A stretch of 32,452 nt of DNA, from positions 1 through 32,452 of the IMG/VR virus record IMGVR_UViG_3300015374_000035. One strand, 5' to 3'. Numbering within the stretch: the stretch's first letter is position 1; the number at the start of each line of letters is the position of its first letter. The translations under genes were made by a program, and so were the position numbers. Under the pieces are notes generated by a model. The model saw nothing but the letters and a program-made list of their open reading frames with translations, was not told where the DNA came from and searched no databases. The DNA comes from a virus. Positions 1-32,452 of the stretch are shown here, one piece after another.

Positions 1-55
1 GACGGCGAGCACGGACGCGGTCGAGATCAGCCTGCACTATCCGGCGCTCGTGTAG
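1..55 (+). CDS. 3' end of an upstream gene (partial)
   Basis: An open frame enters the window at base 2 and stops with TAG at 53-55, leaving the last 17 residues (ending in HYPALV). Its stop lies 7 bases before the ATG of the next gene, which suggests the same operon. Nothing in so short a tail allows a product to be named. In tailed phages this position, shortly before the capsid gene, is often filled by a protease, scaffold or minor capsid gene, but that is only context. Confidence 0.5.
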   Translation, partial: TASTDAVEISLHYPALV

Positions 56-62
56 CTGGGCT

Positions 63-266
63 ATGACGCCTCGCCCGCCACTGCCGATCCTGCGCGAGCT
101 GGGCCTGATCGTGATCGCGGTCGTATCGCTGGTCCTCATGGCGGTACTCCTGATCGTGGAGGACAATGTCGACCACGCGGCGCTGGTCGTGTTCTCGAAC
201 ACGGCCGCGGTGTCGGTCGGGGCGCTCGTCGGTGGGGCCACGAAACCGCCTGTCCCTCCGCCCTAG
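63..266 (+). CDS. small membrane protein, unknown function
   Basis: The 67-residue product has a strongly hydrophobic segment at about residues 12-32 (LIVIAVVSLVLMAVLLIV) and a second weaker one at about 41-58, with a short acidic turn (EDNVDH) between them and a proline-rich tail (KPPVPPP). This predicts one or two membrane spans. It begins 7 bases after the preceding gene. It is the only short hydrophobic protein I see in the window, so a holin-like role is conceivable, but it is 21 kb from the endolysin gene and its place before the capsid gene gives no support. There is no recognisable family motif. Confidence 0.55.
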   Translation: MTPRPPLPILRELGLIVIAVVSLVLMAVLLIVEDNVDHAALVVFSNTAAVSVGALVGGATKPPVPPP

Positions 267-351
267 ATCGATAGTCCGAAACAAACGATCATCGACAGCG
301 TTACTAAGCGACACGCCACTAGGCGCCTCCCTAGACGGCCAATAGGCGGGT

Positions 352-380
352 TTGAACACGCGGTGGCCGGGCCGTGCTAT
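352..380 (+). promoter_or_regulatory. sigma70-like promoter ahead of the capsid gene
   Basis: TTGAAC (352-357) and TGCTAT (375-380) are separated by exactly 17 bases, a good fit to a bacterial housekeeping promoter, and they lie in the 238-base gap (267-504) between the membrane-protein gene and the capsid gene. This would leave a leader of roughly 115-120 nt. The -10 overlaps a 7-bp inverted repeat, GGCCGGG (365-371) and CCCGGCC (384-390), which could act as an operator or leader hairpin. The rest of the gap holds no ORF, tRNA or clear terminator. Inference from sequence match only. Confidence 0.45.
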
Positions 381-504
381 CTTCCCGGCCCAGTCGTCGG
401 GTCCGTAGGGCCTCCGGCTTCGCAGGTCGCAGGCGGCCGTAGGCCGTGCTGGTGTGGCGAGCGACCCACCTGCCTGTCGCTGATCCACACGCACGGAGGA
501 CGCC

Positions 505-2256
505 GTGGACCTCGAAGCCATCCTCGCCAAGCTCGCTGAGATCGGCACCCTCACGACCGAGGAGCTGCAGGAGATCGAGGACCTGCTCCTCGATGGCCTG
601 AACGACGCCAAGTCCCGCATGGACGAGGCCTCCCGCGAGGAGAAGCGGGACATCCTCGCCGAGACCGAGAAGATCGTCGAGGCCGTGAAGGCGGTCCGGG
701 ACGAGAAGGTCAAGCGGGCGGAGGAAGACCGGCAGAACGACGAAGCGTTCGACGCGCTCGTCGAGAGCCTGCAGGAGCCCGAGGCGGCCGAGGATGAGGG
801 CCCCGAGGACGACGACGACGACACCGACGAGGACGAGCCCGAGGACCCCGAGGAGGGCGAGGGTGAGCCGTCCGTCGAGGACGAGCCGGAGCCGGTCCTC
901 GCGGCGGCCCCTACGGCGCCTCGGCAGTCGCGGGGCCCGTCGCTGGAGCAGGTCGCTGGCCGTAGCGCTGCTCGGGTTCCGGCGGCGCCGCGGCGTGACA
1001 CCGCGGTGACGGCGAAGATCGAGCTGTCCCAGGAGGGCGGCGTCCGGGTCAAGAACCGGCGGCAGGTCGTGGAGGCCTTCGTGTCGGCGCACGACCGCTA
1101 CTCGCGGGCGGCTCCGGGCGTGGAGGTCCAGGTCCCGATCGTCCACGTGGAGTGGGACTTCCCGGAGGGGCAGCAGCTCTCGGCGACGGCGACCGCGGCC
1201 GAGAACGGCGCGGTTCTCGACCGGCTGTTCGAGCCGCAGAAGCAGCAGGCGGCGCTGACCGCGGCGGGCGGTATCTGCGCCCCGTTCCCGGTCCAGTACG
1301 ACCTCCTGACTCTCGCCAGCGACGTGCGGCCGGTGCGGGCGAACCTGCCGTCGGTCGGTGCCCCGAGGGGTGGTATTCGATTCGTGCCGCCCTCGACGCT
1401 CGCCGAGATCCAGACGACGACCGCGGCGCCCGGGACGGCCGGTAGCGCGGTGTCGAAGTACACCGAGGCGATGGATATCGCCGGGAACGCGAAGCCGAAG
1501 CAGACGTTCGCCTGCAAGAGCGAGGTCGAGTGCCAGTGGTACGCGATCACGCGGATCCTGCAGTTCGGGAACTTCAACGCCCGCACGTTCCCCGAGCAGG
1601 TGGACCAGTGGGTGACGTTGACGATGGCGGCGCAGGCCCGGTTCGCTGAGACGCTGCTCCTGCAGCAGATGGCGGGCCCGACGGGTGTCCTGCAGGTCGA
1701 TTACAACGGTGGGCAGCGCAGCTTCCTACAGGGCCTCCGGGTTGCGCTGTCCCGGCAGGCGTGGGGCTACCGGCAGCGGCACCGGCTCGACCCGGGCGTG
1801 AACATCCGGGTTGCGCTCCCCGACTGGATCCACGCTGCGGTGAAGCTGGACATGGCCGAGCGGCTGGCCTACGGGAACGAGCAGCACGAGATCGCTGACT
1901 CGTGGATCGATGCCCGGATCCGTGACGCCGGGGTCAACCCCTGGTACTTCATCGACGGCGAGAACGACATCCAGGCGATGACCGCGGCGCAGACCGACGG
2001 CCCGACGCTGCCGTTCCCCCGGACGGTGATCGGCTACCTGTATGTGGAGGGGACCTGGGTTCTCCTCGATGGCGGGAGCCTGGACCTCGGGATCGTGCGG
2101 GACAGCACCCTCAACACGACGAACGATTTCCAGATGTTCGCCGAGACGTTCGAGGGCCTGTGCTTCCGTGGCTTCGAGGCGCAGCGGCTCAACATGACGC
2201 TCTGCATCAACGGCGCCTCGGCCGGCACCTACACCCCGGACGTCTGCGGGTCCTGA
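505..2256 (+). CDS. major capsid protein with scaffold-like N-terminal domain
   Basis: This 583-residue protein is the probable major capsid protein of HK97 type. Residues 1 to about 95 are highly charged and helical, like the delta or scaffold domain that is cleaved during prohead maturation. About residues 90-135 are almost continuous Asp/Glu with Pro, then an Ala/Pro linker leads to a globular part from about 165 to 583 with a capsid-like distribution of hydrophobic and Gly-rich segments. The long helix around 350-400 (ending AETLLLQQMAGPTGVL) resembles the spine-helix region. The GTG start is chosen because GGAGGA sits at 495-500 just upstream. Length exceeds a bare HK97 capsid protein by about 200 residues, fitting a fused scaffold. 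The family call comes from position and sequence character, not from a search. Confidence 0.75.
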   Translation: MDLEAILAKLAEIGTLTTEELQEIEDLLLDGLNDAKSRMDEASREEKRDILAETEKIVEAVKAVRDEKVKRAEEDRQNDEAFDALVESLQEPEAAEDEGPEDDDDDTDEDEPEDPEEGEGEPSVEDEPEPVLAAAPTAPRQSRGPSLEQVAGRSAARVPAAPRRDTAVTAKIELSQEGGVRVKNRRQVVEAFVSAHDRYSRAAPGVEVQVPIVHVEWDFPEGQQLSATATAAENGAVLDRLFEPQKQQAALTAAGGICAPFPVQYDLLTLASDVRPVRANLPSVGAPRGGIRFVPPSTLAEIQTTTAAPGTAGSAVSKYTEAMDIAGNAKPKQTFACKSEVECQWYAITRILQFGNFNARTFPEQVDQWVTLTMAAQARFAETLLLQQMAGPTGVLQVDYNGGQRSFLQGLRVALSRQAWGYRQRHRLDPGVNIRVALPDWIHAAVKLDMAERLAYGNEQHEIADSWIDARIRDAGVNPWYFIDGENDIQAMTAAQTDGPTLPFPRTVIGYLYVEGTWVLLDGGSLDLGIVRDSTLNTTNDFQMFAETFEGLCFRGFEAQRLNMTLCINGASAGTYTPDVCGS

Positions 2257-2300
2257 CCCCAGCCAGGACCTAACGGCCGTAGGGGAGCAGGAGGACACGG

Positions 2301-3218
2301 ATGGCGACAACGCCCGGACCCAAGACCCCGGTCGGTGCGCCCGCGCCCCTGCTCCCCTCTCGGTCGCTCCTACAGGCCCTCGGGACTCTGGACTCGCCGC
2401 TCGGGTGGGAAGCCGGCGTCATCCACGTCCAGGGCCGCGCAGTAGGAGCAGGGCTACTCGATTGGTGTTCGCCGGGCTCGATCGGTGCCGTCGCGGAGCA
2501 TTGCTGCGTCGGTAGCGAAACGGCGTTCATCGTGTGGGCGCCGGAGCTGCGCGGCTCGCAGAGCCTCATGGACGGCCGGACGCTCCTCGAACGGCAGGAC
2601 TCGGCCCGCTTGAACCTGGAGCGGACCCAGTCGTTCGTGATCGCCCGGGAGTTGATGTATGGGGCGTTCTCGGTCGCCGGGGCCTACGGCAACCCGTATC
2701 TCACGGACCCAGCGAACATGGACGTGATCACGACGGCGCCGCAGCCCTACCACGTGGCGTTCGACCGGATCACCGACCTGTGGGCGGAGACGATGCTCGG
2801 CGAGCGTGGCATCCTCCATGTCCCGCCGGCAGTAGCCCGGGTAGGGATCGAGGAGGGGTTCATCGTCGAGCGTGGTACGCAGCTCGTCGATGCGGGCCTC
2901 GGGAACCTGGTCGTGACCGATGCCGCCTACGCCCGGGCGCATCCTGATGGCCTCGCGGCCCGGGACCCGTTGTCGCAGATCCAGTGGATCTTCATGAGCC
3001 CGAACATCGATGTGCGCCTCGGGGATGTGGTCGTCCTCCCCGCCGACGAAGCGGAGATGCGCCAGTCGGTGAACCGGGCGACGAACAGCCTCGTTGTCCA
3101 GGCCCAACGCTTCGCGTCCTACACCTACGAGGAGCACTGCGCCTCGGACGCGACGCTCCAGGTCCTCTCGATTCCTGTCGACCTGTGCAACCGCGACTGC
3201 ATCTTCGGTGCGTCCTAG
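2301..3218 (+). CDS. capsid-region structural protein (possible minor capsid protein)
   Basis: The 305-residue product follows the capsid gene by 44 bases and has a strong AGGAGG site before its ATG. Its layout recalls proteins that many actinophages encode right after the major capsid gene: a Pro-rich N-terminus, a Cys-containing segment (EHCCVG), a central helical part around residues 90-165, then a segment with VPPAVARV and SPNIDVRLGDVVVLP, and a C-terminal stretch with NRATNSLVVQAQRF. These later parts resemble capsid-fold beta segments, so it may be a second capsid-like or vertex protein. Several cysteines near the C-terminus (DLCNRDC) are notable. A role in the virion is inferred from position. 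I do not know a defined biochemical function. Confidence 0.5.
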   Translation: MATTPGPKTPVGAPAPLLPSRSLLQALGTLDSPLGWEAGVIHVQGRAVGAGLLDWCSPGSIGAVAEHCCVGSETAFIVWAPELRGSQSLMDGRTLLERQDSARLNLERTQSFVIARELMYGAFSVAGAYGNPYLTDPANMDVITTAPQPYHVAFDRITDLWAETMLGERGILHVPPAVARVGIEEGFIVERGTQLVDAGLGNLVVTDAAYARAHPDGLAARDPLSQIQWIFMSPNIDVRLGDVVVLPADEAEMRQSVNRATNSLVVQAQRFASYTYEEHCASDATLQVLSIPVDLCNRDCIFGAS

Positions 3219-3227
3219 GAGGGACCC

Positions 3228-3896
3228 ATGACGTCTCCGTGCTTCGAGTCCATCCAGGTCGTCGCCATGCGGGTGCATCGACTCGCCGCGAGCGGCGCCG
3301 TGCTTGCGGGCGCCAAGAACGCCTACCAGTCCGCGGCCGTGGTCAACGTGGCGAACACGTTCGTTTACAGCACCGGGGCGGACATCGAGCAGAAGAACGG
3401 TGGCGGGACGCTCTGCTTGACCTACCAGGGCGAGGACAAGCTGAAGGGCGCGAACCCGTCGGTGAACCTGTGCCAGCTCGACAGCCAGCTGATCGAGATG
3501 ATGACCGGGTGGACCGCGTTGACGGACCTGTCCACGAACGTGATCGGCCTCGCGGCGCCGGCCGTGGACGCGGCGAACAAGAACGGTGTCTGCCTGGAGG
3601 CCTGGTCGCTGGCGTGGGATGGGAACCAGCAGGCGGTGGATGGGAGCTCCAATCCGCTCTACATCCGGTACTTCTGGCCTCGGGTGAAGTTCGTGGTGGG
3701 CGACTTCACGATCGAGGAAGGCGCGCTGGTCGTGCCGTTGACCGGGAAGGGCTACGGCAACACGGTCCTCACGACGGCTCGGGGTCCGGCGGGTGACTGG
3801 CCGGTCGGGGCCGGTTCGGGACCGTGGGGCTACTTCCTCGACCCGTCCGTCGTGGTGCCGACCTGCGCCTACCTGACGGCTCCGACCGGGTCCTAG
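3228..3896 (+). CDS. probable major tail (tail tube) protein
   Basis: The 222-residue product is beta-rich and resembles actinophage tail-tube proteins in the order of its segments: an N-terminal MRVHRL segment, a central GGGTLCLTYQGEDK segment, VCLEAWSLAWDG at about residues 120-131, the YIRYFWPRVKFVVGDFTIEE stretch, and a C-terminal GPAGDWPVG/GPWGYF region followed by a short variable end. It would polymerise into the tail tube around the tape measure. An AGGAGGG site precedes the ATG. It lies directly after the capsid-region genes and before the head-tail adaptor, which is earlier than in the usual lambda-like order, where it precedes the chaperones. No other gene near the chaperones is long enough to be the tube protein. 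It could instead be another capsid-associated protein. Confidence 0.6.
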   Translation: MTSPCFESIQVVAMRVHRLAASGAVLAGAKNAYQSAAVVNVANTFVYSTGADIEQKNGGGTLCLTYQGEDKLKGANPSVNLCQLDSQLIEMMTGWTALTDLSTNVIGLAAPAVDAANKNGVCLEAWSLAWDGNQQAVDGSSNPLYIRYFWPRVKFVVGDFTIEEGALVVPLTGKGYGNTVLTTARGPAGDWPVGAGSGPWGYFLDPSVVVPTCAYLTAPTGS

Positions 3897-3975
3897 CTGC
3901 GCTAGGACGAGCCGGCGTCGCCCTGGGGCACCACACCAGCTCCAGGACGGCGCCGTCTCTCGTAGGATCCGGGCT

Positions 3976-4836
3976 ATGACCGTCTCGGCTGACCTGTGCG
4001 CCCCGTGGATCGGCTACGACGAGGTCCACCACCTCAAGAAGTACGAGGGCCTGTCGGAGGACGACATCGCCCCGTGGCTGATGCCGGCGAGCGAGATCTG
4101 CTTCAGGCTCAGCGGCCGCCACTTCCAGGGTCTCTGCACCGTCACGTCGCTGCGGCCGTGCCGGAACCCGTGCTACAGCTCGGGGCGGCGGCGCGAAGCG
4201 ATCGGGTACACCCAGGAGGACTACGGCGGGTGGCTCGCCTACTGGTCCGGGCCCTGTACGTGTGGGCAGGCGCCGCTCGGCGCGTGTTCGTGCGGGTCGC
4301 TGTTCCAGCTCGACCTGTCGCCCTGGTTCCCGGTGCAGGAGATCACCGAGGTGAAGGTCGACGGCGAGGTCATTGACACGAGCCTCTACCAGCTCTATGA
4401 GGCCAGGGTCCTCACCAACGCGACACCGGTCGTCAGCCCGACGTTGACGGACGTGGAGGCGGCCGTGTCGACGGGTGGTTGGCCCGGCTGCCAGGACCTA
4501 CGCCTGCCTGACAGCGAGCCGGGGACCTGGTCGATCAGTTTCAAGTGGGGGTCCCGCCCGCCGGAGGACGCGCAGATGGCCTGCGCGATGCTGGCGGGGG
4601 AGCTAGCCCTCGCCGGGGTAGGGGCTACGGGCTGCACCCTGCCGGAGCGGGTCCAGACGGTGACCCGTCAGGGGATCACGTTCGCCCTGTTGGACCCGCA
4701 GACGTTCTTGGACGCCGGCCGGACCGGGATCTACCTGATCGACCTGTGGCTCGCCAGCATGGGGAAGGAGAGCGGCCCGGACAGCGGCGCCTCGTTGGCC
4801 TACCCCACCTCGCCGTCGGCGTTGCGGCACCGGTGA
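3976..4836 (+). CDS. head-to-tail adaptor protein (HK97 gp6/SPP1 gp15-like)
   Basis: The 286-residue protein looks like the adaptor that docks under the portal ring. The N-terminal part is helical and the C-terminal segment LPERVQTVTRQGITFALLDP followed by GRTGIYLIDLWLAS is characteristic of actinophage adaptors, where it forms the tail of the connector ring. Between residues 50 and 115 there is an unusual cluster of eight cysteines (for example PCRNPC and CTCGQAPLGACSCG), which suggests disulfide or metal stabilisation and is not typical of every family member. A 79-base gap without any ORF precedes it, and the upstream GGAT is only a weak ribosome site. Its stop overlaps the GTG of the glycosyltransferase gene (GTGA), so structural and sugar genes are translationally linked. 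Confidence 0.7.
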   Translation: MTVSADLCAPWIGYDEVHHLKKYEGLSEDDIAPWLMPASEICFRLSGRHFQGLCTVTSLRPCRNPCYSSGRRREAIGYTQEDYGGWLAYWSGPCTCGQAPLGACSCGSLFQLDLSPWFPVQEITEVKVDGEVIDTSLYQLYEARVLTNATPVVSPTLTDVEAAVSTGGWPGCQDLRLPDSEPGTWSISFKWGSRPPEDAQMACAMLAGELALAGVGATGCTLPERVQTVTRQGITFALLDPQTFLDAGRTGIYLIDLWLASMGKESGPDSGASLAYPTSPSALRHR

Positions 4837-5879
4837 ACCCGTTCGAGTCGGTGCCGCACCCGGGCCGGAAACGGGCCCGGGAGCCCGAGGGGCCGTTGAG
4901 GATCGGGGCGGTCGTCCACAAGTACCCGCCCTACCACAACGCGGGGGCGGAGTGGATGTTGCATGGGCTCCTGCGGGAGATGGTCCGCCGCGGTCACACG
5001 TGCGACGTGTTCGTCGCGCGGGGAGTGTTCTCCTCGCAGGGCTATGACGGTGTCGGGGTCCACCGTTACGTCGGGCATCGGCCCCTCGCCGGGGTCGATG
5101 TTCTGCTGACGCACCTGGACAACACGCGGGAGGCCACGGTCGTCGGTCGCCAGACCGGGGCGCCGGTCGTGCACCTGATCCACAACGACCGGCAGCTCAA
5201 GTTCCACTCGGTGCAGCCGGTCGACGCGGACCTGATCGTCGTCAACTCCTACTGGCTCAAGGCGATCTACGACACCTGGTGGCCGGGCCACATCGCCGTG
5301 GTGCATCCGCCGGTGGAGCCGGTCCGCTACCGGGTCAAGGAGTTCACGGACGACCGGGTCACGCTGATGAACCTGTCCGAGGCCAAGGGTGGGCCCTTGT
5401 TCTGGCGGCTCGCCGCGATGATGCCGCACCGCCGGTTCCTGGCGGTCGCCGGGGCCTACGCGTTGCAGGAGATCCCGCCGGAGCTTCCCCCGAACGTGAT
5501 TCTGGTCCCGAACACGGCGCATGTCGTGGAGGATGTCTACGCCCGGACGAAGATCCTGCTGATGCCGTCGTCCTATGAGAGCTGGGGCCGCTGCGCGATC
5601 GAGGCGGCGTGTTCGGGGATCCCGACGATCGCCCACGCGACGGATGGGCTTGTGGAAAGCCTGGGGACGGCGGGCCTGTTCATCCACAGGGACCATGTGA
5701 ACAGCTGGGCCCGGTCGATCGATGCGCTCTATGAAGACCGGTTCCTCTACGACACGTACTCGTGCTGGGCGTTGGAGCGGGCGGCGGCGTTGGACCCGCG
5801 TCGGAGCGACTTCGACCGGTTCGAGAAGCTCCTACGGCAGGTAGTCGCAGGCGAGATCCGCGCGACGGCAATAGCCTGA
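4833..5879 (+). CDS. GT4-type glycosyltransferase
   Basis: The 348-residue product is a GT-B fold retaining glycosyltransferase. Residues 22-40 show the N-terminal Rossmann entry with a glycine-containing donor/acceptor loop (VHKYPPYHNAGAE). The C-terminal nucleotide-sugar site contains the EX7E signature, Glu249 and Glu257 in YESWGRCAIEAACSGIPTIA, typical of GT4 enzymes. It should transfer a sugar from a nucleotide donor, and neither sugar nor acceptor can be read from the sequence. The frame is open further upstream, but that part overlaps the adaptor gene in another frame. The GTG at 4833 overlaps the adaptor stop as GTGA and gives a natural start. No signal peptide or membrane span is visible, so a cytoplasmic acceptor such as a phage structural protein is plausible. 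It is the first gene of the enzyme block. Confidence 0.85.
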   Translation: MNPFESVPHPGRKRAREPEGPLRIGAVVHKYPPYHNAGAEWMLHGLLREMVRRGHTCDVFVARGVFSSQGYDGVGVHRYVGHRPLAGVDVLLTHLDNTREATVVGRQTGAPVVHLIHNDRQLKFHSVQPVDADLIVVNSYWLKAIYDTWWPGHIAVVHPPVEPVRYRVKEFTDDRVTLMNLSEAKGGPLFWRLAAMMPHRRFLAVAGAYALQEIPPELPPNVILVPNTAHVVEDVYARTKILLMPSSYESWGRCAIEAACSGIPTIAHATDGLVESLGTAGLFIHRDHVNSWARSIDALYEDRFLYDTYSCWALERAAALDPRRSDFDRFEKLLRQVVAGEIRATAIA

Positions 5880-5965
5880 GTGCGGGCGTCCCGGGCCTGG
5901 GGCTTCGTGGGGGGAAGTCTGGGCCGTGCTCGGGCTCGGGGCGCCGTCCCACGAGAGGAGCCTGG

Positions 5966-6667
5966 ATGTTGCCCGAACGTGACCTTCACACGGCGCGTGA
6001 GTGGGCCATAGCGGCCCATGAGTTGGGCCGGAAGTCCTCGCACGGCTCGGCGCACAAGGGCCCGAAGGAGTGGGCCGCGAGCGCCTACAACGATCTCGAT
6101 CGGGTCTACGACCTGCTCGACGAGGTGACAGGGGTCACGGGCCCACGTCCCCGGGACCTAGGCGTGGTACTGGACTGGGGCTGCGGGTTCGGGCGCCTGA
6201 CCGGGGTCCTGGCGGCGACGTGCAAGTGGGTCTTCGCCGCCGACGCGTCGAGCGACGCTGTGCGTGGCTTCGAGCGGACCCACCCGAACATCTCGGAGGT
6301 CGTGACCGACATCCCGGCGCTGAGCGCCCCCGAGGGCAGCGTGGACCTCGTCGTGAGCTTCCATGTCCTCTATAGCCTCACGCCCGCGGGGGTGGCCGAG
6401 GCGATCCGGCAGCTTGCTGGGCTCCTAGCGCCGCACGGACGCCTGATCTTGGACATCCCGCATCACTACTGGGGCTACCGGCACCAGGCCGGGAAGCCGG
6501 AGGATCGGCTCCCGGGCGGGTGGTGGATCCACTCGTTCGGGGAGGTGTCACGCGCCGCGCACGCGGCGGGCCTGTGGATCGAGCATGCGCCGGAGGTCCT
6601 ACCCACCGGAGCGGTCTGGTGGGATCTCGCGATCCCGCGGCTCTGGTCGTTCGCGAGGCAGCCCTGA
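5966..6667 (+). CDS. class I SAM-dependent methyltransferase
   Basis: The 233-residue product carries SAM-binding motif I at residues 68-77 (VLDWGCGFGRLTG), an acidic residue after strand beta-2 (FAADASSDAV), and a post-I pattern SVDLVVSFHVLYSLTP typical of the Methyltransf_11/25 group. The pattern ALLAPHGRLILDIPHHYWGY matches motif III. Such enzymes methylate small molecules, sugars or proteins. The ATG is chosen for the AGAGGAG at 5954-5960, and the longer frame upstream overlaps the glycosyltransferase. An 86-base gap separates it from that gene. In this context, methylation of a glycan is the most economical guess, but the substrate is unknown. Its stop shares one base with the next ATG (TGATG). 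Confidence 0.8.
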   Translation: MLPERDLHTAREWAIAAHELGRKSSHGSAHKGPKEWAASAYNDLDRVYDLLDEVTGVTGPRPRDLGVVLDWGCGFGRLTGVLAATCKWVFAADASSDAVRGFERTHPNISEVVTDIPALSAPEGSVDLVVSFHVLYSLTPAGVAEAIRQLAGLLAPHGRLILDIPHHYWGYRHQAGKPEDRLPGGWWIHSFGEVSRAAHAAGLWIEHAPEVLPTGAVWWDLAIPRLWSFARQP

Positions 6668-7215
6668 TGGACGGCTACGGCAGCTCGGTCCTGGGGCAGT
6701 GGGACTGGATCCTGTGGGCGATCGAGTCGAGCCCCTACCCGCACCGGTTCATCCTCGATGTTGGCGCTGGTCACGGGAAGGCCGCGGTCCTGTTGCGCGA
6801 GTACCTGAACGTGAAGCCCCACTATGTCGACGCGCTCGAACCGAACCTCCATCACTCCGTCTGGTCCTATGAGGGCTCGCTCTACCGGTACGTCGAGCCG
6901 CACCTGATGCAGGACTTCGACGCGTGGTCGACGTACGACACGGTGCTGATGGCCGACGTGATCGAGCATGTCGAGGTGCCCGTAGGGTTGCAGGTCATCA
7001 ACGCGATCCCGGGGCAGGTCATCGTCAGCACCCCGACCGACGCGTTGGAGAGCGACAACACGGGCGTCCCGCCGCTGGAGCAGCACATCAGCCAGTGGAC
7101 GACCGACATGTTCTTGGACCTGGCCCGCCTCGGGCGGCGGCAGCCCCAGTTCTTCCATTGGCCGAAGGGCGACGCGCGTCAGCTCATCGTCCGGCTCGGG
7201 CCGAAGGGCCTGTAG
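6667..7215 (+). CDS. small class I methyltransferase, paralogue A
   Basis: The 182-residue product has the SAM-binding glycine loop at residues 29-38 (ILDVGAGHGK) and the later motif YDTVLMADVIEHVE, in which the DVIEH pattern is common in small-molecule and sugar methyltransferases. It starts by a one-base overlap with the previous gene. It is clearly related to the gene at 7979-8524: both share the QW-x2-IL entry, LDVGxGxGKAxVL, a VDALE/IDALE segment, YDTxLMxDVxEHx, GQVxxxTPxD, and a C-terminal LIVRLGP or WLIRLGP. The pair probably arose by duplication within the block. Substrate is not deducible. A non-catalytic SAM-binding role cannot be excluded. Confidence 0.75.
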   Translation: MDGYGSSVLGQWDWILWAIESSPYPHRFILDVGAGHGKAAVLLREYLNVKPHYVDALEPNLHHSVWSYEGSLYRYVEPHLMQDFDAWSTYDTVLMADVIEHVEVPVGLQVINAIPGQVIVSTPTDALESDNTGVPPLEQHISQWTTDMFLDLARLGRRQPQFFHWPKGDARQLIVRLGPKGL

Positions 7216-7223
7216 GAGATGCC

Positions 7224-7691
7224 ATGAACCGGAGTGAGGAGTGGTGGCAGTCGTTGGAGACGCCACGGACGCCGGCAAGGACCCGGGATCGGCTGACCAT
7301 TGGCCGGGTCAGAGCACTGGAAACGCAACCAGAAGTGCGGGCACTGGTCGAGAAGATGCTCCATCCGTATGGGTGGGAGAAGGGGGCGCTCCAGAAGTTC
7401 TGCAAGCAGGCCGCCGACGCGCTGCTCGCCGCCTACCGGGACAGGGACAGATGGAAGGCGGACGCAGCACGGCTCCTAGTGGAGCGGCACGAACAGGTTC
7501 ACGCCGAGCGGTGGGCGAAGTGCCAAGCCGAGGCCGCTCTGGTGGTTGCGGAGCGAGAGGTGGAACGGCTCCACGATGAGATCCGCGGCGTCCTCGAACG
7601 GGTCGCTACCAACAACGGCTGGTACGAGCGTCTCGTCGCGCTCGCCGCATCCCGGGAGGGCCAGGACGAGCGGCAGGTGAAGGGCAGGTAG
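7224..7691 (+). CDS. coiled-coil protein, unknown function
   Basis: The 155-residue product is mostly helical and highly charged. From about residue 55 to 130 it shows heptad-like spacing with many Arg, Glu and Ala (for example AAYRDRDRWKADAARLLVER), and there is no catalytic signature. A GGAG at 7214-7217 precedes the ATG, and a longer frame upstream is a shadow of the methyltransferase. It sits between the two paralogous methyltransferases. A similar AAYRD-x-[ED]R segment occurs in the coiled-coil gene at 26508-27092, so both may derive from a repeated phage helical module. Function is unknown. Confidence 0.6.
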   Translation: MNRSEEWWQSLETPRTPARTRDRLTIGRVRALETQPEVRALVEKMLHPYGWEKGALQKFCKQAADALLAAYRDRDRWKADAARLLVERHEQVHAERWAKCQAEAALVVAEREVERLHDEIRGVLERVATNNGWYERLVALAASREGQDERQVKGR

Positions 7692-7694
7692 GAG

Positions 7695-7979
7695 ATGCCG
7701 ACCAGCCCGTACCGTCGAGGTATCCCGGTCGCTCCGGTCCCCTCGATCGAGCAACCGCCGCCGGTCTACGACCCGGTCACGCTCGCGCTCTACCGGCTCC
7801 CGTGGGGCCAGCGGGCGTGCGGTCGTTGCGAGTTCTGGTCCCGGGAGGACGCCGCCGAGTGGGGCGAATGCCGCCGTCGGTCGCCGCTCCTTCCCGCGAC
7901 GCTGGAGGCCCTATGGCCGAGGACCCGGTGGGATCATTGGTGCGGCGAGTACGAACCCCAGTGGACCGGGGCGTCCTGA
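7695..7979 (+). CDS. small four-cysteine (metal-binding-like) protein
   Basis: The 94-residue product has a disordered Pro-rich first third and then a compact motif: CGRCEFW, GECRR, and a final DHWCGEY. The order CxxC, C, C with conserved Trp and Gly residues resembles small zinc- or iron-sulfur-type modules found in bacterial and phage hypothetical proteins. It starts 3 bases after the preceding stop and ends in a TGATG overlap with the second paralogous methyltransferase, so it is translated with the enzyme block. It might be an electron-transfer or scaffold component, but no function can be assigned. Confidence 0.6.
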   Translation: MPTSPYRRGIPVAPVPSIEQPPPVYDPVTLALYRLPWGQRACGRCEFWSREDAAEWGECRRRSPLLPATLEALWPRTRWDHWCGEYEPQWTGAS

Positions 7980-8524
7980 TGCCGACCAGCCTCCTGGCGC
8001 AGTGGCCGTTCATCCTGGATCTCCTCGCCCGCCACGGGCCGCTGGGCCGTGTCCTCGATGTGGGGCCCGGGACCGGGAAGGCGCCCGTGCTGATCCGTGA
8101 CGACGGGCGGCTCACGTTCGACCGGATCGATGCGCTGGAGGCCTACCAGGGCTACATCGAGGAGTGGTCCCTGCGGGCGCTCTACCGGGCGGCGGCGGGC
8201 GGGACGGTGATGTGCGGCCGGTTCGAGGACCAGCCGGCCGAACGGCTCTGTGCCTACGACACGATCCTGATGATCGACGTCTTGGAGCACATGGACAAGG
8301 GCGCCGCGCTCGCGGCCCTAGGCAAGACTCGGGGGCAGGTCGTGATCTGCACCCCGGTCGACTTCGCCGAGGCCTGGGCACCGGGGATGCCGGTCACGGA
8401 GCATCACGTGTCGCTGTGGCGCCCGGCGGAGCTAGAGCTGCTAGGACGCTGGATGTCGTACAGCATCAAGAACCGGGGTTGGCTGATTCGCCTAGGGCCG
8501 GTAGGGGAGCATGATGGCTGGTGA
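7979..8524 (+). CDS. small class I methyltransferase, paralogue B
   Basis: The 181-residue product has motif I at residues 25-34 (VLDVGPGTGK) and the YDTILMIDVLEHMD segment, and it aligns over its whole length with the product of 6667-7215. The start shares one base with the preceding stop. The C-terminus runs 11 or more bases into possible upstream starts of the deacetylase gene. Compared with paralogue A it has GPGTG in place of GAGHG and a different central acidic region, so the two copies have diverged and may act on different positions or substrates. Catalytic competence looks intact by motif, while the substrate is unknown. Confidence 0.75.
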   Translation: MPTSLLAQWPFILDLLARHGPLGRVLDVGPGTGKAPVLIRDDGRLTFDRIDALEAYQGYIEEWSLRALYRAAAGGTVMCGRFEDQPAERLCAYDTILMIDVLEHMDKGAALAALGKTRGQVVICTPVDFAEAWAPGMPVTEHHVSLWRPAELELLGRWMSYSIKNRGWLIRLGPVGEHDGW

Positions 8525-8537
8525 GGAGGTGGATCTC

Positions 8538-9194
8538 ATGCTCGTGATCAGCCCTCACCTGGACGATGCCGTGTTGGGCCTCGGCCAGCACATGACCGAC
8601 AACCCCGGTGGGACGTGCGTCACCGTGTTCGCCGGGGCGCCGGACCCCTACCCGAAGCTCATCGACCGGCCCCACGATGATCGGTGCGGGTTCGATGAGG
8701 ACGACGACGTCGTCGCGATACGCCGTGATGAGGACCAGCGGGCGCTCGACCAGATCGGGTGGAAGGCCCGCCACCTCGGGTTCCTCGACTGCCAGTACCA
8801 CATCGCTGAGAGGCCAAGGAAGTTCCGGGGTGAGCTGATCGATGCGCTGCTCGGGGAGTGGGAAGGCACGGGCCGGCCGGGTGGGATCTGGGCGCCGCTG
8901 GCGATCTCCCACCCGGACCACACCTATGTCCGGGACGTCGCCGCGCAGGTGTGTCGGGTCGCAGGTGTGCCGCTGGTCGTGTGGGCCGAGCCTGGCTACC
9001 GGTCCCGGTTCCTGACCGAGGCGGAGAACCTGATCGGGATCCGGACTGATGGGTGGCTGGTGGAGGAGGTCGTGTGGCCGATGGAGAAGCTGCGGGCGTT
9101 GCTCGCCTACGAGAGTCAGCTTCACGGGATCACGGCGGCGGCGCTGGCCGACGCGTTGACCTATGAGTGCTACGGGAAGTGGCGGTTGACGTGA
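8538..9194 (+). CDS. PIG-L (LmbE-like) family N-deacetylase
   Basis: The 218-residue product has the PIG-L zinc signature SPHLDDAVLGLG at residues 5-16 (His7, Asp9, Asp10) and the second metal/catalytic motif HPDH at 125-128. The family hydrolyses N-acetyl groups from N-acetylglucosamine-containing lipids, thiol precursors and antibiotics. The frame is open to ATGs at 8511 and 8514, but the ATG at 8538 has a perfect GAGGAGG 8 bases upstream and puts the zinc motif at the very N-terminus, as in known members. Together with the neighbouring glycosyltransferase this suggests deacetylation of an N-acetylhexosamine unit. The gene ends in a GTGA overlap with the next gene. The fold call is strong and the substrate is inferred. 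Confidence 0.85.
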   Translation: MLVISPHLDDAVLGLGQHMTDNPGGTCVTVFAGAPDPYPKLIDRPHDDRCGFDEDDDVVAIRRDEDQRALDQIGWKARHLGFLDCQYHIAERPRKFRGELIDALLGEWEGTGRPGGIWAPLAISHPDHTYVRDVAAQVCRVAGVPLVVWAEPGYRSRFLTEAENLIGIRTDGWLVEEVVWPMEKLRALLAYESQLHGITAAALADALTYECYGKWRLT

Positions 9195-10288
9195 GGCCGC
9201 TGATCGACGCCTACGCCAGCCAGGAGAACTACGTCGATCATCTCCTGCCGATCTGGGAGGCGCTGCCGGAGAGTGTTCGGGGCCGGTTCCACGTCGTCGG
9301 CGACGCCCAGAACCGGATGTCCTACTGGCCGTCGCTCCGCAGCCAGCCTCTCCTCAAGCGTCAGGGCGACCCGCGGTGCCTGACCCTCGTCGCGTCCTAC
9401 CAGGATGAGCAGTTCGTCCGGCCCCGACCGACGGTCCTCGTGGAGCACGGCGCCGGTCAGAGCTACAGCGACCACGACCCGTCCTACCCGGGGGGTAGCG
9501 ACCGTAGGGCCGTGCAGCTGTTCATCTGCCCGAACGAGACCGTGGCGCAACGCTGGCGCGACATGTACCCGGAGACGCCGACGGCGGTGGTGGGCTGCCC
9601 GAAGCTCGACCCGTGGCACGCCGTCGCAGCGAACGGGGTGAGGTGGGGATCTTCCACTGAGGTTGGCGAGCTGCCGCTCGTGGTCATCTCGTTCCACTTC
9701 CAGCCCGCGACCAAGACGCACATCCCCGAGGCCCGCCCGGCGTTCGAGCACTACATGGATGCTGTCGAGGCCCTAGCCCACCAAGACGACAAGACCCGCG
9801 GGTTCCGCCTCGCCGGTCACCATCACCCACGGGCGCATGAGATCGGGGGCTGGATGCGGGCTCCGGCCCGCGGCCCGATGAAGGTCTACCAGCGGTTCGA
9901 GACGGTCCTCGACCTGGCCGATGTGTACGTGTGCGACAACAGTTCCACCATCTACGAATTCGCGAGCACCGACCGGCCCGTCGTCCTGCTGAACGCCCCC
10001 TGGTATCGGCGCGACGTCGAGCATGGGCTGCGGTTCTGGGCCCTAGCGGATGTAGGACTCCAGTGCGACCTGCCGATCGAGTTGCACGCGACGATCCTCG
10101 ACGCGATCAAGGATCACCGGATGGTGCGGGCGCAGCGGTACGTCACCTCCCGGAAGGTCTACGCCCACGTGGACGGCAGGGCGGCGGCGCGTGCGGCCGT
10201 CGCGATCCTGGAGGTGTGGGCCGAGGGCCGCTGGGAGCAGTACGCCCACGGCCGGCCGGCGCACGACCCGTTCGCGCCTCACAGGTAG
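9191..10288 (+). CDS. CDP-glycerol glycerophosphotransferase-like (TagB/TagF family) protein
   Basis: The 365-residue product resembles the GT-B transferases that add polyol phosphate in teichoic acid synthesis. Key segments are VLVEHGAGQSY (about residues 82-92, cf. the HG loop), VGCPKLD, and the C-terminal DLADVYVCDNSSTIYEFASTD from about residue 241, which corresponds to the conserved D-x2-ITDYSS-x2-DF region of the family, followed by RPVVLLN. Known members are membrane-associated wall-polymer enzymes, whereas here no membrane segment is seen. The frame is open to a GTG at 9167, and I prefer the GTG at 9191 because of the GTGA overlap with the deacetylase stop. It may transfer glycerol phosphate or another polyol/sugar phosphate to a glycan made by the block. 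Activity is inferred from the family pattern. Confidence 0.7.
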   Translation: MRPLIDAYASQENYVDHLLPIWEALPESVRGRFHVVGDAQNRMSYWPSLRSQPLLKRQGDPRCLTLVASYQDEQFVRPRPTVLVEHGAGQSYSDHDPSYPGGSDRRAVQLFICPNETVAQRWRDMYPETPTAVVGCPKLDPWHAVAANGVRWGSSTEVGELPLVVISFHFQPATKTHIPEARPAFEHYMDAVEALAHQDDKTRGFRLAGHHHPRAHEIGGWMRAPARGPMKVYQRFETVLDLADVYVCDNSSTIYEFASTDRPVVLLNAPWYRRDVEHGLRFWALADVGLQCDLPIELHATILDAIKDHRMVRAQRYVTSRKVYAHVDGRAAARAAVAILEVWAEGRWEQYAHGRPAHDPFAPHR

Positions 10289-10297
10289 CGTGGCGCG

Positions 10298-10729
10298 GTG
10301 GACAACGAGCAGGCCCTCCGCCAGAAGCTCATCGAGCGGGTGACCGCGGCGGCGACGATGCTCGCGGTGGATGTCCGTGGGGCGCTACGAGACGCGACGC
10401 CCCGGTCGCAGCAGGGCCAGTCGCACACGGCGGACCAGTGGACAGCGACGCCGCCGACGTTCGATGGGCAGGCGATCACGTTCACGGTGAGGAACCAGCG
10501 GGCGCAGATCATCGAGTGGCTCCGCTTCGGGACGCAGGCGCACTGGATCCTCCCGGTGAAGGCCAGGGCCCTCCACTGGGTAGGACCCGGCGGCGAAGAC
10601 GTGTTCGCGCGCCGCGTGTTCCACCGGGGCACGACCGGGAACGACTTCCTCTACGGGCCCGAGGGGGTCCTGGCCGAGCGGAACCTCAGCGACATGACCC
10701 GCGCTGCGTTCGAGAGGACCCGCCGGTGA
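10298..10729 (+). CDS. HK97 gp10-like head-closure/tail-completion protein
   Basis: The 143-residue product has the HK97-gp10 layout: an N-terminal helix, the GALRDATPRSQQG segment typical of these proteins, a beta-rich middle, IEWLRFGTQAHWILPV, and the signature ALHWVG followed by VFARRVFHRGTTGNDF. The family closes the neck between connector and tail. It begins 9 bases after the transferase gene with a GTG and ends in a GTGA overlap with the next gene. It marks the return of structural genes after the enzyme block. Confidence 0.75.
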   Translation: MDNEQALRQKLIERVTAAATMLAVDVRGALRDATPRSQQGQSHTADQWTATPPTFDGQAITFTVRNQRAQIIEWLRFGTQAHWILPVKARALHWVGPGGEDVFARRVFHRGTTGNDFLYGPEGVLAERNLSDMTRAAFERTRR

Positions 10730-11244
10730 ACCCCGACACGCTCAAGGACCTCGGCCATGCGCTCCTCGCCAACGTGGTAGCCGACCTAGGGGCCGCCTCG
10801 ATCGGGGTGCCGGCTCGGCAGATCTTCGCCCACGGCCGGCCGGCGCGGGACTGCGACCAGATCGCCGTGTGGATCGAGAGCATCCTCAGCGGCGACAGCG
10901 GCCGGACCCGGGTGCAGCCCCTACTGGCGCAAGGACTCCCGAGCGCGGTGACGTCGGTCGTGACGTGGGGGGTCGAGATCGCTACCTGCGCGCCGGCCGT
11001 CGCGGTGGCGTTGCCGTCGGCTGGGGCGGTCACGGCGGAGGGTGACCTCGGCGCGACCTACGCCTGGGCGCTCCACCGGATCCTCCAGGCACGCTGGACG
11101 GGCGGGAGCTTGTTCGCGCCGGCTCATCTGACCTACCGGGGCAAGGAAGCGACGTTGGGCGGGTTCCCGCAGCTCCTCATGGAGGGCTCGCTCGTGATCG
11201 TGAACACGACCGTTGTCAGCTTCACGCAGGACACGGCTCCGTGA
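10726..11244 (+). CDS. probable tail terminator / minor tail-completion protein
   Basis: The 172-residue product begins at GTG 10726, overlapping the preceding stop as GTGA. The longer upstream frame is a shadow of two genes. N-terminal PDTLKDLGHALLANVV and FAHGRPARDCDQIAVWIESI resemble actinophage proteins found between the gp10-like protein and the tail chaperones, a slot normally taken by the tail terminator (lambda gpU-like). The rest is beta-rich with a single helix. The assignment is from gene order plus general resemblance. It could also be an unclassified neck protein. Confidence 0.5.
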   Translation: MNPDTLKDLGHALLANVVADLGAASIGVPARQIFAHGRPARDCDQIAVWIESILSGDSGRTRVQPLLAQGLPSAVTSVVTWGVEIATCAPAVAVALPSAGAVTAEGDLGATYAWALHRILQARWTGGSLFAPAHLTYRGKEATLGGFPQLLMEGSLVIVNTTVVSFTQDTAP

Positions 11245-11507
11245 TCCGGGCGCGGGCGAACATCAACCTGCCGGGGATGGGGGCCGGCGACGAGTACCCG
11301 GTCGATGAGACCGACCCGTGGGTCCGATCCCTACTGGAGGGAGGATTCCTGGACCCGGTCGTCCCGTCGGCCGAGTGGTGCTACTGGTGCGTGCCTCCCA
11401 GCCGGCACGCGACCCCCCAGCTACTAGCGGAACACGGCCTGAGCGTTCACGGAGAGGTGGCGGGCGATGGTGACCCCGAGCGAGAGTACGACCCCGGAAG
11501 CCGATGA
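11241..11507 (+). CDS. small conserved phage protein, unknown function
   Basis: The 88-residue product starts at a GTGA overlap. Its first 40 residues (RARANINLPGMGAGDEYPVD followed by a DPWVRSLLEGGFLDPV segment) are of a type seen in short actinophage structural-operon proteins, which end in a helix marking distance to the margin of the domain. A Cys pair (WCYWC) follows. The last 41 bases overlap the chaperone gene in another frame. A virion or assembly role is likely from position, but nothing specific can be said. Confidence 0.5.
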   Translation: MIRARANINLPGMGAGDEYPVDETDPWVRSLLEGGFLDPVVPSAEWCYWCVPPSRHATPQLLAEHGLSVHGEVAGDGDPEREYDPGSR

Positions 11508-11952
11508 GCTGCGGCTCCTCTCGTCGGGCCGGGTGGAGCTCTCCCTGGCCGGCGACCGTGTCATCACGCTGCGGGAGCCGACGGTCAAGGAGTTCTATGA
11601 GCTGGACGCCGTGTTCATGCGGCTCGTGGGTGAGACCCGCGAAGCCGATGAGCCGGAGGACCAGCAGCGGATGGCGAAGGACATCGGCGGCCGGTGGCTG
11701 ACCCACGTCATAGCTGCGCTCGGGGATGTGGAGCGTGAGTACGACAGCCAGGCGATGCCGGCGTGGTGCGCGCGGAACTTCAACCAGCTCCGGGACGCCC
11801 TCCAAGAGCATTGGCTGACCGTCCCTTTAGCCTCTGGGCCGCGCTCCAACGGTTCCTCGGCGAGCACGACGGCCCCGACGCCGATGCCCGTGTCGGTGAT
11901 GGACGCCCAAGCCTTGGCGAACCGGTTCATCCCGGGAGCGCCGATCTCCTGA
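11467..11952 (+). CDS. tail assembly chaperone, short form (gpG-like)
   Basis: The 161-residue product is encoded directly upstream of the tape measure region and contains the pattern ITLREPTVKEFYELDAVFM, typical of actinophage tail assembly chaperones, followed by a helical middle. A GGAGAGG at 11451-11457 precedes the ATG. It should bind the tape measure protein and recruit tail-tube subunits. A slippery heptamer at 11823 allows part of the ribosomes to shift into the overlapping frame and make the longer chaperone. The C-terminal 40 residues after the heptamer (low complexity, Ser/Pro/Thr) are what the unshifted frame encodes. Confidence 0.75.
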   Translation: MVTPSESTTPEADELRLLSSGRVELSLAGDRVITLREPTVKEFYELDAVFMRLVGETREADEPEDQQRMAKDIGGRWLTHVIAALGDVEREYDSQAMPAWCARNFNQLRDALQEHWLTVPLASGPRSNGSSASTTAPTPMPVSVMDAQALANRFIPGAPIS

Positions 11953-12266
11953 TCTCCTACCGGCCGTTGAGGATGCTGCCAGGCCTCTACCTCGCGATGC
12001 GCACCGTCGGGCTCACGCCGCGTGACGTGGACGACATGAAGGTCTGGCAGGTCGCCGCGGTCCTGTCCTACGCACGGGCCCCCAGGCGTCCTGAGGAGCC
12101 CGTGGCGGGCCCGCGGACCCCGAGACGCCCAACGGGCGGCTGGCGGCCCGTGGACGACCGGAGCCTCATCAGGGCCCGCCTCCAGGCCCACCGGGAGGGG
12201 AAGCCCGAACCGCTCCACCTGTTCGGGGTGACCGACCCGCGACTCTTGGAGCCCTCCGAGACCTAG
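11467..12266 (+). CDS. tail assembly chaperone, long form by -1 frameshift (gpGT-like)
   Basis: Ribosomes that slip back one base at the CCCTTTA heptamer (11823-11829) leave the short-form frame and continue from AGC at 11829 to the TAG at 12264-12266. The product would be about 266 residues: the first 121 from the short form, then about 145 from the second frame (SLWAALQRFLGEHDG and onward, with ISYRPLRMLPGLYLAMRTVG and a basic C-terminus). The second frame lacks a convincing start of its own near 11763. This gene arrangement and the direct location before the tape measure gene are the standard tail-chaperone layout. The frameshift efficiency cannot be judged here. Confidence 0.7.
11823..11829 (+). 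promoter_or_regulatory. -1 ribosomal frameshift site CCCTTTA
   Basis: In the frame of the short chaperone the codons read GTC CCT TTA, so the bases C CCT TTA form a canonical X XXY YYZ slippery heptamer. Slipping gives CCC TTT and joins exactly the frame that is open to 12266. Confidence 0.8.
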
Positions 12267-12294
12267 AGCGGGTAGGACGTGCGAGAATCCGGCC

Positions 12295-15200
12295 GTGGTC
12301 GACGAACCGGTACGGCTGGATCTCACCGAAGCGTTCAACCAGATCAAGGATCTGACGACGGCGATCACGGTCGCCGCGAAGATGGGCGCCGAAGACGCGG
12401 CCGCTCTGCTGGAGCGGGAGCTGGGCGACGTGAAGGCGTCGGTCAGTGTGGATCTCGCCGACCCGCAAGAGTTGACCGCTCTGATCTCCAACGCGGTGGA
12501 GGCCTCGCGGGAGGAGGTCTCGGTAGGACTAGCGGATCCCGACAGCATCACGAACCTGATCGTCGGCGCCGTCGATGAGGCCGACACGGACATCGACGTC
12601 GATGTGGCGAACCTGGACGACATCACGTCCAGCATCGAAGGTGCCGTAGGAGCCGCGGACACGGGCGCGGCTGCGAGCGCCGCCGAGGACACGAACGCCC
12701 TGGCCGACTCGCTCGGGAAGGTCAAGGACGCGGCGCCGGCTGCCGGGGCGTCGCTCGGCCACGTCGGCAGCGTCGCGACGATCTATTCGGGTCTCGCGTC
12801 GGCCGCTACGGGCAGTACGAGCGGCCTGGCGAACGTCCTGAACGGGATGGGCCCGGTCGGCGCAGTCGCGTCGGCTGCGCTCGGTGCCACGGTAGGAGTC
12901 CTGGGCGCAGCCGCTACGCAGGCCGCTGAGGCCGAAGCAGCGAACCGGCGCCTGACCCAGACCCTCGGCGAGTACCGGGACGTGGTCGAGACGATCAACG
13001 TCGGGACGCTGAACAAGGACCTATCTGAGCTAGCACTCCAGCTCGGGTCGGACGACGACGCGATCCGGGCCTCGATCGCGAACTTCGCTGTCCTCGCCAA
13101 GTCGAGCGGCGCCACCCGTGAGGAGATCGCCAACACCAGCGAGCAGCTGATCGCCCTCGCCGCGAACGCGGTCGCGCTGGACCCGTCGCTCGGGTCGGTC
13201 GCTGATGTCGTAGATCAGCTACCAGCAGCGATGGCCCGCGGCGGCCGGGCGTTGGCCCGCTACAACATCGACGTCTCCGACGCCGACTTGGCGAGCGAGG
13301 CCCTGGCCCAGGGCATCACGAAGCCGATCGACGAGATGACGCTGTTCGAGAAGACCGCGCTGCGGACCTCGGCGGCCGCCAAGCAGATCGGCGACGACAT
13401 CGGCGACAACATCGCCAAGGGCTCGGACCTGGCGATCGTGAAGCTCCGCTCGCTGAAGCAGTCGGTCAGCGAGGCCCTGGAGAGCGCGGGCGGCGGGATC
13501 CTCGACACGTTCGTGCAGGGTGCCGAAGCGGCCGCGCCAGCCCTATCTGCCCTCGTCGGTGCGATCGGCCAGATCGGCGTCGCGGTCGGCGCAGCGCTGG
13601 GGCCCGCCGCGATCCAGGTACTCCACATCCTCGCCAACTCGTTCAAGTCGATCGGTGACGTGGTCGGGGCCCTGACTCCGCTCCTAGCCCTGCTAGGAGT
13701 CGTGGCCGGCGAGATCCTGAAGGTTTTCGCGCTGCTGACGGATCAGATCGCGCTCCTGGTGGAGTGGCTGAGCGAACGACTGACGCAGGCGTTCACGTTC
13801 CTCGCCCGCCAAGCGGTTCGGGCGCTCGACCCGCTGGTGTCGGCCATCAACTCGATGATCGACGCGTTCAACCGCATCCCGTTCGTCGGGAACATCCCGA
13901 AGATCGACACCTCGGCGTTGGACGGGCTCAAGGACGACCTGAACGGCGTCAAGGACGCCGCCGACGGCGCGGCGGGCAGCGTGACCGCCGCGGACGAAGC
14001 GTTCGTAGGGGTCGAGCAGATCCCGACCTGGCAGGCACGAGCCGCGGATCTCCAGGCCCTCGACGACGCCGCCATCGCGCTGAACGCGACGCTGCTCCAG
14101 AACCGGGGCATCGTCGACGAGGCCTTCTTCGCCATCCAGGATCTTGGCGACAAAGCGCCGCAGGTCATCTTCGACCTCGTCGACGCGTTCGAGCGCGGCT
14201 CCTTGTCGCAGAAGGAGTTCAAGGACAAGGCCGACGAGTTGGGGATCTCGGTCGAGGCCCTGACAGCGATCGAGAAGCGGGCCCGCAGCGAGGCCGACGG
14301 GTTCGGCAAGAAGGTCGCCGAAGCGGTAGGCACCGTAGAGGATGCGACGAAGGACCTGTCCGACAAGGGCAAGGCCCACATCAGCGACTTCGTCAACGAC
14401 CTCCAGACGAAAGCGTTCCAAGCGGCCGCGTTCGCCAACTCGATCCAGACGCTCATCGAGCGTGGCGCCACATCCACCGCGCAGCATCTCCTAGAGGCAG
14501 GCCAAGACGCGGCCGGCGCCGCCGCCGAAGCGGCGAGCGCCAGCGACCAGAACCTGGCGACGATCGAGCAGACCAACCGCGACGTCGACACCGCGTTCGC
14601 CGGCGCGCAGACAGCGATCACGCAGCACACCGACGACATCGTGTCGGGCCTCTCCGATGCGCAGAAGGCCTATGACACCAAGGTCAAGGAGCTCGTCGCT
14701 CACGACCAGGCGGCCCGGGGCGAGGTCACCGGCGGCATCGCGCGTGACCTGCGCGCCGCGCAGATCGACGCGTACCTAGAGGCAGTAGCGGTTGGGAAGT
14801 CGATCAGCGACGGCATCGCCCAAGGGATCAGGGACAACAGCGAGGTGGGCCTCGCGATCGAAGCGACGATCGACGGCGCCATGCTCACGGCGCAGTCCGC
14901 TATCCAGTCGGGGTCGCCGTCGCGCCTATTCGCCCTAGAGGTTGGCATCCCGATCAGCGAAGGCATCGCCCAGGGGATCCTCGACGCCCGCGACGCGCCG
15001 CAGTCGGCGATCGAGAAGGTCATCGACATGATGACCAAGGACGTCCAGGGGCAGATCAGCGACCTGTTCGACGCCATCAGTGCGGGGCGGGAGGCCATAG
15101 ACGCGCAACGAGATCTGCGTGAGGCCGAACAGCATGTAACGGACCTGACCAACGAGCAGATTGGTCTCAAGCGCCAGATCGCCGTGGCCCGCAAGGAAGT

Positions 15201-16173
15201 GGATGACGCCATCGCGCAGGGCGCGGTCATCACCGCCCGCGAGCAGCAGAACATCGAACGAGCGATCCGCAACCTGGCCGACATCCGGGAGCAGCTGGAC
15301 TTCCAGACGACGACGGGCCCGCAGCAGCTCGACCAGGCGAAGCGGGAGCTGGCCCTACAGGCCCAAGCGCTCGACGAGATCCACGGCAAGATCGCTGAAG
15401 CGAAGGCGGGCGTGGCGCTCGGGACCGTCGACAAGGAGACGCAGCAGGACCTGGAGAAGCAGGCCCAGGAGCAAGAACGCAACGTCCAGGATCTCCAACG
15501 GACGGTGGATGACCTGACCCGCAAGTTGGAGGACCAGAAGGTCACGACCAACGATCTCCTCGTGGCGGAGGAGGATCTGGGCAAGGCCCAACAAGACGCC
15601 GTCGCGCCGGCCGAGAATCTGGCCGATGCGCAGCGCAAGCTGAACGATCTCCTCGAACGCCAGACCGAGATAGGGCCTGAATTGGAGCAAGCGACACGCG
15701 ATGTAGAGGATGCGCAACTCCACCTCGTGCAGGCGTTCTACGACGCGGCCGAGGCCGGCGAAGCCTTCTACCAGAACGGGCACTACGCCACGGACATCCT
15801 CAACGACATCGCCACACAGGCCGGCTTGGCCTACGGCACCTTGGACGCGCTGATCGGCAAGTACGCCGAGTTCACGCACGGTGTCGCTGGGCAGCTCGGC
15901 GGCGCTGGAGGCGGCACGACGCCGTTCCCGGGCTCGGTGGACCTCGGATTCACGACCCAGAGCGGCGCCCGGTACGTGACGCCGCAGGATGCGCTGGCGA
16001 TCATGAACTTCTTCCGCGGCCAGGGCGGGCAGGGCGGCGCCACCTACGGCGACTTCGCTGCTCAGTACGGCACCAACGCGGCGAACGTCGCGTTCCACAT
16101 CTACCAGGCACCGGACCCGGCGGCGACGGCCAGCGCGATCGGTGCTCGACTTGGACTCGCGGCTGTACGGTAA
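12295..16173 (+). CDS. tape measure protein
   Basis: This is the longest gene, 1292 residues, in the canonical slot after the chaperones. The protein is mostly helical: charged N-terminus, Ala/Gly-rich hydrophobic segments around residues 155-220, further hydrophobic stretches around 395-500 (including LTPLLALLGVVAGEILKVFA), then long coiled-coil regions from about 930 to 1170 rich in Gln, Glu, Lys and Ala. SPSRLFALEVGIPISEGIAQ near residue 875 is a typical tape-measure signature, and a similar ISDGIAQGI occurs about 40 residues earlier. The rule of about 0.15 nm per residue predicts a tail near 190 nm. A GTG start is used and the stop TAA lies 6 bases before the next gene. Confidence 0.9.
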   Translation: MVDEPVRLDLTEAFNQIKDLTTAITVAAKMGAEDAAALLERELGDVKASVSVDLADPQELTALISNAVEASREEVSVGLADPDSITNLIVGAVDEADTDIDVDVANLDDITSSIEGAVGAADTGAAASAAEDTNALADSLGKVKDAAPAAGASLGHVGSVATIYSGLASAATGSTSGLANVLNGMGPVGAVASAALGATVGVLGAAATQAAEAEAANRRLTQTLGEYRDVVETINVGTLNKDLSELALQLGSDDDAIRASIANFAVLAKSSGATREEIANTSEQLIALAANAVALDPSLGSVADVVDQLPAAMARGGRALARYNIDVSDADLASEALAQGITKPIDEMTLFEKTALRTSAAAKQIGDDIGDNIAKGSDLAIVKLRSLKQSVSEALESAGGGILDTFVQGAEAAAPALSALVGAIGQIGVAVGAALGPAAIQVLHILANSFKSIGDVVGALTPLLALLGVVAGEILKVFALLTDQIALLVEWLSERLTQAFTFLARQAVRALDPLVSAINSMIDAFNRIPFVGNIPKIDTSALDGLKDDLNGVKDAADGAAGSVTAADEAFVGVEQIPTWQARAADLQALDDAAIALNATLLQNRGIVDEAFFAIQDLGDKAPQVIFDLVDAFERGSLSQKEFKDKADELGISVEALTAIEKRARSEADGFGKKVAEAVGTVEDATKDLSDKGKAHISDFVNDLQTKAFQAAAFANSIQTLIERGATSTAQHLLEAGQDAAGAAAEAASASDQNLATIEQTNRDVDTAFAGAQTAITQHTDDIVSGLSDAQKAYDTKVKELVAHDQAARGEVTGGIARDLRAAQIDAYLEAVAVGKSISDGIAQGIRDNSEVGLAIEATIDGAMLTAQSAIQSGSPSRLFALEVGIPISEGIAQGILDARDAPQSAIEKVIDMMTKDVQGQISDLFDAISAGREAIDAQRDLREAEQHVTDLTNEQIGLKRQIAVARKEVDDAIAQGAVITAREQQNIERAIRNLADIREQLDFQTTTGPQQLDQAKRELALQAQALDEIHGKIAEAKAGVALGTVDKETQQDLEKQAQEQERNVQDLQRTVDDLTRKLEDQKVTTNDLLVAEEDLGKAQQDAVAPAENLADAQRKLNDLLERQTEIGPELEQATRDVEDAQLHLVQAFYDAAEAGEAFYQNGHYATDILNDIATQAGLAYGTLDALIGKYAEFTHGVAGQLGGAGGGTTPFPGSVDLGFTTQSGARYVTPQDALAIMNFFRGQGGQGGATYGDFAAQYGTNAANVAFHIYQAPDPAATASAIGARLGLAAVR
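12442..12666 (+). repeat. three 25-codon degenerate repeats in the tape measure gene
   Basis: Residues 50-74, 75-99 and 100-124 of the tape measure protein align with a period of exactly 25. Each begins with V/I-x-V, then Asp/Gly, Leu/Val-Ala-Asp/Asn, then a helical I/L-T/x-x-x-I-x-x-A-V segment, and closes with an Asp/Glu-Ala-x-acidic run. At DNA level the copies are diverged, so this is an old duplication. Confidence 0.6.
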
Positions 16174-16179
16174 CGGCCC

Positions 16180-18765
16180 GTGGAGCCCTGGCTGTCCTAC
16201 AGCGGCACGGAGATCGCGAACGGTGTCCGCACCCTCTCCTATCTGCGGAGGGGTCTCGGTGGGACCTGCTGGTATGTCCCCGCGAGCGGCGCCGACTTCA
16301 ACGACGTGTCGCAGCTCGCCTGCTTCTGCGAGGAGCTGAACGACGGGCCGTACGTGGATCCGGCGACCGACGCCGCTCCGTGGTTCGACGCGGTGAAGCC
16401 TGAGAGCGACAGCTTCCTCGGTCTCTACCCGCTGACGATCGATCTCGTGCCGTCCTTCGGGCGCTACCAATCGCCGTCGGGGATCGTCGGGACGAGCCTC
16501 GGCCGCCTCGTCCGGGGCGGCGCCACGATCCAGGTCCGGGGCTGGCTGATCAGCGCGACGCAGGCCGGGAACGAGTACGGAGAGCGGTGGCTCCTCGCCG
16601 CGCTCCAGGGTGCGTGCGCGAGCGACGGGGGCGACATCGGGACGCTGTGTGTCTTGCCGACCTGCCCCGAAGGCGCCGGCTACAGCGCCGCGAACTACCG
16701 GACGCTCTATCGGGCGGGCCTCGTGGATTACGTCCCGGCGAAGCCTCTCAGTCAAGGCTACGAGTGGTATGTCCGGGAGGTCTCGTTCCAGTTCCGCTCC
16801 GAGCTGCCCTGGATGTACGAAGACGCCGACTCGATCGTGGCGCCGGTGACAGCGCGCCGTGGACTCGTAGCGGGCCTAGCTTCAACGGGCGAGTGGCCCG
16901 GCGAGGCCGGGATCCGGGTGAAGGTCCGGGCGGGCGTGACGCCCGTGGGCCCGTTCAGGATCACCGGGGTGCCGGTCAAGGACTCGTCGCAGCTCCTATG
17001 TGCCGGAGCGGGCGGGCAGTCGGGGGCGACGGCCCTGTGGAATCTGGATCAGAACTGGAAGTCGGACGCGACGCAGGGCCGCGAGGGCGTGAGCTCTGCG
17101 GGGTTCAGCCGGGACCACGACGTCTTCGACCTGACGGGCCATGGTTGGTCCTTGTCGCAGGGGGCGTCCAGCGAGAGCGTGACGTTGGAGCGCTACCAGG
17201 GCGTGAAGTACGCGGCGGTCCGCGGCGCCGGTTGCGGCATCTCCTGCCCTGACTCGGTCGCGTTGTCGGGCGCCGGTGACCTGGACGTGACCGTCGCGTT
17301 CCACGTCGAGTCGTGGGCCTACGGCTCCTCGGGGTTCTACGACCTGGCGTCGAAGTGGGGCGCGGCGGGTCAGCGGTCGTGGCTCCTGCGTTGGAACCGG
17401 TCGACCCGGAACCTGGAGTTCCTCCATAGCACCGACGGCACAGCGACCGTTTCCACCTCGACGTTCCCGTTCGACCCGCACGGTGCCAACGGCTCCACCA
17501 GCATCCCCGAATCGGCGGCGATCAGCGACCGGACCATCTGGTACGTGCGGGTCAACCTGCAGCTCGACACGGGCGCCGCGCAGCATGTGAAACGCTGGTG
17601 GGTCTCGACGAATCCGCTCAACGCCATACAGGTGAAGGCCGAGTTCCTCGCCGGGGCGACGTCGGTGAAGGACTCGACGGCGGCGTGTTGGTTCGGTGGC
17701 AAGGAGGAGACCGGCGGGTACTTCCGGGGCGGGATCTACAAGGGCAGCATCGCCCTCGCCGGGTCCACCAAGGCCGACCCGAACATCCACACCGACGCAA
17801 CCCCTACCGCCGCTACGTTCTCCGACGGCGTCAACACGTGGACGTTCGTCCGGGCGGCGAGCGGGCTGAAGACAGCGTGCGTCTACCGCTCCATGTTCAT
17901 CACCAGCGACGACGGCACCCTCCACCGGCAGATGGTCCTGCAGAAGGGCCCTGACCCGGTGAACCCGGACCTCGGCCAGTTCGCGGCGAACGAGAGCTTC
18001 ACCTGCATCTGGTACGGCAAGTTCTGGGGCACCACGACCGGACAGCTGCTCATGGCCCGCCGCGGCACCACTACGCCTGGTAGCGGCGGCAGCGGTGCCG
18101 GCTGGGAGATCCGCCGTGGCACGACACTCGCGAACCAGCCTGAGGTACTGATCAGCGACGGGTCGGTGTCGACCGGCGTCAACTCCAGTGGCGCGATCAC
18201 GCCCGGGACGCCGGTCGGTGTCGCGCTGGTCCGTGACGTGTCCACCGACCGGCTGATCTGCGTCGTGAACGGCGCCGCGTCCTTCAACGCCACGGATGTC
18301 ACGACCGGGGCGATCAGCGGCGCCGGGCGGCTCACGATCGGCGGTGCGGCGGATTCCCTAGGGAACGTAACGGTTGCCAGTGCGGCGGACAGCGAGTTCT
18401 ACGCCGGGGCGATCATCCACGGGAAGGCCCTGAGCCCTGCGGAGATCGTGGAGCTGACCTCACAGTGGGCGACGGTCGACGCGAGCCTCCCATCTCCTAT
18501 CTCCGCCTGCTTCGACGTCATCGCCAACCTGGACGCCGGGGAGGAGCTCACCCTCGACGGCGCTACACACGAGGTCGTGGTCCGCCGCTCCAGCGATGGT
18601 GTGGTGGTAGGAGGCCTGGCGAACCTGGAGATCGATGGGCCGCTGACCTGGCCGGAGATGGGGCCCTGCTCAGATGTGTGCTGGTCGGTGGACTTCGGCC
18701 ACGCCGACACCGATGTGGGCGCGGGGGTGCTGGTCAGCATCGACCAGTTCAACCGGGAGATGTAG
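16180..18765 (+). CDS. distal tail (Dit-like) protein with two lectin-like insertions
   Basis: The 861-residue product lies where the distal tail protein is expected. Residues 1 to about 285 look like a Dit N-terminal ring domain (several Cys, strands, and a final KVRAGVTPVGPFRITGVPV segment), and the last roughly 100 residues (DVIANLDAGEELTLDG, then GPLTWPEM) look like the end of the same galectin-type domain. Between them about 480 residues are inserted, which read as two concanavalin/LamG-like beta sandwiches: about 345-530 (DVTVAFHVESW, WLLRWNRSTRNLEFLHS, GGIYKGSIALAG) and about 533-763 (FTCIWYGKFWG, GWEIRRGTT, FYAGAIIHGKALSPAEIVEL). LamG-type domains bind carbohydrates or host surface. 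Domain boundaries are estimates. Confidence 0.65.
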   Translation: MEPWLSYSGTEIANGVRTLSYLRRGLGGTCWYVPASGADFNDVSQLACFCEELNDGPYVDPATDAAPWFDAVKPESDSFLGLYPLTIDLVPSFGRYQSPSGIVGTSLGRLVRGGATIQVRGWLISATQAGNEYGERWLLAALQGACASDGGDIGTLCVLPTCPEGAGYSAANYRTLYRAGLVDYVPAKPLSQGYEWYVREVSFQFRSELPWMYEDADSIVAPVTARRGLVAGLASTGEWPGEAGIRVKVRAGVTPVGPFRITGVPVKDSSQLLCAGAGGQSGATALWNLDQNWKSDATQGREGVSSAGFSRDHDVFDLTGHGWSLSQGASSESVTLERYQGVKYAAVRGAGCGISCPDSVALSGAGDLDVTVAFHVESWAYGSSGFYDLASKWGAAGQRSWLLRWNRSTRNLEFLHSTDGTATVSTSTFPFDPHGANGSTSIPESAAISDRTIWYVRVNLQLDTGAAQHVKRWWVSTNPLNAIQVKAEFLAGATSVKDSTAACWFGGKEETGGYFRGGIYKGSIALAGSTKADPNIHTDATPTAATFSDGVNTWTFVRAASGLKTACVYRSMFITSDDGTLHRQMVLQKGPDPVNPDLGQFAANESFTCIWYGKFWGTTTGQLLMARRGTTTPGSGGSGAGWEIRRGTTLANQPEVLISDGSVSTGVNSSGAITPGTPVGVALVRDVSTDRLICVVNGAASFNATDVTTGAISGAGRLTIGGAADSLGNVTVASAADSEFYAGAIIHGKALSPAEIVELTSQWATVDASLPSPISACFDVIANLDAGEELTLDGATHEVVVRRSSDGVVVGGLANLEIDGPLTWPEMGPCSDVCWSVDFGHADTDVGAGVLVSIDQFNREM

Positions 18766-20757
18766 GTGACGGCGGTCGACCTGATCCCGAACGTGGAAGT
18801 CGCGTTCCCGGGTTACTGGTCTGTCGTGGGCGGTGCCACATCCATCGGGGTCCTCACCGACGGGAAGTCGGCGTCGTACATCCAGTTCAACGCGGGCGGG
18901 CAGCCACTCTCCGGGCCGGTGTACGAACTGACGTCGGTGACGTTGGGCGCGTTCCAAGCTGTAGCTGGGCTACGGGTTCGGGCCTGGGTCCTCGGCCTGA
19001 CCTACACCCCGGCGTTCGGCGCGCCGGCGGAGTTCCGTATCGACGCGGTTGCGGGCCCGAACTTCACGGCGAGGCTCATCTTCGAGGACACGGTTTGCAA
19101 CAGTTCGGCGGCTGCCGCGACACCGAACGACTGCTACACCCAGGCGGACGTCCCGGGGATCCTTCGGTCGCGCTGGTGGTCGCACTCGGGGACCGGGTTG
19201 CAGTGGGCGCAGGCCGACCTGGATGGGCTTCGGCTCCAGATCCAGAACCTCCTCGGGGGTGGGACGGCCCTGTTCCAGGTTGCGGAGATGGCGGTCGAGG
19301 TCGATGTCCGCAACGCGCCGACGGTGACGGTGAACCCGGGTCTGGTCTCGTCGGTCGTGCCGTTGCTGACCTGGGTGTCGTCCGATGCTGATGGTGACGC
19401 TCAGGGCCTCTGGGAGGTAGCGGTTTTCACCGCGGCGCAGGCCGCGGTCGGCGGGTTCGATCCGGCGACGAGCCCCGCGACCTACAGGTTCTCGGGGACG
19501 GGCCCCACCCAGTCGGCCGTGCTCGGCGTGAACCTCACGGTCGGTCAGACCTACGCCACCTATGTCCGGGTGGGGAAGGTCATCGGGCTGGACGACAACG
19601 GGTATCGGTTCGCGCCGCCGCACCTGTTCGAGTTGTGGGGCCCCTGGGCGTCGTCGTCGTTGACGGTGATCGACACCGACCCGATCGCCTACCGGCCCTC
19701 GGTGTCGGAGGCGGTCCTCGACTGCCACGACTGGCGGGTCCTCATCGCGCCTCGGGGCGGCAGCTCGATCCTGGTCGAGTTGCCCTGGCGCGAGATCTCC
19801 TGGTCCCGGCGACTGCAGGAGGTGAGCGAGGCGCAGATCACGTTTCCGTGGGCCGACTGCGGCCCGGCGGTCCTCCAGCAGGTAGCGGATGTACGCCGGT
19901 GGGTCCATGAGCTGCAGATCTGGCGCGACTCGATCGGGGGGGACATGGTCGAGTGGGTGGGGCCCTACGCCGGCCGGAGCCGCCCGAACCGCGACGACGT
20001 GACGTTCCGGGCCCGGGACTGGTGGTCGCTGCTGGAGCGGCGCCGATTGCACTCCACGCTGACGGCCGTCGGCGTGGACCTTGCCACGGTCTACGCGGCC
20101 GTCGCGAACGACGCCTTGGCCGTCGACAACAGCGCAGGCGTGGAGCTGGCGATCCGGGCGACGACGATCATCGGGGACCGGTCCTTCTCGGAGGGTGAGA
20201 AGCTGCGCGCGGCGGATCTCCTACGCGAGCTAGGACGCAACGGTGTCGACTGGACGATGGTCGGCCGGACACTCCTCGCAGGCGGGATCGAGCTTCCCGT
20301 CGACGCGTTGACGCTGCTCATCGACGAGCATGTCCTACAGGGCAACGGAGACGAGACCGGCGAGAACGACACCAACGACGTGACCATCGTCGGGAAGCTT
20401 GTCGACGACGTGCAGACCTACGGCTACGCCAGCGTCATCGACGAGCGCGGGGTCCTGGAGACCGTCGTCGCGGCGAGCGACATCGAGGACACGCTCGCGG
20501 CGACTGCGTTCGCCAACGCGACGCTCGCCCTCGCGCAGACCGGCGCGGATACGTGGAAGTTCCAGCTCGATCCCCGAACGCAGGTAGGGCTGGCGTCGCT
20601 CGTTCCGGGCGCCCGGTGGCCGGTGAACCTACCGTCCCTCGGGCTGATCACGACCCTGCGTCTCGCGCAGGTCGACGTGACGATCACGAAGGACGACGGC
20701 GGCGTCAGCGAAACGATCGAGTGCACCCTGCAGTCCTTGGGGCTGGAGGAAGCATGA
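18766..20757 (+). CDS. baseplate hub / tail-associated protein (ReqiPepy6 gp37-like)
   Basis: The 663-residue product begins immediately after the preceding stop. Residues from about 340 to the end carry the phage hub pattern WREISWSRRLQEVSEAQITF, then HELQIWRDSIGG, VEWVGPYAG and RARDWWSLLERR, which is typical of the actinophage gp37-like minor tail proteins related to gp27-type hubs. Ahead of it are a beta-rich domain at about 1-180 that looks like a jelly roll (possible carbohydrate binding) and a fibronectin-III-like domain at about 188-302 (PLLTWVSSDADGDAQGLWEV, YATYVRVGK). It probably forms the tail-tip hub below the Dit ring. The stop overlaps the next ATG (ATGA). Confidence 0.7.
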   Translation: MTAVDLIPNVEVAFPGYWSVVGGATSIGVLTDGKSASYIQFNAGGQPLSGPVYELTSVTLGAFQAVAGLRVRAWVLGLTYTPAFGAPAEFRIDAVAGPNFTARLIFEDTVCNSSAAAATPNDCYTQADVPGILRSRWWSHSGTGLQWAQADLDGLRLQIQNLLGGGTALFQVAEMAVEVDVRNAPTVTVNPGLVSSVVPLLTWVSSDADGDAQGLWEVAVFTAAQAAVGGFDPATSPATYRFSGTGPTQSAVLGVNLTVGQTYATYVRVGKVIGLDDNGYRFAPPHLFELWGPWASSSLTVIDTDPIAYRPSVSEAVLDCHDWRVLIAPRGGSSILVELPWREISWSRRLQEVSEAQITFPWADCGPAVLQQVADVRRWVHELQIWRDSIGGDMVEWVGPYAGRSRPNRDDVTFRARDWWSLLERRRLHSTLTAVGVDLATVYAAVANDALAVDNSAGVELAIRATTIIGDRSFSEGEKLRAADLLRELGRNGVDWTMVGRTLLAGGIELPVDALTLLIDEHVLQGNGDETGENDTNDVTIVGKLVDDVQTYGYASVIDERGVLETVVAASDIEDTLAATAFANATLALAQTGADTWKFQLDPRTQVGLASLVPGARWPVNLPSLGLITTLRLAQVDVTITKDDGGVSETIECTLQSLGLEEA

Positions 20758-21458
20758 GGCAGTTCCCGCAGCCCACTGAGCCGCCCCGGGCGATCGCCCT
20801 CGCGTTCGAGCAGATCCGCCGGCTCCGCTCCGAGCTCCTAGCGCTCGTAATGGATGATCGGACCCGGCTCGGGGCGGTCGTCCCGCCTGGGGGCATGCTC
20901 CCGTTCGGCGGGGCGGCTGCGCCTGCCGGGTGGTTGCTTTGCTCGGGTGCGGCCGTGTCCCGTGTCACGTACGCCGACCTGTTCGGCGCCATCGGTATCG
21001 CGTGGGGCGCGGGCGACGGGTCGACGACGTTCAACCTGCCTGACCTGCGTGGCCGTGCGCCATTCGGGCTGGACAACATGGGTGGTGTCGACGGCGGTCG
21101 GCTCTCGGTCGCGAACACGCTCGGGACCGGAGGCGGCGCCGAGAACGCGCTCCCCGCGCACGTCCACGATCTCGCGCACGGCCACGGCGGCGGCTCGACC
21201 GGCGGGTTCGGCGAGACCAGGAACGTCGAGGACACTGGAGGGTTCATACCCGGCGTCCGCGACCCGATCGTCAGCGCCCATACAGGCGGTGGAGTCGGGT
21301 ACTACGCCCGCGAGGTCACCCAGATCCTCAAGGTGAACATCGGAGCGGCGCCGCATTCGCACACGATCTCGAACGCCGCGGGGAACACGGGGAGCACCGG
21401 GTCGGGCGCGTCGACGATGCCCCCCTATGCGCTCGTGAACTGGATCATCAAGTCGTAG
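20754..21458 (+). CDS. tail fibre / collar-domain protein
   Basis: The 234-residue product starts by an ATGA overlap. After a short helical N-terminus, residues from about 42 to 110 match the phage tail collar domain: GGMLPFGGAAAPAGWLLCSG, then TYADLFGAIG, GSTTFNLPDLRGRAPFG. The rest is Gly- and His-rich (PAHVHDLAHGHGGG, APHSHTI) and ends with MPPYALVNWIIKS, the usual closing sequence of such fibre tips. Paired His residues in these tips can bind metal in short tail fibres such as T4 gp12. It is likely a receptor-contacting tip protein. The upstream open frame is a shadow of the hub gene. Confidence 0.8.
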   Translation: MRQFPQPTEPPRAIALAFEQIRRLRSELLALVMDDRTRLGAVVPPGGMLPFGGAAAPAGWLLCSGAAVSRVTYADLFGAIGIAWGAGDGSTTFNLPDLRGRAPFGLDNMGGVDGGRLSVANTLGTGGGAENALPAHVHDLAHGHGGGSTGGFGETRNVEDTGGFIPGVRDPIVSAHTGGGVGYYAREVTQILKVNIGAAPHSHTISNAAGNTGSTGSGASTMPPYALVNWIIKS

Positions 21459-21473
21459 AACGGGAGGTCCCGG

Positions 21474-22364
21474 GTGCCAGTCCACCCGCAAGCTGTGTGG
21501 TGCCCGATCGACGGCGTTTCCGGTGAGAGCTACGAGCCGGGCCGACCGTTCCGCGATGTCCTCCACACGACCGAGGTGAAGGGCATCTACCGGTACAGCC
21601 CCAGCTCCTACTTCGGGCACCGGCATGTCCCCCACGCGACGATCGACCCGGAGAAGATCGCTCAGCACCTCGACACGTCCTACAGCGCCTACGCCCTGGA
21701 GAACGACGCCGGTGGGGTCGAGACGAACCGGTGCGGCGCGCTCCAGGTCGAGATCATGTGGACTGCGTCGGACGGGCCGAACCTGCCGCCGGAGATCATC
21801 CGCAACGTGAAGCGGTGGCTCGACTGGACCCGGGCCGTGCACGGCACCCAGCCCGTCCCGATCGACCAGTTCCACTACTACCTGCCGGAGGACGGCTGGC
21901 GTCTCGGCTTCGAACCGTGGCGGATGACGCCCGACGTGTGGCTCAGCTTCAACGGTCTCTGCGGGCATCAGCACCTCCCGGAGAACGAGCACGGCGACCC
22001 GGGGAAGATCCCGCTGGCGCCCCTATGTCCGCTACCACCAGCGTTGGAGGACGACGAGATGGGACTCGTGGTGCCCGACTGGGCTCGGCCGATCGACGCG
22101 GCCGGCTCGACCTACCCGGCCTATGGATGGCAGAAGCCTTACTTCCGGCTCTGGTATGGCATCAACCTCGACGGCGACTACGGGCAGCGGCCGAACCCGT
22201 TTGGCCTCCCGTGCGAGGAGATCGACTGCACCGGCTGGCTGGACGGCCACGGCGCCGCGCTCGGCCCGACGATGGCGGACAACGGCCGCAAGGTGACGAT
22301 GCTGCGCGACGACGGCGCCCCGTTGACGTTCCTCACGGGCCACTCGAACGATGAGGGCCGCTAG
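21474..22364 (+). CDS. endolysin: N-acetylmuramoyl-L-alanine amidase (Amidase_2/PGRP-like)
   Basis: The 296-residue product has an N-terminal amidase domain of about 190 residues. His31 in VLHTTE and the GHQHLPENEHGDPGK segment (His165 and Asp175) are the expected zinc ligands, and the HVPHATIDPEKIAQHLD segment is typical of the fold. It should cut the bond between muramic acid and the stem peptide. The C-terminal about 100 residues, with many aromatic residues and Cys (CEEIDCTGWL), look like a separate binding module of unknown family. A GGGAGGT precedes the GTG start. It is the last gene of the late module and I see no adjacent holin gene. Confidence 0.85.
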   Translation: MPVHPQAVWCPIDGVSGESYEPGRPFRDVLHTTEVKGIYRYSPSSYFGHRHVPHATIDPEKIAQHLDTSYSAYALENDAGGVETNRCGALQVEIMWTASDGPNLPPEIIRNVKRWLDWTRAVHGTQPVPIDQFHYYLPEDGWRLGFEPWRMTPDVWLSFNGLCGHQHLPENEHGDPGKIPLAPLCPLPPALEDDEMGLVVPDWARPIDAAGSTYPAYGWQKPYFRLWYGINLDGDYGQRPNPFGLPCEEIDCTGWLDGHGAALGPTMADNGRKVTMLRDDGAPLTFLTGHSNDEGR

Positions 22365-22440
22365 GACCCCGTCAGGAACCGTCCTCGCCGGGCCCTAGCG
22401 CGCTATCGTTTCTCTTGCCCCCGTGGTCCTCGGGTCCGGT

Positions 22441-22452
22441 GGCTCCTTTCGA
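22441..22452 (-). promoter_or_regulatory. start-associated sequence TCGAAAGGAGCC, inverted copy
   Basis: The minus strand carries TCGAAAGGAGCC here, the exact inverse of the copy at 22579-22590, and together they bound a 150-bp segment. No start codon or believable gene follows on the minus strand, so it is not an obvious ribosome site. Confidence 0.45.
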
Positions 22453-22457
22453 GTAGG

Positions 22458-22486
22458 CGGCCCACCTGGAAACAGGTGGGCCGTTT
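22458..22486 (+). terminator. rho-independent-like terminator after the late operon
   Basis: CGGCCCACCTG (22458-22468), loop GAAA, then CAGGTGGGCCG (22473-22483) forms an 11-bp perfect stem, followed by TTT and then GCTG. The stem is very strong but the U tract is short, as is common in GC-rich actinophages. It lies 94 bases after the endolysin gene stop. The preceding 22365-22457 holds nothing else recognisable. Confidence 0.7.
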
Positions 22487-22499
22487 GCTGTCGGTAGGC

Positions 22500-22532
22500 C
22501 TGCACACTGGAAACGCGTTTCTCGGTGTGCGG
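22500..22532. repeat. 33-bp imperfect dyad, copy A (candidate operator)
   Basis: A 33-bp element whose reverse complement matches 30307-30339 at 30 of 33 positions. It has a perfect 12-bp palindrome GAAACGCGTTTC (22510-22521) framed by GCACAC (22502-22507) and GTGTGC (22525-22530). The two inner spacers differ in length by one base, in both copies in the same sense. It sits between the terminator and the first early gene, in the place of an operator or leader hairpin. I see no good -35/-10 pair next to it. Confidence 0.65.
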
Positions 22533-22578
22533 CACCGGCCGAGACTCACGGGCGCGCGATAGCCTTTTGCCGCTCTCG

Positions 22579-22590
22579 TCGAAAGGAGCC
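22579..22590 (+). promoter_or_regulatory. start-associated ribosome site TCGAAAGGAGCC
   Basis: TCGAAAGGAGCC contains a perfect AAAGGAG Shine-Dalgarno sequence and ends 5 bases before the ATG at 22596. The same 12 bases lie 5 bases before the ATG of the gene at 28498, and an inverse copy lies at 22441-22452. Confidence 0.6.
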
Positions 22591-22595
22591 AACCG

Positions 22596-23483
22596 ATGAC
22601 AACCGAGAGCCAGGATCAGGAACGTCGTCTCGCCGAGGAGTTCGAGGAGACCGACGCGTTCGAGTTGCCGCCCGATGAGGAGTGGGACTCCTACAACCTC
22701 ACGGATGTCAGCCAGGGGAACCGGGCGGTGCGTCTGCTCCGCCGGATGCTGAGGAACCGGCGGGAGGTCACGGACCTCGCCGCTGTGGAGTACGCCCGCC
22801 TCGACCGTGTGTACCAGGGGAAGCGGGCGGAGATCGACCAGTTCGTCCTCGACCGCCTCGGGCGGCAGGACAAGGCCGAGCCGTGGCTGATGGGGCAGCT
22901 CAAGTCGCTGGCGAACCGGGAGCTGGACGAGCGGCTGGCCGAGAACCCTAGGGCCAGTAAGACGGTCCACTTCGTTGGGGCTCACGTCTCCAGCCGCAAG
23001 GTTGGGGGGCAGCCCGAGGTGATCGACCACGACGAGTGGTTTCCGTGGGCGGTCGATCACGAGGAGGTCGATCGCGAGTCGAAGTGCTGGCTGCCCTATG
23101 AGGTGCTGGTCCTGATCGATCAGCACCTGGGGGACCTGGACGCGACGCTCGTGGCCGACATCGACCGTGCCCGTGCCGCCCGCGCGGAGGAGCGGGTCAT
23201 CTACGCGATGGACCTGCGCCGCCGCCACATCGAGGACCTGCGCGAGCAGATCGCCGTGGCCGAGGCCGCCGGGGCGAAGCCGCACTTCAAGCAGTGGGAA
23301 GAGCGCTACCGCTGGGTGGAGGGCACACCCGAGTTGCGCGACGCCGACTACGGCAACGTGGTCGAGGCCGGGGTCCCGTCGGCCTGGTATCCGATCGGGA
23401 CGCTGGAGGTCCTACCGGTGCCTGGGGTTGGGCGTCGTGAGGTGGGTCGGAACCTGACGCTCGTGATCGATGAGGAGGGCTAG
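22596..23483 (+). CDS. Gam-like host-nuclease inhibitor / DNA-end protection protein
   Basis: The 295-residue product resembles the Mu Gam family. Residues about 35-125 are a long helical hairpin (LLRRMLRNRREVTDLAAVEY, KRAEIDQFVLDRLGRQ), followed by the beta segment KTVHFVGAHVSSRKVGGQPE and then DHDEWFPWA, which is the usual Gam order. A helical continuation (RARAARAEERVIYAMDLRRR) and an extra C-terminal beta-rich domain make it longer than Mu Gam. Such proteins bind double-stranded DNA ends and block RecBCD or AddAB-like nucleases. Its neighbour is an ERF annealing protein, giving a recombination pair. The ATG has the strong TCGAAAGGAGCC ribosome site. Moderate confidence. Confidence 0.6.
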   Translation: MTTESQDQERRLAEEFEETDAFELPPDEEWDSYNLTDVSQGNRAVRLLRRMLRNRREVTDLAAVEYARLDRVYQGKRAEIDQFVLDRLGRQDKAEPWLMGQLKSLANRELDERLAENPRASKTVHFVGAHVSSRKVGGQPEVIDHDEWFPWAVDHEEVDRESKCWLPYEVLVLIDQHLGDLDATLVADIDRARAARAEERVIYAMDLRRRHIEDLREQIAVAEAAGAKPHFKQWEERYRWVEGTPELRDADYGNVVEAGVPSAWYPIGTLEVLPVPGVGRREVGRNLTLVIDEEG

Positions 23484-23486
23484 GAG

Positions 23487-24560
23487 ATGCCGACGGTAGC
23501 GGAGACGCAGACTGCCCTTGCGGCCGAGCGGGCGGAGCGGGAACGGGTCGAGGCGGAACTGATCGCCGCGATCGGGGACCGCGACCACTTCAAGGCTGCG
23601 GCCGACAAGCTCATCGAGCAGCGCGACGCCGCGGTCGAGAAGCTGCGTGAGGCCCTAGCGCCGCAGGAGAAGGGTCGCGTCGTCGCGGCCTTGTGCGAGG
23701 CCAGCTTGGAGGTCGGGGCTGTCCCGAAGGGCCCGCCGTCGAAGGAGCTGGGCTACGCCGTCAGGTCCTACGCCGACATCATGGCGAAGGCGCAAGGCGC
23801 TTTCTCCCGAGCCGGGATCGCGATCGTGCCCGATGGGATCGCGGTCGTGGAGTCCTATGACGTGGAGGTCGGCGACCGGGGCAAGAAGTGGCGGCACCGG
23901 GTCTGCGAGTACCGCTGGAAGGTCTGGCACACGAGCGGCGAGTGGATCCCAATCGTGACGATGGGCGAGGCCCGCGACGGCGGCGACAAGGGCCTGAATA
24001 AGTGCCAGACGGCCGCCTACAAGTACGCCGTCATCGCCGCGCTGTCTCTCGGGGAGCACGCCAACGACCCCGACGCCTACGCCGTGCCGGAGGCCAGCGG
24101 GTCCTATGACAGCGAGCCCGCCGTGACGCAGGAGTCGTGGGCGTCGTGGGCGGACGTGCGAGCGGCGCTGCGGGGGACCGAGGAGGGCAAGGAGTTCGGG
24201 GCGTTCCTCGCCGACAACGGCGTGGACCTGTCGAAGATGGGCAGCGTGTCGCAGCGGCTCGCCGACGTGCTGGAGAACAAGGCGCGGGAACTGCTTCAGG
24301 CCAACCAGGCGGCCGCTCGTGAGGCCTCCAGGGCCGTCCACGCCCCGGCGATCCCTTCGGGGACCCCGGCGGACGATGGGGCTGAGACGGCGTCTCAGGA
24401 CGGCTGGGAGCCACAGGAAGGCGACCCCGTGTCGAATCAGCTCCCCGGGACCGCGAACGTCCTGGAGTGCTCGGTCTGCAACCAGGAGCAGATGGGCGAG
24501 ATCGGCGACGCCTGCCTCATCGAGGGCTGCTCCGGCGTCCTACAAGAGACTCCGTTCTAG
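23487..24560 (+). CDS. erf: ERF-family single-strand DNA annealing protein
   Basis: The 357-residue product has an N-terminal coiled coil (about 1-50) and then the ERF core (about 60-195): ALCEASLEVGAVPKGPP, GYAVRSYADIMAKAQGAF, and the hallmark GEARDGGDKGLNKCQTAAYK. ERF proteins anneal complementary strands in phage recombination and repair. The C-terminal half is variable and acidic, and ends in a Cys cluster (CSVCNQEQ, then ACLIEGCSG) that looks like a small zinc ribbon, possibly for contact with SSB or DNA. It starts 3 bases after the Gam-like gene with AGGAG close to the ATG. Confidence 0.8.
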   Translation: MPTVAETQTALAAERAERERVEAELIAAIGDRDHFKAAADKLIEQRDAAVEKLREALAPQEKGRVVAALCEASLEVGAVPKGPPSKELGYAVRSYADIMAKAQGAFSRAGIAIVPDGIAVVESYDVEVGDRGKKWRHRVCEYRWKVWHTSGEWIPIVTMGEARDGGDKGLNKCQTAAYKYAVIAALSLGEHANDPDAYAVPEASGSYDSEPAVTQESWASWADVRAALRGTEEGKEFGAFLADNGVDLSKMGSVSQRLADVLENKARELLQANQAAAREASRAVHAPAIPSGTPADDGAETASQDGWEPQEGDPVSNQLPGTANVLECSVCNQEQMGEIGDACLIEGCSGVLQETPF

Positions 24561-24562
24561 CC

Positions 24563-25159
24563 GTGGCGGTCTCGGCGATTGCCCATGTCGAGGCCGCTCA
24601 CCCGTCGATGCGGGGGGATCGGTTCCAGGTCCTACGGGCCCTAGCGGACTGTTCCCCCGGCATCGGCCGAACGTCCAACGTCCAGGTCGAGGCGGTCGCC
24701 GTGAGTGCCCGCCTCGACCTGCCCGTCGTCCTGGAGGCCCTACGGGCCCTCGGGGAGATGGGCGCGGTGGACCTGGCGTTCGTGCCCGAACCGGCGGATG
24801 AGTGGCTGGAGTACGTGATCCCGGGCGAGAAGCTGGCCCGGCCAACCCCTAGGGCCAGTAGGAAGAAGGCCGACAACTACGAACCGGCGGTGATGGGCCT
24901 GATCCGCTGGTTCGCGAAGGAGGCCCACGACGCCGGGTTCGTGATGGTCAAGGACACGTTCGCTCCCGCGCAGGCGGAGGCGGCGGTGAAGCTCCTAGCG
25001 GCCGTTGAGGACCGGGGCCGGATCCGTGCCGTCGCGGGGTTCGCTCTCCGGGACCAGCGGCCCGGGTTCCACTGGTGCGGGAAGGTCCTGTCGGTGTCAA
25101 AGCTGGCCGAGAAATGGGACCAGCTCGCCGCCGACTACGACGCCTACGGGGAGGGCTGA
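24563..25159 (+). CDS. winged-helix replication-initiation-like protein
   Basis: Taken from GTG 24563, 2 bases after the ERF stop, the 198-residue product has an N-terminal winged-helix-like region (SNVQVEAVAVSARLDLPVVL followed by EALRALGEMGAVDL) and a C-terminal part with KADNYEPAVMGLIRWFAKEA and a closing FHWCGKVLSVSKLAEKWDQL. This last pattern recurs in phage replisome-organiser and initiator proteins next to the helicase. It is followed by a one-base stop/start overlap with the DnaB-like helicase gene, which supports a helicase-loading or origin-binding role. The ribosome site is weak, and the upstream open frame is a shadow. The function is inferred mostly from context. Confidence 0.5.
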   Translation: MAVSAIAHVEAAHPSMRGDRFQVLRALADCSPGIGRTSNVQVEAVAVSARLDLPVVLEALRALGEMGAVDLAFVPEPADEWLEYVIPGEKLARPTPRASRKKADNYEPAVMGLIRWFAKEAHDAGFVMVKDTFAPAQAEAAVKLLAAVEDRGRIRAVAGFALRDQRPGFHWCGKVLSVSKLAEKWDQLAADYDAYGEG

Positions 25160-26508
25160 TGCCGGCGCCGAAGCTGCCTCGTGACCCGAAGCTGGAACGG
25201 GCCCTCATCGTCAGCGCCGCGAACCAGGCGTACATCGGCGACGGGAAGCTCTACCGGCTCATGGAGATGGCGAACGCCGAGGACTTCGATGTCGCGGCGC
25301 ATCGGCCCGTGTGGGCGACGCTCGACGCGTTGACCCACGAGCGGCAGGCCCTCTTCTACGTGACGCTCGTCCTCGAACGGCTCGGGTGGACGACCGAGGA
25401 CTGGGGCCGGTTCTGCGCCGACGTGGAGTCGATCACCTGGGAAGCCGACCTGTTCCGGGCGGCGGAACGGGTCCATGACCTCGCCTGCCGCCGGAAGCTG
25501 ATCCTCGTCGGCCAGTCCCTAACGAAGCTAGGAGCCGACCCGGATCAGGATGTGGACGACATCGTCTCCCGGGCCCTCCGGCACCTCGGGGACGTGACCG
25601 CCGCCGTCCCGGAGGTAGCCCCTGCTCGATCCCTGGCCGAGATCATGGGCGACGACCCCGAGCACGAGTACGCCTGGGCCGTTCCGGGCCTGTTCGAATT
25701 CGGCGACTCGCTGATCATCACTGGCGCTGAGGGCCGCGGGAAGATGACGCTCCTACGGCAGTTAGCGGTCCAGCTCGCTGTCGGGTTCCACCCCTGGACC
25801 GGCGACCCGTTCGAGCCCCTACGGTCCCTCGTGATCGACCTCCAGGACGGCCGGCGCCGCAACGAGCGGCAGCTCCGGTTGATCGCACGTCGCGCGGGCG
25901 TTGATCCAACGTCGCACCTGTGGGCCGAATCCTGGCAGCAGGGCCTCGACATCATCGGGCGGCGCGCGGACCGGCGTCGCCTGGAGGGCCTGGTCCGTAA
26001 GCACGCCCCGGACGTGTTGGTCCTCGGGCCGCTCTACAAGCTGGCGATGCACCAGCCGCGGGCCGACGCGGAGACGGCGGAGGGGATCCTCGACTTCCTA
26101 GAGCACCTTCGATCCCGGTACGGGGTGATGCTGTTCCTGGAAGGCCACTCCGCCAAGGCGGGCGCGGGCGGGTTCCGGTCCTACGAGCCCTACGGCGCGC
26201 AGACGTTCATGGCCTGGCCCGATGCTGGTTACGGTCTGGCGCCGAAACCGAGGGACCCGCACGGGGTCATCCTGCGGGACTGGAGAGGGAACCGCGACCG
26301 CGAGGCGAAGGTCTGGCCCGAGGCCCTGGTCCACGGCGAGGTGTGGCCGTGGGTCCCGCCGAACGTCCACTACGGGGCCCTACGGGCACGAGGACAGTCG
26401 GGCAGGGTGATGGAGCAGGTCCTCGCCCCGGGGAGCAACGGCCGTACGAGCGACGAGACGTTCCTCGATCGTGGTCAGGACCCGTTCGACACGATGGGGG
26501 GCTCGTGA
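25159..26508 (+). CDS. DnaB/RepA-like replicative helicase ATPase
   Basis: The 449-residue product has an N-terminal DnaB-like helical domain (about 1-115, DPKLERALIVSAANQAYIGD, then AAHRPVWATLDALTHERQ), a linker, and a RecA-like ATPase core from about residue 155. The P-loop is GAEGRGKMTLL at 189-199: Lys195 is present but the usual Ser/Thr after it is Met196. A Walker-B-like LVIDLQDG and a later LVLGPLYKLAMHQPR follow. It should unwind DNA at the fork or act as a RepA-type ATPase. The ATG overlaps the preceding stop by one base. A longer frame upstream is a shadow. Confidence 0.7.
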   Translation: MPAPKLPRDPKLERALIVSAANQAYIGDGKLYRLMEMANAEDFDVAAHRPVWATLDALTHERQALFYVTLVLERLGWTTEDWGRFCADVESITWEADLFRAAERVHDLACRRKLILVGQSLTKLGADPDQDVDDIVSRALRHLGDVTAAVPEVAPARSLAEIMGDDPEHEYAWAVPGLFEFGDSLIITGAEGRGKMTLLRQLAVQLAVGFHPWTGDPFEPLRSLVIDLQDGRRRNERQLRLIARRAGVDPTSHLWAESWQQGLDIIGRRADRRRLEGLVRKHAPDVLVLGPLYKLAMHQPRADAETAEGILDFLEHLRSRYGVMLFLEGHSAKAGAGGFRSYEPYGAQTFMAWPDAGYGLAPKPRDPHGVILRDWRGNRDREAKVWPEALVHGEVWPWVPPNVHYGALRARGQSGRVMEQVLAPGSNGRTSDETFLDRGQDPFDTMGGS

Positions 26509-27092
26509 TGGGAGCGAGAGAGATGAAGCTCATCTCCGACTTGACCTCCGAGGTGGAACGGCTCCGGGATGCGTTGCGGTTCTGGCTCCCTAACGAGGGC
26601 GACGACGAGCGAGGAGCCTGCGCGATCTGCGGTGCCTGGCCCGACATCGAACATATCGACGAGCTACACGCTCGGTGGACGACTGCCCGCGCCCTCGCCG
26701 CCTACCGGGATAAGGAACGGCTCGCCGGCGAGGTGTTGGAGTGGGCCGAGCGCTGCGGCGATGCCGAGGCCGGTGAGGACGAGGCGAAACGCCGTGCCGA
26801 GGCTGCCGAGCGGAAGGTGAAGGACCGGGAGGACGAGATCGCGTCGCTGCACGAGACGATCGAGGAACGCACCGCCGAATGGAAGGCGTGGGAGCGGGAG
26901 ACGGAACGGCTCCGGGAGGGGATCGAGGAGTGGGCCCGCCGTCTCGACAGCGAAGCCGACTCCCTGGACATCAAGCGAGTGCCTCTGACCGTGCCGGCGG
27001 CCTTGTGGGGCATCGTTGATGACCTCCGCGCCCTCGCCGCCTACCGGGAGGACCAGCCGATCGGTCAGCCCGAGGAGTCGACCGATGCCTGA
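26508..27092 (+). CDS. coiled-coil protein with CxxC motif, unknown function
   Basis: The 194-residue product has an N-terminal helix, then CAICGAWPDIEHIDELH (a possible Cys2His2 site at about residues 39-55), and from about 60 to 165 a charged heptad-rich coiled coil. A RALAAYR sequence occurs before and after the coil. The ATG shares one base with the helicase stop. ATG 26523, five codons later, is an alternative. A structural partner of the replication complex is possible but not shown. Confidence 0.55.
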   Translation: MGAREMKLISDLTSEVERLRDALRFWLPNEGDDERGACAICGAWPDIEHIDELHARWTTARALAAYRDKERLAGEVLEWAERCGDAEAGEDEAKRRAEAAERKVKDREDEIASLHETIEERTAEWKAWERETERLREGIEEWARRLDSEADSLDIKRVPLTVPAALWGIVDDLRALAAYREDQPIGQPEESTDA

Positions 27093-27456
27093 CCGGTACA
27101 GCACGTTCCGATCCCGACGCCGCCCGATCCGCGGGGTCTCAGCGAAACGGGAGGAGGAGGACCGGGCCCTAGCGGTGGCTCGGGTCGAGGTCCGCCTCCG
27201 CGACGGCGACGCTTGTTACGCCGCGACCCGCGTCCCGACGGTCCGTTGCCAGGGGCCGCTGGAGCTTCACCATCTGGCGCCCCGGTCGGTGGCCCGGAAG
27301 CTCTACGCCGACAAGGAGAACCTGCGGTTCCTGTGCCTCGCCCATCACGACTGGGTCGACGCCGAACCGGCGTTGGCGCACGAGGTGGGGCTGCACCGGT
27401 TCTCGTGGGAGGACTCCGGACCGGCCGAACCGGACCAACCCGTCACGAACCCCTAG
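27085..27456 (+). CDS. HNH endonuclease
   Basis: The 123-residue product contains the HNH core: Cys44 and Cys55, LELHHLAPRS with His62 and His63, ENLRFLCLAHHDWV with Asn79, Cys84 and His87/His88. The N-terminus is basic. Such small free-standing HNH proteins nick or cut DNA, and in phages they may be homing enzymes or take part in packaging or replication. It overlaps the preceding gene by 8 bases, with a GAGGAG at 27071-27076 before the ATG. The longer upstream frame is a shadow. It is the last gene before a hairpin terminator. Confidence 0.85.
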   Translation: MPDRYSTFRSRRRPIRGVSAKREEEDRALAVARVEVRLRDGDACYAATRVPTVRCQGPLELHHLAPRSVARKLYADKENLRFLCLAHHDWVDAEPALAHEVGLHRFSWEDSGPAEPDQPVTNP

Positions 27457-27474
27457 CGCCGAACCAAAATGAGA

Positions 27475-27505
27475 GCGGCCCGCCTCTTCGCAGGAGGCGG
27501 GCCGC
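27475..27505 (+). terminator. strong hairpin after the HNH gene
   Basis: GCGGCCCGCCTC (27475-27486) and GAGGCGGGCCGC (27494-27505) pair perfectly over 12 bp around a 7-base loop. There is no U tract on the + strand. The minus strand reads CTCATTTTGG after the stem. It may be an incomplete terminator or attenuator. The remaining gap to the next gene (27506-27584) shows nothing clear. Confidence 0.55.
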
Positions 27506-27584
27506 CGAGAAATCCCTTGTGCAGGAAGGGCAGGAAGGGAGTGCACACCATGATAGCGACACCGCGGGCCCCTCGGGGGGTTCG

Positions 27585-27914
27585 ATGAGCAAGTCGGGAG
27601 TCATGGCGATGGCGGAGGCCGGCTCGCAGTACGCCACGATCCCGGGCGCGCTCCTCGCGGATGAACGTGTCTCCGTCGGAGCCAAGACCCTATTCGCGCT
27701 ACTGGACCTGTTCGTCGGCGACCACGACGGCGCCTGGCCTGCCCAGGCTTCGCTCGGGAAGCTGCTCGGCCTGTCGGAGCGGCAGATCCGCCGGTGGCTC
27801 GGAGAGCTAGAAGCGGCTGGCTGGGTGAAGCGACGGCAGCGCGGCCTGACGCTCACGAACGTCTACCAGCTGGAGTACCTGAACCTGCCAGCGCTCCATG
27901 TGTCCGGTTCCTGA
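27585..27914 (+). CDS. HTH replication-initiator/regulator-like protein
   Basis: The 109-residue product has a helix-turn-helix (HTH_36-like) domain at about residues 28-92: SVGAKTLFALLDLFVGDHDG, then WPAQASLGKLLGLSERQIRR and WLGELEAAGWVKRRQRGLTL. Such domains occur in phage and plasmid replication initiators and regulators, which usually have a longer, low-complexity C-terminus with RT-repeat motifs. Here the frame stops early at TGA (27912-27914), inside an inverted repeat, while the +1 frame continues with DRTQVTGQDRTQMTDKKES. A frameshift, stop read-through or genuine shortening are all possible. The ATG was chosen because the upstream frame overlaps the HNH gene and terminator, and the ribosome site is poor. 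Confidence 0.65.
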   Translation: MSKSGVMAMAEAGSQYATIPGALLADERVSVGAKTLFALLDLFVGDHDGAWPAQASLGKLLGLSERQIRRWLGELEAAGWVKRRQRGLTLTNVYQLEYLNLPALHVSGS

Positions 27915-27923
27915 CCGGACACA
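27899..27923. repeat. 10-bp inverted repeat at the end of the HTH gene
   Basis: TGTGTCCGGT (27899-27908) and ACCGGACACA (27914-27923) are perfect inverse copies separated by 5 bases. The stop codon of the HTH gene lies partly in the loop. The right arm is also the start of the first 24-bp direct repeat. It could be an operator, an iteron pair or an RNA hairpin. Confidence 0.6.
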
Positions 27924-27960
27924 GGTGACCGGTCAAGACCGGACACAGATGACCGACAAA
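27913..27960. repeat. two tandem 24-bp direct repeats
   Basis: Two units, 27913-27936 and 27937-27960, begin identically with GACCGGACACAG and continue with TGACCG after one differing base, matching at 20 of 24 positions. They run into the AT-rich segment. They may be initiator-binding iterons, or coding repeats of a frame-shifted extension of the HTH protein. Confidence 0.6.
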
Positions 27961-28139
27961 AAAGAATCAGTAAAAAAGAATCACAAGGTCAAACCCAGGC
28001 GATGCAAGCATCGCCTCCGTTATCGCCTTCGGCGCCTGGGTCAACTGCCAACCCTCAGGTCAACCCCGTTGGGGTGGGTCAAGGTCAACTTCCAGGTTCT
28101 TGCTCGGGCCCCCGGCTCGTCTAGCCCCAGGAGCGCTAA
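27915..28139. other. candidate replication origin / regulatory segment
   Basis: This 225-base stretch between the HTH gene and the zinc-finger gene is unlike the rest of the window. After the tandem 24-bp repeats there is an A-rich island with two copies of AAAAAAGAATCA (27958-27969 and 27972-27983). Next is a perfect palindrome with arms GGCGATGC and GCATCGCC (27998-28015), nested inside arms CCCAGGCG (27994-28001) and CGCCTGGG (28033-28040). GGTCAA then occurs at 27987, 28039, 28058, 28077 and 28083, three of them spaced exactly 19 bases. Iterons plus a melt-prone AT segment plus cruciform next to an HTH initiator-like gene fit an origin. Two frames are also open here, so a coding extension cannot be excluded. 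Confidence 0.4.
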
Positions 28140-28382
28140 GTGCATGCAGCGAAGCCTCGTTGGCAGTCCGGCCTGGTGCGGCGAGCCCACCCGCCCGCCT
28201 GCGTCCTGTGCGGCCGCTCCCTCCCGCCAGGGCGCTACGCCCTCGTCGCCGACTCGGAGACGGGCAAGGTCTGGCGTCACCGGAGCTGCCCGAACCACAA
28301 GGAGCAGCTACTCGCGGCGCGAGCACGAGCCGAGACCCGCAGGCTGGACCGGGAGCTGACCGAGCGTCTCGCCGGGCCCTAG
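28140..28382 (+). CDS. small zinc-finger-like protein, unknown function
   Basis: The 80-residue product has CVLCGRSLPPGRY and later HRSCPNHKE, giving a CxxC...C..H set suitable for one zinc ion, followed by a helical, Arg/Glu-rich tail. It begins with GTG, with CAGGAG about 8 bases upstream. Codon use is typical of the other genes (high GC at third positions), in contrast to the segment just before it. It may be a DNA- or protein-binding accessory factor, with no family recognised. Confidence 0.6.
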   Translation: MHAAKPRWQSGLVRRAHPPACVLCGRSLPPGRYALVADSETGKVWRHRSCPNHKEQLLAARARAETRRLDRELTERLAGP

Positions 28383-28406
28383 CCCCCTAGGGCATGCCAT
28401 AGGCAT

Positions 28407-28436
28407 TTGCATTTGGGTGTGCGCGGCCGATAGAAT
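28407..28436 (+). promoter_or_regulatory. sigma70-like promoter upstream of the 28498 gene
   Basis: TTGCAT (28407-28412) and TAGAAT (28431-28436) are spaced 18 bases, close to the consensus for a housekeeping promoter. A half-site GGTGTGC, as in the arms of the 33-bp dyad, lies between them (28416-28422). The leader contains a 6-bp hairpin CCGGCC/GGCCGG (28449-28454, 28460-28465). Likely start of the second early transcript. Confidence 0.5.
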
Positions 28437-28480
28437 CCCCCGCGCAAACCGGCCGTCCCGGCCGGCGAGCGGAGTGCTCT

Positions 28481-28492
28481 TCGAAAGGAGCC
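28481..28492 (+). promoter_or_regulatory. start-associated ribosome site TCGAAAGGAGCC
   Basis: Identical 12 bases to 22579-22590, ending 5 bases before the ATG at 28498 and containing AAAGGAG. It decides the start of this gene against a longer open frame beginning at 28417. Confidence 0.6.
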
Positions 28493-28497
28493 TGGAC

Positions 28498-28806
28498 ATG
28501 GCATCACGGACCCCGTTCACCCAGCAGCAGCTGGAGGACGCGCTCTACGAGGCGGAGGTGGACGGCGACGTCGCCATCGTGCCGTCCTACAGCGGTAGGG
28601 CGATGTACGGCGAGACCTGCTTCGGTGTCGTCCACGACAACGGGCAGGAGGGCGAGATCGCCATCGTGATCGTCGCGGCGATCATCGAGACCGGTGAGGA
28701 GCCGGAGGACGCGATCCGGCAGGCGTTCAAGATCGTGCGCCGCGCCCGGGGCGACAACATGGGCCGGCAGTACATCACCTACTACCCGGGCTGGGAGCTG
28801 TCGTGA
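28498..28806 (+). CDS. conserved small phage protein (YSGRxMYG motif), unknown function
   Basis: The 102-residue product starts at ATG 28498 because of the strong ribosome site. It contains SYSGRAMYGETCFGVV, close to a YSGRGMYG-x2-C motif I recall from actinophage and actinobacterial hypothetical proteins. A helical middle (QEGEIAIVIVAAIIETGEE) and an Arg-rich segment follow. Function is unknown. It is the first gene after a promoter-like sequence and is coupled to the next gene by a GTGA overlap. Confidence 0.65.
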   Translation: MASRTPFTQQQLEDALYEAEVDGDVAIVPSYSGRAMYGETCFGVVHDNGQEGEIAIVIVAAIIETGEEPEDAIRQAFKIVRRARGDNMGRQYITYYPGWELS

Positions 28807-29240
28807 AGCTCGACACGACGACCCTCCCGAAGCCCGAGCTGCTATTGGAGATCCGGCCGGAGGACTTCCCGAAGATCATCCCCGGCTGGATCATCACGTT
28901 GGAGAGCGTCCTCCCGAAGGGATCGGGGCGTCTCCACCACAGCTACCTGCTCCACCGGATGAGCAGCCCGGTCCTGTCGTGGGTGGGCGGCTCCCTGTTC
29001 GACGAGTACCCGCAACACGGGCTGCTGTGGGAGATGGTCGAGTGGTTCCCGACCAAGAAGGACGCCGAGGCCCACATCCGAACCCACGTCGGGCGCCGGA
29101 GCGGCGCCTGCTACGCGGAGCGGTTCTCCACCGCGGTGCTCCGCTGCGTCCAGCGGGAGTTGGCGTTCCGGGCGGCCGTCTCCAACGACATGACCGAGAC
29201 GGCGCTCACGCAGGCGTGGATGCCCGAGGAGCGGTCGTGA
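28803..29240 (+). CDS. hypothetical early protein
   Basis: The 145-residue product starts at a GTGA overlap and ends in another. It has no family motif I recognise. It is mixed alpha/beta, with several aromatic residues (WIITLES, YLLHRMSS, LLWEMVEWFP) and two cysteines, and shows normal codon use, so it is a real gene. Confidence 0.55.
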   Translation: MKLDTTTLPKPELLLEIRPEDFPKIIPGWIITLESVLPKGSGRLHHSYLLHRMSSPVLSWVGGSLFDEYPQHGLLWEMVEWFPTKKDAEAHIRTHVGRRSGACYAERFSTAVLRCVQRELAFRAAVSNDMTETALTQAWMPEERS

Positions 29241-30295
29241 GGCCGGATGCGGAGATCCGGGCCGAGGAGATCGCCGGTCTCGTCGCCAGCGTCCGCACGG
29301 GCCGGTTCACGGGCCCCAACGACTTCCCGACCGCCCGCTACCGGCCCTACGACGAGAAGTGGGCTATCAGCCAGAACGAGTACCTGGCACAGATGTCGCG
29401 TCGGGTGGCTGAGGTCATGGAAGGCCCCACGGTCGACGTGACCCCCTGGTGGCACACGCTCGGGCGCGAGCACCTGGAGGGCGTGAACCTGTACGAGGAC
29501 CACGACTGCTGCTTCGCGCCGTGGGAGACCGGCTGGCTCTGCACGGCGAACACCTACAAGGTCAAGGAGGCGCCGAGGGGCAGCACCGCCGGGACCATGT
29601 TCTGGTCCACGACGAGGCAGGACTACGACCTCGGGAACGTGGAGACCCGCCTGTTCCCCGACCGGCCGGAGGCCGCCCCGGCGACGACCTGGCACGACGC
29701 GACCTGGGACAGCGTGAACGTCTCGCCGGCCGAGTGGGAGGAGGAGATCGGGGCGATCATCTCCAGCGTCACGTTCTACCGGGGCCCGAACAAGGGCCGC
29801 CCCGGCTACCTGACGGTCGGGCCCGTCTGGATGATCCGCCTCGCCATCGACTACGACGGCAAGCTCCGCGACGCCAACTGGACCCGCATCGTCCACGAGG
29901 ACGTCATGGAGGACGCCCTCATGCACAACGACGTGCTCGTCCTCGTCTCCAGCCTGAACTTCCTCAACTGCCGGAACATCAGTGTCGAAGACGCCGCGAT
30001 CGGTAGGCCCGCTAGGAAGCGGATCGCCCGCCTCGGCGTCAACGTGTCGCACCTGACCGTGACGCCGATCGGGAAGTACCGCCGGTCGGCGCCGGGCCGA
30101 GTGCCGCTAGGAGATGGGATGCCGCTCACCTCGGTGCGTGGGCATATCATCCGCTCCGGGGTGGAGGGCCGGAAGCACCTGTTCGGGAACCCGAACATCG
30201 TCGGCCGTTTCTGGGTCCCGCAGCACGCCCGGGGCTCGGCCGAGTGGGGCGAGACGATCCAGGAGTTCGAGCTGCGCCCGGAGCGGGCGTCGTGA
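29237..30295 (+). CDS. conserved phage protein of unknown function
   Basis: Start GTG 29237, overlapping the preceding stop. The much longer open frame upstream overlaps two other genes. The 352-residue product has a central segment LVLVSSLNFLNCRNI and, near the C-terminus, SVRGHIIRSGVEGRKHLFG followed by VGRFWVPQHARGSAEWG. This arrangement (an N-C-K/R-N-[IV] turn followed by RGH...LFG...G-x-[FY]-W-x-P-x-H-x-RG) recurs in phage and prophage hypothetical proteins of many hosts. The biochemical role is not known to me. It is coupled by GTGA to the next gene. Confidence 0.6.
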   Translation: MRPDAEIRAEEIAGLVASVRTGRFTGPNDFPTARYRPYDEKWAISQNEYLAQMSRRVAEVMEGPTVDVTPWWHTLGREHLEGVNLYEDHDCCFAPWETGWLCTANTYKVKEAPRGSTAGTMFWSTTRQDYDLGNVETRLFPDRPEAAPATTWHDATWDSVNVSPAEWEEEIGAIISSVTFYRGPNKGRPGYLTVGPVWMIRLAIDYDGKLRDANWTRIVHEDVMEDALMHNDVLVLVSSLNFLNCRNISVEDAAIGRPARKRIARLGVNVSHLTVTPIGKYRRSAPGRVPLGDGMPLTSVRGHIIRSGVEGRKHLFGNPNIVGRFWVPQHARGSAEWGETIQEFELRPERAS

Positions 30296-30588
30296 CCCGC
30301 CGCAAGCTGCACACCGAGAAACGCGTTTCTGGTGTGCAGCCCCATGTCTCCCGGGCGGGCAACGTCCCGCACGGCATGCCGCCCACGGCCGATCTCCGTC
30401 GCGGGCGGTGCCCGCGTTGCGAGCAAGGGCTCGGGCCGCTGCTCGGGCCGCTCCAGCCGGGGTGGTTCCGGTGTCTCCACTGCCACATCGACGTCCACCC
30501 GGAACAGGGCCTCACCGCTGAGGACCCGATCGCTCTCGTCCTCGAAGGGTTCACGGTCGACCGGTCGGAGCATCGGGGTGTCTGGTGA
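30292..30588 (+). CDS. small zinc-ribbon-like protein
   Basis: The 98-residue product has CPRCEQ and, 20 residues later, CLHCHIDVH, a CxxC...CxxC zinc ribbon. The GTG at 30292 overlaps the preceding stop as GTGA. However, codons 5-16 are made by the 33-bp dyad (encoding LHTEKRVSGVQ), which occurs elsewhere as non-coding DNA. A later ATG at 30376 would leave the dyad outside the gene and give a 70-residue protein that keeps both CxxC pairs. Both starts are possible. Function unknown, and nucleic-acid binding is plausible. Confidence 0.6.
   Translation: MTRRKLHTEKRVSGVQPHVSRAGNVPHGMPPTADLRRGRCPRCEQGLGPLLGPLQPGWFRCLHCHIDVHPEQGLTAEDPIALVLEGFTVDRSEHRGVW
30307..30339. repeat. 33-bp dyad, copy B (candidate operator or RNA hairpin)
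   Basis: Nearly a perfect palindrome: outer arms GCTGCACACC (30306-30315) and GGTGTGCAGC (30331-30340) enclose one unpaired G and the 14-bp palindrome AGAAACGCGTTTCT (30317-30330). It matches the inverse of copy A at 30 of 33 positions. As RNA it would be a long stem with a CGCG loop. It sits a few codons after the GTG of the zinc-ribbon gene. Confidence 0.65.
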
Positions 30589-30971
30589 GCGGCACGCCGA
30601 TGGCGAACGCCAAGCGCGACCCCTACCCGCCGCTCGACTGGTGCGAGGACTGCGACCCGCCGTGCCGCGCCCGTCTCCGCGGTGAGTACAGCAGCGAGGA
30701 CGAGAAGGCCCTGGCCCTGCGGGTCGGCGGGAACCTGTGGTACCCGGAGGGCTCGTCCTACAGCAAGAGGGAACTGGCGGGCGAGACCGCCAAGCTGATC
30801 TGCCGGACGGAGTGCCCGATCTTCGCCGACTGCTGGGCCTACATCCTTCAGCACAACGAGCGCTACGGCGTGTGGGCCGGTCTCAGCGAGGAAGACCGGG
30901 GCTACGAGTCCCGCGGTATCCGCCGCCGCAACCAGCAACTGCAACTGCTCTCGGAAGGAGCTCTCCCGTGA
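30585..30971 (+). CDS. WhiB-like iron-sulfur transcription regulator
   Basis: The 128-residue product has the WhiB arrangement: an N-terminal cysteine (among Cys20, Cys23 and Cys27), an NLWYPEG segment equivalent to the usual FFP region, then LICRTECPIFADCWAYIL and GVWAGLSEEDR, the G[IV]W-x-G-L motif, and an Arg-rich tail. WhiB proteins bind a [4Fe-4S] cluster and interact with the host sigma factor. The central cysteines are spaced Cys73-x3-Cys77-x5-Cys83, against the usual CxxC-x5-C. Phage versions can alter host septation or exclude superinfection. It starts by GTGA overlap and ends by GTGA overlap with the helicase gene, with AAGGAG before the latter. Confidence 0.8.
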   Translation: MSGTPMANAKRDPYPPLDWCEDCDPPCRARLRGEYSSEDEKALALRVGGNLWYPEGSSYSKRELAGETAKLICRTECPIFADCWAYILQHNERYGVWAGLSEEDRGYESRGIRRRNQQLQLLSEGALP

Positions 30972-32452
30972 CCATGACCATGCCGACCGGGGCGCCGATC
31001 AGCCCCAGGTCCTACCAGGACGAGGACATCCGCCGGATCGCGGCGGACCTCATCGAGCACGATCGGGTGCTCTACATGGCCGCGACCGGTCTCGGGAAGA
31101 CGATCACGTTCGCGCATCTCCTACGGCAGCGAGGAGGGCGGGCGTTGATCCTGGTCCACCGCGACGAGCTGGTCACGCAGAGCGTGGACAAGCTCGGCCT
31201 GTGCTGGCCCGGGATCGACGTCGGCGTCGTGAAGGCGGAGCGGAACGAGTACCGCCACCACGTCGTCGTCGCCAGCGTGCAGACGTTGAGCCGGCCGCAA
31301 CGCCTAGAGCTGGTAGCGGATCACGCCGACCGGTTCGAGACGATCGTCGTGGACGAGGCGCACCACGCGACGGCCGACACCTACCGCCGGATCCTCGACA
31401 CGCTCGCGCCCGCGGGGACGAAGGTGGTCGGCGTCACCGCAACGCCGAAGCGGGCGGACAGGGCCGGTCTCCAGCACGCCGGGTTCACCCACATCTCGGC
31501 GGAGCGGCCGATCCTGTGGGGCATCCAGGAGGGCTACCTGTCGGACCTGACGGGCGAACGGGTCCGGGTCGGGGTGGACCTCAGCGAGGTCAAGACGAGC
31601 CGGGGCGACTACCAGGAGGGCGCCCTCGGCGACGCCTTCATGGAGGCCGGCGCCCCCAAGGAGATCGCCGGGGCCGTCAACGAATTCGCGCGGGAGCGCA
31701 AGAGCCTGATCTTCACGCCGACGGTCGCTGTCGCGACGGCGGTCGCTGAGGAGCTACAGGCCCTCGGGTTCCCGGCGGGCTGGGTCTCGGGCGAGACGCC
31801 CCTCCACGAGCGGCGGCAGCTCCTCCAGCAGTTCACCCGGGGCGAGATCATGGCCCTGGCGAACTGCGCCGTCCTCACCGAGGGCTATGACGAGCCGAGC
31901 GTGGACTGCATCGTCGTGGCCCGCCCGACGAAGAGCCAGACGCTCTACGTGCAGATGGTCGGCCGGGGCACGCGCCGCTACCCCGGCAAGCACAACTGCC
32001 TGGTCCTCGACATCGTCGGCGTCACCAGCGAGCAGTCCCTACTGACCGTAGGGTCCCTGGCCGGTCTCCACCCCGACGCCGTCAAGAAGGACCGCTCCCT
32101 CGCGGAGGCGGTAGCGGGCGTAGAGCTTGAGCGGATGGAACGGGCGACGGCGGGCCGCCGCTCGCTGGAGGCCGTGCAGCTGTTCCGGCCGCCGGACGCT
32201 CTGTTCGCCTGGGTCTCGAAGTCCCGCACCCGCCACGTCATCAACCTGGGCCGGACCGACGACGTGACCCGCCGCCTGGTCCTAGCAGCAGCTCCCGATG
32301 ACGTGACGCAGTGGTCCGCCTGGATCGAGCTGGCTGAACGGGGCTACCGCCGTGGAGACCCCGAGACGACCCGGGTGGAGCAGGTCCTCGTGAAGCGCCA
32401 GGCGGTCGACTGGGCGCAGGGCGTCGCCGAGGACTGGATGCGGCGGGAGACC
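30968..32452 (+). CDS. SF2 DEAH-box helicase (3' end outside window)
   Basis: The frame stays open from GTG 30968 for 495 codons to the window end. Motifs: SYQDEDI (Q-motif-like), Walker A AATGLGKT at residues 38-45, DEAH at 129-132, TATPKR after it, a second RecA domain with LIFTPTVAVA and AVLTEGYDEPSVD, and motif VI QMVGRGTRR near residue 329. This is the layout of XPB/SSL2-like and phage DEAD/DEAH helicases. It may serve in replication restart or recombination. A C-terminal domain of at least 100 residues follows the helicase core and is cut. Confidence 0.9.
   Translation, partial: MTMTMPTGAPISPRSYQDEDIRRIAADLIEHDRVLYMAATGLGKTITFAHLLRQRGGRALILVHRDELVTQSVDKLGLCWPGIDVGVVKAERNEYRHHVVVASVQTLSRPQRLELVADHADRFETIVVDEAHHATADTYRRILDTLAPAGTKVVGVTATPKRADRAGLQHAGFTHISAERPILWGIQEGYLSDLTGERVRVGVDLSEVKTSRGDYQEGALGDAFMEAGAPKEIAGAVNEFARERKSLIFTPTVAVATAVAEELQALGFPAGWVSGETPLHERRQLLQQFTRGEIMALANCAVLTEGYDEPSVDCIVVARPTKSQTLYVQMVGRGTRRYPGKHNCLVLDIVGVTSEQSLLTVGSLAGLHPDAVKKDRSLAEAVAGVELERMERATAGRRSLEAVQLFRPPDALFAWVSKSRTRHVINLGRTDDVTRRLVLAAAPDDVTQWSAWIELAERGYRRGDPETTRVEQVLVKRQAVDWAQGVAEDWMRRET

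Follow-up and report, generated by a model that had tools for sequence, protein, structure and literature searches.

A probable lambda-O-type replication origin directly behind a short HTH initiator-like gene of an uncultivated tailed phage

Few phage origins are known beyond those of the model phages. The O protein of lambda has a C-terminal half that recruits the helicase. At the lambda origin, dimers of the initiator occupy the iterons and open the A+T-rich tract next to them (PMC5043065; PMC7466680), and the minimal unwinding unit consists of two iterons and the AT-rich tract (PMC7466680). A study of one group of mycobacteriophage prophages, with an initiator of the RepA type, was unable to identify origin-marking repeats (PMC7157519). 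In the RepA protein of V. cholerae PLE, the binding domain is able to function as a module of its own (PMC8263062).

Here, we analyzed a virus record of 32452 bases, the whole of which is referred to as the window. The DNA derives from an uncultivated tailed phage and is a linear fragment with a GC content of 69%; structural genes occupy the left part and replication genes the right part, and the capsid protein is closest to those of actinobacterial phages. A preliminary description of this DNA had proposed a candidate replication origin behind an HTH initiator-like gene. The proposal gained support from the HTH_36 / O-like nature of the gene, the surrounding replication module, the position of the iterons, which agrees with the placement of repeats in 33/57 comparable loci, and the recurrence of the iteron core. 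We consider region 27901-27986, probably together with the right flank to about 28090, to be a phage replication origin of the lambda-O type, operating by the mechanism proposed below, with a probability of roughly 0.84.

The replication module and the architecture of the site

The replication module around the candidate origin encodes an ERF annealing protein and two helicases, one DnaB-like/AAA_25 and one of the Snf2 type. The features are as follows (strand given where assigned).

23487-24560: ERF annealing gene
24608-25159, plus strand: gene of the small protein P0005, a candidate helicase-recruiting partner, located 5' of the helicase gene
25159-26508, plus strand: DnaB-like / AAA_25 helicase gene (AAA_25, 1.7e-17; phrog_19, phrog_239)
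27175-27456: HNH gene
27585-27914, plus strand: putative HTH initiator gene, 109 aa, stop codon TGA at 27912-27914 (HTH_36, 2e-8)
27901-27907, minus strand: inverted iteron half-site TGTCCGG, within the 3' end of the HTH gene
27912-27934, plus strand: iteron 1, imperfect dyad GACCGGACAC-AG-GTGACCGGTC, spanning the HTH stop codon
27936-27955, plus strand: iteron 2, AGACCGGACACAGATGACCG, 24 bp from iteron 1
27956-27986, plus strand: A-rich tract (AT maximum of the window), candidate DUE; the two AAAAAAGAATCA copies in it are 14 bp apart
27993-28041, no strand: outer inverted repeat ACCCAGGCG/CGCCTGGGT (arms 27993-28001 and 28033-28041) around the inner hairpin
27998-28015: inner hairpin GGCGATGC-AA-GCATCGCC, 8-bp arms and 2-nt spacer
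28039, 28058, 28077 and 28083, plus strand: GGTCAA array, the first three copies with an exact 19-bp period
from 30737 onward: Snf2-type helicase gene

Compared with helicases from Gordonia and Arthrobacter phages, the DnaB-like helicase of the window showed 30-33% identity. The C-terminal part of P0005 matched the O-like phrog_391 (E 0.002) and the DnaD-like loader phrog_2514 (E 0.06); a single-sequence structure model of this protein was too poor to use (pLDDT 41). GC skew flattens near 27 kb, a weak signal that is confounded by gene content. DnaA-box-like sites of the form TT(A/G)TCCACA did not occur in the window. A search of viral contigs with the HTH, helicase, P0005 and Snf2 proteins returned no close relative covering the site. 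Contig L002, the capsid protein of which is 100% identical to that of the window, extends upstream, and its record contained no HTH match.

Three further elements were noticed. An inverted repeat of two perfect 12-bp arms around a 7-nt loop lies between the HNH and HTH genes (27475-27505) and is terminator-like on the minus strand only. The word TCGAAAGGAGCC is present in three exact copies (22441-22452, 22579-22590 and 28481-28492), two of them shortly 5' of an ATG and one inverted, resembling a start-associated repeat. A candidate small ORF (28140-28382) with cysteine and histidine pairs is zinc-ribbon-like and has a weak coding score.

Codon use identified the HTH gene as coding (GC3 0.84). 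Its product matched phrog_270 (replication initiation, 1e-12), phrog_428 (1e-10) and the O-like phrog_391 (3e-8), aligned with phage replication initiators over their N-terminal DNA-binding part only, and does not have the C-terminal loader half. Judged by these matches, the 109-aa protein is a stand-alone form of the domain by which O-like/HTH_36 phage replication initiators bind DNA. The recognition helix of the protein reads LSERQIRRWLGELE; a comparison of the whole HTH protein with PDB sequences gave no match.

Behind the gene follow two tandem 24-bp iterons with the core ACCGGACAC, the A-tract, the hairpin and the GGTCAA array. The direct repeats at 27913-27931 and 27937-27955 are 19 nt long, 95% identical and spaced by 24, in agreement with the tandem 24-bp repeats of the preliminary description. 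Iteron 1 overlaps the HTH stop codon because the gene ends at 27914, which places the stop inside the first of the repeats said to lie behind an HTH initiator-like gene. The site has only two full iterons, near the minimum for the family. The AAAAAAGAATCA copies at 27958-27969 and 27972-27983, likewise as described earlier, are identical and spaced by 14, in an A-rich island that is the AT peak of the window. The most AT-rich 60-mer of the 69% GC window falls at the site (62% AT), and the tract behind the iterons has an AT fraction of 0.58 vs 0.31 in the gene and an A/(A+T) of 0.80.

The repeats at the site are real and well beyond chance. Direct 8-mer pairs numbered 15 against a shuffle mean of 0.66, and inverted pairs 11.5 against 1.08; in neither case did any of 2000 shuffles score as high. 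The earlier view that nothing similar occurs elsewhere in the window did not hold, since the capsid gene stretch at about 661-861 is equally repeat-dense, but this stretch is coding. It is an acidic, repeat-rich segment near the N-terminus of the capsid protein, with a 24-nt tandem unit.

Further to the right, a palindrome inside an outer inverted repeat had been reported. Both elements are present, and the palindrome called perfect consists of 8-bp arms with a 2-nt spacer. Folded as RNA, the hairpin was only mildly better than shuffles (z -1.9). A structured RNA at the site was considered and rejected, given one sub-threshold Rfam match, no tRNA and a weak fold. Five GGTCAA hexamers, three at a 19-base period, had also been counted; the period stands, and the number of copies in 27931-28088 is six, with additional copies at 27987 and, within the iterons, at 27931. 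Only 13 copies occur elsewhere on the same strand of the window. The array could be a site for a second protein. Behind the CCGGACA iterons of other viral loci, no GGTCAA array was found.

Recurrence of the iteron word and of repeats behind HTH_36 domains

We examined 57 non-redundant HTH_36-type domains from phages, plasmids and bacterial genomes, chosen without reference to the iteron of the window. In 33/57 loci, the strongest short-spaced repeat started between -30 and +300 bp from the end of the HTH domain (binomial p 1.7e-18 vs about 10% expected). The repeat units behind the domain measured 15 bp in SfII and YeP1, 16 bp in Pyei1, 22 and 44 bp in Gingerbug, and 23 bp in the related contig L016. 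Repeats straight behind an HTH_36 domain are, as read from their position, the lambda-ori layout.

Viral contigs were scanned twice for paired ACCGGACA(C/T) cores, which gave 207 loci. An HTH initiator domain was present just upstream in 48/93 loci with 22-25 bp spacing vs 0/62 with 18-bp spacing (Fisher 3e-14; the counts are of loci, near-duplicates among them), and about 1.5% would be expected by chance for a random position. The window shows the same pattern, with ACCGGACA(C/T) cores at a spacing of 24 behind an HTH_36 domain. Its exact iteron was not found in viral contigs; iteron 1 shares 19/22 bases with a non-coding iteron of L095 (GACCGGACATGGGTGTCCGGTC vs GACCGGACACAGGTGACCGGTC in the window, read from the alignment). 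The preliminary description had named conservation at the DNA level in relatives as a check, and one protein frame conserved across the region as the sign of coding sequence. The iteron core did recur behind HTH domains of other viruses, in no fixed frame, and a single conserved protein frame was not found. In 44/48 loci the cores lay in more than one reading frame, indicating that the DNA is conserved and not a peptide.

The 60 nt behind the last core were enriched in AT (0.55 vs 0.41 for the loci, p 4e-12; A/(A+T) 0.70) in a comparison of 49 loci that includes the window. GAACC was enriched in the tract (24/48 loci, where 5.9 would be expected), and its copies often follow a period near 12. 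In L146 and others, GAACC is repeated about every 12 nt, 60-80 nt behind the last iteron. The tract of the window has GAATC twice, 14 nt apart, resembling the GAACC repeats of relatives, of which only about half have GAACC. Possibly, the GAACC repeat in the A-rich tract is a single-strand recognition motif.

The iteron word was also associated with the recognition helix. The signature R4-x-x-[RQ]7-R8 was present in 43/50 domains with CCGGACA iterons vs 7/50 without (p 2e-13), figures that come from the same set from which the signature was derived and from two groups that differ in host groups. After clustering at 40% identity, which is a partial correction only, it remained in 18/24 vs 5/34 (p 6e-6). 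The window protein fits the signature with LSERQIRRWLGELE, alongside matching CCGGACA iterons. The association suggests a possible protein-to-origin code.

A separate arrangement was seen in L149, L162, L178 and L195, where the stand-alone HTH gene and iterons are followed by a small gene and then a RusA-resolvase-like gene (judged by eye), with no obvious loader nearby.

Proposed mechanism and alternative explanations

We infer the steps of binding, opening and helicase loading, as well as the identity of the loader, as follows. A dimer of the HTH protein (27585-27914) would bind the CCGGACA dyads of the two 24-bp iterons and the inverted half-site. The bound protein would bend or wrap the DNA, so that the adjoining A-rich tract opens, and the phage DnaB-like helicase (25159-26508) would be loaded on the opened strand. 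Since the initiator appears to be a DNA-binding domain only, a separate protein would have to contact the helicase, the best though weak candidate being the product of 24608-25159.

The lambda-O-type gene may alternatively be damaged, its tail lost or frameshifted by mutation or assembly error, in which case the site would be the relic of an intragenic origin, possibly still in use. We regard this as improbable, although it is the strongest competitor of the origin model. It fits the location of the iterons inside a longer ORF in 49/55 non-redundant loci and the fact that frame 0 stays open for about 70 codons past the TGA. Against it, the DNA 3' of the stop has non-coding codon statistics in every frame (GC3 0.49-0.64 vs 0.78-0.96 in genes), and neither known domains nor a loader-domain match were found in 27898-28356. 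Short stand-alone HTH versions also recur: all cores lie outside a short HTH gene in five viral loci (L093, L095, L119, L195 and L220), the cores of L080 straddle the HTH stop, and 14 versions have tails of less than 80 aa. A coding tail in another frame was considered separately, and was ruled out by codon use, the absence of a domain and frames that vary among relatives.

A small HTH protein with dyads close by is in many cases an autoregulator, and initiators, too, often regulate themselves. The HTH protein could accordingly be a transcription regulator, the repeats an operator cluster, and the A-tract and hairpin promoter or leader elements, and the site does fall between genes on one strand. 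This explanation is less likely still, because the best PHROG matches of the protein are replication initiators, because the iterons are located behind and not in front of the gene in the window and its relatives, often inside the gene, and because a scan of 27000-29000 for promoters of the sigma-70-like type, the only type covered, found none. An attachment site (attP) or partition site (parS) with arm or box repeats, which the direct and inverted repeats clustered between genes might suggest, is very unlikely, as integrase, ParA and ParB were not found in the scanned proteins (most called genes from 20754 on, in a contig that is a fragment) and in other viruses the core of the repeats is located behind HTH initiators.

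Beyond the origin reading for the window, we tentatively propose, at somewhat less than even odds, that the loci represent a widespread, undescribed class of phage origins. Its common iteron word, CCGGACA dyads about 22-24 bp apart, would be read by an HTH_36 domain with an R..[RQ]R helix, and the unwinding tract behind it would carry a repeated single-strand motif, GAACC/GAATC. Several lineages, that of the window among them, would have reduced the initiator to its DNA-binding domain and shifted helicase recruitment to a different protein. Literature searches in an open-access subset of papers, made by terms other than the iteron word, brought up neither a common CCGGACA word nor the helix signature nor initiators that consist of a bare domain. 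If the iteron word can be predicted from the helix signature, and the word in turn leads to initiators in raw contigs, origins would become locatable from sequence. If a bare DNA-binding domain acts as initiator, helicase recruitment can move off the origin-binding protein.

Comparison with known systems

Several described initiators share part of this arrangement. The HTH_36 / phrog_270 initiators of Microbacterium phage Gingerbug, Paracoccus phage Pyei1, Shigella phage SfII and Yersinia phage YeP1 likewise have repeats immediately behind the HTH domain, but they are full-length proteins with the origin inside the gene, and with other iterons and recognition helices. Closer in layout are the five IMG/VR loci with a short HTH gene and CCGGACA iterons outside it, most of them with an A-biased tract. 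They differ from the window in having no GGTCAA array and other neighbouring genes and, with the exception of L220, in having 3-4 iteron half-sites.

The RepA-dependent origins of the extrachromosomal mycobacteriophage prophages Miko and Jeeves also involve a phage initiator whose HTH is N-terminal, with the origin located within or beside the initiator gene (PMC7157519). However, these RepA proteins are of plasmid type and 320-350 aa long, and their authors found no repeats (PMC7157519); unlike in these prophages, no parABS was seen in the window. In V. cholerae PLE, the origin-binding domain of RepA covaries with semi-palindromic intergenic iterons, a similar relationship, but the domain is of RepA_N type and the protein keeps its C-terminal domain (PMC8263062).

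The closest parallel is ori-lambda, which has the same order of an O-like N-terminal DNA-binding domain, dyad iterons directly behind it and then an A+T-rich tract (PMC5043065; PMC7466680). The window has two iterons vs four in lambda, and the iteron sequence differs. Whereas ori-lambda lies inside the O gene, the gene of the window stops at the iterons, leaving the origin outside. The initiator of the window, in contrast to lambda O, comprises 109 aa, is HTH only and does not have the C-terminal helicase/loader-binding domain. As predicted from its sequence, the site would work like ori-lambda, yet it departs from two of the defining features of that origin, the location inside the gene and the C-terminal helicase-recruiting half of the initiator.
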